NCBI GenBank assembly: GCA_031274995.1
Contig: JAISPJ010000087.1
Span: 1-64,000 of the forward strand
Direction: 5' to 3'
Origin: Azoarcus sp.
GTDB lineage: Bacteria; Pseudomonadota; Gammaproteobacteria; Burkholderiales; Rhodocyclaceae
DNA: 64,000 nt
Both the position numbers and the translations under genes were made by a program. Of the stretch, positions 1 through 64,000 are shown in pieces (positions within the stretch are counted from its first letter, which is position 1; the number at the start of each line of letters is the position of its first letter). The notes beneath the pieces were generated by a model. The model was not told where the DNA came from. It did not search any database and worked only from the letters and a program-made list of their open reading frames with translations.

Positions 1-163
1 TTAAAGATTGGGGGTACTACGGTTTTCATTTTTTGACGTTCCGGTGTAGCCTTCGCGCCGCTGTGATCACAGCACGGTGCCTCGGCCAAACGCAGCCACG
101 ATCTGCGGGCGGTGGCTCCGGGCGGTGTTTGCAGCACCATCCGGGGTCGCACCGTCTCTTTTG

Positions 164-649
164 TTAAGTGCTTCTACCTCCCAGGACGCGCGCAATGGTG
201 CGCTCTATCCCGTCAATATCGTTGTCAGACAAACCGAGGAATGGCCGTGCAGGGATGGTGACTTTGCGGCCACGCCCGGCACGGTCTGTGCCGAGTTGGT
301 GGACGGCGGCATTGGCGTTCGACCCGAACTGGCGATTGACGCCAATGGTCAGGCCGTCGCTTGTGGCGCTGTAGCTAACGCTGTTTTGCATGGTGCCGGT
401 ATCTATGAGCGGTTTCGAACCACGCCTGCCGCGCTTTGCCCGGAAAGCCATAGTTACATCAGAAAGTCGTTCCCACTTGGAACCGTCAGGTGCAGTGCCG
501 GTGATGAACCTCTGCCTGGTCGAATAGACCAAGTCTTCGCCGATTTCCTTCATGGTGTCGGCGAACCCCTCCGGAGAACAGGCGTTTGAAAGCTGTTTTA
601 AGAGGCTTTGAACGCGCTCTGAATCGACTTCAATGGTGATGGAGGGCAT
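164..649 (-). CDS. Phage virion morphogenesis / tail completion protein (Mu gpG-like)
   Basis: 161-aa ORF; MPSITIEVDSERVQSLLKQL...GTAPDGSKWERLSDVT...LIDTGTMQNSVSY...PARPFLGLSDND is typical of Mu gpG-like virion morphogenesis proteins; follows a gpF-like region on the same strand. Confidence 0.85.
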   Translation of the reverse strand: MPSITIEVDSERVQSLLKQLSNACSPEGFADTMKEIGEDLVYSTRQRFITGTAPDGSKWERLSDVTMAFRAKRGRRGSKPLIDTGTMQNSVSYSATSDGLTIGVNRQFGSNANAAVHQLGTDRAGRGRKVTIPARPFLGLSDNDIDGIERTIARVLGGRST

Positions 650-757
650 TGACTCTGTTCCTGATCTGATCTACACTATGAACACATGGGCGGAAGGCAT
701 CTTCACTACTTGGGCGTGAACCAATGGACGTTTTGGACGTAAGGTGGGGGCTGGCGC

Positions 758-3187
758 TCATTTCTTTTTTGCCGTTTTCACAATCATCGAAACCAGCACA
801 ACAGATCGGTTGTGCCGACCAGGGCGAACACCAAAAACACCTCTGAAAATTTCCCCTTCATCTTCCCATTGCACAACGAATCTTTCAGCGTCCCTTCCTT
901 TCCATGATTCACTTGGAAGCGTTAGAGCTCCGCGATTCAACCCGTCGACAAGCCGTTTGTAGTCTTCAGCAAGCACCGGGCGCTGACTTCCTCCGTCATG
1001 CCCATGAGCCTTAACTTCATGCCGAACGGCATCTGGAGGCAGAAGAACGATAAAGCCTGTCAGATCAGTTTTGACGGCTGTTGCGAAACGCTCTGGTTGC
1101 TCGATAAACCCAAGCCACAAATCGTCTGTTCGTGACGCATCAGCCATCACGGCAGCAACGTAATCCTCGATACGTTCTGTAGCGCAAAGTTTTTTCCCGA
1201 TATCTTTGACCAGTGCCCGCTGTATAGCTGGTGGGTAGCTGATGAGTTTTTCCTGTACGAACTGCCGCATTGAGACGTCTGTGCGTGCGCCAGGCGCGTA
1301 GCCCCATCCTTTGTCGATCCCAGGCGGAACGCCTGTTTTCGGGTCGGGAGTGTCCCAACCCGCTGGAGGTTCAGTTGCGGCACCATCTGCGGGTGCCGGG
1401 ACAGCCCGAACAGAGCAGCCGCACCCCCAACCGTTCGGCGGGTAGTGCGTCTGCCAGAAAGGGTTGTCATGCCTCAAGGTCAAGCCAGAATCGCCCCACG
1501 CCTTGTGCTCAGGTCGGTAGTGTTCATGGCCTGAATGAACGTATTGCCAGTATGGGCGGCGATTCAGGAGGCCGGGGTCTTTCAGTTGAGCGTAACGTCC
1601 CGCCGCGTAACTGGTGCGCAGGTTGGTCTCGAAGATAACGCGGGTACGCCATGCTTCGCCTTTCTCAGTTCCTTCGCCCGTCCATCCGTGCCAGCCGTGT
1701 CGATCGACAATTCCCGCAAAATCGCGCCTGAAATCATCGACGCTTTTACCGGCCTTGATGTTGTCTTCGACCGCGCGGTGAAGGTCGTTGATGAGGTCGG
1801 CCTTCATGGCCCCGGCCACGACAAAGGCGCGGTCATGCGCGCTTTCCCGCTGTAGCTCGATGGCGCGCTCGATGATGAGATCAGGCACCCGGCGGCAGAT
1901 GTCCGCCTCCACCACATCGAGCGTCATCGTTTCGCGCAAGAGGCCACCCACCAGGATCGCACTCGGGTCGTGGCGCGCGCCTCTCTTTCCAAGAGACGGG
2001 TCGATAGCGCCAAAGAAAATCCAGTCCGAGCGCCGATCCGTCCAGATATGGATCGTCCGGAACGGGGCTTTATCGTCGTTCCCGCTCTCGTTCTGGTATT
2101 CCTGGTTAAAGGCGTCGTGATCGACCGCGCGCAGGCACATCAGCCGGTAGAGCGGGCGCACCTGCGGCCACGAAACATCTGCACCGGTGTCCATCGCCTT
2201 TTTGTTTTCCAGATAGAACGCCTCGGCAGCAGCCTCGGCAGCCACCTTTTCATCATCGCTATCGCCGCCCGTGTAGATCGCTTCACCGATCAGAAATACG
2301 TCGTCAACATCTTCATGCGGGATCGTCACGCGCGCCTGGGTATTGATGTCCCACAGGTTCCAGTTGTTTCCTGCCGGATAGCGCCAGCCCTGTACCGTGA
2401 GCACGATGCGGTGCGCACGAGCCAGCCGCCGGTTTCTTTCCAACTCCGCGCGACGTTCACACCCGCCAAAGCCATGCCCGTGCTTGTCAGCAACGATGTG
2501 CATGGGCCTGTAAAACGAAATGCCTTTGTCGCGCGACTTGCCGGAGATGGCTTCATCTTCGTCGTAGTCATAGCCCTTAACGCAGTATTCAGAAAACCTA
2601 AGGGCGTATTCGTCGACGACCTCATAACTGAGGACGTTCTCTCCGTAGATGAGCGATGCGACGGGCGCGGCCTTTGTCGGCTCCGTCAGGATCAGACCAC
2701 CATCAGCCGTCGGGTAGAACAAGAGATTCGCTGTGCGCGCAGCATTGATAAGGGATGTCGCCGGACTTTCACACTGCATCGAAAACTCAGGCACTTCCTT
2801 GGTGGCAGCAGCGAGTTTTAAAGGCACTTTAAAGTCGGCACAAAGATGCTTTGCAATTTCGCCAAGGGTGAGGCCGGAGAGGGTTTTAGAGTATTGGCTA
2901 TCGATAAGTTCGCGCGCGAGCGTGCGCCCTTCGATGGAAATGTCGTGACTCTCCTTTCCGACGCTGCGCGAAAGACTGTCGATCCGCATTTTGTAGGCCA
3001 CCTGCCCGGCGATCAACACATCGATGACGGTGTTGGCGGTAATGTCAAGGCTGTCGCCAGCGCCCGGCCAGGTGACGTCAAGTCGCAGACTGGCACAGAG
3101 ATCATCGACCGATGCGCGCACTTCCGCGCTTTTCCAGTGGCCATATCGGATTCCATTGAACCGGATTTCGACCTGACCATCATCCAT
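758..3187 (-). CDS. Chimeric Mu-like prophage ORF: tail protein P N-terminal part + terminase large-subunit fragment + head morphogenesis F + C-terminal nuclease-like domain
   Basis: ORF 758..3199; ATG at 3187 (MDDGQVEIRF) avoids most of the overlap with the upstream N remnant. Residues ~1-315 P-like, ~340-450 terminase-like (AFNQEYQNE...FFGAIDPSLGKRGARHDPSAILVGG), ~452 onward gpF-like (GAMKADLINDLHRAV...RTSYAAGRYAQ...YPPNGWGCGCSVRA). Confidence 0.8.
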   Translation of the reverse strand: MDDGQVEIRFNGIRYGHWKSAEVRASVDDLCASLRLDVTWPGAGDSLDITANTVIDVLIAGQVAYKMRIDSLSRSVGKESHDISIEGRTLARELIDSQYSKTLSGLTLGEIAKHLCADFKVPLKLAAATKEVPEFSMQCESPATSLINAARTANLLFYPTADGGLILTEPTKAAPVASLIYGENVLSYEVVDEYALRFSEYCVKGYDYDEDEAISGKSRDKGISFYRPMHIVADKHGHGFGGCERRAELERNRRLARAHRIVLTVQGWRYPAGNNWNLWDINTQARVTIPHEDVDDVFLIGEAIYTGGDSDDEKVAAEAAAEAFYLENKKAMDTGADVSWPQVRPLYRLMCLRAVDHDAFNQEYQNESGNDDKAPFRTIHIWTDRRSDWIFFGAIDPSLGKRGARHDPSAILVGGLLRETMTLDVVEADICRRVPDLIIERAIELQRESAHDRAFVVAGAMKADLINDLHRAVEDNIKAGKSVDDFRRDFAGIVDRHGWHGWTGEGTEKGEAWRTRVIFETNLRTSYAAGRYAQLKDPGLLNRRPYWQYVHSGHEHYRPEHKAWGDSGLTLRHDNPFWQTHYPPNGWGCGCSVRAVPAPADGAATEPPAGWDTPDPKTGVPPGIDKGWGYAPGARTDVSMRQFVQEKLISYPPAIQRALVKDIGKKLCATERIEDYVAAVMADASRTDDLWLGFIEQPERFATAVKTDLTGFIVLLPPDAVRHEVKAHGHDGGSQRPVLAEDYKRLVDGLNRGALTLPSESWKGRDAERFVVQWEDEGEIFRGVFGVRPGRHNRSVVLVSMIVKTAKKK

Positions 3188-3530
3188 GCACTTCACCATT
3201 CACGAACAGCGGGTGACGCACGGCATTCCTCGCCAGAAAATCTTCTTCCTTCACGCCAAGCCCGTGGGCGATCAGCACGGCGGGCAACGGGTGGACGATG
3301 TCGCGGCTGACGGTAGGGCGTAAGTCCTGCGCAAGCAGGGCTTCGATGACGGCGGCGCGGGCGGTGACAAGCGGCTGAAACACAGAATCCGGAGCGGTAT
3401 ACAGGACACCGCAGACAGCCTTGTCGACGGCAGTCAGCGCCTGGTCTCGGTCGGCTTCTGACGGGTAATCGGCGACCGCAACCGAAAGCGAGGCACTGGC
3501 AACCTGAAAGTCGACCTCGCGCCTGGGCTT
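3180..3530 (-). pseudogene. C-terminal remnant of Mu-like DNA circularization / tail protein N
   Basis: Minus-strand reading EVDFQVASASLSVAVADYPSEADRDQALTAVDKAVCGVLYTAPDSVFQPLVTARAAVIEALLAQDLRPTVSRDIVHPLPAVLIAHGLGVKEEDFLARNAVRHPLFVNGEVHG*; preceded by an in-frame stop, no start, directly upstream of the P-like region (Mu order N-P). Confidence 0.65.
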
Positions 3531-3848
3531 GTTCTACAGAGTCAGAGCATGGACGCCAAGGGAGGAAACGTAAGGATGTCGACGGGGAATGTTGTTTCAG
3601 GTGCACCTGGGTAGGTGTTTAAAGCCACCTTGAGGCCGGCTTTAAACGTGATTTAACCGGGGAAAAACTACCAGCCGTGCTACTATTTTCTGGGATTTTT
3701 CTACGGAAATTCCCCCGAAAAATCCCCTAATTCGTCCGGAAATCAAGATTATTTATCTCAGGCCGGTTTCCCTATAACGACGCGGGTTTCAGCCCGATTT
3801 TTCTTTCCTCTGTCTGTCCGATTTCTACCCCCTCCCTACTGCCGAGCC

Positions 3849-5069
3849 ATGCTTGAATTGCCCGTTCCCGATGCCGCCGCGCTGGCGCAATCGTCCAGGC
3901 TTGCGGGTTTGGTCGAGCGTGAAATTGCCGCTGCCGGGGGCTGGATTGCGTTTCACCGTTACATGGAACTGGCCCTGTACGCGCCGGACGTCGGCTATTA
4001 CAGCAGCGGGGCACAGAAATTCGGCAAAGGGGGGGATTTCATCACTGCGCCTGAATTGACGCCGCTTTTCGGGCAGACGCTGGCGGCACAGGTGGCGGAG
4101 ATCATGTGCGCGAGCCATCCCGCCGTGATCGAGGCGGGCGCGGGCAGCGGTGTACTGGCGGCCGACCTGCTGCGCGAACTCGAACGGCTGGATTGCCTGC
4201 CGGAATCCTATGGCATTCTGGAACTTTCGGCGCAGTTGCGCGCGCGCCAGCGGCAAACGCTTGCTACGCTCGACCAGAAACTGCTTTCCCGCGTGGTGTG
4301 GCTCGATGTGCCGCCGGAGACGTTTTCCGGCGTGCTCGTGGGAAACGAAGTGCTGGACGCGATTCCGACGCATGTCATTGTCGTGCGCGGGGGCGAGCTT
4401 TTCGAGCGGGGCGTGGCGTGTTCCGAAGCCGGGGCGTTTGGCTGGGCAGATCGTCCGGCACAAGGCGCGGTGCGGGAAGCCGCGCGGAAATTACCTCCCC
4501 TGCCGGGGATGGGCGATGACGGGGATGCAGGGGCAGGGGCGATTGATCGTTCGCCCTGCCAATCAGATGACGGCGAATATGTGACCGAGATCAATCTCGC
4601 GGCGGCGGCCTGGGTCGCGGACTGGGCGGCGCGTCTGCTGCGCGGGGCATTGTTGCTGTTCGACTACGGCTATCCGCGCGGCGAATACTATTTGCCTTCC
4701 CGTTCGCGCGGCACGCTGATGTGCCATTACCGCCACCGCGCACACGAGGATCCTTTCCTGTGGCCGGGGTTAAACGACATTACCAGTTCAGTGGATTTCA
4801 CCGCGATGGCCGAAGCGGGGTTCGATGCGGGGCTGGATGTGCTGGGCTATGCGAGCCAGGGGCAATTCCTGCTCAACTGCGGTTTAATCGAGCGCGTCAA
4901 AGGGTGTGGGGCGGAAGGCAGTTCTGCGTATGCCCGCGCTTCAGTGGCGGCGCAAAGGCTGACTTTGCCCCGTGAGATGGGTGAGCTTTTCAAGGTGCTG
5001 GCGTTGGGGCGGGGGATCGATGCGCCTTTGACGGGGTTCGTGCGCGGGGACCGGACGCACAAGCTGTAG
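3849..5069 (+). CDS. SAM-dependent methyltransferase, MidA/NDUFAF7 family
   Basis: 406 aa; IAFHRYMELALYAPDVGYYSSGAQKFGKGGDFITAPELTPLFGQ. Confidence 0.92.
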   Translation: MLELPVPDAAALAQSSRLAGLVEREIAAAGGWIAFHRYMELALYAPDVGYYSSGAQKFGKGGDFITAPELTPLFGQTLAAQVAEIMCASHPAVIEAGAGSGVLAADLLRELERLDCLPESYGILELSAQLRARQRQTLATLDQKLLSRVVWLDVPPETFSGVLVGNEVLDAIPTHVIVVRGGELFERGVACSEAGAFGWADRPAQGAVREAARKLPPLPGMGDDGDAGAGAIDRSPCQSDDGEYVTEINLAAAAWVADWAARLLRGALLLFDYGYPRGEYYLPSRSRGTLMCHYRHRAHEDPFLWPGLNDITSSVDFTAMAEAGFDAGLDVLGYASQGQFLLNCGLIERVKGCGAEGSSAYARASVAAQRLTLPREMGELFKVLALGRGIDAPLTGFVRGDRTHKL

Positions 5070-5070
5070 A

Positions 5071-5109
5071 AAAAAAAGAAGACCGGCCAAGGGAGAAAAC
5101 TTGGCCGGC
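5071..5109 (-). terminator. Intrinsic terminator
   Basis: GGCCGGCCAAG..CTTGGCCGGTC followed on the minus strand by TTCTTTTTTTTC. Confidence 0.75.
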
Positions 5110-5125
5110 CGAAAATCCCTGGGTT

Positions 5126-5341
5126 TTAATCATCAGGCGCGGAGAGAGAGGCGCCGATTGCGCCCAGGGAGGGCGGCAGGCAGGCCGCCCTGGGAGAAAT
5201 GCCGACTTCCTGCAATTGGGGTTGGGGAGCGAGTTGCGCCTGAGGAAGATACGCAACCGGCGGTAACATGCGGGAATCAGTTTCTGGCACCACAGGATCG
5301 CGGATGACTTTGCCGTTTTCCATGTCCATGACGATCAGCAT
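5126..5341 (-). CDS. Small hypothetical protein (71 aa)
   Basis: ORF MLIVMDMENGKVIRDPVVPETDSRMLPPVAYLPQAQ...; followed by a minus-strand terminator. Confidence 0.45.
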   Translation of the reverse strand: MLIVMDMENGKVIRDPVVPETDSRMLPPVAYLPQAQLAPQPQLQEVGISPRAACLPPSLGAIGASLSAPDD

Positions 5342-5467
5342 GACGTTCTCCGTTTATGGCGGGCTTCTTTTTTGTTTACCCGGTTCTTATTACGGAGCGC
5401 CTGAATCCGGCTTGAGAGCGGAGCTGCTTTGGTGCGCGTATTTCGTCACAAGGATAAATGGAGACGG

Positions 5468-6019
5468 TTACTCGCCGGATTTGCGGCGCAGCTTGCCCTT
5501 CCAGTAACGCCACGCCAACCAGGCGAGCAGCCCGGCGGCGATGAACTGGAAGCCGACGCTTTGCCAGAAGGCGACAGGGTCTTCCGTCAGCAGGTAATCC
5601 CTGGAAGGGTGCGGGAGATGTATGCTGCCTGTAAAAAGGGCTCGGACGGCTTTGACCAGAAATCCCAGAGCGGGCGAAAACCAGGCAATGAAACCTGCGC
5701 CGATGATGAGGATGTCGACGATGGGCGTGCGCCGCCCGCGCAGCATGAAGACGCTTTCCACCCCATACCAGAGCGCGAGCAGCCATCCGCCCACCGTGAT
5801 GATGGGCATGACGGCCAAGGCGGCTCCGAACAGGGTGGCGGCCAGCAGGAACGCCGCGTTTTCCAGCGGGACGATGCGCATCCAGAACGGCTGAAGATTG
5901 AGAAAAAGCAAGACCGTCAGTGGTGTCGCTGCCAGCGCGAGCAACAGGCAGAACGTGCCGCGCCGCCGTGCGCGATCACCCGGCATGGCGTTCTCGGAGA
6001 GCGGGGAGAAGAAAGGCAT
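5468..6019 (-). CDS. Hypothetical multi-pass membrane protein
   Basis: 183 aa with several hydrophobic segments; fits between metY and the small ORF. Confidence 0.65.
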   Translation of the reverse strand: MPFFSPLSENAMPGDRARRRGTFCLLLALAATPLTVLLFLNLQPFWMRIVPLENAAFLLAATLFGAALAVMPIITVGGWLLALWYGVESVFMLRGRRTPIVDILIIGAGFIAWFSPALGFLVKAVRALFTGSIHLPHPSRDYLLTEDPVAFWQSVGFQFIAAGLLAWLAWRYWKGKLRRKSGE

Positions 6020-6022
6020 GAC

Positions 6023-7294
6023 TCAGGCCGCTGCCAGCGCCCGGTCAAGGTCGGCGAGGATGTCGTCGATGTGCTCGATGCCGATGGACAGCCGTACCAT
6101 GTCGGGTGAGACACCCGCTTTTTGAAGCTCTTCATCGTTCAGTTGCCGGTGGGTAGTGGATGCCGGATGGCAGGCGAGCGTCCGGGTGTCTCCGATGTTG
6201 ACCAGCCGCAGGATGAGTTTCAATGCGTCCTGGAAGCGTGTGCCGGCTTCGCGCCCGCCTTTCATGCCGAAGGTCAGGATGCTTGATGCGCGGCCTCCCA
6301 TGTATTTTTGCGCCAGCGGGTAATCGGGGTGATCGGGCAACCCTGCGTAGCTGACCCAGAATGTTTTTGGGTGTTCTTTGAGAAATTGAGCCGCTTTGAC
6401 GGCGTTTTCGCAGATGCGGTCCATGCGCAGCGCAAGGGTTTCCACGCCCTGGAGAATCAGGAAAGTGTTAAAGGGCGAGAGGGCCGCGCCCTGGTTGCGG
6501 AGCGGCACGACGCGCGCGCGGGCGATGTAGGCCGCCGGGCCCATCGCTTCGGTGTAGACGACGCCGTGATAGGCGGGATCGGGTTCGTTGAGGATTGGGA
6601 AGCGGTTTTTGTGTTCGGCCCAGGGGAATTTGCCGGAATCGACGATGAGTCCGCCGAGCGAGTTGCCGTGGCCGCCGAGATATTTGGTGAGCGCGTGCAC
6701 GATGATGTCCGCGCCGTGCTCGAAGGGACGGCACAGGTAGGGGGAGGGGACGGTGTTGTCGACGATGAGCGGGATGCCGGCCTTGTGGGCGATTTCAGCC
6801 AGGCGTTCGAAGTCAGTGATGTTGCCCGACGGGTTGCCGATGGATTCGCAAAAAAGTGCCTTGGTGCGCCCGTCGATGAGGCGCTCGAAACTCTCCGGGG
6901 CACGAGCATCGGCAAGGCGCACTTCGATGCCCAGGTTCGGCAGGGAGTGGGCGAAAAGGTTATAGGTCCCGCCGTACAGGGCGGAGGCAGAGATAATGTT
7001 GTCTCCTGCTCCGGCGATGGTCTGGATGGCGTAGGTGATGGCGGCCATGCCCGAGGCTACGGCCAGCGCGCCGACACCGCCTTCCATCGCCGCGACGCGC
7101 GTTTCCAGCACGGCATTGGTGGGGTTGGTGATCCGGGTGTAAATGTTGCCGGGAATCTTGAGGTCGAACAGATCAGCCCCGTACTGCGTGTCGTCGAATG
7201 TGTACGAGGTCGTCTGGTAGATCGGAACCGCAGCGGCGCGGGTGGTGGGTTCAGCCGCGTAACCGGCGTGAACGGCGAGGGTTTCGAGTTTCAT
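6023..7294 (-). CDS. metY: O-acetylhomoserine aminocarboxypropyltransferase/sulfhydrylase
   Basis: MKLETLAVHAGYAAEPTTRAAAVPIYQTTSYTFDDTQYGADLF...; likely start at ATG 7294 rather than the ORF-track start 7390. Confidence 0.93.
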   Translation of the reverse strand: MKLETLAVHAGYAAEPTTRAAAVPIYQTTSYTFDDTQYGADLFDLKIPGNIYTRITNPTNAVLETRVAAMEGGVGALAVASGMAAITYAIQTIAGAGDNIISASALYGGTYNLFAHSLPNLGIEVRLADARAPESFERLIDGRTKALFCESIGNPSGNITDFERLAEIAHKAGIPLIVDNTVPSPYLCRPFEHGADIIVHALTKYLGGHGNSLGGLIVDSGKFPWAEHKNRFPILNEPDPAYHGVVYTEAMGPAAYIARARVVPLRNQGAALSPFNTFLILQGVETLALRMDRICENAVKAAQFLKEHPKTFWVSYAGLPDHPDYPLAQKYMGGRASSILTFGMKGGREAGTRFQDALKLILRLVNIGDTRTLACHPASTTHRQLNDEELQKAGVSPDMVRLSIGIEHIDDILADLDRALAAA

Positions 7295-7382
7295 GGAGGT
7301 CGTTACCTGCAAGTTGCGCGGAAATGTTGGTATATTAAACCCATATCCTATACCGCGACAACCACGCCGTTTGCAGGCCGTT

Positions 7383-7412
7383 TTGTCCAAGAAATCGCCA
7401 AATTGTCCAAGA
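7383..7412. promoter_or_regulatory. Perfect 10-bp direct repeat TTGTCCAAGA x2, 20-bp period, upstream of metY
   Basis: TTGTCCAAGA at 7383-7392 and 7403-7412. Confidence 0.4.
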
Positions 7413-7516
7413 CCGTTTCAGGCTCGCAGGGGCAGCGACGGGTATTTCCTTCGACCGCAGGTAACGACGGTGGGTAGATCAAAAGGGGAATTATCCGCTT
7501 GACTTCTAGCCTGCGC

Positions 7517-8278
7517 TTACGTTGTTGCTTTCATACGCTGCCTGCGCACGACCATACCCACGATACCAAGCCCTGATAGCAGCAGATACAGTGTTTCAGG
7601 TTCCGGAATCGACGAAATAGTCCAACCAATGTCCGCCAATCCGGCCAAGTCCAAATCAGTCAGATATTGGCGGCGCACATCGGGGTGCCAATAACCATAG
7701 GCTTCGAAAACGGCCAGTTGCCATATTTCCGTACCTGGCAAGGTGCTCTCGACACCTTGAGCCCAATGATCCTTTGTCCAACTAAGAACAGGTACGGGTC
7801 CCCCATATACACTGACAGCATTTTCGCCATAGAAATAGCCATCTGAAATCTGAGCGAGCCAAGTGTCGGCAGCGCCAACGCCCAAGATATGGCCCAGTTC
7901 ATGTAACGCCGTGCTAAAAAGATCATAACCATAACCAATGGCATTTTCATCGATACCGGTATACCAACCAGAACCAGGAGCTTCATTGAAAACAATTGCG
8001 CCTCTCCAGTCATTTTGGAAATCGGCACTGTGTGTTGCAGGTATAGCCTGAGCCATGAAGAGTACATTTCCGGACACCGATTCCATGGAAACAAAAACTT
8101 TCACGTCATCCATGATGTAATTTTCATAGAGCGATGCTGCTCGTTCTATCGCATCGCGCCGCTCTTGGGTGTAAAAACTGCTGGAGGGGTCATATTCAAA
8201 AATGATATCCAACGCAAATGCAGGCGACGAGACCAAGCTGGAAGCAAGAACGGCAATCAGTTTTGTGCGGAACGACAT
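7517..8278 (-). CDS. PEP-CTERM sorting domain protein with a zinc-metalloprotease-like (HELGH) domain
   Basis: Signal peptide MSFRTKLIAVLASSLVSSPAFA; STALHELGHILGVG; C-terminus IPEPETLYLLLSGLGIVGMVVRRQR; RBS CAGGAGAG before ATG. Confidence 0.88.
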   Translation of the reverse strand: MSFRTKLIAVLASSLVSSPAFALDIIFEYDPSSSFYTQERRDAIERAASLYENYIMDDVKVFVSMESVSGNVLFMAQAIPATHSADFQNDWRGAIVFNEAPGSGWYTGIDENAIGYGYDLFSTALHELGHILGVGAADTWLAQISDGYFYGENAVSVYGGPVPVLSWTKDHWAQGVESTLPGTEIWQLAVFEAYGYWHPDVRRQYLTDLDLAGLADIGWTISSIPEPETLYLLLSGLGIVGMVVRRQRMKATT

Positions 8279-8323
8279 GTGATCTCTCCTGTGAAATGGT
8301 TATTGTGATAACTGTATGTATTA

Positions 8324-8344
8324 AGCAATAATCATATTATTGCT
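8324..8344. promoter_or_regulatory. Palindrome AGCAATAAT-cat-ATTATTGCT upstream of the PEP-CTERM gene
   Basis: Perfect 9-bp arms, 3-nt spacer, ~46 bp upstream of the start codon. Confidence 0.4.
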
Positions 8345-8540
8345 GTAGCACAATGATTTCATTGAATTTAATTTAAATAATTTATACCAACCGTAAAAAA
8401 TCTTGACGATTATATACCAAAACTCGGAGACCTCTTGTTTCTCAAGGCGGCTTGTTTGCATAGCGAGTTAGGTGTGCAGCCAGCTTTAGAAGTTAAGCGG
8501 ATAATTCCCATCAAAAGCGAGGCCCGGACACTTACCCATA

Positions 8541-8634
8541 CGTGTCATTCTGGGCGGAGCCGTCAGGCGTAGTCGCTGGAATCCAGAACCGAGAGGATTC
8601 CGCGACTACGTTTCGCTCCGTGCGCGATGACGTA
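8541..8634. repeat. MITE-like imperfect long inverted repeat
   Basis: Left arm CGTGTCATTCTGGGCGGAGC..CGTAGTCGCtGGAATC, right arm GATTCCGCGACTACG..GCTCCG..GATGACG. Confidence 0.65.
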
Positions 8635-8667
8635 ACGGAGGAAAGTCAGGCAGCGTATTTTTCAAAT

Positions 8668-9063
8668 TCAAATTGAGGCACTACCGGACCAGAGGTCACT
8701 GAAGTGTTGGCCGACAATACTGACGTCCCATTGGACACTGGGAGCGGGGGCGGGACTTGGATTTACATCGGCATTAACGTTAACGTTGACATTGACATTA
8801 ACGTCAAAAACCTTGGTTGTCGGCGGCGGAGGTACGTCATTGCAGTGCTTTGGCGGGCATACCACCTTTGGCACAGGTAATGGCAAAGGCATGCAAATCG
8901 GCGGTTTAGGCGGACAAACCGGCGGCGGTGGACAGTAATGCGGCGGCGGCGGCGGGCAATAATGCATTGGTGGTGGATGGTACACCGGTGGTGGCGGTGG
9001 GCAATACATTGGCGGTGGTGGAAAAAACATCGGGGGGGGGCACCCAAACATGGCATAGCACAT
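8668..9063 (-). CDS. Pro/Cys/His/Tyr-rich low-complexity protein with a VN-repeat tract (131 aa)
   Basis: Start at ATG 9063 (MCYAMFGC) with upstream GGAG; CPPPPPVYHPPPMHYCPPPPPHYCPPPPVCPPKPPIC ... VFDVNVNVNVNVNADVN. Confidence 0.6.
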   Translation of the reverse strand: MCYAMFGCPPPMFFPPPPMYCPPPPPVYHPPPMHYCPPPPPHYCPPPPVCPPKPPICMPLPLPVPKVVCPPKHCNDVPPPPTTKVFDVNVNVNVNVNADVNPSPAPAPSVQWDVSIVGQHFSDLWSGSASI

Positions 9064-9297
9064 TTTCAATCTCCTCGAACAATGACTCCCGGCGTGGCCG
9101 GGTCGGCGCTGCAAGCACCATTGAAGACCTGAAGCCTGCATTTATTCCATTTGCGCATGCCGGGACCGCGCTGCTGCACACTGTGCGCGACCCCGTTTGA
9201 ATACTCCATATGCGTCGGCAAGGAACATTGTCATTGTAACAGCAAAAAACATTATGTAATACAGATTTATTTTGGAAGCAGGCGGGAACGAGGCGAA

Positions 9298-10737
9298 TCA
9301 GGTTCTTGCCGCGATGAATGCCTTGACGGCCTCGACATCCGGCGGCATCACCTCGACCCGCTGCGGCAAGACTTCCAGCCCTTGCAGATCGGCGGGGATT
9401 TCCGGATCGCGCCCGAGCGCCTCGCGAATAGTCTCGGCGAACTTCGCCGCTTGCGCGGTTTCCAGCACCAGCAAGGGAACATCGGCGGGCAAGCTATCGG
9501 CATGCTGCCGGGCAACCTTCATGCCGTCGGCAGTGTGGGGGTCGATCGTCACTGCGTAGCGCGCATGAACATCCCGGATCATTTCCAGGCGGTCGGCATG
9601 TGCGCTCCTGCCGGAAGCAAAACGAAACTCGGGCAGGCGCACGAAAAACGGCGTGCGCGACAGATCGAACACGCCGCCCGCGTCGACTTCTTTCCACAAT
9701 CCGGCCAGCACAGCCGAATCGCGGCCGACAAGTTCAAAAACGAAACGCTCGAAGTTCGACGCTTTTGAAATATCCATCGACGGACTGGACGTGACGTAGG
9801 TTTCGCTGGCCTTGCGCGGGCGATACACGCCGGTGCGGAAAAACTCGTCGAGCACATCGTTTTCGTTGGTGGCCGCAATCAGCCGTTCGACGGGCAACCC
9901 CATGCGTCGCGCGATCTGACCGGCGAAAATGTTGGCGAAATTGCCCGAAGGCACACAAAAGGCCACCCGCTGCGCATTGCTGGAAGTCGCGGCAAAATAG
10001 CCATAAAAGTAGTAGACCACCTGCGCCGCCTGCCGCGCCCAGTTGATGGAATTGGCCGCGCCGATGTGATGCCGCGCCTTGAAGGCAGCATCGTTGGAAA
10101 CCGCCTTCACGATGTCTTGAGCATCATCGAACATGCCGGTGATGGCGATATTGAAGATGTTGTCGTCGGTGAGCGAATACATCTGCGCGCGCTGGAAGGC
10201 GCTCATCTTGCCGTGCGGCGAGAGCATGAACACCTTGATCCTGGGCTTTCCGCGCATCGCGTATTCCGCCGCCGAACCGGTATCGCCGGAAGTCGCCCCC
10301 AGAATGTTGATCGTCTCCCCGCGCTTGTCCAGCACGTACTCGAAAAGATTGCCCAACAACTGCATCGCCATGTCCTTGAAGGCGAGCGTCGGGCCGTTGG
10401 AGAGCGCAAGCAGCCCCAGTTTGCCCGGCTCCAGCCAGCGAAATGGAACGATTCGGGCCGCATCGTCGCCCGCGCGAACGTGGCGGTAAACATCGGCGGT
10501 ATAGGTGCGGTCGCAAATGTCGCGCAGATCGCCGACGGGAATATCAGTGATGAATTTCGAGAGAATTTCAAACGCCAATTCGGCATACGACAGATGTCGC
10601 CAGGCTTCGAGTTCGGCGCTGCTGACCGTGGGAATAGACTCCGGCAGATACAGACCGCCGTCCGGGGCCAGACCGCCAAGGAGGATGTCGCAAAATTCGG
10701 GGCGGGCAGCGTGACCGCGTGTGGAAAGGTATTTCAC
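9298..10737 (-). CDS. thrC: Threonine synthase
   Basis: 479 aa; MKYLSTRGHAARPEFCDILLGGLAPDGGLYLPESIP...PTLAFKDMAMQLLGNLF. Confidence 0.95.
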   Translation of the reverse strand: MKYLSTRGHAARPEFCDILLGGLAPDGGLYLPESIPTVSSAELEAWRHLSYAELAFEILSKFITDIPVGDLRDICDRTYTADVYRHVRAGDDAARIVPFRWLEPGKLGLLALSNGPTLAFKDMAMQLLGNLFEYVLDKRGETINILGATSGDTGSAAEYAMRGKPRIKVFMLSPHGKMSAFQRAQMYSLTDDNIFNIAITGMFDDAQDIVKAVSNDAAFKARHHIGAANSINWARQAAQVVYYFYGYFAATSSNAQRVAFCVPSGNFANIFAGQIARRMGLPVERLIAATNENDVLDEFFRTGVYRPRKASETYVTSSPSMDISKASNFERFVFELVGRDSAVLAGLWKEVDAGGVFDLSRTPFFVRLPEFRFASGRSAHADRLEMIRDVHARYAVTIDPHTADGMKVARQHADSLPADVPLLVLETAQAAKFAETIREALGRDPEIPADLQGLEVLPQRVEVMPPDVEAVKAFIAART

Positions 10738-10967
10738 GAGAGAACAATCCTTGGAAAAACCGGGTACGAAACCGTGGAGAGCCCGGCATCCGGGTTTAAT
10801 AGCGCAAAAAATAGACGTAGCCGATTAAATGATGCTATCAGCTCCAGATTCATCTGTCTAAGAAGGTGAGATTCTACGCATCAAGGGCGTGTTGAATTTT
10901 CGAGGCGGAGGAGCTTTGATCCCGTTCCAACGCACTTTTACGGATACCCGAAGAATTCTGAAACGGC

Positions 10968-12785
10968 TTACACTGCCTCGGCGCGGGCAGCCCGGCGGCG
11001 GTCGGTTTCTTTCAGATGGCGCTTGCGCAGGCGGATGTTCTTCGGAGTGATTTCCACGAGTTCGTCGTCTGCGATGAATTCGACCGCCGATTCCAGCGTG
11101 AGCGTGATCGGGGAGGTGAGGTTGACCGCTTCGTCCTTGCCTGAGGCGCGGATGTTGGTGAGTTGCTTGCCCTTGACCGGGTTGACGACGAGATCGTTGT
11201 CGCGGCTGTGCACGCCGATAATCATGCCTTCGTAGAGCGATTCGCCCGGACTGACGAACATGCGCCCCCGGTCTTGCAGGTTCCAGAGCGCGTAGGCGAC
11301 TGCCGCGCCGTCATTCTGGGAGATGAGCACACCGTTTCTGCGCTCGGACATGCTGCCCGCGAGCGGGCCGTAGTCGTCGAAGACATGGCTGGCAATTCCC
11401 GTGCCACGGGTGAGGGTGAGAAATTCGCCCTGGAAACCGATGAGCCCGCGCGCCGGAATCCGGTATTCGAGCCGCACGCGGCCTTTGCCGTCGGGCTGCA
11501 TGTCCTGCAACTCCCCCCGGCGTTGCCCGAGTTCTTCCATGATGTTGCCCTGGTGGTCTTCTTCCACGTCGACGGTGAGCAACTCGTAAGGCTCGCTCTT
11601 TACCCCGTTGATGTCCTTATAAACCACGCGGGGGCGGCCTACGGCCAGTTCAAACCCCTCACGGCGCATGTTTTCGAGCAGGATGGTGAGGTGCAGCTCG
11701 CCCCGGCCCGAGACTTCGAACACGTCGGTGTCTTCGGTGAAATCGACCCGCAAGGCGACGTTCTTGAGCAGTTCCTTTTCCAGCCGTTCGCGTATCTGGC
11801 GGCTGGTGACGTATCTGCCTTCGCGTCCGGCCAGCGGCGAAGTGTTGACCATGAAGCTCATGGTGAGCGTCGGTTCGTCTACGGCAATCGGTTGCAGCCC
11901 TTCGGGGTTTTCCGGGTCGCACAGGGTAATGCCGATGTTGACCTGGTCGATGCCGGCGATGAGGACGATGTCGCCCGCTTCGGCGGTTTCCGCAGGTTGG
12001 CGGGCGAGTCCCTGGAAGGTCAGTATCTGGCTGACTTTACCTTTGCCCCGGTTTTCGTCGCCGTACATCACCGTGATTTCCTGGTTCTGAAAGATGCGTC
12101 CACGTTTGATGCGGCCAATGCCAAGCTGGCCCATGTAAGTCGAATGGTCGAGCGAGCAGATCTGGAGCTGCAACGGCCCGTCGGCGTCGATCATGGGAGG
12201 AGGGACGTACTTGAGGATGGCGTCGAACAGCGGGCGCATGTCCTTGCGTTCGTCCTCTGGGCGCACGAAGGCGTAGCCGTTGAGGGCGGAGGCGTAAATG
12301 ACCGGGAAATCGAGCTGTTCCTCGGTGGCCCCAAGTTTGTCGAAGAGGTCGAACGTGTGGCTGACGACCCAATCCGGGCGTGCGCCGGGACGGTCGATCT
12401 TGTTGACGACGACGATGGGGCGCAATCCCTGGGCAAGCGCCTTGCGGGTGACGAAACGGGTTTGCGGCATCGGCCCTTCCTGGGCATCGACGAGCAGCAG
12501 CACGCTGTCGACCATCGAAAGCACGCGCTCGACTTCGCCGCCGAAATCCGCGTGTCCCGGCGTGTCGACGATGTTGATGTGGGTGTCGCCATACCGGATC
12601 GAGCAGTTTTTAGACAAGATGGTGATACCGCGCTCTTTTTCAATATCTCCCGAATCCATGATCCGTTCGGCAACCTGCTGGTTGTCGCGGAACGTGCCGG
12701 ATTGGCGGAGGAGTTGGTCGACCAGGGTGGTTTTGCCATGGTCGACGTGAGCAATGATGGCGATGTTGCGAATGGAACGGGACAT
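10968..12785 (-). CDS. typA: Translational GTPase TypA/BipA
   Basis: 605 aa; [28 protein letters not shown]...[13 protein letters not shown]. Confidence 0.97.
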
Positions 12786-12903
12786 GAAAGAAAGTTTATT
12801 GAAAAACTTGGCATTCTAGCAGATGGGGCGTGCATGCTATCATCCAAAATTTTCACGGCGCACAGGTTGCGTCCGGGGTAAAAACATAAGGGAGTCAAAA
12901 GTC

Positions 12904-13641
12904 TTGCTCGCAATCATCGGGGGGTCAGGGCTGACCCAGCTATCCTCGTTGGAAGCGTTGCGGCGCGAGGTGTCGCGCACGCCTTATGGCGAGCCTTCCG
13001 GGGCGCTGACGTTTGGCAGGCTTGCCGGATGCGAGGTGGTTTTTCTGGCGCGGCACGGTTATGGGCACACCATTCCCCCGCACCGGGTCAATTACCGTGC
13101 CAATATCTGGGCGTTGAAAGCCGCTGGGGCGACAAGCCTCGTTTCGGTGGCATCGGTCGGCGGCATCCGCCAGGACTGTGTGCCGGGCGCACTGGTTGTG
13201 CCCAATCAGATCCTGGATTACACATGGGGCCGCGCACATACTTTTTTCGACGGGCTCGATGAGTTGGTGCGCCATATCGACTTTACCCTCCCTTACGATG
13301 AGGAGGTGCGTCGCCGGATTCTGCATGCGGTCCGTGAGGCGGACGTGGAAGTGATCGACGGAGCGGTTTATGCGACTACGCAGGGCCCGCGCCTGGAGAC
13401 GGCGGCTGAAGTCGACCGTTTTGAGCGTGACGGGGCGGATGTGGTCGGAATGACCGGTATGCCTGAGGCGGTGCTCGCCCGCGAGCTGGAACTGCCTTAT
13501 GCCGCAATCAACGTGGTGGCCAACTACGCCGCAGGCCGTGGAGCGAGTGCGCAGAATGTTCGTTTCGAGCGTGTCGAGCAGGTGTTGCATGAAGCGATGT
13601 TACGGGTGCGCAATGTGCTTGCCCATTTGTGCCGACAGTGA
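12904..13641 (+). CDS. MTA/MTI phosphorylase family (S-methyl-5'-thioinosine phosphorylase)
   Basis: LLAIIGGSGLTQLSSLEALRREVSRTPYGEPSGALTFGRLAG...GVYATTQGPRLET-type motif; probable TTG start at 12904 after AGGGAG. Confidence 0.88.
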   Translation: MLAIIGGSGLTQLSSLEALRREVSRTPYGEPSGALTFGRLAGCEVVFLARHGYGHTIPPHRVNYRANIWALKAAGATSLVSVASVGGIRQDCVPGALVVPNQILDYTWGRAHTFFDGLDELVRHIDFTLPYDEEVRRRILHAVREADVEVIDGAVYATTQGPRLETAAEVDRFERDGADVVGMTGMPEAVLARELELPYAAINVVANYAAGRGASAQNVRFERVEQVLHEAMLRVRNVLAHLCRQ

Positions 13642-13728
13642 AGGGTGGACTCGGGGCTGTTCTACGCGCTGATGGGTTGGTTGAGCGGCAAGCGCTGAAA
13701 ATACACCGCGCCGCGCAGGATGCGTACC

Positions 13729-16314
13729 TCAAAGCCGGAGCCGTTCCAGCAGTTCCCGTTCGATCTTGACGACGCGCGATTCCTGCGTCAGCCCGCCGCC
13801 AGTGAGAAGGAAACTGTCTTCCACGCGCTCGCCGAGAGTGGTGATCTTGGCGATTTCGAGGCTGATGCCGTGCGCGGCCAATACTTCGGCAACGTCGAAC
13901 AGCAGGCCGGGACGGTCTGCGGCAGTGATCGACAGGATATGATGATGGCCCGCTTCGTCGGCAACCAGTTCGACGTGAGGCGTGACCGGGAAATGCCTGA
14001 CCTGGCGCGAAAGGAGAAATTGCGCGGGCCGCACGATCTTTTCCGGGTTTTGCAGGGCAAGAGTCAATTCGCGTTCGATCAGGGAGAGGATCTCGCGGTA
14101 GTGCTCCTCGTCGTCATTGTCGGGATTTTGCAGGGTGAAACTGTCAAGCGCGTGACCATGACGGGTGGTATACACCCTGGCGTCCAGAATGGTGAGGCCC
14201 ATGTGGCAGAAGAATCCGGTCAGCCGCATGAACAGGTTTTTTTGATCCGGCACGTACACCATGACCTGCACTCCGCCATTGTCATCCAGTACCCGCGCCC
14301 TGACAACCGGCTCGACGGATTCGACCTGTGAGTGGAGCATTCGCGCGTGCCAGGCGATTTCGTCGGACGAGTGGCGCATGAAATAAACCATCTCGAGCTG
14401 TTGCCACAAAGTATCTTCGGCACCGGAGCGCAGGCCGTAATAGCGCAGAAACCGGCGGGCTTCGGCGATGCGCTCGTCTTGGCGCAGCGCCTGCCGTGGC
14501 GTGGCGCCGCGCAACAGGCGCTGCGTGGCGAAGAAAAGATCCTGGAGTAACTTGCTTTTCCAGCCATTCCAGACTTTGGGGCTGGTTCCGCGGATGTCGG
14601 CGTGGGTGAGGAGATACAGTGCCGTGAGGTGGCGTTCGTCACCGACGGCGGCAGCGAATTTCTGGATGGTTTGCGGGTCGCTGGTATCTTCTTTTTGCGC
14701 GGTGTGCGACATCATGAGATGGTGGCGCACCAGCCAGACGACGAATTCGGTGTCTTCATCTTCTAACCCGTGTTGTTCGCAGAATTCGCGTGCTTCTTCC
14801 ATACCCAGGATGGAGTGGTCGCCGCTACGCCCCTTGGCAATGTCATGGAAGAGCACGGCGATGTAGAGCAGCCAGTGGCGCTCCAGTCCGAGCATCAGGC
14901 TGGTCATGAGCGGGTGTTCGTGGGCATGTATGCCCATCGAGAAACGGCGCATGTTGCGCAGTACCATGAGCGTATGCTGATCCACGGTATAGGCATGGAA
15001 CAGGTCGTATTGCATCTGGCACAGAATCTTCCGCCAGGGTGGCAGGTAGCGCGACAAAATACCGCATTGGTTCATTTGGCGGAAGGCATGCAGGATTCCA
15101 TGTTTTTGCCGGAGAATTTCGAGAAATTTCGCGCGGTTGTCAGGATTGGCGCGAAACGCGGCGTTGATGCGGGTGCGGTTGACCCAGAGCGCGCGCAAGG
15201 TGCGCGTGGTCATGCCCTTGAGTTCGGATCGTTGCTGCAACAGTAAAAAGCATTCGAGCAGGGTGCCGGGATGTCGCTCGAAAACCGTTTCGTCACGTAT
15301 GTCGAGCAGTTCGCGCACTACCTGGAAGTGCTCATTGATGACAATGGCCGGGAATTCATGTCCCGGAAAGATTTCATCACCGTAGTTCTGGAGCAGGATG
15401 CCGTTGATCTGGGTGAGTTTCTTGGCCATCAGGTAGTAACGCTGCATCATGATTTCAGAAGCGCGTCTGGCAGCGGTAGCCTTGATGCCCATTGCCTGGG
15501 CAAGGCGCTCCTGGTAGTCGAACAACAGGCGGTCTTCGGCGCGGTCCGCCAGAAAGTGCAGCCGGATGCGCACATGTTGCAGGAAACGTTCCCCGTTGCG
15601 CAGGTCGACCGCTTCGGTGCCGGTAATCAGGCGCTGGCGGGCCAGTTCCCGCCAGTTGCGGCCCAGTTTGGCGGCGCGGGCAATCCAGCCGAGCAATTGC
15701 AGGTCACGCAGGCCGCCGGGGCTTTCCTTGCAATTGGGTTCCAGCGCGTAGGGGGTGTCGTTGTAGCGTGCGTAGCGTTGGTCGCGCTCCAACAGCTTGG
15801 TACGGAAGAATTCGCGCACGTCGATTTGCGCCTGGTAGCGCATCCAGAGCTGCTGGAACAGCATCACATTACCCGTGAGCAGACGGGATTCGAGCAGGTT
15901 GGTCTGTACCGTGATGTTGGCCTGCGCCTGTTCCAGGCATTCATCGATGGTGCGCACGCTATGGCCAATGGCCAGCCCCGTGTCCCACATGGCGCCGACC
16001 AGTACCGAGAGCCTGTCCCCCAGTTCGCCATCGGGCGGTTCGGGCAGGAGAATCAGCAGGTCGACATCGGAATATGGAAACAGTTCGTTGCGCCCGTAGC
16101 CACCTACTGCCATCAGCGCAACATTCGCGGGTATGCGGCAGGTTTTCCAGAGTTGGACGAGCACCGCGTCGACCAGTGCCGCATGTCCATGCAGCAACTG
16201 CGTGGTCATCGGCTTGGCCTCGTAAGCGGCGCGCAAGGAGGCGCGTCCTGCCTCGACGCGGTTACGCCCGGCGACAATTGCCTGCTGTAATCCGGGAACC
16301 AGATTGTTGGCCAT
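13729..16314 (-). CDS. glnD: [Protein-PII] uridylyltransferase
   Basis: ORF to 16341 (GTG within a repeat); ATG at 16314 (MANNLVPGLQQ) also plausible; GGYGRNELFPYSDVDLLIL and C-terminal ACT domains. Confidence 0.95.
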   Translation of the reverse strand: MANNLVPGLQQAIVAGRNRVEAGRASLRAAYEAKPMTTQLLHGHAALVDAVLVQLWKTCRIPANVALMAVGGYGRNELFPYSDVDLLILLPEPPDGELGDRLSVLVGAMWDTGLAIGHSVRTIDECLEQAQANITVQTNLLESRLLTGNVMLFQQLWMRYQAQIDVREFFRTKLLERDQRYARYNDTPYALEPNCKESPGGLRDLQLLGWIARAAKLGRNWRELARQRLITGTEAVDLRNGERFLQHVRIRLHFLADRAEDRLLFDYQERLAQAMGIKATAARRASEIMMQRYYLMAKKLTQINGILLQNYGDEIFPGHEFPAIVINEHFQVVRELLDIRDETVFERHPGTLLECFLLLQQRSELKGMTTRTLRALWVNRTRINAAFRANPDNRAKFLEILRQKHGILHAFRQMNQCGILSRYLPPWRKILCQMQYDLFHAYTVDQHTLMVLRNMRRFSMGIHAHEHPLMTSLMLGLERHWLLYIAVLFHDIAKGRSGDHSILGMEEAREFCEQHGLEDEDTEFVVWLVRHHLMMSHTAQKEDTSDPQTIQKFAAAVGDERHLTALYLLTHADIRGTSPKVWNGWKSKLLQDLFFATQRLLRGATPRQALRQDERIAEARRFLRYYGLRSGAEDTLWQQLEMVYFMRHSSDEIAWHARMLHSQVESVEPVVRARVLDDNGGVQVMVYVPDQKNLFMRLTGFFCHMGLTILDARVYTTRHGHALDSFTLQNPDNDDEEHYREILSLIERELTLALQNPEKIVRPAQFLLSRQVRHFPVTPHVELVADEAGHHHILSITAADRPGLLFDVAEVLAAHGISLEIAKITTLGERVEDSFLLTGGGLTQESRVVKIERELLERLRL

Positions 16315-16330
16315 GGAAGGGCTGTTCAAC

Positions 16331-16382
16331 TTTTGAGTCACCCCGCCATAAATGGCGGGGATTGAACTCGATGCGTATTCAA
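16331..16382 (-). repeat. Interspersed repeat copy D (short form: 5' and 3' ends only)
   Basis: Minus strand TTGAATACGCATCGAGTTCAATCCCCGCCATTTATGGCGGGGTGACTCAAAAG. Confidence 0.75.
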
Positions 16383-17255
16383 TGCTTCAACATGGCAGGG
16401 CGCCGGGGACAGCGCGGCAATCGCGTCGGCGGTAGCCGTGGCGAGCGTCCCTGCCACCAGTTTGGGCGGCAGGGGGCAGGCGGCGGACAGCGACAGGACT
16501 TCCACGCCGCCTTCAGCGACGAGTACCGTGTGTTCCCATTGCGCCGACAGGCTGCGGTCGCGGGTGACGATCGTCCAGCCGTCGGACAATTCCGAAATGG
16601 CGGCCTTGCCGGCATTTATCATCGGCTCGATGGTAAAGATCATCCCCGGTTGGAGTTTGATGCCCGTGTCCGGTTTGCCGAAGTGCAGCACTTGCGGTTC
16701 TTCGTGGAACTTGCGCCCGATGCCGTGCCCGCAGAATTCGCGTACCACCGAGAAACCATTGCCTTCCGCATGCCGCTGGATTGCATGGCCGATGTCGCCC
16801 AGGTGCGCGCCGGGCCGCACGGCGGCAATGCCGAGCCACATACATTCATAAGCCGTCTGGCACAGACGTTTGGCGAGGATGGAAGCCTCGCCGACGATAA
16901 ACATCCGGCTGGTGTCGCCGAAAAAACCTGCCGGAGAAATGACAGTGACATCTATGTTGAGAATGTCGCCTTTCTTCAGCGGTTTTTCCCCGGGGATACC
17001 GTGACAGACCTGGTGGTTGAGCGAAGTGCAGATCGAGGCGGGATAGGGGGTATAACCCGGCGGCGCATAATTGAGCGTGGCGGAGACCGTGCTCTGCGTT
17101 TTTTCCATGTATTCGCGGCACAGGCGGTCCAGTTCGGCGGTCGTGACCCCGGTTCGGACGAATGGTGTAATGTAATCAAGCACTTCCGCTGCAAGACGGC
17201 AGGCGGTGCGCATCTCTTTTATCTCTTCCGGTGTTTTTGGGATGGGCTTGCTCAT
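16338..17255 (-). CDS. map: Type I methionine aminopeptidase
   Basis: 305 aa; ...GHGIGRKFHEEPQVLHFG...MIFTIEPMINAGK...; C-terminal ALNTHRVQSPPFMAG encoded by repeat copy D. Confidence 0.95.
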   Translation of the reverse strand: MSKPIPKTPEEIKEMRTACRLAAEVLDYITPFVRTGVTTAELDRLCREYMEKTQSTVSATLNYAPPGYTPYPASICTSLNHQVCHGIPGEKPLKKGDILNIDVTVISPAGFFGDTSRMFIVGEASILAKRLCQTAYECMWLGIAAVRPGAHLGDIGHAIQRHAEGNGFSVVREFCGHGIGRKFHEEPQVLHFGKPDTGIKLQPGMIFTIEPMINAGKAAISELSDGWTIVTRDRSLSAQWEHTVLVAEGGVEVLSLSAACPLPPKLVAGTLATATADAIAALSPAPCHVEALNTHRVQSPPFMAG

Positions 17256-17435
17256 CGCTCCGGCGCATACATGTTTGAAGATTGCAGGCTAACGCATATG
17301 GCGTGAGCGAGCAAATGCCGGGACGAGCGGATGGTCATATTTGAGCTTTGGCGCATGGAACAGGAAACCCTGTAAAGATGCGGGTTTCTCTCTCATGTGT
17401 TTGAGATTGAGGAGGCCTGGCCGGCACAGAATCAT

Positions 17436-18149
17436 TCAGGCGTAGGCATTCACCTTTTGTCCATTCGGACTCAGGCTGCGCTCGATAGCCTGTCCGAACG
17501 GGAGGCTGCGGTTCGCGCCGTTTTCCTGTGGCTGGCCCGCTGAATTTTTTTCCATGCTGGCTCGGGCGATTTCGGCGCGCGCCTCGGTGGCCATTTGTGA
17601 TGCGGCGGCGGCAACAGCGCGATCCTGGCCGGAGGGATCGGCAGGCGCGAGCGCGGCGGCGCGGATTTGCTGGGCTCGCGTGAGGGTTTCTTCCGGGGTA
17701 CGCCCTTTAGAGGTGTCGATGCCGACTTCTCCGGCCACCGCGTAACGCTGTCCGTCCGGGCCGGTCTCATAGGAGAAGCTCGCGCCGGAAGTGACCAGGC
17801 TGCCCCCTGCGGCCATGTGCGCGGCCTCGTGCGCGCGCACGGCGCGGTCCGTGGATTTCAGTTCCTCGACCCGGCGAAGGTCGGTGGCGCTTGATTCTTC
17901 GGCGCGGGAATTGTCCGACTCTTGCGAGACGCCGTCACTGCGCGAGTCCGGCGAGAATACATCCCTTCCCTCTCCCCGTTCCGCGACTCGCACGGGCGCG
18001 TCGGAACGCCAGAGATTCGAGTATGTTGAGGCTGTCTGGATCGCGTTGGCAACGGAGGATGAAAAACCGGAAATCAAGGTGAATACACGAAAAATAAAGA
18101 GAAAAAGAGAGTAAGCGGGCAGTCCGCCGCCATTTGGAGTCTGGATCAT
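17436..18149 (-). CDS. Putative metalloprotease, SprA-related / CJM1_0395-like family
   Basis: STDRAVRAHEAAHMAAGGSLVTSGASFSYETGPDGQRYAVAGEVGIDTSKG. Confidence 0.8.
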   Translation of the reverse strand: MIQTPNGGGLPAYSLFLFIFRVFTLISGFSSSVANAIQTASTYSNLWRSDAPVRVAERGEGRDVFSPDSRSDGVSQESDNSRAEESSATDLRRVEELKSTDRAVRAHEAAHMAAGGSLVTSGASFSYETGPDGQRYAVAGEVGIDTSKGRTPEETLTRAQQIRAAALAPADPSGQDRAVAAAASQMATEARAEIARASMEKNSAGQPQENGANRSLPFGQAIERSLSPNGQKVNAYA

Positions 18150-18237
18150 AACGTGGTGCGGTTAAAGCGGCTTCCTTGCCGATATGCGCGTTATTTCTCG
18201 GGCGGAGGAAGAAAGGTATCGTTGTAAAATACGTGGA

Positions 18238-19104
18238 ATGCAAAACCGACCTTCCAATACTCGCCATTTCGCCCTTGTGCCCGCTGCGGGGAGCGGCTCG
18301 CGCATGGGGGGCGAATTACCCAAGCAATACATGCCGTTGCTCGGCAGGCCACTGATCCATCACACGCTCGCTGCCCTGTGCGCACTGCCTGCCATCGAGC
18401 GGGTGTTTGTTGTGCTCTCGCTCAATGATTCCGAGTGGATGCGCCACGATTGGGGGGCTTTGGGTTCCCGTCTGATGCCGCTTGTTTGTGGCGGGCCGAC
18501 GCGGGCCGATTCGGTGTTGGGCGGGTTGCGCGCCATCGAGGGCGAGGTCGCCGCCACAGACTGGGTATTGGTGCACGATGCCGCGCGCCCGTGTGTGGCG
18601 GGCTGGCAGATCGAAAAATTGATGCGCGAACTGGCGCATGATGACTTGGGGGGGCTTCTGGCCGTGCCCGTGGCCGATACCCTCAAACGCACAGACGGGC
18701 GCCATTGCGTGGCGGATACCGTGGCGCGCGAAAATTTATGGTGTGCGCAGACCCCGCAGATGTTCCGCTACGCGATGTTGCGCCGCGCGCTGGAAAATGC
18801 GCGGGATGTCACCGACGAATCCGCGGCCATCGAGGCTGCCGGTCTGCGTCCCAGGCTCATCGAGGGAGATGCCTCCAATCTCAAGGTCACGCGGCCATTC
18901 GATCTTCTTCTTGCGGAATGGATACTGCGCCGCCGCGAGGAAGAAGAGGGGAAGAAAAAAATAGTTGAACACGTCTCGAACGCTGACCTCGCCATTCATG
19001 GCGAGGTCAGCGGGACGAACGTTTATGGAGCCGAAGGCTCCCATGGACCATATCGGGGAATCCCCGGCCTTCAGGCCGGGGGGACTCAAAAGGATCTGTC
19101 ATGA
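18238..19104 (+). CDS. ispD: 2-C-methyl-D-erythritol 4-phosphate cytidylyltransferase
   Basis: [44 protein letters not shown]; last ~45 residues encoded by repeat copy A. Confidence 0.95.
18965..19092 (+). repeat. Interspersed repeat copy A (full length)
   Basis: TTGAACACGTCTCGAACGCTGACCTCGCCATTCATGGCGAGGTCAG...GGAGCCGAAGGCTCC...CCCCGGCCTTCAGGCCGGGGGGACTCAAAAGG. Confidence 0.85.
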
Positions 19105-19592
19105 AATGTGCCATTCGCGTTGGCCAGGGGTTTGATGTTCATGTTTTTGCTGAGGGGCGCCCCTTGATTCTTGGCGGCGTCACTATTCCGTTCGAGCGTA
19201 GATTGCTCGGGTATTCCGATGCCGACGTGTTGTTGCACGCTGTTATTGATGCGTTGCTCGGCGCGGCAGGGCAGGGGGATATCGGGCGGATATTCCCCGA
19301 TACCGACTCACGTTACAAGGGCGCGGATAGCCGTGCGCTGTTGCGCATGGTGTCCGTCAGAGTGTGGGAAGCGGGGTGGGAAGTAGGCAATGTCGATGCT
19401 ACGGTCATCTGCGAGATTCCGAAGATACAGCCCTACGCAGCCCGGATGGCGGCCAATATTGCCGACGACCTCAACATCGAGCCGGGCGCCGTTAACGTCA
19501 AGGGAAAAACAACCGAAGAACTCGGCTTCACGGGCCGTGGCGAGGGCATCGCCGCTCAGGCCGTGGCTGTGCTGCTGCGGCGACCCGCATGA
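19101..19592 (+). CDS. ispF: 2-C-methyl-D-erythritol 2,4-cyclodiphosphate synthase
   Basis: [57 protein letters not shown]. Confidence 0.97.
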
Positions 19593-21517
19593 GCAAAGGG
19601 CAGGCGAGGGCGCTCCCGGAATCCATCCTCCCGTCTTTTCCCTCGGTTGTTCCAGCCCCTTTCCTGCCCATGTCACGCCCCGAGATGGACGCGCGGGGTT
19701 GGGAGGCGTGTGATGTCATTCTCGTGACGGGTGACGCCTACGTCGACCATCCCAGCTTTGGCATGGCGCTCGTGGGGCGGCTGTTGGAAGCGCACGGCTG
19801 GAAGGTGGGCATCATCAGCCAGCCGGACTGGCGTTCTGCCGAGGCTTTCCGCGCCCTGGGACGCCCGCGCCTGTATTTTGGCGTCACTGCCGGGAACATG
19901 GACTCGATGGTCAACCGCTACACCTCCGAGAAAAAAATCCGCTCTGACGATGCCTACACCCTAGGCGGCGAATCCGGCAAGCGCCCCGACCGTGCCGTTA
20001 CCGTGTACGCCCAACGTGCGCGGGAAGCCTTTCCGGGCGCCACCGTGGTCATCGGTTCCATCGAAGCCAGCCTGCGCCGCATTGCCCATTACGACTACTG
20101 GAGCGACACTGTGCGGCGCTCCGTGCTGGCGGATTCCAAGGCCGACATTCTTCTTTACGGAAATGCCGAACGGGCGCTCATCGACTTCACGCGGCGGCTC
20201 GATGCGGGCGAAAAAGCCGCCGGTATCCGCGATTTGCGCGGCACGGCCTTCATGGTGCCGCCCGGTTGGCGCCCTGAAGGCTGGACGGAGATCGATGCCA
20301 CTACGCCGCGCGGGTCCCCGGCACAAAAAACGGATCGCGCCCGCAGCGTCATCCGGCTGCCATCCTTCGAGCAGGTCAAGGCTGACCCGTTGCGCTACGC
20401 CCACGCCTCACGGGTCTTCCATCTTGAATCCAACCCCGGCAACGCCCGTGCGCTGACGCAACGCCACGGCGAAGGGCCGGGTGCGAGGGATGTGTGGCTC
20501 AACCCGCCGCCACTGCCGCTATCGACCATCGAGATGGATTTCGTCTATGGGCTGCCCTATGCCCGCCGCCCGCATCCGGCCTATGGCGGCGCACGCATCC
20601 CTGCCTGGGAGATGATCCGATTCTCCATCAACATCATGCGTGGCTGCTTCGGGGGATGTACTTTCTGTTCCATTACGGAACACGAAGGCCGCCTCATCCA
20701 GAGCCGCTCAAAGGAATCCATCCTGCGCGAAATCGCGGATATCCGCGCCCATACGCCGGGTTTCAAGGGGCACATCACCGACCTCGGCGGCCCCACCGCC
20801 AACATGTACCGGATGGCTTGCCGGGACAAACGCGCTGAGGCCGCCTGCCGCAGGTTGTCCTGCGTCTGGCCCGTTGCCTGTCCCCGGCTCGAAACCAGCC
20901 ATGCCCCATTGATTGCGCTCTACCGTGCCGCCCGCGATGTGCCGGGAGTCAAAAAAGTAACCATCGCCTCCGGCGTGCGCTACGACCTTGCCGTGCGGTC
21001 TCCCGAATACATCACTGAGTTGGCAGCGCACCATGTCTCCGGCCTGCTGAAAATCGCGCCCGAACACAGCGAGCCGGCCCCGCTCGCCGCGATGATGAAA
21101 CCGTCAATCGACACTTTCGACGCCTTTGCCGCGTTTTTCGACCGCGCCAGCCGCCGTGCGGGCAAAAAGCAGCATCTCGTCCCGTACTTTATTGCCGCCC
21201 ATCCCGGCGCGACGGACGAAGACATGTTCCGGCTCATGCGCTGGTTGCAAGCGCGCGGCTTTCGCCCGGACCAGGTGCAAACCTTTCTGCCCGCGCCGCT
21301 CACCCTCGCCACGGCCATGTATCACAGCGGTTTCAACCCGTTGAAGGGCATGACGCCTGTCCCGGAATCCATTTTCTGTGCGCGTGGCGAACGGCATAGA
21401 AGACTTCACAAGGCGTTCCTGCGCTGGCATGACCCCGCCAACGCGCCACTGCTGCGCGAGGCGCTTGGGAAGATCCCCTCCAGGGAGAGGAATCGCAAGC
21501 TGCTATTGATGTTTTAG
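19589..21517 (+). CDS. ygiQ: YgiQ family radical SAM protein
   Basis: 642 aa; [18 protein letters not shown]...[23 protein letters not shown]. Confidence 0.95.
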
Positions 21518-22285
21518 TCATTCCACCATTTTCGACAATTCATCGGCGTTGAAATCATTCTTCGGCTCTGCTGCCGGGCCAAGGTGAATACCCGCTTGCG
21601 CAAGCCGTTCGATGAGAAGGTTGAAGCGGCGGTCCGTATCGGTCACATGGTCGAGCAGGCCGTGAACGGCACGTGCCAGCGGATCGTCCATGTTGCGCGT
21701 GACGCCATAGGCGGTAAAGCCGTCTTGTTCCGCCGGGGATTCGAGACCGGGGCCAGTGTCCGGTTTGCGGTCAGGGTCGAGGATGTGGGCCGGGTTCCCC
21801 ACTGCCGTGGCTCCGGCAGGCACGGGCTTGATGACGACCGCGTTGGAACCGATCCGTGCGCCGTCACCGATTTCAAATCCGCCAAGCACTTTTGCGCCCG
21901 CGCCGACTACGACGCCGCGCCCGAGCGTGGGATGGCGCTTGGTGCCACGGTAGAGCGAAGTGCCACCGAGAGTTACGCCCTGGTAGATGGTGCTGTCGTC
22001 GCCGACGCTGGCAGTTTCTCCAATCACTACGCCCATGCCGTGGTCGATGAACACACGACGCCCGACCACCGCTGCCGGATGGATTTCGATGCCGGTCAAA
22101 AAACGCCCGATATGGCTGATAAAACGGCCTAACCAAAAAAAGCGCCGCCGCCAGGCCGCATGCGCGAGACGGTGGAGAACGAGGGCATGGATGCCGGGAT
22201 AACAAGTAAGCACTTCCCAGGTTGAACGCGCGGCTGGATCACGCTCACGCACGCTGGCCAAATCTTCACGTAGACGCTCGAACAT
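21518..22285 (-). CDS. cysE: Serine O-acetyltransferase
   Basis: Start [31 protein letters not shown]; hexapeptide repeats [28 protein letters not shown]. Confidence 0.93.
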
Positions 22286-22379
22286 GGAAGTGCTTCCCGA
22301 TATTTTGTTTGCAGGGAGGATGTTGCCACCCGTCGATGAAAAAATCCCGCTCATGCGGCAGAGCCTTGGGGCGTTCATT

Positions 22380-23162
22380 CTACTGTTTCTGCCGTGTGGC
22401 CTTGATACCCGTATCGAAACTGGCAAGAATGCCTCGCAGGATGGCGATTTCTTCTTTTTCAAGCCGTGCACGGCCAAAAAGTCGCCGTAGCTTTGGCATG
22501 AGACGGCGGGGTTTGTCGGGGTCAAGAAAGCCGCTTGCTTCGATGCTCGACTTCAGATGGGAAAAAAATTTTTCGATCTCATCATTCGTAGCCGGCTCGG
22601 GCAAGGGTTCGGCGGGAAGAAAAGGCGTGCCGCCAGTTTGCTCCATTGCCGCCAGGCGCAACTCGTAACACATCAACTGTATTGCCGCGCCAAGATTGAG
22701 CGAAGCATACGCAGGGTTGGCCGGAATCGTTACCGGCAACGCGCAAAGCCCCAATTCTTCGTTGGAGAGGCCGCTCGCCTCGTTACCGAATACCAGGGCC
22801 ACTTCGCCGCTTGTGTTTTGGCTCCATTGCACGAGTTCGGCGGCGGCGGCACGAGGGTCGAGCCTTGTTGCCGACAAATCCCGCCGCCGGGCCGTCAATC
22901 CTGCCGTGAACACGGTTCCTGAGAGCGCCTCTTGCAAGGAGTCGGCCACGCGCGCGCTACCGAGTATGTCCACCGCGCCGCAAGCGCGTGCCTCGGCTAC
23001 GGGGTCTGGAAAGGAAGCCGGGGAAACCAGCCAGAGGCGGCTCAACCCCATCGTTTTCATCGCCCGCGCCGCAGCGCCGATATTGCCGGGATGAGAAGGG
23101 CGGGAGAGCACCACGCGGACGCGGTCGAGCACGGAGAGGCCGTTCATATTAGAATTATCCAT
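22380..23162 (-). CDS. trmJ: tRNA (cytidine/uridine-2'-O-)-methyltransferase TrmJ
   Basis: [37 protein letters not shown]...[14 protein letters not shown]. Confidence 0.93.
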
Positions 23163-23172
23163 TGTCTGCCTA

Positions 23173-24027
23173 ATGCCTGGAACGGTTTTTCTCCGAATGC
23201 GCCTCAATATCGACCCTGCTGTCAACATTGCCGTCAAAGCCGCGCGCCGCGCCGCGTCCATCATCAATCAGGCCGCCAATCAGTTGGAACTGCTCAATAT
23301 TGAGACCAAGGCCCACAATGATTTTGTCACCGAAGTCGACCGCGCTGCCGAGGTGGCCATCGTCGACATCCTGCGCGAAGCTTTCCCGGATCACGGCATT
23401 CTAGCAGAGGAGTCAGGCCGCTCCGGGGCCGGGGACGAGCGTGGAGCCGAGTACGTATGGATGATCGATCCGCTGGACGGCACGACAAACTTCATCCACG
23501 GCTTTCCGCAGTACGCGGTCTCCCTCGCGCTCACCCGCAAGGGCATGCCCGAACACGCGGTCATTTTCGATCCGGTTTCCAACGAACTCTTTACCGCCTC
23601 GCGCGGACGCGGCGCGTACATGAATGATCGCCGTATCCGCGTCTCACGCCGTCAGCGTCTGGCCGATGCCCTGCTCGGCACAGGCTTTCCGTTTCGCCAG
23701 TTCATGCACGTCGATGCCTATCTCGCCATGTTCCGCGAGCTTTCGCAAAGGAGCGTCGGCCTGCGCCGGGCCGGCGCGGCGGCGCTTGACCTCGCCTATG
23801 TCGCCAGCGGCAGGTTGGACGGTTTCTGGGAAATCGGCCTCTCGCCATGGGATATGGCTGCCGGTGCGCTGCTTATCCAGGAAGCGGGCGGGTTCGTCGC
23901 GGATTTCGATGGCGAGGGGGATTATCTCAAGAGCGGCAACATCGTTGCCGGAACGCCCAAGGTATTCACGGAACTGCTGCTTGTCGTTCAGTCGTGCTGG
24001 AATGCAAGGGGTAGTGTAGCCTGTTGA
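23173..24027 (+). CDS. suhB: Inositol monophosphatase family protein
   Basis: [17 protein letters not shown]...[11 protein letters not shown]...[20 protein letters not shown]. Confidence 0.93.
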
Positions 24028-24183
24028 TTATCTGGAAGAATCATCGCCTTTCAGGCGGGGAGGGGGTAACGGGTTTGTTATCCTTGCATGCTTTCTGTTA
24101 TTTTTTCACGCCGCTTGGTGTGGCGCGCTCCCTTCTTTCACGGCGATGGTCGATAATCAAGGCCATATCTGTGGAATTCCACC

Positions 24184-25035
24184 ATGCATTCTGCCCAGGA
24201 ACTTGTCGCTTACGTCGAGTCGCTTGCCGCTCTGCCATCGGTGTATTACCAGGTTCGCGAGCAGCTTGAGTCGCCAGAAGGCTCTATCGGGAGAGTGGCG
24301 GGCCTGATAGAGACGGATCCCGCGCTCACGGCCGGGGTCCTGAAACTCGTGAACAGCGCCTTCTACGGATTGAACCGCAAAATCGAAAGCGTCGAGCGCG
24401 CCATTCCCGTTCTCGGCTTTCGGCAGACGCATGAATTGGTGCTGGCCATTACAATCGGCAACGTGTTTGACGGTATCCGTCCTCAGTACATGGACATGAG
24501 ACGATACTGGATCGGGTGCATGATTACCGCGCTGACTGCGCGCGAACTGGCGCACCTGACCTGCAATCCCGCTGCCGGACGTTTATTCATCGTTGGCCTT
24601 CTGGCTGACATTGGCCACATGGTGATGTACCAGACCGTGCCCGAACTGACTGTTGCGGCCATCTCCGAAGCTGAAGCCGGAAATGAACCGCTCTTTGAAG
24701 TCGAACGCCGCATCGTCGGCTGCGATTCGGCGGAAGTCGGCGCGGCATTGATGGACAACTGGAGGTTGCCTTCGAGTTTTGCTGAAATCATTGGTGCGCA
24801 ATTCACACCTCGGCTGGCAGGCAAACATGTCGTCGAAGCGGAATTGCTTCATGTCGCGCTCGCGGTCAGCATGGCCGACCGCTATGACGAGTCGAGCAAA
24901 CAGGCGCTTGAGCGCATTGACCCGCACATCTGGAACAGCATCGGGCTGAATCTCGGCAGCTTTTCACGTATCCGCGAAATGGTCGAGATGCACCTAAGTT
25001 CATGCATCACCATGCTTTTCCCCAAAGCGGCCTGA
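24184..25035 (+). CDS. HDOD domain protein
   Basis: MHSAQELVAYVESLAALPSVYYQVREQLESPEGSIGRVAGLIETDPALTAGVLKLVNSAFYG. Confidence 0.9.
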   Translation: MHSAQELVAYVESLAALPSVYYQVREQLESPEGSIGRVAGLIETDPALTAGVLKLVNSAFYGLNRKIESVERAIPVLGFRQTHELVLAITIGNVFDGIRPQYMDMRRYWIGCMITALTARELAHLTCNPAAGRLFIVGLLADIGHMVMYQTVPELTVAAISEAEAGNEPLFEVERRIVGCDSAEVGAALMDNWRLPSSFAEIIGAQFTPRLAGKHVVEAELLHVALAVSMADRYDESSKQALERIDPHIWNSIGLNLGSFSRIREMVEMHLSSCITMLFPKAA

Positions 25036-25108
25036 CAATCCCTTGTTTCATGAGACTTGGTGCGTTGCATCAATCAGCGTTTTGTGATAGAAATAAAAGG
25101 TTGTCTAA

Positions 25109-26455
<1,347 letters not shown>

Positions 26456-26483
26456 AAGCCTTTTGGTTTGTTTTAAAAACAAT

Positions 26484-26525
26484 AAAAAAACACCCTCGCA
26501 CAGAGATATGCGAGGGTGTTTTTTT
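26484..26525. terminator. Bidirectional intrinsic terminator after gdhA
   Basis: AAAAAAACACCCTCGC-acagagatat-GCGAGGGTGTTTTTTT. Confidence 0.92.
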
Positions 26526-26616
26526 GTGGTCGCGCCCAGCATGGGCGCATACATAAAGCCTCCCTCCCGAGGGAGGGGGCACGCCGAAGGCGTGACGCAG
26601 CGAGTTGCGGCTTTGC

Positions 26617-27891
26617 CTAAATAAACCGGAACGCAACAATCGCCACCAGGGTTGGCAGGGCGGCTGCGGCGAACAGGCCGAGCGGGCTGACCCTGCCTCC
26701 TTTGAAATACCCTTGCAGGATGGAGATTCCCGCCGGATTGGGGGCATTGGCGATCACCGTGAGCCCACCGCCCGTGACTGCGCCTGTCACCAGCGCGTAT
26801 TTGAATTCGTCCGACAAGCCTTGCACCAGTGATCCCAGATAAGTCAGGGCGGCGTTGTCCGTGACTGCCGTCAGTGCCGTGGCGCCGTAATATACGGCAG
26901 TAGAGTCCATCGACGAAAGCAATGGCTGCAACCACCATAGCTGCTGCCCACCGAGCGTCACCAGCCCGGCCAGGAAACAGCTCACCATCAGACTTTCCCG
27001 CAGGATCAGCCGATCCTGGAAATGGGGATAAGCACGGGCAAATGCCAGGAACAGCAACAGGATGCCGATGAACACGTGCGGATGGTGGGCGAAGAGCACG
27101 ATCAGGCTCAGGAATGCCAGATGCAGCGCGATGACCAAGGTGGGGACGTTGTTGTGCCCGCTCTGGCCTTCAACCGAAAACTGGCGCAATTCCTTGCGGA
27201 AAATCAGGCTGGCGGCCAGCGCGTTGATGAATACGGCCAGTGCGCTGCGCCAGCCGATGTGGGACAACATGAACCAACTGTCCCATTGCCAGGTATGCGC
27301 CACCATCAGCACCGGCGGAGCCGCGAAGTTGGTGAGCGTGCCGCCGATGGAGACGTTGACGAACAGCACGCCGAGGGTGGCATACATCAGGCGTGAAGAC
27401 ATTGCCTTGCGGTAATACGCCTCCCTCAGGATCATCGCGGCCAGCGCCATGGCGGCGGGTTCGGTGATGAAGGATGACAACAGCGAAACCACGGACAGGA
27501 CAGTGAAATAGAACGCGATGGCGCGCGGCATGGGCAATATGCGGGAGATGGCCTGTACGATGGCGGAAGCGAAAAGAAGCACCGGCCTGCTTGCCGCCAC
27601 GATCATGATGGCCAGCACGAACAGCGGCTCGGTGAAATTGCGGGTCTCCAGGTATTCCGTGACGGCGCGGAAAGAGCCAGTTTCCGTTCCGATGGCAGTC
27701 AGCGCGGTGAAGACGAGCAACATGCCGGCCCAGAAACCGAAGACAAATTCCACCTCGGCGAACAGTTCCCACAGCCCCGCATGTGAAGGAAATTTTTTTG
27801 CCAGCCGCGCGATAAAACTGACAGAAAAGGTATGCAGGATGGCGATGGCGAACAGGAGCGTGCCGGTGATCTGGAGGGGCGAGGGGTTCAT
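26617..27891 (-). CDS. Putative Na+/H+ antiporter (membrane transporter)
   Basis: MNPSPLQITGTLLFAIAILHTFSVSFIARLAKKFPSHAGLWELFAEVEFVFGFWA; many TM segments. Confidence 0.82.
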   Translation of the reverse strand: MNPSPLQITGTLLFAIAILHTFSVSFIARLAKKFPSHAGLWELFAEVEFVFGFWAGMLLVFTALTAIGTETGSFRAVTEYLETRNFTEPLFVLAIMIVAASRPVLLFASAIVQAISRILPMPRAIAFYFTVLSVVSLLSSFITEPAAMALAAMILREAYYRKAMSSRLMYATLGVLFVNVSIGGTLTNFAAPPVLMVAHTWQWDSWFMLSHIGWRSALAVFINALAASLIFRKELRQFSVEGQSGHNNVPTLVIALHLAFLSLIVLFAHHPHVFIGILLLFLAFARAYPHFQDRLILRESLMVSCFLAGLVTLGGQQLWWLQPLLSSMDSTAVYYGATALTAVTDNAALTYLGSLVQGLSDEFKYALVTGAVTGGGLTVIANAPNPAGISILQGYFKGGRVSPLGLFAAAALPTLVAIVAFRFI

Positions 27892-30584
27892 GGGGCAGTC
27901 TCTCCGAAGACTTCCCGCCACAATGCCCGCACTGGCTCGCGCAGGGCGGCGGCGGCGGATTGGGGAATGCGGGAAGGCTGGTTGTTAAGCCGCTGGCGGT
28001 GCTGATGCTGGCGTAACTCACGGTAGCTGTCGGCGCAGGCGGCGGCGAGGCCGGAGGGAATCAGCCCGAGGTTTGCGGCAACGCCCAAAAGCGCGATGTT
28101 GCCGAGGTTGCGCGTGAGTTCCACATGTTCGTGGGCGTAACCGAGGATCAGGTACTGGATCAGGAATTCGACGTCGACGAGGCCGCCGGGATCGTGTTTG
28201 AGGTCGAAAAGCGGGCTTTTCCCCGCGTGGGCGGCGCTCATTTTGTCGCGCATGGCGATGACTTCGGTGCGCAGGGCTTGCCTGTCGCGCGGCAGGCGCA
28301 GGATATCTTCGCGGATACGCTCAAACTTTTCGCCCAAGGCCGCTTCGCCCGCGACAAAACGGGCACGGGTCAGTGCCTGGTGTTCCCAGACCCAGGCCGA
28401 CTCGAACTGATATTTTCGGAAAGCGCCAAGCGAGCAGGCGACAAGGCCGGATTCGCCGTTCGGGCGCAGCCGCAGGTCGGTTTCAAACAGGATGCCGGCA
28501 GAGGTGCGGCTCGATAGCCATCCACTGACCCGCTGCGCCAGCCGGGCGTAGAGTTCGCCTGCTTCGCCGTATTCGTCATCGTACAGAAAGACGAGATCGA
28601 GGTCGGTGGCATACCCCAGTTCCTTGCCGCCGAGTTTGCCGTAGCCAATGACGGCAAACTGAGGTTCGTCACGGTGGCGTGTCCTGATTTTGTTCCAGCA
28701 CAGGGGAATGGTGAGGCTGACCATGATGTCGGCGAGCATGGAGAGGTGGTCGGTGAGTTTTTCGACCGTGAATGCCCCGGCAACGTCCTGGACGAGAAGG
28801 CGGAATATCTGGGTGTGGTGCTGCTCGCGCATCAAGTCCATCTGCCGCTCCATGTCCGGGTCGATGGCATCCAGTTCGGCAGCGAGTTCGTATTTGAATT
28901 GCGACCAGTCGGGCGCAGCCGTCAGGCCGCGCGCTTCGAGCAGGTCGTCCAGCAGGATCGGATGGCGGCCAAGATATTGCGCGGCCCAGCGCGATGCGCC
29001 GATGAGATCGACCAGACGGCGCAGGGCTTGGGGATATTGCTGCAACAAGGCGAGATAAGTGCCGCGCCGGGCGATGTTGTCGAGCAGGTCAAGACAGCAC
29101 GCCAGGGTATCGTCGGGCTCCGGGGTAGATACGGCGGAGGAGATCATGCGGGGCACGAGGGCGTCGAACCGGCGGCGGATGTTGTCCGGCAACTGGTTGT
29201 AGCGCACTCCCAGGCGCGCGGTGGCCAGCCGCTCGGCGGCGGTTTGTGGGTTGCGGTAGCCAAGCTCGGCCAGTGCATCGGCAGTTTCGATGGCATCGGC
29301 AGCGTTTTGCCAGACGGTGGCAAGTCGTTGGGGTTTGTCCTCCTGGGTGTCCGGCTCACTGAAGATGGCTTCAAAGCGGCGGCTGACGGTGGCGCGATGA
29401 CGGTCGAGTTCTTCAAGGAATGTCGCGTAACCTGCAAAGCCCATTGTTTCGGCGATCAGGATCTGGTCGGCCTCGTTTTCCGGCAGATCGTGGGTCTGGG
29501 CGTCGTCGAGGTATTGCAGCCGATGTTCGAGCCGACGCAGGAAGATGTAGGCAGCGCCGAGTTCTTCGGCCACGCCGGGCTGGAGGATATCGCGCACAGC
29601 GAGGCGGTCGAGCGCCTGGAGGGTGGGGCGTATTTGCAGGGTCTGGTCGCGGCCACCCCGGATGAGCTGGAATGCCTGGGCGATGAATTCGATTTCGCGG
29701 ATGCCGCCCGGGCCGAGTTTGATGTTGTTGGCACGATCACGCCGCACGACTTCTCGCTGAATCTGGGCATGGAGATCGCGCATGGCGTTGATGGCGCCGA
29801 AGTCGAGGTATTTGCGGAAAACGAAGGGACGTGAAATGGCTTGCAGTTCTTCCGTGCGCTCGCCGACGATGGTCCGGGCTTTTATCCAGGCGTAGCGCTC
29901 CCACTCCCGGCCTTGCGTGGTGAAATAGTCTTCCAGCATCTCGAAGCTTGCCACCAGCGGGCCGGAGTCGCCGTTGGGGCGCAGGCGCATGTCAACGCGA
30001 AATACCTGCCCGTGTTCGGTGATTTCGGCCAGCGCGGCAATGATCTGTTTACCGAGGCGTTCGAAGAACTCAAAGTTGTCGATGACTTTCGGCCCCGTGG
30101 TTTCGCCATCCCCGGAGAAGAGAAAAATGAGGTCGATGTCGGAACTGACGTTAAGTTCCCGGCCCCCAAGCTTGCCCATGCCGATGACGAGCATTTCCTG
30201 TTCTTCGCCGGAAGCTGAGCGGGGCGTGCCGTATCGCTTCAAGAGCGAGGCGCGCAGCACGTCGTGGGCGTGGCGTACGGCAACCTCGGCGAACACGGTC
30301 ATGGTTTCGGTGACTTCGGCCAGATCGGCCATGCCTGCGAGGTCACGCACAAGCAGGTGGCAAAGCGTTCTGACGCGCAATTGCCGCAGGGCAGAACGCA
30401 GTTGGGCTTCGTCGTCGCCAAACCGGGCGATCAGGCCGCACATGTCGTCTTTGCTGAATGGCTGGACGAGTCCGTCAGCCAAACACTCTGCCAGCCAGGG
30501 ACGGCTGTCGAGCATGCGTTGCAGAAAGCGCGACTGGCGTATTGCGCGGCGGATAATTTCTGGCGCACAGGGATCGGGCTGCAT
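27888..30584 (-). CDS. glnE: Glutamine synthetase adenylyltransferase/deadenylase
   Basis: 898 aa; two nucleotidyltransferase domains (GMGKLGGRELNVSSDIDLIFLF; GYGKLGGKELGYATDLDLVFLY). Confidence 0.96.
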   Translation of the reverse strand: MQPDPCAPEIIRRAIRQSRFLQRMLDSRPWLAECLADGLVQPFSKDDMCGLIARFGDDEAQLRSALRQLRVRTLCHLLVRDLAGMADLAEVTETMTVFAEVAVRHAHDVLRASLLKRYGTPRSASGEEQEMLVIGMGKLGGRELNVSSDIDLIFLFSGDGETTGPKVIDNFEFFERLGKQIIAALAEITEHGQVFRVDMRLRPNGDSGPLVASFEMLEDYFTTQGREWERYAWIKARTIVGERTEELQAISRPFVFRKYLDFGAINAMRDLHAQIQREVVRRDRANNIKLGPGGIREIEFIAQAFQLIRGGRDQTLQIRPTLQALDRLAVRDILQPGVAEELGAAYIFLRRLEHRLQYLDDAQTHDLPENEADQILIAETMGFAGYATFLEELDRHRATVSRRFEAIFSEPDTQEDKPQRLATVWQNAADAIETADALAELGYRNPQTAAERLATARLGVRYNQLPDNIRRRFDALVPRMISSAVSTPEPDDTLACCLDLLDNIARRGTYLALLQQYPQALRRLVDLIGASRWAAQYLGRHPILLDDLLEARGLTAAPDWSQFKYELAAELDAIDPDMERQMDLMREQHHTQIFRLLVQDVAGAFTVEKLTDHLSMLADIMVSLTIPLCWNKIRTRHRDEPQFAVIGYGKLGGKELGYATDLDLVFLYDDEYGEAGELYARLAQRVSGWLSSRTSAGILFETDLRLRPNGESGLVACSLGAFRKYQFESAWVWEHQALTRARFVAGEAALGEKFERIREDILRLPRDRQALRTEVIAMRDKMSAAHAGKSPLFDLKHDPGGLVDVEFLIQYLILGYAHEHVELTRNLGNIALLGVAANLGLIPSGLAAACADSYRELRQHQHRQRLNNQPSRIPQSAAAALREPVRALWREVFGETAP

Positions 30585-30795
30585 CGAAAGTCCTTTTGTT
30601 ATTGCTAGAATATCTACCTTTTTACATGAGTTTAAGTGTGTAAATAAGGGTGTAAATGTCGGCCCGGTATTTTGCTCGGGGCTGGGGTAATTATCTGCTA
30701 CGCGGCCACATGGTTCGCGCAGTCGTATGGAATGTCCGGCGTGGGGCGTCGTGTCATGTCCGGGCGCTGTTTATTTGTTTATTGAATGCTGAAGT

Positions 30796-33700
30796 ATGAA
30801 CGTCGAGAACACTGAGTTTTCATTTCTTGCCGGAATGCCTGCCCGGAAACGTTCCGGCAATCGTCCCGTTTTGTGGCGTTTTGTTTGGCAGAACGCCGTT
30901 TTACGGCGTCTGTTGCGTATTTTGGGGAAGATATCCTTGGCCGGTTGCATCGTGTGCGGTGTTCTGTACGTCGTGATGCGTGCCTGGCTGTTTCCCTGGC
31001 TTGGCGAAAACAGCGGATGGGTTGCCGCAAAACTTTCCAGCGCTGTCGGTGCGCCGGTGAGCATCGATAGCCTGGAAGCGGATTGGGCCGGGCTGCGTCC
31101 CCGCCTGCACATAGGGGGATTGACGATTCGCTCCGGGGAACACGAAACGTTACGACTGGAGCGGGTCGAGGCCACGCTCTCGTGGATGTCCTTGCCGCGA
31201 TGGGTGCCCTATTTTCATGCGTTGGAAATCATCGGGCCGGAAATCGTGCTGGAGCGCGGCAAGGATGGCATCTTCTCCGTGGCGGGCATTCGCATGGAAC
31301 CGGACGCGCGGGAACGCGGCAACCCTGTTGCCTGGTTGTTCGGGCAGTCCCGGATCGTGGTGCGCGACGCGACCCTGGCCTGGAACGACGCTCTGCGTGA
31401 CGCCCCGCCATTGCGGCTGACCGAAGTGCAATTCACTTTCAGGCGCGGCCTTTTCAGTCATCACCTGGAACTCCAGGGGCGAACGCCCAAGGAGTTGGCG
31501 ACGAAGTTCGAGGCGCGTGGTGATGTGCGCCGTTACGATTCCGCCACACTGGACGGGATTACCGGACATTTTTACATCGGACTCGATAACGCGGATCTCG
31601 GCGGCTGGTCGGCGTGGGTGGATTATCCGTTCCCCTGCAAGGGGCGTGGCAGTACGCGGCTGTGGCTCGATAACGATGGTGTTGGCACGGCCGGACTTTC
31701 TGCGGATTTAGATCTGGAAGGAGTGGAAACCACGCTGGGCACCGGACTGGCCCCATTGAAGTTCAATCGGCTCAGCGGACGGTTGCTGATGCGCCGCGCG
31801 CCGGAAAGCGTGGAGTTCGGCGCACGTGGTTTGTGGCTGGAATCCCAAGAAACCAAGTTGCATACGCCCGTCGATTTTAATCTCGAATTGCGTAATGCCG
31901 CTGATGGCACGCCAAATGGAGGCGCGTTTTCGGCTTCTTCGATCGATCTGGCGGCTCTTGCCCAACTGACCGGAAGTTTGCCGCTCGACAAACTTGAGAA
32001 TGCGCGCGTATTGCTGGGCGAGTTCAATCCCAAAGGGCACCTGCGGACGTTCTCGGTCGAATGGGAAGGCGAAGCCGACGCTTTGCAGGACTGGAAAATC
32101 AATACGGAATTTGAAGGCATCAGCCTGACCGCTCGCGGCCTCATACCGGGCATGGGCAACATGTCGGGACGGATCAAGGGCAACAACCGGGAAGGAGAGT
32201 TTTTGTTCTCCAGCCAGAACGGTTACGTCGATCTGCCCAAGGTGTTCGAACAGGCGCACATCCCGGTTGCCCGCCTCGGCGTTTCGGGCAGTTGGCACCA
32301 CAAGAACGGGCAGTTGGCCGTGATGCTCGCTGCCGTGGAGTTTGTCAATGACGACGCGACGGGCTGGGCAAGCGGAGGCTATTGGCCCGCAGAGAGCGGC
32401 CCCGGCGAAATCGACATCTCAGGGGAGTTGTCCCGTGCGCAGGCTACGGCGGTATGGCGTTATATCCCCATCATCGCCGGTGAACGGGTGCGTGACTGGC
32501 TCAGGCACTCGCTCATGCACGGCAACGTGACCGGCGCGAAAGTAAGGCTTAAAGGCCCATTGGCGCATTTTCCGTTCCGGGATGGAAAAGGAGAGTTCTC
32601 TGTCGTGGCTCGGGCGGAAAACGGTCGGCTTGATTATGCCGATGGTTGGCCGGCACTCGATCATCTTGCCGGAGAACTGCGCTTCACGGGGCCGGGTCTT
32701 CTCATTGAATCCCGTGGCGGAGACATTTTTGGCGTCCGGGTGGAACCCGTACGGGTCGGAATTCCTGACCTCGGGGAAGGGGTGATGACCATAGAAGGAG
32801 CGGCGAAAGGGCCGAGCGCGGATTTTCTGCGTTTCATTGCCGAAAGTCCGCTATCCGCGCGTTTGCAAGGTTTCACAGAGTCATTGCGCCCCGAAGGCAA
32901 TGGCCAGCTTGGGCTCAAACTGGTGCTGCCTTTGCATGATCTCTCCAAAACCGAAGTCGGTGGGGAGTATCGTTTTTCCGGCAATCGTGTCCGCCTGGAC
33001 GGGATTGCCTTCGAGTCGGCGCTGGAAGCTGCCGAGGGCAGCTTGAGCTTTACCGAGGATGCGTTGAAGGCGCTTTCCATTCGTGGCCGTCTGCTTGGCG
33101 GAGAAAGTGTGATTGAGGGCAAGGCGAACGGGGGCAGGCTCGAACTTGCCGCGCATGGGCAAGTGGAGGCGGCGGCGGTGTACGAAGCGTTCGGCTGGCC
33201 GTTACTGAGGTGGGTCAACGGAAATACGCCCTGGAACGCCGAGATGACCTTCGGGCAGGATAGCAGCAAGATCGTCGTGCGCTCCTGGCTCAAGGGGCTG
33301 AGTTCGCGCCTGCCTAGTCCTTTTGCCAAGGAAACCGACGAAATCTGGCCGCTGGAGGTCGTGACGGTTTCCCAGGGGATGGGCAAACCCCGGCTGATTA
33401 CAGCAAAACAGGGCGACAGGCTTGAAATCGCGCTTGAACGCGATGCCTCCGGGGTTGTACGCGGCGGGGTGGGGCTGCACCGGCCCGCGCCGATATCTTC
33501 CAGTAACGGAATACAGCTTGCGGCCTCGTTCGATAAGCTGGATATTGATGCCTGGCACTGGACCATAGCCGCAGGCGTGAGCGGTGGCCAGGACGATGAG
33601 GCGGCGCCGCTGTTGACGGCTGTCATGCTCGATGCCCGGCAAGTACGCGCCTTTGGATATACCTTCAACGCATTGCAACTGCGCGCGGCAAACAATGCCG

Positions 33701-34725
33701 AAAGCTGGACGGCGCATCTGGACAGTACCGAGGCGCAGGGCGTCATCGCCTGGAAGCGCGGGGGGGATGGCGTGCTGTCGGCACACCTGAGCCGTTTGGC
33801 TCTGTCGGGAGACGAGAACGGCGCCAAAAGCGATAACCAGGATAAAAACGGCTCTTCCAGATCCCCTCCTCCCAGCGGTTTGCCGGGGCTTGATGTGCGG
33901 GCAGAGGAGTTCGTGGTTGGCACGCGCGAACTCGGGCAACTCAAAGTGCGGGCCACCAACCAGGAAGGTGTCTGGCGGCTCGACAACCTTTCCATCCATC
34001 ATCCCGACGCACAGTTTTCCGGCAACGGCCTCTGGCAGCCCGACGCGCAGCGCAGCATGCTTGATTTCACCCTGGAATCTGCCAATGTCGGCCGCCTTGC
34101 CGAGGTATTGGGGTACAACCACATTGTGCATGACGGGCAAGCAAAGCTCGCCGGAAAACTCGACTGGCGAGGCCCGCCGACCCGGATCGACTATCCGACG
34201 CTCTCCGGCCAGATCGAACTCGACGCCAGGGAAGGGCGTTTTGAACGCATTGAACCTGGCGTCGGGCGTTTGCTCGGCGTCCTCAGCTTGCAGGCATTGC
34301 CGAAACGGGTGACGCTCGATTTTCGTGATGTGTTTTCCGAGGGGTTTGTTTTTAGCCGTATCGAAGGCAAGGCCACGGTTTCCGAAGGCGTGATGCGTAG
34401 TGACAGCATTGAAATTGCCGGGCCGGCGGCGCGGGTGCTGATGCGGGGACAGGCGGACATTGCCGCCGAGACCCAGGATTTACGAGTGACGGTGCGTCCG
34501 ACCCTGTCCGATCCGGTTGCCCTTGGCGCGGCTGTCGTCAATCCACTGGTGGGCGCGGTAGCCTATTTGGTGCAGAAGACGTTTGGCGACCCGATCGAGA
34601 AACTGTTTTCCTACGATTACAGAATCACGGGCAGTTGGGTCGATCCGGTGGTCGAAAAAACCGGCAGTTCATCACCCGCGCCCAAGGGAGATGGCAGGAG
34701 CGGAGAGAGTCAGAAAATTCCTTAA
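30796..34725 (+). CDS. YhdP family (AsmA-like) envelope protein
   Basis: 1309 aa; N-terminal TM, C-terminal GVLSLQALPKRVTLDFRDVFSEGFVFSRIEGKATVSEGVM. Confidence 0.9.
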   Translation: MNVENTEFSFLAGMPARKRSGNRPVLWRFVWQNAVLRRLLRILGKISLAGCIVCGVLYVVMRAWLFPWLGENSGWVAAKLSSAVGAPVSIDSLEADWAGLRPRLHIGGLTIRSGEHETLRLERVEATLSWMSLPRWVPYFHALEIIGPEIVLERGKDGIFSVAGIRMEPDARERGNPVAWLFGQSRIVVRDATLAWNDALRDAPPLRLTEVQFTFRRGLFSHHLELQGRTPKELATKFEARGDVRRYDSATLDGITGHFYIGLDNADLGGWSAWVDYPFPCKGRGSTRLWLDNDGVGTAGLSADLDLEGVETTLGTGLAPLKFNRLSGRLLMRRAPESVEFGARGLWLESQETKLHTPVDFNLELRNAADGTPNGGAFSASSIDLAALAQLTGSLPLDKLENARVLLGEFNPKGHLRTFSVEWEGEADALQDWKINTEFEGISLTARGLIPGMGNMSGRIKGNNREGEFLFSSQNGYVDLPKVFEQAHIPVARLGVSGSWHHKNGQLAVMLAAVEFVNDDATGWASGGYWPAESGPGEIDISGELSRAQATAVWRYIPIIAGERVRDWLRHSLMHGNVTGAKVRLKGPLAHFPFRDGKGEFSVVARAENGRLDYADGWPALDHLAGELRFTGPGLLIESRGGDIFGVRVEPVRVGIPDLGEGVMTIEGAAKGPSADFLRFIAESPLSARLQGFTESLRPEGNGQLGLKLVLPLHDLSKTEVGGEYRFSGNRVRLDGIAFESALEAAEGSLSFTEDALKALSIRGRLLGGESVIEGKANGGRLELAAHGQVEAAAVYEAFGWPLLRWVNGNTPWNAEMTFGQDSSKIVVRSWLKGLSSRLPSPFAKETDEIWPLEVVTVSQGMGKPRLITAKQGDRLEIALERDASGVVRGGVGLHRPAPISSSNGIQLAASFDKLDIDAWHWTIAAGVSGGQDDEAAPLLTAVMLDARQVRAFGYTFNALQLRAANNAESWTAHLDSTEAQGVIAWKRGGDGVLSAHLSRLALSGDENGAKSDNQDKNGSSRSPPPSGLPGLDVRAEEFVVGTRELGQLKVRATNQEGVWRLDNLSIHHPDAQFSGNGLWQPDAQRSMLDFTLESANVGRLAEVLGYNHIVHDGQAKLAGKLDWRGPPTRIDYPTLSGQIELDAREGRFERIEPGVGRLLGVLSLQALPKRVTLDFRDVFSEGFVFSRIEGKATVSEGVMRSDSIEIAGPAARVLMRGQADIAAETQDLRVTVRPTLSDPVALGAAVVNPLVGAVAYLVQKTFGDPIEKLFSYDYRITGSWVDPVVEKTGSSSPAPKGDGRSGESQKIP

Positions 34726-35396
34726 TCTGACGAGCCAGGTTTTTTTGGCGCAAAGGTGTGCAGGCCGTCGAGCCGCTCGCCGAAATAACGGGTCTTGAGC
34801 GAGTCGACGCGTATTTTCTGGCCGGGCGCGGGGGCGTGGATGAAACGGTTATCGCCGATGTAAATGCCCATGTGGGAATGGCGGCGCTTCATCGTGTTGA
34901 AAAAGACGAGATCGCCCGATGCGAGTTCTCTGCGCTCGATGGGGCGTGTCATCAGAGCGATGGTGGCTGCGTGATGCGGGAGACGGCGTTTGCTGGCCTG
35001 TTCCACCACATAAGTCACCAAGCCGCTGCAATCCAGCCCTTCACTGGGGTTTTCGCCGCCATATCGGTATTCCGCACCGACCAGATTGAGAGCCCGCACG
35101 ACGATTTCTTCGCGATGCGCCGGGTCTTCGAGAACGAAATAACTCGCAAACGGGTTGTATTTTTCGTCGTCACCCAGCATGTCCGACGCGGGGGAATACT
35201 GTACCGGCGCGGAGGAACACGCGCCGAGGAGCGCGCAGGCCAGTATCGGCAGGATGAGGCGCGTCCATCGCTGGAGGATTTGAGTTGCCTTGGCCTGAAG
35301 GCCGAAGATTCCTCGATACGGTTCAGGAAAGCATCCGGCCTCATGAGCGCTTTCGCCACTTGTGGCAGGAATTGTGCCCGACCTGTATTCAGGCAT
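34722..35396 (-). CDS. C40 (NlpC/P60) family lipoprotein peptidase
   Basis: LILPILACALLGACSS lipobox; YRYGGENPSEGLDCSGLVTYV; start uncertain because the N-terminal region derives from repeat copy F. Confidence 0.82.
   Translation of the reverse strand: MPEYRSGTIPATSGESAHEAGCFPEPYRGIFGLQAKATQILQRWTRLILPILACALLGACSSAPVQYSPASDMLGDDEKYNPFASYFVLEDPAHREEIVVRALNLVGAEYRYGGENPSEGLDCSGLVTYVVEQASKRRLPHHAATIALMTRPIERRELASGDLVFFNTMKRRHSHMGIYIGDNRFIHAPAPGQKIRVDSLKTRYFGERLDGLHTFAPKKPGSSD
35279..35336 (-). repeat. Interspersed repeat copy F (3' half)
   Basis: Minus strand TTTCCTGAACCGTATCGAGGAATCTTCGGCCTTCAGGCCAAGGCAACTCAAA aligns with copy B TTCCCTGAACCGTATCGGGGAATCCCCGGCCTTCAGACCGGTGTGACTCAAA. Confidence 0.7.
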
Positions 35397-35943
35397 TGGA
35401 TTCGGCATGGTGGGTGGTGGCATGCAGTTCATGAAGCCCGAGTTGGAAACGGAGGGCGTTGTCAACATAATGAAGGGCATTGCCGCGCATGCGCATGATT
35501 TCTTCGTCGGTGAGCGTGCGCAATATCCGACCCGGCGACCCGACGACCAGAGATCGATCAGGAATGGTCTTTCCTTCGGGAATCAGCGCGTTCGCGGCGA
35601 TGAGGCAGTCCCTGCCGACAACGGCGTTGTTGAGCACCACGGCATTGATGCCGATCAGGCAGCCGTCGCCGATGGTGCAGCCGTGCAGCATGGCCATGTG
35701 GCCGACGGAGACATTCTCGCCGATCGTCAGCGGCACGCCCTCATCGTTGTGGAGAACGGAACCGTCCTGGATGTTGGTTCCGTCGCCGATTTCAATGGGT
35801 TCGTTGTCGCCGCGAACGACCGCGTTGTACCAGATGCTGACGAAACGGCCAATGCGCACGTCACCGATGATCGTCGCGTTGTGGGCAATCCAGGAACCCT
35901 CGCCAATTTGGGGCCTGCACCCGTCCAGAGCGTAAATACTCAT
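35389..35943 (-). CDS. Gamma carbonic anhydrase family protein
   Basis: 184 aa left-handed beta-helix: DVRIGRFVSIWYNAVVRGDNEPIEIGDGTNIQDGSVLH. Confidence 0.93.
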   Translation of the reverse strand: MSIYALDGCRPQIGEGSWIAHNATIIGDVRIGRFVSIWYNAVVRGDNEPIEIGDGTNIQDGSVLHNDEGVPLTIGENVSVGHMAMLHGCTIGDGCLIGINAVVLNNAVVGRDCLIAANALIPEGKTIPDRSLVVGSPGRILRTLTDEEIMRMRGNALHYVDNALRFQLGLHELHATTHHAESNA

Positions 35944-36149
35944 GGGTTCTGCTCTCTCTGTGGCCCGAGAGCCTCAACGCCGCAAGGCTCTTGGTAACTG
36001 TGGATCATAACAAGCATGGAGGGGTTGGATAAGAAATAGTTTTAATAATATACAAAAAACCATGCATCGCGGCGGTGTTTTATGGGGGGGCGGCGGGACG
36101 CCATCCGTGCGTCTGAATACGCGAAGGCGCAATGAGGCATGACGCGGGA

Positions 36150-36276
36150 TTGAACACGTGTCGAACGCAATTCTCGCCATTCATGGCGAGGTCAGTGAGA
36201 TGAGCCTTTTATGGAGCCAAAGGCTTCCCTGAACCGTATCGGGGAATCCCCGGCCTTCAGACCGGTGTGACTCAAA
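36150..36276 (+). repeat. Interspersed repeat copy B (full length)
   Basis: TTGAACACGTGTCGAACGCAATTCTCGCCATTCATGGCGAGGTCAG...CCGTATCGGGGAATCCCCGGCCTTCAGACCGGTGTGACTCAAA. Confidence 0.83.
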
Positions 36277-36320
36277 CACGCGGAGCGAAGTACCCACGCT
36301 ACAGCGACGTGAGCGTTCTT

Positions 36321-36397
36321 TGGCGCGCCCGGAAGGATTCGAACCTCCTACCCCTTGGTTCGTAGCCAAGTACTCTATCCAGATGAGCTACGGGCGC
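36321..36397 (-). tRNA. tRNA-Arg (anticodon ACG)
   Basis: GCGCCCGTAGCTCATCTGGATAGAGTACTTGGCTACGAACCAAGGGGTAGGAGGTTCGAATCCTTCCGGGCGCGCCA; CCA encoded. Confidence 0.96.
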
Positions 36398-36573
36398 TTC
36401 GAGTCGAAGGGCGAATTATAGGGAGGAGGGTTGAATTGTCAACCGCGCGTCTCGGAGGTTGCGCGCGCTTGCCCGGTCCGGGCAAAAGAAAACGCGCGGC
36501 AATCCAGGAAAGCCGCGCGCATGGGTACGGACCGGGGTCGAGTTCTACGGGCAGCAGGTTGCTGCCGCTACGC

Positions 36574-37566
36574 TCAGACGAGCAGGTCTTTTACGCCGTC
36601 GCGTTCTTCGAGCAGTTCGTTGAGTGTTTTGGTCATGCGCTCGTGCGAGAATGCGTCGATGTCCAGCCCCTGGACGATCTTGTATTCGCCGTTTTCGGTC
36701 GTCGTCGGGAAACCGTAGATGATGCCTTCGGGTATGCCGTAGGAACCATCGGAGGGTACGCCCATTGTGACCCATTCGCCCTTCGAGCCAAGCACCCAGT
36801 CGCGGATGTGGTCGATGGCGGCATTGGCTGCCGAAGCTGCCGAGGAAAGCCCGCGCGCTTCGATGATCGCCGCGCCACGCTTGCCGACGGTGGGCAGGAA
36901 TACGTCCCTGTTCCAGGCATCGTCGTTGATAAGATCCTGGACCTTGTCGCCGTTGGATGTGACGAAGCGATAATCGGCGTACATGGTGGGCGAATGGTTG
37001 CCCCATACCACCAGGTTTTTCAGGCTGGAAACCGCGCGTCCTGATTTGGCGGCCAGTTGCGACAGAGCGCGGTTGTGGTCGAGACGCAGCATGCCGGTGA
37101 AATTTCTGGCCGGAACGCGGCCATATTTGACAGCGATTTCCTTGGCGATGTAGGCGTTGGTGTTGCAGGGGTTCCCAACGACCAGCACCTTGCAGCCGGG
37201 GTTGGCGTGCTGGCCGATGGCTGCGCCCTGTACAGTGAAAATCTTGGCGTTTTCGGTCAGCAGGTCCTTGCGTTCCATGCCGGGGCCGCGTGGCCGCGCG
37301 CCAACCAAAAGGGCGATCTGGGTATCCTTGAAGGCGACCTCAGGGTTGTCGGTCGGGATGATGTCGGCCAGAAGCGGGAAAGCACAGTCATCCAGTTCCA
37401 TGATGACGCCCTGGAGGGACTTCTGAGCCTGGGGAAGGTCGAGCAGTTGCAAAATGACAGTCTGGTCCTTGCCAAGCATGTCGCCACTGGCAATGCGAAA
37501 CAGCAGGCTGTAGCCAATCTGGCCGGCAGCGCCGGTGATGGTAACGCGGATAGGGGCCTTACTCAT
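36574..37566 (-). CDS. mdh: Malate dehydrogenase
   Basis: 330 aa; [43 protein letters not shown]. Confidence 0.97.
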
Positions 37567-37781
37567 GGGTGCATCTCCCTCTGTGTGCTGTGTGGAATGT
37601 GCTGTACGGAAACCATTTTACGACATGTAACAACGTCAGAGCCATATGGCGGGACGTGAACACGGATACTGACAACAAATAATCCATTTTATCGATTAAT
37701 GTCGTATCTAATATAAAACATAAAATGTAAAACATACCATAGATGGACGCTACCATTTTTTTATGTTCCAATACTCTGCAT

Positions 37782-38513
37782 ATGACACAAATTTCACCTA
37801 CCTTCAGTCCGCTCTACCGACAGATCAAGGGACTGATCCTGCAAGCACTTGAAACCGGGGAGTGGCGTCCGGGCCAGGCTATCCCCAGTGAGCAAGAGCT
37901 TGCGGTGCGCTTCAATGTTTCGCAGGGGACGGTGCGCAAGGCGATCGACGAGATGGCGGCGGACAACATCCTGGTGCGCAGGCAGGGCAGGGGCACTTAT
38001 GTGGCCTCGCATACCGATCCCCGGCAGATGTTCCGTTTTTTGCGGCTGGTTCCTGAAAGCGGAAGTTTGCTCTCTCATCCGAAGAGCGTCCCTGTCGATT
38101 GCTGGCGAGCCAAGGCAGGGCAAGAAGCGGCCCGTATACTGGCCATCGAGCCGGATTCGTCGATTATAATCCTGCGCAGGGTTCTGCAATACGCGCGCAA
38201 ACCCATCGTGGCCGATGAAATCTACCTGCCCGAGGAACTCTACCGGGGCTTGGACATGGAGATGTTGCGGGTCTGGAACAGTTCGTTGTACTCGCTGTTC
38301 GAGACCCGTTTCGGGCTGCGGATGATCCGTGCCCAGGAGCGTATCCGCGCCGTGGCCGCTGATCGCGCGGCGGCTGAGTTGCTCCAGGTGGCTGAAGGCA
38401 CGCCGCTGCTGTCGGTCGAGCGGGTGACGTACACATATGGGGACAAACCGGTTGAGTGGAGGCGGGGAGTGTATTCGACGGCTGAACACTATTATTTGAA
38501 CGATTTGACTTGA
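37782..38513 (+). CDS. GntR family transcriptional regulator (UTRA domain)
   Basis: MTQISPTFSPLYRQIKGLILQALETGEWRPGQAIPSEQELAVRFNVSQGTVRKAIDEM. Confidence 0.93.
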   Translation: MTQISPTFSPLYRQIKGLILQALETGEWRPGQAIPSEQELAVRFNVSQGTVRKAIDEMAADNILVRRQGRGTYVASHTDPRQMFRFLRLVPESGSLLSHPKSVPVDCWRAKAGQEAARILAIEPDSSIIILRRVLQYARKPIVADEIYLPEELYRGLDMEMLRVWNSSLYSLFETRFGLRMIRAQERIRAVAADRAAAELLQVAEGTPLLSVERVTYTYGDKPVEWRRGVYSTAEHYYLNDLT

Positions 38514-38599
38514 CGTTTTCTCGAAGGTGCTACGCCCACCGTACAGAGGGCGCACAGCCTTTTTTCTTTCTGTTTCGGTTGTTTTTTGAAGGGGGCTTC

Positions 38600-38989
38600 A
38601 TGGCTGAGGGGAGTGTGTGTTGTAGAAGGCCAAAACATCTGGCCGTCTGGCAGATACGGTTGCCGTTGCCAGGGATCGTGTCCATTTTGCATCGTGTCAG
38701 TGGTGCGGGGCTGTTTCTGCTGTTGCCATTTCTGATTTGCCTGCTCGACAAGAGCCTGCTCGATCGGGCCTCGTTCGAAGAGTTCAGGGAAATCGTCGCC
38801 CATCCGTTGGCGAAGCTCGTGTTGCTGGGGTTGTTGTGGGCGTACTTGTATCACTTCTGCGCCGGCATCCGCTTTCTGTTTCTTGACATCGGCAAAGGGC
38901 TTGATTTGCCGTGCGCGCGCAAGTCTGCGGGGGCTGTCGTGGTTGCGAGCCTGACGTTGACCGCTGTCATGGGGTGGCTATTATGGTGA
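38600..38989 (+). CDS. sdhC: Succinate dehydrogenase cytochrome b556 subunit
   Basis: RRPKHLAVWQIRLPLPGIVSILHRVSGAGLFLLLP; start ATG 38600. Confidence 0.92.
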   Translation: MAEGSVCCRRPKHLAVWQIRLPLPGIVSILHRVSGAGLFLLLPFLICLLDKSLLDRASFEEFREIVAHPLAKLVLLGLLWAYLYHFCAGIRFLFLDIGKGLDLPCARKSAGAVVVASLTLTAVMGWLLW

Positions 38990-39330
38990 AACGTCATGTT
39001 ATCGGTGCGCATTACGGCCTGAAAGACTGGCTTGCGCAGCGGGCGACTGCTATTTACATGGCACTTTTTACGCTCGTTTTTGTCGCTTCGCTCTTCTGCC
39101 TGCCAGAATTCAATTATCAAACCTGGGCGGGGTTGTTCTCGTCGGCGTGGGTCAGGTTCTTCTCCTTTCTGTTCATCGTGTCGCTCTGCTACCACGCCTG
39201 GATCGGAATGCGTGACATCTGGATGGACTATGTCAAGGCTGCCGGGTTGCGGCTGGCGTTGCACCTGATCGTTCTTTTCCTGCTCGTCGGTTATGCCGGA
39301 TGGGCTGTGCGGATTCTTTGGAGACTGTAA
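38983..39330 (+). CDS. sdhD: Succinate dehydrogenase membrane anchor subunit
   Basis: [31 protein letters not shown]...[16 protein letters not shown]. Confidence 0.92.
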
Positions 39331-39332
39331 GC

Positions 39333-41126
39333 GTGAGTATCGCAAAACGTACTTTTGATGCGGTCATCGTCGGCGCGGGAGGCGCAGGTTTGCGTGCCGC
39401 ACTGCAATTGTCCGAGGCGGGATTGAAGACCGCCGTGCTCTCCAAGGTGTTTCCGACCCGTTCGCACACCGTCGCCGCGCAAGGCGGGGTGGCGGCTTCC
39501 TTGGGCAATTCCACCGAGGATCACTGGCATTGGCATATGTACGACACCGTCAAGGGGTCGGACTGGCTCGGCGATCAGGACGCCATTGAGTTCATGTGCA
39601 AGAAGGCCAATGAGGTCGTCATCGAACTGGAACACTATGGCATGCCGTTCGACCGTACCGACAACGGCAAGATTTACCAGCGCCCGTTTGGCGGGCATTC
39701 CATGAATTACGGCAAGTCCCCGGTGATGCGCTCCTGCGCGGCGGCTGACCGCACGGGGCACGCCATGCTGCATGCGCTCTATCAGCGCAACGTGCGTGCG
39801 CATACGCAGTTCTTTGTCGAATGGATGGCGCTCGACCTTATCCGGGACGGCGACGGCAATGTGCTTGGCGTAACCGCGCTTGAGCTGGAAACCGGGGAAG
39901 TGTCGATTTTCCATTCCAGGGCAACGATCTTTGCCACCGGGGGGTCTGGCCGCATTTTCTATTCTTCGACCAACGCCTTTACCAATACCGGCGACGGCCT
40001 GGGTATGGCGGCGCGGGCGGGGATTCCGCTCGAAGACATGGAATTCTGGCAATTTCACCCCACCGGCGTGGCCGGTGCGGGCGTGCTGATTACCGAGGGC
40101 GTGCGTGGCGAGGGCGGCATCCTGCGCAATGCCGGCGGCGAGCGTTTCATGGAACGCTACGCGCCGAACCTCAAGGATCTGGCTTCGCGCGACGTGGTGT
40201 CGCGTTCGATGGTGACGGAGATCAACGAAGGGCGCGGCTGTGGCCATGACAAGGACTATGTGTTGCTCGACATTACACACCTGTCGCCTGAAATCATCAT
40301 GAAGCGGCTGCCGGGCATCCGCGAGATTTCGATCCGTTTCGCGGGTGTCGATCCGATCAAGGCCCCGATTCCCGTGGTGCCGACCTGCCACTATCAGATG
40401 GGCGGAATTCCGACCAATTACAAGGGGCAAGTAGTGCAGCCGAAGCCCGGCAATCCGAGCACGCCCGTGCACGGATTTTACGCGGCGGGCGAATGCGCTT
40501 GTGCCTCGGTGCATGGCGCGAACCGCCTTGGGACGAATTCCCTGCTTGATCTTCTGGTGTTCGGCAAGTCCGCAGGCGAATCCGTGGTCGCGGACTTCCA
40601 GGCCGGACAACTCGATCTCAAACCCTTGCCTGATGATGCCGCCGACATGTCGCTCGCCCGGATTGCCCGGCTGGAATCGCAGAAAGAGGGTAATTCGGTC
40701 AATGATGTCCGCCTCGCCATTCAGCGCACCATGCAAAAACATGCCGGGGTATTCCGTTTCAGGGATTTGCTCAAAGAAGGCGTGGCGACGATCCTGGAAG
40801 TGGCCGAGCGCGCGAAGGCTACCTATATCGGCGACAAGTCCAAGGTCTGGAACACAGCGCGCCAGGAGGCGCTGGAACTGGACAACATGATCGAAGTCGC
40901 CAGGGCGACGATGATTTCTGCCGAGGCGCGCAAGGAGTCGCGCGGTGCGCACGTCCGGGATGATGCGCCGGACACTCCCGAGCACCCGAACGGGCGTGAC
41001 GACCAGAACTGGCTCAAGCACACCCTTTGGTTCAGCGCGGACAACCATGTGGAATACAAGCCGGTGCACCTGAAACCCTTGTCCGATGATGTCGAGCCGA
41101 TTGCGCTCGCCAAACGGACGTACTGA
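39333..41126 (+). CDS. sdhA: Succinate dehydrogenase flavoprotein subunit
   Basis: [30 protein letters not shown]...[16 protein letters not shown] start. Confidence 0.96.
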
Positions 41127-41152
41127 GCCTTGAGCGCAGGAGAAGAACACAA

Positions 41153-41869
41153 ATGCAGATGAGCAAACGCACTGTTCAGTTCAAGATATACCGTTACGAC
41201 CCTGACAAGGGCACTCAGCCTTACATGCAGGATATTTCGGTGGATCTCGACCCCACCGACAAGAAACTTCTCGACGCCTTGGTGAAGATCAAGGCCAAGG
41301 ATGACAGCCTGTCGTTCCGCCGCTCATGCCGCGAGGGCGTGTGCGGGTCTGACGCGGTCAACATCAACGGCGTCAACGCTCTGGCCTGCCTGTCCGATAT
41401 CGACAGCCTGTCCCAACCCATCGTCTTGAGGCCCTTGCCGGGATTGCCGGTGATCCGCGACCTGATCGTGGACATGACCCAGTTCTTCAAGCAATACCAC
41501 TCGATCAAGCCCTATCTCATCAACGACGAGCCCCCGCCTGAGCGCGAGCGCCTGCAAAGCCCGGAGGAACGCGAGGAACTCAATGGGTTGTATGAGTGCA
41601 TCCTGTGCGCGTGCTGTTCCACGTCCTGTCCGTCGTTCTGGTGGAACCCGGACAAGTTCGTCGGCCCGGCGGGGCTGCTGAATGCCTATCGTTTCATCGC
41701 CGACACGCGCGACCAGGCCGCCAATGAACGATTGGACAACCTCGAAGACCCGTACCGGCTGTTCCGCTGCCACACGATCATGAACTGCGTCGCTGTCTGT
41801 CCGAAGAGCCTGAATCCAACCCGTTCCATCAATAAAATCAAGGACATGATGGTCAGTCGCGCCATTTAA
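41153..41869 (+). CDS. sdhB: Succinate dehydrogenase iron-sulfur subunit
   Basis: FRRSCREGVCGSDAVNINGVNALAC...CILCACCSTSCPSFWWNPDKFVGPAGLL. Confidence 0.97.
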   Translation: MQMSKRTVQFKIYRYDPDKGTQPYMQDISVDLDPTDKKLLDALVKIKAKDDSLSFRRSCREGVCGSDAVNINGVNALACLSDIDSLSQPIVLRPLPGLPVIRDLIVDMTQFFKQYHSIKPYLINDEPPPERERLQSPEEREELNGLYECILCACCSTSCPSFWWNPDKFVGPAGLLNAYRFIADTRDQAANERLDNLEDPYRLFRCHTIMNCVAVCPKSLNPTRSINKIKDMMVSRAI

Positions 41870-41875
41870 AGAACG

Positions 41876-42118
41876 ATGATGATTAATCCCCGCCGAGGAA
41901 AAGTGCGCTGGCAGTGCCGCAGGTCCATGCTTGAACTGGACTTGGTGCTGGCGCGCTTTCTGGAGCATGAGTTTGACCGTCTCGACGACGAACAACTGGC
42001 CGATTTTGAAGACCTGTTGCGTTGCGACGACTACGACTTGTGGGCATTCATCAATGGGAACAAACCCTGCGAGGTTGTCCGCTGGCAAAGGATGATCGCG
42101 CGATTGAGCCGATGCTGA
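41876..42118 (+). CDS. sdhE: FAD assembly factor SdhE
   Basis: 80 aa; RRSMLELDLVLARFLEHEFDRLDDEQLADFEDLLRCDDYDLWAFING. Confidence 0.92.
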   Translation: MMINPRRGKVRWQCRRSMLELDLVLARFLEHEFDRLDDEQLADFEDLLRCDDYDLWAFINGNKPCEVVRWQRMIARLSRC

Positions 42119-42219
42119 AACGAGGAAAGGTTCCGGTAGGCACAGCGCTCATACCAAAATAAAAAATTTCTGGACTTCTGACCAAACCAGAGGCATCTAC
42201 AACACAGGAGGGACTACCC

Positions 42220-43512
42220 ATGAGTGAAGAACGTAAAGCAACTTTGACCATTGACGGCAAAACTTTTGATTTCCCGATACTGAAAGGCGTACACGGGAAT
42301 GATGTTATCGACATCCGCACGTTGGGTGCCAAGACCGGGTGTTTCACCTATGACGCCGGTTTTATGTCGACGGCAAGCTGCCAATCCTCCATCACTTTCA
42401 TAGATGGTGAAAAGGGTGAACTGCTGTACTGCGGCTATCCCATCGAGCAACTGGCCGATAAGTGCAACTTCCTGGAGGTTGCCTACCTGTTGCGCAACAG
42501 AGAACTGCCGAATGCGGATCAGAAAGCCAAGTTTGAAGGCACCATCCGCAAGCACACCTTGGTGCACGACCAGTTGACCCGGTTCTACAACGGTTTTCGC
42601 CGCGACGCCCACCCGATGGCGGTCATCGTCGGCGTGGTTGGCGCGCTGTCGGCGTTTTACCATCATGGCATGGACTACTCCAACGTCGAGCACCGGGACA
42701 TTTGTTTCCAGCGCATCATTGCCAAGCTGCCGACCATCATCGCGCTGGCCTACCGCTACAACACCGGGTTGCCGTTCATGTATCCCCGGAACGATCTCGA
42801 TTACGCCTCGAACTTCATGTACATGATGTTCGGTGTACCCAGCGAGGAGTACAAGATCAACCCGATATTGTCGCGCGCGCTCGACATCATCTTTACCCTG
42901 CACGCCGACCACGAACAGAACGCCTCCACTTCCACGGTGCGTCTGGCCGGTTCTTCCGAAGCCAACCCCTTTGCCTGTGTCGCGTCGGGTATTTCCTGCC
43001 TGTGGGGTCCGGCGCACGGTGGCGCAAACGAAGCGTGCCTGAATATGCTGGAGGAAATCGGCGATGTTTCCAGGGTGGGCGAGTACATCAAGCGTGCCAA
43101 GGACAAGAACGACAGTTTCAAACTGATGGGTTTCGGCCATCGCATCTATAAAAACTTCGACCCGCGTTCCAAGCTCATGGGCAAGGTGTGCGCAGATGTG
43201 CTTGCCGAACTGGGGCTTGAGAACAACCGTTTGTTCAAACTTGCCAAGGCGCTCGAAAAGATTGCTCTCGAAGACGATTATTTCGTCGAGAAAAAGCTCT
43301 ATCCGAACGTGGACTTCTACTCCGGCATTGTCCAGAAGGCTCTGGGCATTCCCACCACCATGTTTACCTGCGTCTTTGCGTTGGCGCGCACGGCGGGCTG
43401 GCTGGCGCAATGGGAAGAAATGATTACCGACCCCGATTACAAGATTGGCCGTCCCCGCCAGCTTTACATTGGCGCGGCACGGCGTAACGTGCCGGATATC
43501 GGCAAGCGTTGA
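42220..43512 (+). CDS. gltA: Citrate synthase
   Basis: 430 aa; [60 protein letters not shown]. Confidence 0.97.
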
Positions 43513-43596
43513 TCGGTATGCGCCGGATGCAATCCCCGTAGCAGTTTCAGCGCACAGGTGGACGGACGGGGGTGGGCATGTTGCAAGCTTGCGGAT

Positions 43597-43623
43597 ACGG
43601 GGCAGGCCTTCGGGTTGCCCCGT
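43597..43623 (+). terminator. Terminator-like hairpin after gltA
   Basis: ACGGGGCAgGCC-TTCG-GGtTGCCCCGT with UUCG loop. Confidence 0.65.
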
Positions 43624-43726
43624 GCCTTCTTTCAATAGGCATGATATGAATGTATCCTTTGCGTAAATAAAGCACGGCGTCGTATTCAACGGCAACCCTA
43701 TCCAAAACACGACAGGTGATTTCAAC

Positions 43727-46588
43727 ATGAGGCACAAGGAACTCCAGGGCACGTCCCATCTGTATGGTTCGAACGCGCCTTTTATCGAAGAACTTTACGA
43801 AAATTATCTGGCTGATCCCGCCTCGGTCGATGAACGCTGGCGCATGTATTTCGATCAACTCCAGGCTCAGGCGGGCGCGGCGGTGCGTGATGTGGCTCAT
43901 AGCCCGATCATTGCCGCCTTTGAACAGATATCCAAGCGCGGCCCCGTGCGCACGGCGAGTTCCGAGGGCGAAAACAAATTGCAGGCCGATGTCCTGCAAC
44001 TGATCGCCGCTCATCGCCTCCTCGGCAACCGCCGCGCCAACCTTGATCCGCTCAAGCGTGGCGACTGGCCCCATATCGCCGAACTCGACCCCTCGCATTA
44101 CGGGTTCACCGAGGCCGATCTGTCCAAGACTTTCAACGTCGGCAATTTCAAGGGCGTTTCTGGAGACCGCGCCACCCTGCGCGATATTCTTGAAGCCCTG
44201 CGCCAGACATACTGCGGCACCATCGGCGTCGAGTACCTGCACATTTCGGACGCGGCCCAACAACGCTGGATACAGGAGCGGCTGGAAAGCGTGCGCGCCA
44301 CGCCGAATTTCACGGCGGAGGGCAAGCGCCATATCCTGGAGCGTGTGACTGCCGCCGAAACGCTTGAACGCTACCTGCACACCCGTTACGTGGGGCAAAA
44401 ACGCTTTTCGCTCGAAGGCAGCGAATCGACCATCGTCGCAATGGATGAACTCCTGCATGTCGCGGGCAAACTGGGCGTGGCGGAAACCGTGCTCGGCATG
44501 GCGCACCGTGGGCGGCTCAACACCCTGGTCAATGTCCTGGGCAAATCGCCCTCCATGCTCTTCTCCGAATTCGAGGGCAAGGTCAAGGCCAACCTCTCTG
44601 CGGGCGATGTCAAATACCACATGGGTTTTTCCAGCAACATCATGACCTCGGGCGGGCCGATGCATCTCGTGCTGGCCTTCAACCCCTCGCACCTGGAAAT
44701 CATCAACCCGGTCGTGGAAGGCTCCGTCTATGCGCGCCAGCTTCGCCGCAGCGGGGAAGCTGGCAAAGAACAAGTTCTGCCCGTCCTGATTCACGGCGAT
44801 TCTGCCGTGGCCGGGCAAGGCGTCAACCAGGAAATGCTCAACTTCTCCCAGACCCGGGGTTACGGCACGGGCGGGACTGTCCATCTGGTCATCAACAACC
44901 AGATCGGGTTTACCACATCCGCTCCGCGCGACCTGCGTTCCACACACTACTGTACGGACATTTTCAAACTGGTCGAAGCCCCGATCTTCCACGTCAACGG
45001 CGACGACCCGGAGGCCGTGGCCTTCGTCACCCGGCTGGCCGTTGAATTCCGTCAGGAATTCAAGAAGGACGTGGCAATCGACATTTTCTGCTTCCGCAAG
45101 CTCGGTCACAACGAGCAGGACGAACCGATGGTCACGCAGCCGTTGATGTACCAGATCATTCAGAAACATCCCGGCACGCGCAAGCTCTATGCCGACCGTC
45201 TTGTCGCCGAAGGCACGCTTGCTGCCGATGAACCCGACAGGATGATCGCCGAATACCGCGAACATCTCGACCGTGGCGAGTTGCTCTGCAACTCGGTGCT
45301 CTCCGGCTACACCCGCCAGCTTACGGCGGACTGGAGACCCTTCCTCAACCAGCCCTATACCGATGAAGCCCATACCGCGATTCCCGCGCAGGAAGTCCGC
45401 CGTCTCGCGCAGGCGCTGACCACGATCCCGGAAGGCTTCACGCTCCATTCCCGCGTGCGGAAAACCATCGATGACCGCGCCGCAATGGGCCGTGGCGAAC
45501 TGCCTATCGACTGGGGCATGGGGGAGAACCTCGCCTATGCCAGCCTCCTTGCCGAAGGGTTTGGCGTGCGCATTTCGGGTGAAGACGTTGGCCGGGGAAC
45601 CTTCTTCCATCGTCACGCCATACTGCACGACCAGCACCGCAAGCAGCGCAGTGAAGGCGTTTATATGCCGCTTGCCCACATCCAGGACGGGCAGGCCCGT
45701 TTCCAGTGTTTCGACTCGGTGCTTTCCGAAGAAGGCGTGCTGGCCTTTGAATACGGCTATGCGACCACCGAACCGAACGACCTTGTCGTATGGGAAGCCC
45801 AGTTCGGCGACTTCATCAATGGTGCGCAGGTCGTCATCGATCAGTTCATCTCCTCGGGCGAAGCAAAATGGGGGCGCATCACCGGGCTGACCATGCTCCT
45901 GCCGCACGGCTATGAAGGGCAAGGCCCGGAGCATACTTCCGCGCGGCTGGAACGTTTCATGAACATGGCGGCGGAAAACAACTGGCAGGTTTGCGTGCCC
46001 ACCACACCCGCGCAAATTTTCCATCTCCTGCGCCGCCAGATGATGCGCAAACTGCGCAAACCCTTGGTCGTCATCACACCGAAGTCACTGCTGCGCCACA
46101 AGGAAGCGGTATCGAGCATCGAAGAATTCGCCACCGGCCAATTCCAGACCGTGATTCCCGAGACCGAACCGCTCGACAGCAAACGGGTGAACCGCATCGT
46201 GCTGTGCCAGGGCAAGCTCTACTATGAACTGCTCGCTTATCGCCGGGAACATAAGATCACCGATGCCGCGCTGGTACGCATCGAACAGCTCTATCCTTTC
46301 CCGATGAAAAGTTTTGCCGACGCGATCGAGCAGTTCCCAAACGCGAAGGATGTCATCTGGTGCCAGGAAGAGCCGCGCAATCAGGGTGCATGGTACTGGC
46401 TGGCCTCGCGGCAGCATCTGGTGAACGTACTTGGCACACGCCACAAGCTGCTGCTGGCCAGCCGTCCCGCCTCCGCTTCGCCTGCCGTGGGCTATTTCGC
46501 CAAGCATTTGCAGCAACAGAAGGATCTCATTGAACTCGCATTTGGGCCGATTCAGAAAACGACTCCGCAATCACCCAACGATCAATAA
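43727..46588 (+). CDS. sucA: 2-oxoglutarate dehydrogenase E1 component
   Basis: 953 aa; LYGSNAPFIEELYENYLADPASVDERWR...GMAHRGRLNTLVNVLGK. Confidence 0.97.
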   Translation: MRHKELQGTSHLYGSNAPFIEELYENYLADPASVDERWRMYFDQLQAQAGAAVRDVAHSPIIAAFEQISKRGPVRTASSEGENKLQADVLQLIAAHRLLGNRRANLDPLKRGDWPHIAELDPSHYGFTEADLSKTFNVGNFKGVSGDRATLRDILEALRQTYCGTIGVEYLHISDAAQQRWIQERLESVRATPNFTAEGKRHILERVTAAETLERYLHTRYVGQKRFSLEGSESTIVAMDELLHVAGKLGVAETVLGMAHRGRLNTLVNVLGKSPSMLFSEFEGKVKANLSAGDVKYHMGFSSNIMTSGGPMHLVLAFNPSHLEIINPVVEGSVYARQLRRSGEAGKEQVLPVLIHGDSAVAGQGVNQEMLNFSQTRGYGTGGTVHLVINNQIGFTTSAPRDLRSTHYCTDIFKLVEAPIFHVNGDDPEAVAFVTRLAVEFRQEFKKDVAIDIFCFRKLGHNEQDEPMVTQPLMYQIIQKHPGTRKLYADRLVAEGTLAADEPDRMIAEYREHLDRGELLCNSVLSGYTRQLTADWRPFLNQPYTDEAHTAIPAQEVRRLAQALTTIPEGFTLHSRVRKTIDDRAAMGRGELPIDWGMGENLAYASLLAEGFGVRISGEDVGRGTFFHRHAILHDQHRKQRSEGVYMPLAHIQDGQARFQCFDSVLSEEGVLAFEYGYATTEPNDLVVWEAQFGDFINGAQVVIDQFISSGEAKWGRITGLTMLLPHGYEGQGPEHTSARLERFMNMAAENNWQVCVPTTPAQIFHLLRRQMMRKLRKPLVVITPKSLLRHKEAVSSIEEFATGQFQTVIPETEPLDSKRVNRIVLCQGKLYYELLAYRREHKITDAALVRIEQLYPFPMKSFADAIEQFPNAKDVIWCQEEPRNQGAWYWLASRQHLVNVLGTRHKLLLASRPASASPAVGYFAKHLQQQKDLIELAFGPIQKTTPQSPNDQ

Positions 46589-46606
46589 ATACAGAGGGCA
46601 ATAACA

Positions 46607-47806
46607 ATGCTGATCGAAGTCAAAGTACCGCAACTGTCCGAATCCGTGTCCGAGGCCAGCCTCGTGGCTTGGCACAAGAGAGCCGGAGAAGCCGTTACAC
46701 GCGATGAAAACCTGATCGACATCGAAACCGACAAAGTCGTGCTCGAAACTCCAGCCCCCGCCGATGGAGTCCTCGTCGAGATCGTCAAGGACGATGGGGC
46801 GACCGTCACCTCGGGTGACCTGATCGCCCGGATCGACACCCAAGCCAAGGCAACTGCCTCCGCCGCGCCGCAGGAACCTGCTGCGGCGCCCCCGGCTCTT
46901 GGCGATGTTCGTGCCGGAGCTGCGGGCGAACCCAGCCCGGCGGCGCGCAAGATACTGGAAGAAAAAGGCATCCCTGCCGCCTCCGTGAGCGGCACGGGCC
47001 GTGGCGGGCGTGTCACCAAGGAAGATGCCGTGGCGGCGGCCAAGGTCTCTACGCCAACTTCCGCTGCTGCACCGTCTGCGCCCGCTGCGGTGGCATTTGT
47101 CGGCGAGCGGCCGGAAGAGCGCGTCCCCATGACCCGCCTGCGTTCCCGCATTGCCGAGCGCCTTATCCAGTCCAAGAACGAAAACGCCATACTGACCACG
47201 TTCAACGAAGTGAACATGGCTCCCGTCATGGCCCTGCGCAAGCAATACGGCGAGAAATTCGAAAAAGCCCACGGCGTGCGCCTCGGCTTTATGGGCTTTT
47301 TCGTCAAGGCCGCCGTTGCGGCGCTCAAACGGTACCCGATTCTCAATGCCTCGATTGACGGCAACGACATCATCTATCACGGCTACATTGACATTGGTGT
47401 TGCCGTGGGCAGTCCGCGCGGCCTTGTCGTACCGATTCTGCGTAATGCCGAACTCCTCTCTGTGGCCGAAGTCGAACTCAAGATTGCCGAATTCGGCAAC
47501 AAGGCCAAGGATGGCCGCCTGTCGATCGAGGATCTCACCGGCGGGACTTTCTCCATCTCCAACGGCGGCGTATTCGGTTCCATGATGTCCACCCCCATCA
47601 TCAACCCGCCGCAATCAGCCATCCTCGGCATTCACGCCACCAAGGATCGTCCGGTCGCCGAGAACGGCCAGGTCGTCATCCGCCCCATCAACTATCTGGC
47701 GCTTTCTTACGACCACCGCATCATCGACGGGCGGGAAGCCGTCCTTGGCTTGGTAGCGATGAAGGAAGCCCTGGAAGACCCGGCGCGGCTGATATTGGAT
47801 ATTTAG
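46607..47806 (+). CDS. odhB: 2-oxoglutarate dehydrogenase E2 (dihydrolipoyl succinyltransferase)
   Basis: Lipoyl domain [11 protein letters not shown] and catalytic [16 protein letters not shown]. Confidence 0.97.
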
Positions 47807-47815
47807 GAGAGTTTA

Positions 47816-49240
47816 ATGGCAAACGAATTCGATATCCTCGTCATCGGTGGCGGGCCGGGCGGCTACGTTGCCGCCATCCGCGCCGCGCAACTCGGCTTCA
47901 AGGTTGCCTGCTGCGAATCCAACCCCTATGCCGACCCAAAGGGCGAACCCAGGCTGGGCGGCACTTGTCTCAATGTCGGCTGCATTCCCTCCAAGGCGCT
48001 GCTCCACACTTCGCACCTGTATGAAGAGGCTGCCCATGCCTTCGCCGGGCAGGGCATCGAAATCAATGCTCCGAAAATCGATGTCCCGAAGATGCTCGCC
48101 CGAAAAAACGGCATCGTCGACCAACTCACGGGCGGCATCAAAGGGCTTTTCAAGAAAAACAAAGTCACCTTCCTGCCCGGCCACGGCGCGTTCGCCGGTC
48201 AATCCGCGAACGGCTGGCAATTGAAAGTTGGCAAGGAAGAAGTCGAAGCAAAGCATGTCATCGTCGCTACCGGCTCCAGGCCGCGCCATCTGCCCGGCCT
48301 GCCTGTCGACAACAAGATCGTCTGCGACAATGTCGGTGCGCTCGATATTGACGCCGTCCCAAAAAATCTGGTTGTCATCGGCGCTGGCGTCATCGGGCTG
48401 GAAATGGGTTCCGTGTGGCGCCGCCTGGGAGCGGAAGTCACTCTCCTCGAAGCCCTTCCCGATTTCCTCTCCGTTGCCGACGCCGATATTGCCAGGGAGG
48501 CCCTGAAAATCTTCACCAAGCAGGGACTCACCATTCACACCGGCATCAAGGTTGGCGAAGTCAAGCCAGGCAAAAAGAACGTCACCGTCACCTATACCGA
48601 TAAGGACGGCAAAGCCGCGAAGCTCGAAGCCGACCGCCTCATCGTCTCCGTGGGCCGCATTCCCAACACCGAAGGGTTAAACGCGGGCGCGGTGGGGCTC
48701 AAGCTCAACGAGCGCGGGCAGATCGAAGTCGATGCTCACTGCAAGACCAGCCTTTCCGGCGTATGGGCCATCGGTGATGTCGTGCGCGGCCCCATGCTTG
48801 CCCACAAGGCGATGGAAGAGGGCGTGCAAGTGGCCGAACTCATCGCAGGACAAGCGGGGCATACCAACCTGGATGCTGTTCCCGGTGTCATCTACACCAC
48901 CCCGGAAATCGCCTGGGTAGGCAAGACCGAACAACAGCTCAAGGCCGAAGGCGTTGCCTACAAGGCGGGCAAGGTTCCCTTCCTCGCCAACGGCCGCGCG
49001 CTTGGCATCGGTGCGCCGGAAGGGTTCGTCAAAATGCTGGCCGATGCCAAGACAGATCGCATTCTGGGCATCCACATCATCGGCGCGGGCGCTTCCGATC
49101 TCATCAGCGAAGCCACCGTCGCGCTGGAGTTTGCCGGCGCTTCGGAAGACCTTGCGCGGATTTGCCATGCCCATCCGACCCTCTCGGAGGTTCTCCACGA
49201 AGCGGCGCTTGCCTGCGACAAACGGGCGCTGCACTTCTGA
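47816..49240 (+). CDS. lpdA: Dihydrolipoyl dehydrogenase
   Basis: 474 aa; [22 protein letters not shown]...[17 protein letters not shown]. Confidence 0.97.
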
Positions 49241-49315
49241 GGTTCTTCCCAGACAAGGGCCAATAGCCCCGTGATTGGTGTATTCCAAGGGTGAATTCAG
49301 CCCTTTACGCCGCAA

Positions 49316-49354
49316 AAAGCACTTGGGCCAGCTCAATGGCTGGCCCAAGTGCTT
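49316..49354. terminator. Strong hairpin terminator after lpdA
   Basis: AAGCACTTGGGCCAG-ctcaatgg-CTGGCCCAAGTGCTT. Confidence 0.8.
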
Positions 49355-49367
49355 GATTCGATTCAAC

Positions 49368-49445
<78 letters not shown>

Positions 49446-49513
49446 CTCGGAGAGGCGTGATTGTACAAAAATCGCCGACAACTTTCCAGCAGAAACTGGA
49501 GCGAAATGTTCGC

Positions 49514-49887
49514 TCAACCCCGCAACACGCCCAACGTGGCTTCAATCTCGGCGCGGAGACCGACGAGCAGGGTGTGGGCCTGTTCGGCGGCAATGGCGTT
49601 TTCCTGATCCTGGATTGCGGCTTCGCCGAGACGGTTGCGCGCACCCGAGATCGTGAATCCTTGGTCGTAGAGCAAGTGGCGAATCTTGCGCACCAGGAGC
49701 ACTTCATGGTGCTGGTAGTAACGCCGGTTGCCGCTGCGCTTGATGGGCTTGAGTTGGGAAAACTCCTGTTCCCAATAGCGCAGCACGTGCGCCTTGACCC
49801 CACAGAGTTCGCTGACTTCGCCGATGCTGAAATAACGCTTGGCGGGAATCGGCGGCAGGGGCGCGGCGGCAGAGGTTGGTTTAGACA
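49514..49887 (-). CDS. MerR family transcriptional regulator
   Basis: [47 protein letters not shown]. Confidence 0.92.
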
Positions 49888-50189
49888 TTTGTGGCGCCGT
49901 CATTGCCTGGCGTTTCTACGGTGGCTTTGAGTTTCTGACTGGGATGGAAAGTCACCACGCGCCTGGCGGAAATGGGGATTTCTTCGCCGGTCTTGGGATT
50001 GCGCCCTGGGCGTTGCGGTTTGTCGCGCAACAGAAAATTGCCGAATCCGGAGAGTTTGACGCCTTCCCCACGCTCCAGGGCAGTACGGATTTCTTCGAAA
50101 AAACCCTCTACCATGTCCTTGGCTTCGCGTTTATTCAGTCCGACCTGTTCAAAAAGCAGGTCGGCAAGCTCGGCTTTTGTCAAGGTCAT
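49881..50189 (-). CDS. ihfA: Integration host factor subunit alpha
   Basis: [57 protein letters not shown]. Confidence 0.96.
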
Positions 50190-50200
50190 GGAATCTCTCC

Positions 50201-50327
50201 CTTTTGGTTACCCCGGCCTGAAGGCCGTGGACTCCTTGATACGGTACAGGGGAGCCTTCGGCTCCATATACGATTATCTCACTCACCACGCCATAAACGG
50301 CAGGGATTGCGCTTGATGCGTGTTCAA
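50201..50327 (-). repeat. Interspersed repeat copy C (full length; fills the pheT-ihfA gap)
   Basis: Minus strand TTGAACACGCATCAAGCGCAATCCCTGCCGTTTATGGCGTGG...GGAGCCGAAGGCTCCCCTGTACCGTATCAAGGAGTCCACGGCCTTCAGGCCGGGGTAACCAAAAG. Confidence 0.85.
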
Positions 50328-52720
50328 ACGCGCAACCGTCCACCTACGGTGCGCTCGACATGGCGAAGCAGCCCGGAGATTGCCTGATCTACTTCGGCAT
50401 CTTCGAGAGTATGTTGAGTATCTTGCATGGAAATCCTGAAAGCAAGGCTCTTGCAGCCAGATTCGATGCCTTTGCCTTGATAGACGTCAAAAAGCAGGAT
50501 TTCTCGCACGGTGGCAGGCGCCGCCTCGCGCAGTGCGTTCAATACCCGTTCAGCGGGAACGTTTGCCGGAACCAGCAGCGCGAGATCACGCAACACAGTC
50601 GGCATGCGCGAGATTTCACGGTTCGAAGGGCACAGAGCGGAAAGTGTTGCGTCGAGATCGACTTCAAACACCACCGGGGCCGCGCCCAGTTCAAAGCGTT
50701 GAGTCCAGGCCGGGTGGAGTTCGCCGATCACACCGATATTGTGGCCGTCCAGGAACACCGAGGCTGCGCGTCCGGGATGCAGGGCCGGAACCGAAACCGG
50801 GGCGAACGTCAGCCCGCGCGGCGCGAACAGGGCTTCGAGATCACCCTTGAGATCGAAGAAATCGGTCGCTCTCGCCGATTCTCCCCATTGTTCTGGAAAG
50901 GCTGTGCCAGCCGCCAGCGCCGCCAGCCGCCGTGGTTGATGAAAGCCGGGGACTTCCTCCCCAGTTTCGCCCGCGCCTTGTTCTCGTCGCGTAAAGCAAC
51001 GACCCAGTTCAAAAACCCGCACGCGGTTCTGCTGGCGTTTGCGGTTTGTCGCCAGATCGGACACCAGGCCCGGGATCAGGCTGGAACGCATCGCGTCCAT
51101 CTGGCTGGCAATCGGGTTGGCAAGCCGGATCGGGGCATTGTTGGCACAGAAATCCCGCTCCCAGACGGAATCGACGAAAGAGAAGTTCACGACTTCCTGA
51201 AATCCGCGCCCGGCCAGAAAATGGCACACGTCCCACTGCGTGCGCGCCGATTCGGTGCTGGCGAGCATGGCAAGATTGCCTCGCGGCGCAAGGGACGGGA
51301 TATTGTCGTAACCGTGCAGCCGCGCGATTTCTTCGATAAGGTCTTCTTCGGTTTCGATGTCAAAACGAAAGGCAGGCGGCGTCACCCGCAGTTCGACCGC
51401 CAAGTCGCGCACTGTCAGGTACACGCGCTCCAGCAGTTTGCGCATGTCCTCATGCTCCAGGTCGATGCCGAGCACCTGACGTACCCGTGCCGGGCGCAGG
51501 GCGACTTCCTCGCGCAGCGGCAGATGCTCATCCGCGCATGTTTCTTCCACCGGGCCAGGCACGCCGCCGCAAATGTCGAGGATGAGTTGCGTGGCACGCT
51601 CGATGGCTGGACGTTGTAGCTGGAAATCCACCCCGCGCTCGAAGCGGTGCGAGGCGTCGGAAGTAAGGCCATAGGCACGCCCGCGCCCGGCGATGGCCTC
51701 GGGAGTGAAGAAGGCAGACTCCAGGAAAACTTCGGTCGTATCGAGGGTCACGCCGGTCTCTTCGCCGCCCATAATGCCGGCCAGCGCCAGTGCGCGGGCT
51801 TCGTCGGCAATTAACAAGGTATCGGGCGTGGGCGTCACGTTCTGTTCGTTCAGGAGCCGCAATTCTTCGCCCGGATGCGGCAGGCGGACGTGAATCGCAC
51901 CGGAAAGGCATGCGTTGTCAAAGACGTGCAGGGGCTGGCCGAGCTCGAGCATCACGTAATTGGTAATATCGACCAAGGCGTGAATCGGGCGCAGACCGGA
52001 ACGTTTCAGGCGATCTTTCATCCAGGCGGGGGAGGGTGCCTTGGCGTTAACCCCGCTGATGACGCGCCCGCAATAGCGCGGACACTTCTTGGGCGCGTCG
52101 AGCACGATACCGCGGCGGGCATCGTTCGCCGGAGGAACCAGCGACAGCGGCGCGGGAATGAACGATGCGCCGGTGAGCGCCGCCACCTCTCGCGCCACGC
52201 CGGCCAGGCTCAGGCAATCGGCCCGGTTGGGGGTGAGTTTGATGACGAAGCAGGTGTCATTGAGCGCAAGCCAGTCGCGGATGTCCATGCCGACCGGAGC
52301 ATCTTCTTCCAGCGCGAGCAGTCCGTCGTGATCCTCGGACAATCCCAGTTCGTGCGCCGAGCACAACATGCCGAAGGATTCGACCCCGCGCAGTCTGGCG
52401 GCCTTGATGGCAAAGCCGCCGGGTAGTTCAGCGCCAATTTTTGCGCATGGAACTTTCATGCCTGCGGCGGCATTGGGTGCGCCGCATACGATCTGCAAGG
52501 GTTCTCCCGTGCCGGCGTCGACCTTGCACAGCTTGAGCTTGTCGGCATTCGGATGTTTTCCGGCCTCGATGATGCGGGCCACCACCACGCCGCTGAAAGG
52601 CGGCGCGACAGGATGGGCTTCTTCGACCTCAAGTCCGGCCATGGTCATCAGATGTCCGAACGCCCCGGAATCGAGCGGTGGATTGACGAAAGTGCGCAAC
52701 CAGTTTTCTGAAAATTGCAT
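50324..52720 (-). CDS. pheT: Phenylalanyl-tRNA synthetase beta subunit
   Basis: 798 aa; MQFSENWLRTFVNPPLDSGAFGHLMTMAGLEVEE. Confidence 0.97.
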   Translation of the reverse strand: MQFSENWLRTFVNPPLDSGAFGHLMTMAGLEVEEAHPVAPPFSGVVVARIIEAGKHPNADKLKLCKVDAGTGEPLQIVCGAPNAAAGMKVPCAKIGAELPGGFAIKAARLRGVESFGMLCSAHELGLSEDHDGLLALEEDAPVGMDIRDWLALNDTCFVIKLTPNRADCLSLAGVAREVAALTGASFIPAPLSLVPPANDARRGIVLDAPKKCPRYCGRVISGVNAKAPSPAWMKDRLKRSGLRPIHALVDITNYVMLELGQPLHVFDNACLSGAIHVRLPHPGEELRLLNEQNVTPTPDTLLIADEARALALAGIMGGEETGVTLDTTEVFLESAFFTPEAIAGRGRAYGLTSDASHRFERGVDFQLQRPAIERATQLILDICGGVPGPVEETCADEHLPLREEVALRPARVRQVLGIDLEHEDMRKLLERVYLTVRDLAVELRVTPPAFRFDIETEEDLIEEIARLHGYDNIPSLAPRGNLAMLASTESARTQWDVCHFLAGRGFQEVVNFSFVDSVWERDFCANNAPIRLANPIASQMDAMRSSLIPGLVSDLATNRKRQQNRVRVFELGRCFTRREQGAGETGEEVPGFHQPRRLAALAAGTAFPEQWGESARATDFFDLKGDLEALFAPRGLTFAPVSVPALHPGRAASVFLDGHNIGVIGELHPAWTQRFELGAAPVVFEVDLDATLSALCPSNREISRMPTVLRDLALLVPANVPAERVLNALREAAPATVREILLFDVYQGKGIESGCKSLAFRISMQDTQHTLEDAEVDQAISGLLRHVERTVGGRLRV

Positions 52721-52735
52721 GCTCGCTTGGCCTTG

Positions 52736-53767
52736 TTACCTGAATTGGCTCAAAAAACGCAGATCGCCTTCAAAGAACAGTCGCAGGTCGTTTACACCGT
52801 AACGCAGCATGGTCAGCCGATCCGGGCCGAAACCAAACGCGAATCCCGTGTAACGCTCAGGATCGATGCCTCCGAAACGCAACACATTGGGATGCACCAT
52901 GCCGCATCCGGCAACTTCCAGCCAGCGCCCGTCAAGCGAGCCGCCCTTGAACGCGACATCAACTTCCGCCGAAGGCTCTGTAAACGGGAAGAAGGACGGA
53001 CGGAAGCGAACCTGCAAGTTGTCCGTTTCGAAGAATTTGCAGAGGAAATCGGCCACCACGCCCTTCAAGTCGGCAAAACTCACCCGTTCACCGATCCATA
53101 AGCCTTCGACCTGATGGAACATCGGTGAATGGGTGGCGTCGGAGTCGACCCGGTACACCCGCCCCGGCGCAATGATCCGCAAGTCGGGCATGGGGTCGCA
53201 ATCGCGGTTTTTTTCGGCGTGCGCGAGCATGGCGCGGATTTGCACCGGGCTGGTATGGGTGCGCAACAGCACATCCCCCCGCCCTTCGAGGAAAAAGGTA
53301 TCGTGCATCGAACGCGCCGGATGATCCGCCGGGATGTTGAGCGCGGTGAAGTTGTGCCAGTCCGTCTCGATTTCCGGGCCGTCGACGGCCACGAACCCGA
53401 TAGACCGGAACAGGCGCTCGATGCGTTCGAGCGAGCGGCTGACCGGATGCAGGCCACCGGGCGTTGCGCCACGCCCGGGCAGTGTCACGTCGAGTGCCTC
53501 GGCTTGAAGTTGCGCGGAAAGTTCCGCTTCGCGCAGGGCTTCGCGCCGCTCGGCAAGCGCCGTTTCAATGGCGGCCTTGGCGCGGTTGACCTCGGCCCCC
53601 CGCTCACGCTTGTGCTCGGGAGCCAAGCCGCCGAGCGCCTTCAATTGCTCTGTGACGAGACTGTTCTTGCCGAGAAAGCGCGCTTTTGCCTGCTCCAGCT
53701 CCGCTGCGGTTGTGGCCTCGGCAAAGGCCGTGCGCGCATCGATGACCAGTTGATCGAGATTGTCCAT
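52736..53767 (-). CDS. pheS: Phenylalanyl-tRNA synthetase alpha subunit
   Basis: 343 aa; FFTEP-type motif [17 protein letters not shown]. Confidence 0.97.
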
Positions 53768-53792
53768 GTTTTGCCCTTGCGGGGAAATCCAG

Positions 53793-53818
53793 TAAAAAAG
53801 GAGGCATGGCCTCCTTCT
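53793..53818 (-). terminator. Intrinsic terminator/attenuator between rplT and pheS
   Basis: Minus strand AAGGAGGCCATGCCTCCTTTTTTACT. Confidence 0.75.
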
Positions 53819-53881
53819 TTACGCTGCTGCAACCTGCGGACTATAAAAAAAGCCTGCGTAAATCGTATCCGTATCGCGGCG

Positions 53882-54241
53882 TTACGCGGCGATACGGGCT
53901 TTGGCCTGTTCGGCGAGCGCGGCAAACGCGGGCTTGTCGAATACGGCCAGATCGGCAAGCACCTTGCGATCTACCTCGATGGCAGCTTTCTTGAGGCCAT
54001 TCATGAAGGTGCTGTAGGTCAGGCCCAATTCGCGCGCGGCGGCATTGATTCGGACGATCCACAGGGCACGGAACTGCCGTTTGCGCTGGCGGCGGTCGCG
54101 GTAAGCGTACTGGCCTGCCTTCATCACCGCTTCTTTGGCGATGCGGTAGACATTCTTGCGGCGGCCCCGGTACCCCTTGGCCTGATCGAGAACTTTCTTG
54201 TGACGCGCGCGGGCGGTTACACCACGTTTAACTCTGGGCAT
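53882..54241 (-). CDS. rplT: 50S ribosomal protein L20
   Basis: [39 protein letters not shown]. Confidence 0.98.
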
Positions 54242-54253
54242 GGCGGTCTCCTG

Positions 54254-54451
54254 TCAGGCAAAGGGCAACATGGCGCGGATCAGCTTCTGGTCGCTGTCAT
54301 GGACAACGACCGTGCCACGCAGATGGCGCTTGTTCTTGGTGGTTTTCTTGGTAAGGATGTGGCGCTTGAACGCATGGGAACGTTTGATGCTCCCGCCGGC
54401 GCGCACCCTGAAGCGCTTTTTGGCGCCACTTTTGGTCTTCATCTTGGGCAT
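54254..54451 (-). CDS. rpmI: 50S ribosomal protein L35
   Basis: [46 protein letters not shown]. Confidence 0.98.
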
Positions 54452-54555
54452 ATTGCTACTCCTTGCTTATAGAATGCCGTCAGGTAGCCCACTGGGGCGT
54501 TTTCATACCTGACGTCACTTGTATTGCTCCTTGCGGAGCCGACTTCCGTCGCCGT

Positions 54556-55080
54556 TCAGCGGCTCTTGCGGGCCGGAGCGACGACCATCACCATCAGACG
54601 CCCTTCCATCTTGGGCATCTGCTCGACCTGGGCGACATCTTCCAGGTCGGCCTTGATTCGTTCAAGCTGCCTCAGGCCAAACTCCTGGTGCGCCATTTCG
54701 CGTCCCCGGAAACGCAACGTCACCTTGCACTTGTCGCCGTCTTCCAGAAAACGGCGCAGGTTACGCAGTTTGATCTGGTAATCGTTTTCATCGGTGCCGG
54801 GCCGCAGCTTGATTTCCTTGACCTGCACCTGTTTTTGTTTCAAACGGGCTTCATGGGCTTTTTTCTGTTCCTGGTAGCGGAACTTGCCGAAATCCATCAC
54901 CTTGCATACGGGTGGCTGCGCCATTGGCGCGATTTCGACCAAATCCAGACCGGCCTCGTCGGCTGCTTCAAGCGCCGCACGTAAGGACATGATCCCGAGC
55001 GGTTCCCCCTCTTCACTGACAAGGCGAACTTCAGGCGCGCTGATCTCGTCATTTACGCGCTGCTTTTTCTCCTGAACGAT
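54556..55080 (-). CDS. infC: Translation initiation factor IF-3 with probable AUC start codon
   Basis: The ORF track starts at an internal Met (54990); upstream in frame (I/M)[36 protein letters not shown] beginning at ATC 55080. Confidence 0.9.
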
Positions 55081-55106
55081 GGTTCAATTCTCCATAAAAG
55101 CCAACA

Positions 55107-57023
55107 TCAGACCGGCGCCGCCTTTGCTTCAATTTCGCGAAGCCAGCGCCCAATCAACGAATCGAGGGACATTTGGCCAAGATCCTGGCCGCCTCGGACG
55201 CGCACCGCTACCGTTGCCGTGGCCTTTTCCTTCTCGCCTGTCACGATCTGGTACGGCAGCTTGTGCATACTGTGCTCGCGGATTTTATAGTTGATTTTTT
55301 CGTTACGCAAATCGGCTTCAACACGAAAACCCGCATCGTGCAACCTTTGCGTGACATCGAGAGCGTAATCGGCCTGTCCTTCCGAGATATTCATGACCAT
55401 TGCCTGCACCGGCGCAAGCCATAGCGGCAGTGCACCCGCGTGATGTTCGATCAGGATGCCGATGAAACGTTCCAGCGACCCCAGAATCGCGCGGTGGAGC
55501 ATGATGGGCGTTCTGCGTGCGTTGTCTTCGGCCACAAACTCCGCGCCAAGCCGCTCCGGCAGGTTGAAATCCAGTTGCAGGGTGCCGCATTGCCACACCC
55601 GCCCCAAGCTGTCCTTGAGCGAAAACTCGATCTTCGGGCCATAAAACGCGCCTTCCCCGGGCTGCAACTCGTAGGCCAGCCCCTGCGCTTCGAGCGAAGC
55701 GGCCAGCGCCGCCTCGGCGGCATCCCATTGCGCGTCAGACCCCACCCTTCTTGCGGGGCGCGCCGAGAGCTTGACCAGCACGTCATCGAAGCCGAAATCG
55801 CGGTAGACCTTCTGCAACAGGTGGATGAACGCTGCCGCTTCCGATTGCACCTGTTCTTCGGTGCAAAAAATGTGCGCGTCGTCCTGGACGAAATGGCGCA
55901 CCCGCATAATGCCGTGCAATGCGCCCGATGGCTCGTTGCGGTGACAGGAACCAAACTCGGCCATCCGCAAGGGCAGATCACGGTAACTCTTGAGTCCCTG
56001 GTTGAAGATCTGGATATGGCAGGGACAATTCATCGGTTTGACCGCGAAGTCCCGCTTCTCGGACTGTGTTGTGAACATCAGTTCCGAATACATATCCCAG
56101 TGTCCTGAACGCTCCCACAGCGCACGGTCGACGATCAGCGGCGTTTTGACTTCCTGATAGCCATGACGCTGGAGCGTCCGCCGCAGGTACTGTTCGACCT
56201 GCTGCCACAGCGTCCAGCCCCTGGCATGCCAGAACACCATCCCCGGCGCTTCGTCCTGAAGGTGGAAGAAATCGAGCTGGCGGCCAAGCTTGCGGTGGTC
56301 GCGTTTCTCGGCTTCTTCGATCATATGCAGCCAGGCGTCGAGGTCTTCTTTTTTCGCCCATGCCGTGCCGTAGACGCGCTGGAGCATCTCGTTGGCCGAG
56401 TCGCCGCGCCAATAGGCACCGGCGAGCCTGGTGAGCTTGAACACCTTGAGCCTGCCGGTAGAAGGCACATGCGGCCCCCGGCAAAGATCGACGAAATCGC
56501 CCTGCCGGTAAAGCGACACATCTTCGCCTTCCGGGATCGAGGTGATGATTTCGGCCTTGTAATGTTCGCCGATGCCCTTGAAGAACTCAATTGCCTTCTC
56601 ACGCGGCCACACTTCCCGCGAGACGGGCAGATCGCGGCGGGCAATCTCGCCCATGCGCGCCTCGATGGCCGACAGGTCTTCCGGCGTAAACGGGCGTTTA
56701 TAGGAAAAATCGTAATAGAAGCCGTTTTCGATCACCGGCCCGATTGTGACCTGCGCATCCGGGAACAGCTCCTTCACCGCCTGTGCCAGCAGGTGCGCGC
56801 AGGAATGGCGGAGGAGTTCAACTCCTTCCGGGTCCTTGTCGGTGATGATCGCCAACAGAACGTCCGATTCAATGCAATGGGACACATCCACCAGCCGTCC
56901 GTCCACCTTCCCGGCCAGCGCCGCCCTGGCGAGTCCCGCGCCAATCGAGGACGCCGCTTCGCCCACCGTGACCGGTTGGTCAAAGCGTCGGATGGAACCG
57001 TCGGGGAGGGTAATGTTCGGCAT
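55107..57023 (-). CDS. thrS: Threonyl-tRNA synthetase
   Basis: Start [25 protein letters not shown]; class II synthetase motifs. Confidence 0.97.
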
Positions 57024-57070
57024 GAAAATAGCCTTTTGGAAAAATCGCCGGTACCTGCCGCGCCATAAAC

Positions 57071-57099
57071 AAAAAAAGTGCGGCAATGAGCGCACTTTT
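57071..57099 (-). terminator. Intrinsic terminator between tRNA-Val and thrS
   Basis: Minus strand AAAAGTGCG-ctcattgc-CGCACTTTTTTT. Confidence 0.82.
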
Positions 57100-57157
57100 C
57101 TCCGGGGTCCCCCGCTGCTTGCCCGGAACACGGAAATCGACTGGGCCTGTCAGGTAT

Positions 57158-57234
57158 TGGTAGGCGCGATTGGACTCGAACCAACGACCCCCACCATGTC
57201 AAGGTGGTGCTCTAACCAACTGAGCTACGCGCCT
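57158..57234 (-). tRNA. tRNA-Val (anticodon GAC)
   Basis: AGGCGCGTAGCTCAGTTGGTTAGAGCACCACCTTGACATGGTGGGGGTCGTTGGTTCGAGTCCAATCGCGCCTACCA. Confidence 0.96.
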
Positions 57235-57272
57235 GCTAAAGAGGCGGAATTATAGATGAGAAAACGGCGCTG

Positions 57273-58058
57273 TCAAGAAACAACGGGGGGATGCAGGCGC
57301 TCCCAAATCGCCTCCAGCGCCTGCGCCGCCCCCATTTTCAGACGATGGGAGACGATCATGCTTACCCCGGTTTCGCCGGGATTGATTTCCACCGAAGCCA
57401 CGCCGCTCTGGCGTGCCCACCAGACAGGATGGGCGATATAGGGGAAGACGCTTGTCGTGCCGATGGAAATCACGAGATCCGGCCCTTCTTCCATGACTTG
57501 GGCCAATCGCTCCAGCGCCAACCGGGGCAACATTTCGCCGAACAGCACCACGTCAGGGCGCACCTGCTGCCCACATTCAGGACATACCGGCGGCAATGCA
57601 AGTTCCGCATAGTCTTCCACCCCGCGTTCGTGGTTGCACGCGGTGCACAACAGACGATGCACGGTTCCGTGTATTTCGATCAGGTTTTTTGAGCCGGCCT
57701 TGCGGTGCAGGCTGTCGATGTTCTGGGTGAGCACCCAGAGGCCGGGTTTTTCCTTTTCAAACGCGGCAATCAGCCGATGTGCGGCATTCGGCCCGGCTCT
57801 CCGGCAATTGCTTTCGATCTGGCCGATATAGCGCCAGGTGATTTCGGGGCGACGCGCCAGCATATGGCCGGAAAGCGCCTCCTCGATAGGGAACCCCTCC
57901 TCGGTCAGGCGATCATTGTAAAGCCCGCCGATGCCACGGTAAGTCGGCAGGCCGGAATCTGCTGAAATACCCGCGCCGGTGATGAACAGCGGGCGTTGCG
58001 CACGCCCGAGCAGAGACGCGGTTTCATCCAGCATGGCCTCAAAAGGCTCACTCATCAT
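57273..58058 (-). CDS. cobB: SIR2 family NAD-dependent protein deacylase
   Basis: PLFITGAGISADSGLPTYRGIGGLY...VLTQNIDSLHRKAGSKNLIEIHGTVHRLLCTAC. Confidence 0.92.
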   Translation of the reverse strand: MMSEPFEAMLDETASLLGRAQRPLFITGAGISADSGLPTYRGIGGLYNDRLTEEGFPIEEALSGHMLARRPEITWRYIGQIESNCRRAGPNAAHRLIAAFEKEKPGLWVLTQNIDSLHRKAGSKNLIEIHGTVHRLLCTACNHERGVEDYAELALPPVCPECGQQVRPDVVLFGEMLPRLALERLAQVMEEGPDLVISIGTTSVFPYIAHPVWWARQSGVASVEINPGETGVSMIVSHRLKMGAAQALEAIWERLHPPVVS

Positions 58059-58737
58059 TGCCGCTTTGCATTCTTTCTGCGGTTTCACCCGATTTTTTGG
58101 AACCGGAACCGGAGGAGGTCATTTCGAGGTAGCGCCGACGGTCGGTATCGAAACGCTGGCGCAAACCGTCGCGTTCGTTGATTTTTCTTTCAATTGACGC
58201 GCGCGCACGTGTCAATTCCTCGTCGGCGTAATTCATTGCTCTTTTAAGATCGTTCGGAACCGGTTTATTCTCCGTTGCCTTCACCTCGTCATCGAGGTTT
58301 TTGCGCCGCGTGGCAAGCCTTTCTTCCTCAAGACGCAACTCATCGATGGCTTTGTCGAGTTCGGCAATTTCGTGGTCACGGCGTTGATCGAGAGTCTCCA
58401 GAGAAGGGTATCTCTCCAGCAGCGCGTCGTCTTGCCGCTTTTGCCTGACAGCTTCCTTGCGCGCCTCCTCCTGTCGGCGCGCCAGCTCCTTGCGGCGGGC
58501 GCTCTCATCAGCCGTGGGCTGCGCTTCCTCCCGGTAGACGACAACGCCATTTATCTTTTGGGTCCAGGCGCGGCCATAGCATTCCTTCGGCAAGGTATCG
58601 CCAAACACCGGGTGACCGTTGATCTCGCAACTGAACACTTTTACCACTCCGCCATTGCCATGCTGCCCTGCGGCAGAAAAGGGCACGAGCGCCGATGCAA
58701 CAGCAACGACCCTGATATAATTACCGTATCGCATCAT
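58048..58737 (-). CDS. DUF4124-like secreted protein with coiled coil
   Basis: Signal peptide; VVKVFSCEINGHPVFGDTLPKECYG; Glu/Arg-rich coiled coil; start MRYGNYIRVVAVAS. Confidence 0.7.
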   Translation of the reverse strand: MMRYGNYIRVVAVASALVPFSAAGQHGNGGVVKVFSCEINGHPVFGDTLPKECYGRAWTQKINGVVVYREEAQPTADESARRKELARRQEEARKEAVRQKRQDDALLERYPSLETLDQRRDHEIAELDKAIDELRLEEERLATRRKNLDDEVKATENKPVPNDLKRAMNYADEELTRARASIERKINERDGLRQRFDTDRRRYLEMTSSGSGSKKSGETAERMQSGNDE

Positions 58738-59371
58738 GCGTTCCATAAACATCCCGATAGGCCTGAACAGCCGCAAAATTAGCCTCCAGCTCCGGCGTAT
58801 CGGCCAGATAGGCGACCAGATCCGTGAGTGTCGCCACTGGCACGACCGGAACACCGTAAGCGTCTTCCACTTCCCGTACCGCCGAAACTTCTCCCTGACC
58901 ACGTTCCATGCGATCCAACGCAATGACCAACCCCGCCAGTTCGGCGCCGTGGGCGCGGATGATGCCGACGGACTCCCGCGCCGAAGTGCCTGCCGAAATC
59001 ACGTCGTCGAGAACCAGCACCCGTCCGTTAAGCGGTGCGCCGATCAACATCCCTCCCTCGCCGTGATCCTTGGCTTCCTTGCGGTTAAAGGCGAACGGCA
59101 CGTTCATCCCCTTTCCGGACAAGCGCATCGCCGTGCCGGCCACCAACGGGATACCCTTGTAGGCTGGGCCGAAAAGCATGTCAAACGCTATGCCGGAGCC
59201 AAGAATCGCCTGAGCATAGAATCCGCACAGGTCATTGAACGATCCTCCATCGTCAAACAGGCCCGCGTTGAAAAAATAAGGCGAAACACGACCCGCCTTG
59301 GTCACGAACGTGCCGAAGCGTAACACGCCCTTGCGGCAGGAAAGCTCTATGAAATCACGGCTAAAGGTCAT
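58721..59371 (-). CDS. pyrE: Orotate phosphoribosyltransferase
   Basis: 216 aa; FGTFVTKAGRVSPYFFNAGLFDDG...GRVLVLDDVISAGTS. Confidence 0.96.
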   Translation of the reverse strand: MTFSRDFIELSCRKGVLRFGTFVTKAGRVSPYFFNAGLFDDGGSFNDLCGFYAQAILGSGIAFDMLFGPAYKGIPLVAGTAMRLSGKGMNVPFAFNRKEAKDHGEGGMLIGAPLNGRVLVLDDVISAGTSARESVGIIRAHGAELAGLVIALDRMERGQGEVSAVREVEDAYGVPVVPVATLTDLVAYLADTPELEANFAAVQAYRDVYGTHDAIR

Positions 59372-59545
59372 ATCTGTTTTTGTTCTGGCATAGCATATGC
59401 GCTATATCGGCTCAAATCGGTTCTGTCTCAAGGAACAACGCGACAGATATCGTACTCGATCTTTCAAGAGTCATCTTCAAGAGTATTAAGAGTACAATTT
59501 TGCGCCCCCAGTACAGAATCAGAATCGTCTCCGACGGAGCGAACG

Positions 59546-60622
59546 ATGCCTACCGCCCAAATCGAAAACCTCAATATTCTTTCCATCGACCACATGCCTT
59601 CACCGGAAGAGATCAAGGTGCGCGTGATGCTGGACGACGACGCGGCGGCCACGGTCATTGCGGGGCGTCAGGCATTCATCGACATCCTCGAGCGCCGTGA
59701 TCCCCGGCTTTTCGTCATCGTTGGCCCCTGTTCCATCCACGATCCCGAGGCCGGGCTGGATTACGCCCGGTTGCTGCGCGCGCTTGCCGATGAAGTGGCG
59801 GGTACGTTGATGCTGGCGATGCGCGTGTATTTCGAGAAGCCGCGCACTTCCACCGGCTGGAAGGGCTACATCAACGACCCTTGCATGGACGACTCCTTTC
59901 GGATCGATCTGGGCATGGAAAAGGCCCGTCATTTCCTGCGCGAAGTCTCGCGCATCGGCCTGCCCATCGCTACCGAGGCGCTCGACCCCATCGCTCCCCA
60001 GTACTATGGCGATCTCATCTCTTGGGCGGCCATCGGGGCGCGCACTTCCGAATCGCAAACCCACCGCGAAATGGCCTCCGGGCTTTCGACGCCGGTCGGC
60101 TTCAAGAACACCACCGACGGCGATGTCGCGGCCGCCATCAACGCCATTCTCTCGGCGGCCAATCCGCACAGTTTCCTTGGCCTCAACATCCAGGGGCAAT
60201 CCGCCATCGTGCGTACACGCGGCAACCGTTATGGCCACATCGTGCTGCGCGGCGGGGAACGGCCCAACTATGATTCCGTATCCGTCTCATGTACCGAACA
60301 GGCGCTTGCCAAGGCCGGATTGCCCAATAATATCGTCATCGACTGTTCGCACGGCAATTCCTGGAAGCGCCCCGAAATGCAGCCTCTGGTGATGAAGGAT
60401 GTCATCAATCAGATTCGTGACGGCAACCGCTCCATCATCGGCCTGATGATCGAAAGCAACCTCGTGGCCGGCAGCCAATCCATCCCCGCCGACCTTTCGC
60501 AGCTCAAATACGGCTGTTCGGTTACGGATGCCTGTGTCGGTTGGGAAACCACCGTCGAGATGATCCGTTCCGCCGATTCGTTATTGCGCGAAACACTGGG
60601 GAAACGGGGTGCGCCCGAATGA
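59546..60622 (+). CDS. aroG: 3-deoxy-7-phosphoheptulonate synthase
   Basis: 358 aa; FVIVGPCSIHDPEAGLDYARLL...MRVYFEKPRTSTGWKGYINDP. Confidence 0.96.
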   Translation: MPTAQIENLNILSIDHMPSPEEIKVRVMLDDDAAATVIAGRQAFIDILERRDPRLFVIVGPCSIHDPEAGLDYARLLRALADEVAGTLMLAMRVYFEKPRTSTGWKGYINDPCMDDSFRIDLGMEKARHFLREVSRIGLPIATEALDPIAPQYYGDLISWAAIGARTSESQTHREMASGLSTPVGFKNTTDGDVAAAINAILSAANPHSFLGLNIQGQSAIVRTRGNRYGHIVLRGGERPNYDSVSVSCTEQALAKAGLPNNIVIDCSHGNSWKRPEMQPLVMKDVINQIRDGNRSIIGLMIESNLVAGSQSIPADLSQLKYGCSVTDACVGWETTVEMIRSADSLLRETLGKRGAPE

Positions 60623-61458
60623 ACCTGGTCGTCCAGGGCAACACGCTGGACTCCTCCACGCTCCAGTCCCTGTCCAGACTTGCCGGTGCAAAGGACATTG
60701 AAATCATTGATGCCGGTGCCTGCCGTTTCGATGTAAAAAACCGCGAACGCATCGCTGCCGAATTTGCCCGATTCTGCGCCAATGCCGCGCTCGACTGGGC
60801 TTGGGTTCCCAAGGGACGGCGTCTGGGCGATTTCGGCCTCTTCATCACTGACATGGATTCCACCCTCATCAATATCGAGTGCATCGATGAAATCGCCGAT
60901 ATGCAGGGAGTCAAGGCAGAAGTCGCCGTCATTACCGAGTCGGCGATGCGCGGAGAAATCGATTTCCGCACCTCGCTGGAACGTCGCGTATTGTTGCTGG
61001 CCGGGCTGCATGAACAGGCTCTGGCCAGGGTTTACGCCAAGCGGTTGCGGCTCAACCCCGGAGCCGAAGCCCTTATGGCCAGCCTCAAGGCTGCCGGTGT
61101 GCGTACCGCGCTCGTCTCCGGCGGTTTCGCCTATTTTACCGATCACATGCGGCGGGAACTCGGTTTCGACTACGCCTGGGCCAATGAACTGGAAGCCGTC
61201 GATGGCCGCCTCACCGGGCGCATGGTCGGCCCCGTGATCGATGCCCAGGCCAAGGCCGACTGCCTCACCGCCACCCGCGATGCCCTCGGCCTTGCGCCGG
61301 AACAGGTTCTTTGCTGCGGCGACGGGGCCAACGACATCCCCATGTTCCGCGCTGCCGGCTTCGGCGTTGCCTATCGTCCCAAACCCGCGTTGCGTGAAGT
61401 CGCCGACTGCTGCCTCGATTACATCGGGCTTGATGGCATTGCGCGGTTGTTTGCCTGA
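60619..61458 (+). CDS. serB: Phosphoserine phosphatase
   Basis: LFITDMDSTLINIECIDEIADMQG...VLCCGDGANDIPMFRAAGFGVAY; start ATG 60619. Confidence 0.95.
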   Translation: MNLVVQGNTLDSSTLQSLSRLAGAKDIEIIDAGACRFDVKNRERIAAEFARFCANAALDWAWVPKGRRLGDFGLFITDMDSTLINIECIDEIADMQGVKAEVAVITESAMRGEIDFRTSLERRVLLLAGLHEQALARVYAKRLRLNPGAEALMASLKAAGVRTALVSGGFAYFTDHMRRELGFDYAWANELEAVDGRLTGRMVGPVIDAQAKADCLTATRDALGLAPEQVLCCGDGANDIPMFRAAGFGVAYRPKPALREVADCCLDYIGLDGIARLFA

Positions 61459-61599
61459 CTGAAGAACAGGTCAGGGAGCCACAAGATGAGTCGGCGCGTG
61501 AGTTTTGTTTTGGGATTTTGATTTTCTTTTTAGCGCAGAATTGCCTAATGCGCTAACATCATCGCCCTTCTTTGCATTGGTTTGTGGCGGAGTGTTCCC

Positions 61600-62673
61600 A
61601 TGATTCTGGTAACAGGTGGCGCGGGCTTTATCGGCGGTAATTTTGTTCTTGACTGGCTTGCTGAAAAAGGTGAGCCGATCCTCAATCTGGATGCGCTGAC
61701 CTACGCGGGCAATCTGGAGACGCTGGAGACGGTGATGGACGACCCGCGCCATGTGTTCGTGCAGGGCAACGTTTGCGACCGTAACCTGCTTGACGGGGTA
61801 CTTGAAAAATATCGTCCCCGGGCGATTGTGCATTTCGCCGCCGAAAGCCACGTTGACCGTTCGATTCACGGGCCGGGCGAATTCATCCATACCAATATCG
61901 AAGGCACGTTTTCTCTGCTCGAGGCTGCGCGCGCTTACTGGAATACGATGAAAGGGGCCGAACGGGAAGCCTTCCGCTTTCTGCATGTGAGCACGGATGA
62001 GGTGTTTGGCTCCCTGCAGGCGGACGACGCGCCGTTTACCGAGGAAAACCTGTATCAGCCCAACAGTCCGTATGCTGCAAGCAAGGCATCCTCGGATCAT
62101 CTGGTGCGTGCCTGGTTCCATACCTACGGCATGCCTGTGGTGACGACAAATTGCTCGAACAACTATGGCCCGTTCCAGTTTCCTGAAAAGTTGATTCCCC
62201 TTACCATCATCAATGCGTTTGGGGGAAAATCCCTGCCGGTGTACGGGGATGGCCTGAACGTGCGGGACTGGCTTTACGTGGGCGATCATTGCCGCGCGTT
62301 GCGTGCCGTGCTTGAGCAAGGGCGGTTGGGGGAAACCTACAATATCGGAGGCGGAAACGAAAGGACTAACATAGACATCGTGCGCACGGTCTGCAATCTG
62401 CTCGATGAACTTTGGCCCGATGAAGCGGCGGGCCGCCGTGACCGACTCATCGCCTTTGTTGCGGATCGTCCCGGGCATGACCGGCGCTACGCGATCGATG
62501 CGAGAAAAATCGAACGGGAGCTTGGCTGGCGCCCGGAAGAGACTTTCGAGAGCGGCCTGCGCAAGACGGTGCAATGGTATCTTGCACACCCTCGCTGGGT
62601 GGCTGACGTGCAGAGCGGGGCTTATCGTAACTGGCTGGCTGTGCAGTATGGCATGAAGGATAGTGTGGCGTGA
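61600..62673 (+). CDS. rfbB: dTDP-glucose 4,6-dehydratase
   Basis: [42 protein letters not shown]. Confidence 0.96.
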
Positions 62674-62790
62674 TGTGATGAATAAAATGAATAAAGATTG
62701 GAACAGGGGGACTTTTTACTTGGAACTTTTTATTTGGTTGAGAGACGACGATAGAACTATCGTGATCAGGCAAGTATTAGTGAGAGGAAC

Positions 62791-63699
62791 ATGAAAATTC
62801 TGCTTTTTGGCAGAACCGGACAGGTTAGCTGGGAACTGTTGCGCTCGCTCGCGCCGCTTGGCGAGGTGGTTGCGCTAGATCGTGGGGGAAGAGACGGGCT
62901 TGTCGGCAACATGGCCGATGAGGCGGGTTTGCGGGCTACAGTGGCGGCGGTATCGCCCGACCTGATCGTCAATGCTGCTGCATATACTGATTTTGACCGT
63001 GCTGAAAGCGAGCCGGATATTGCGTATCTCGTGAACGCGACTGCGCCGAGAGTGCTTGCCGAGGAAGCTGCCGCGCGCGGCATCTGGCTTGTGCATTACT
63101 CGACTGATTACGTGTTTGACGGTAGCGGAAATCGCCCGTGGCGCGAAGATGATCGACCCGTCCCGCTCTCTGTCTATGGCAAGACCAAACTTGCCGGTGA
63201 CGAGGCAGTTATGGCGAGCGGTTGCCGTCATCTGATTTTGCGTATTTCGTGGGTCTATTCCGCACGCGGCGACAATTTCGTGCGCACCATGCTGCAATTG
63301 GCGGTTGAACGTGAGCGTTTGACGGTGGTCAGCGATCAGATTGGTGCGCCGACCGGAGCGGATCTGATTGCTGATGTGACGGCTCATCTTGTCCGTAGTG
63401 TCATGGCCGACCCTGTGGCGCATCCTGCGGGCCTGTATCACCTTGCTGCGGCGGGGGAGACGAATTGGCACGCCTACGCCAGCCTTATTATCAATAAGGC
63501 CCGCAGCCGGGGTGTGGTGCTCAAGGTGAAGGAAATCGTACCGATTCGCTCAGTCGATTGGCCATCGGCTGCTGTACGTCCCCTGAATTCGCGCCTTGAT
63601 ACCACGCGGTTGCATACGGTTTTCGGACTCCGTTTACCTTATTGGCAATTCGGAGTGACGCGGCTGCTGGAACAGATTCTGGATTCCGTATTATCATAA
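62791..63699 (+). CDS. rfbD: dTDP-4-dehydrorhamnose reductase
   Basis: [31 protein letters not shown]...[18 protein letters not shown]. Confidence 0.95.
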
Positions 63700-63703
63700 A
63701 AAG

Positions 63704-64000
63704 ATGAAAACGCGCAAAGGCATCCTCCTCGCGGGCGGTTCCGGTACTCGTCTGCATCCGGCCACGTTGGCCGTATCCAAGCAACTCCTGCCGGTCTATG
63801 ACAAGCCGATGGTTTATTACCCGCTCTCGACGCTGTTGCTCGCGGGTATTCGGGATATCCTCGTAATCTCCACGCCGCAGGACACTCCGCGTTTCGAACA
63901 GTTGCTCGGCGGCGGCGGGCAGTGGGGGGTGAATATTTCCTACGCGGTACAACCGAGCCCGGACGGGCTGGCGCAGGCTTTTATTATCGGCAGGAACTTT
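63704..64000 (+). CDS. rfbA: Glucose-1-phosphate thymidylyltransferase (partial, truncated by window end)
   Basis: [56 protein letters not shown]. Confidence 0.95.

Follow-up and report, generated by a model that had tools for sequence, protein, structure and literature searches.

A PEP-CTERM gene between IS1595-type ends in an Azoarcus genome: a probable mobile insertion cassette

How did a gene for a PEP-CTERM protein come to lie between inverted repeats and short direct repeats at the metY-thrC junction in Azoarcus sp., and what could have moved it there? We addressed these questions in a contiguous stretch of 64,000 nucleotides of this genome (the window) and in genomes of the same genus. 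We consider it highly probable that positions 7486-8509 are a non-autonomous mobile insertion cassette of the IS1595 type with a PEP-CTERM passenger gene, which was inserted once and was most likely moved in trans by an IS1595-family transposase. In such a mechanism the mobile unit would consist of two transposase-recognition ends and one passenger gene, with no transposase. It would have entered the site by a single transposition event leaving an 8-bp duplication, catalysed by a transposase acting in trans, one of the IS1595-family kind that the same genome still encodes. An earlier note on this DNA had read the segment as a transposon-like cassette, to be given up if the repeat proved to be a common dispersed motif without paired duplications or if relatives had the gene at this locus without the repeats; the reading is supported, and neither situation was encountered.

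The ends, the duplication and the insertion site

The cassette is 1,024 bp long. Its left terminal inverted repeat, GGGAATTATCCGCTTGACTTCTA, occupies 7486..7508 on the plus strand and is an end of IS1595 type, while the right one, GGGAATTATCCGCTTAACTTCTA, lies at 8487..8509 on the minus strand (plus-strand reading TAGAAGTTAAGCGGATAATTCCC). The two repeats match at 22/23 positions. Immediately outside them stand two plus-strand copies of the 8-bp target-site duplication ATCAAAAG, at 7478..7485 and 8510..8517, which are identical at 8/8 positions; the layout over 7478-8517 is exactly as the earlier note had described it. Since the duplication is intact, one transposition event at this site is indicated. 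The GC content of the cassette is 45.8%, compared to 59.1% for the window, and the right-end segment of the element (8370..8486) is poorer still, with 38.6% GC measured over 8370-8509.

The combination of repeats and duplication is far above chance. Among the 6,467 pairs of identical 8-mers situated at most 3 kb apart in the window, the pair of the cassette had inner ends matching at 22/23 positions, compared to 15/23 for the runner-up; in five shuffled windows the best inner-end match was 13-15 of 23. With up to 3 mismatches allowed, the 23-mer end was observed in the window only at the two cassette sites (0 expected) and at 3 sites in the whole 2.1 Mb genome, so the genome-wide search proposed in the earlier note did not reveal a common dispersed motif. 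Among the relatives searched the 23-mer end was not found beyond the genus, scans of GTDB genomes and of viral contigs for an exact match to the cassette end returned nothing, and the cassette DNA had no match among plasmids. The full cassette is single-copy in its own genome, and therefore no movement after the present insertion is seen.

In the relatives with a readable junction, metY stands next to thrC in divergent orientation, and no cassette separates the two genes. In the window, thrC (9298-10737) is inverted with respect to the comparable relatives, and the orientation of metY and typA is unchanged. A comparison of the metY-thrC junction, suggested earlier as a way to find an empty site, was therefore informative in part: the readable relatives have no protease gene there, but a base-exact empty site is unreadable, with thrC inverted in the window. 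Both flanks of the cassette are dispersed repeats. The left one (7368-7478) is similar to the 3' end of a sequence that is repeated in the relative G018 and looks, by eye, like the tail of a tyrosine recombinase. With the cassette taken out, one of the G018 copies can be aligned over the resulting junction, extending only about 15 bases past the left flank, which is suggestive of an empty site.

On the other side, the right flank (8541-8650) resembles a short repeat of G010 and G013. Next to the cassette is an ORF of 157 aa (8668-9141), rich in proline and containing short tandem repeats. The relatives Nt197P3bin56 and Lab288P3bin88 (Betaproteobacteria MAGs) presumably come from a termite-gut set (cf. 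PMC7024585), judging by their isolate names, and the betaproteobacterium with the cassette is probably also a termite-gut organism.

Related ends in the genus and a candidate driver

Relatives of the cassette ends were sought in its own genome and in 21 other genomes of the genus, and the consensus GGGAATTATNCNCTTAACTTCTA was built from 15 ends. An exact 8-bp duplication was observed in four distinct elements having both ends, the cassette of the window included; an element in G017 (contig C4) has both ends present and no clean duplication. A complete, autonomous 2,174-bp element bounded by ends of this consensus was found in G009 (G009:C8:106269-108442; L027:2270-4443), with the duplication TAATTTTA on each side and a 312-aa transposase carrying PF12762 (DDE_Tnp_IS1595) and the IS1595 zinc ribbon. 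The cassette right end is identical at 17-18/23 positions to the ends of elements with IS1595 transposases. In a third genome (L121) the start of a transposase gene is situated about 70 bp inward of an end of the same type, and G020 has two transposase-less miniature elements of 160 and 270 bp with same-type ends and exact 8-bp duplications (AAACATTT and AAAAAAAT).

This evidence points to ends of the IS1595 type. Both an 8-bp duplication and ends starting with GGG, as in IS1595, were found in the window, in the G009 element and in the two G020 elements. The earlier note had left the family open while naming IS1595, IS66, ISL3 and ISAs1; the link to IS1595 is direct. The cassette is an IS1595 derivative rather than a strict member of the family, because there is no PF12762 transposase within 7486-8509. 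The ISKra4 family, which also makes 8-bp duplications and has GGG ends, was rejected, with no NF033572 match in the 22 genus genomes. For comparison, the IS1595 member ISApl4 has ends GGGGCTGTACTAGA, starting with GGG, and 8-base AT-rich repeats (PMC12561309). Passenger genes also have a published precedent in the family (tIS), according to Siguier et al. 2009 as cited in PMC3129680 and PMC5704250.

A transposase gene in the same genome as the cassette (C84:20732-21352) has a product 90% identical to the G009 transposase, and it sits behind an end, GGGACTTATATACTTAACTTACA, that is identical to the cassette right end at 17/23 positions. The resident element, whose transposase has 313 aa, occupies G000:C84:20094-22273 (L095:2595-4774). 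Contig C63 (L154:3925-4544) probably has its other end, since the outer 8-mers TATTTTTT (C84) and AAAAAATA (C63) are exact complements. A second left end, on contig C96 (L155:1-137), is identical to that on C84 at 136/137 bases. The resident IS1595-type element therefore exists in at least two near-identical copies in the genome, and the closeness of this match argues that the element is multi-copy and was recently active. A second IS1595 transposase of the same genome, on contig C77, was set aside, having different flanking repeats (GGGTCTTAGGAAGC...).

From the family relationship of the ends we infer that the cassette was mobilised in trans by an IS1595-family transposase, of which the resident element is a plausible source. 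The resident ends agree with those of the cassette at only 16-17/23 positions, however, so a closer, unseen IS1595 element, lost from the assembly or never in it, may be the driver instead. The cassette ends and their probable driver in one genome make a testable pair.

The right-hand 120 bp of the cassette (from about 8390 outward) recur with 77% identity at G000:C84:3906-4025, where another PEP-CTERM gene begins immediately downstream of the end. A weight-matrix search for a partner of this end found none; the C84:3906 site would therefore be either a second cassette that has lost one end or a solo end.

Several ends of the family (L121:4930, L029:4515, L004:3906 and L095:2595) lie directly after T-runs, some of them behind apparent terminator hairpins, which suggests that T-rich targets or terminators are preferred. 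In two relatives, solo ends (L018:2973-2995 and L021:5070-5092) adjoin an Xre-type regulator gene beside a dihydrolipoamide acyltransferase-like gene, possibly as the result of an old common insertion.

The passenger gene

The only plausible gene within 7486-8509 is a complete minus-strand ORF (7517..8278) with AGGAG upstream of its ATG. It encodes a 253-aa PEP-CTERM metalloprotease-like protein with the motif HELGH. No transposase or transposase remnant was found inside 7486-8509, which bears out the earlier description of a PEP-CTERM gene as the sole content; the stop codon is close to the left repeat, as had been claimed, at a distance of 8 bp rather than about 9.

The protein has a match to the PEP-CTERM motif PF07589 above the cutoff (E 7e-7), and an N-terminal hydrophobic stretch and a C-terminal basic tail were read from the alignment of homologues. 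It thus has the features of a PEP-CTERM exosortase substrate: an N-terminal signal and a C-terminal PEP motif with hydrophobic stretch and basic tail. Two further profiles, Peptidase_M10 and NF038122, gave sub-threshold matches, while HExxH is invariant across 9 homologues from the genus. The AlphaFold model has a mean pLDDT of 46, i.e. low confidence. The product is best called metalloprotease-like.

The homologue in G013 is 90% identical over the gene body and the roughly 90 bp preceding it (8279..8369 in the window), and it resides at a different locus. No cassette ends were found around it. The cargo gene body has a dS of 0.08 from its G013 counterpart, with 6/88 fourfold sites differing, compared to a dS of 0.33 (51/220 sites) for metY and 0.43 (60/226 sites) for thrC; the difference at fourfold sites gave a Fisher p of 6e-4 against metY and 5e-5 against thrC. 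Because of this low dS and the other locus in G013, it is simplest to assume that the gene moved laterally. That transfer need not have involved the cassette, since the G013 homologue is without ends. More generally, homologues of the protease gene in relatives lie elsewhere and have no such ends, so the arrangement that would have spoken against a cassette was not seen.

The idea of a recombinant PEP tail in the cargo of the window was dropped, its tail being like those of the G010 and C32 homologues. These homologues are more distant, and the exchanged tail is that of G013.

Other origins and known cassettes

Could the segment be an autonomous IS1595-type transposon that decayed, with its transposase lost or replaced after insertion and the PEP-CTERM gene as one of several passengers, so that it never moved as the present unit? 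IS1595 elements of the genus do bear passenger genes. On the other hand, there is no transposase remnant, and the gene extends to within 8 bp of the left end. The right end, moreover, is shared with the C84:3906 site and not with the autonomous element, which suggests that the transposase-less form is older than the present insertion. We therefore regard this origin as unlikely.

Solo ends and miniature elements of the end family occur near PEP-CTERM genes, and so two of them might have been inserted independently on either side of an existing gene. An identical outer 8-mer is not expected from independent events, though, and neither cassette end has an inner partner, which makes such a history very improbable. 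The location of the C84:3906 end just upstream of another PEP-CTERM gene could also be taken to mean that the inverted 23-mers serve PEP-CTERM genes as a bidirectional motif, for regulation or termination, and that the 8-mer is repeated by coincidence. We give this a probability close to nil: the same ends bound an element with an IS1595 transposase as well as two miniature ones, all three of them flanked by an exact 8-bp duplication, and most PEP-CTERM genes of the genome have no such motif.

A mobile insertion cassette is thus the reading that we retain. Mobile insertion cassettes are best known from Bacillus or for resistance genes. Several of their features were found here as well: inverted repeats related to those of an IS, a flanking target duplication and a passenger without a transposase. 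MIC231A1 of Bacillus cereus carries a D-stereospecific endopeptidase gene and, according to its description, is moved by the IS231A transposase acting in trans (PMC3913671). Both MIC231A1 and mic-qnrD of Proteeae plasmids share with our cassette IS-type inverted-repeat ends, a passenger in place of the transposase and a target duplication, and MIC231A1 is similar also in carrying a gene of the peptidase kind. The ends differ: those of MIC231 are of IS231, while the ends and the 8-bp duplication here are of IS1595 type; mic-qnrD has 24-bp repeats and a 2-bp duplication, compared to 23-bp repeats and 8 bp here. Unlike both, the present cassette carries an exosortase-sorted protein; its mobilisation in trans is presumed.

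Within the IS1595 family, the IS with passengers (tIS) are similar in their 8-bp duplication, GGG ends and passenger, and in our case a transposase of the family is encoded elsewhere in the genome, behind ends related to those of the cassette; the cassette differs in having no transposase of its own. The IS1595-ended MITEs of G020 and G017 have the same kind of ends and no transposase, with exact 8-bp duplications in G020, but they measure 160-270 bp and have no evident cargo, while the cassette carries a complete gene. Mobile insertion cassettes are therefore a known kind of element, and the PEP-CTERM cargo is unusual, as the earlier note had anticipated, though the first MIC described also bore a peptidase gene (PMC3913671). 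An exosortase-sorted cargo on a cassette shows one way in which the set of PEP-CTERM proteins could be renewed.

The autonomous elements have cargo of another sort, and the resident candidate driver is of note because its ends enclose type VI secretion genes. On C84 the transposase gene is followed by one for Hcp (PF05638, TIGR03344) and then by the first part of a gene for a BPSL0067-family protein, truncated where the contig ends. Beside its transposase, the G009 element encodes a protein with a Tlde1 domain (PF10908), likely an antibacterial effector, and a 97-aa probable membrane protein, a possible immunity partner. Conceivably, one IS1595-type end system moves both surface and competition genes, with autonomous copies bearing type VI effectors and putative immunity genes and with transposase-less cassettes in which PEP-CTERM genes can be exchanged behind one shared end; we hold such a cassette-shuffling system to be a speculative and rather doubtful extension.

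In G013, an end of the same family on contig C11 (L158:3391-6007) is located near ORFs that include Tae4 (PF14113) and Rap1a immunity (PF18602); neither a transposase nor a second end was found when looked for there. The probable right end on C63 adjoins a 171-aa ORF that is similar to an ORF beside this G013 end.
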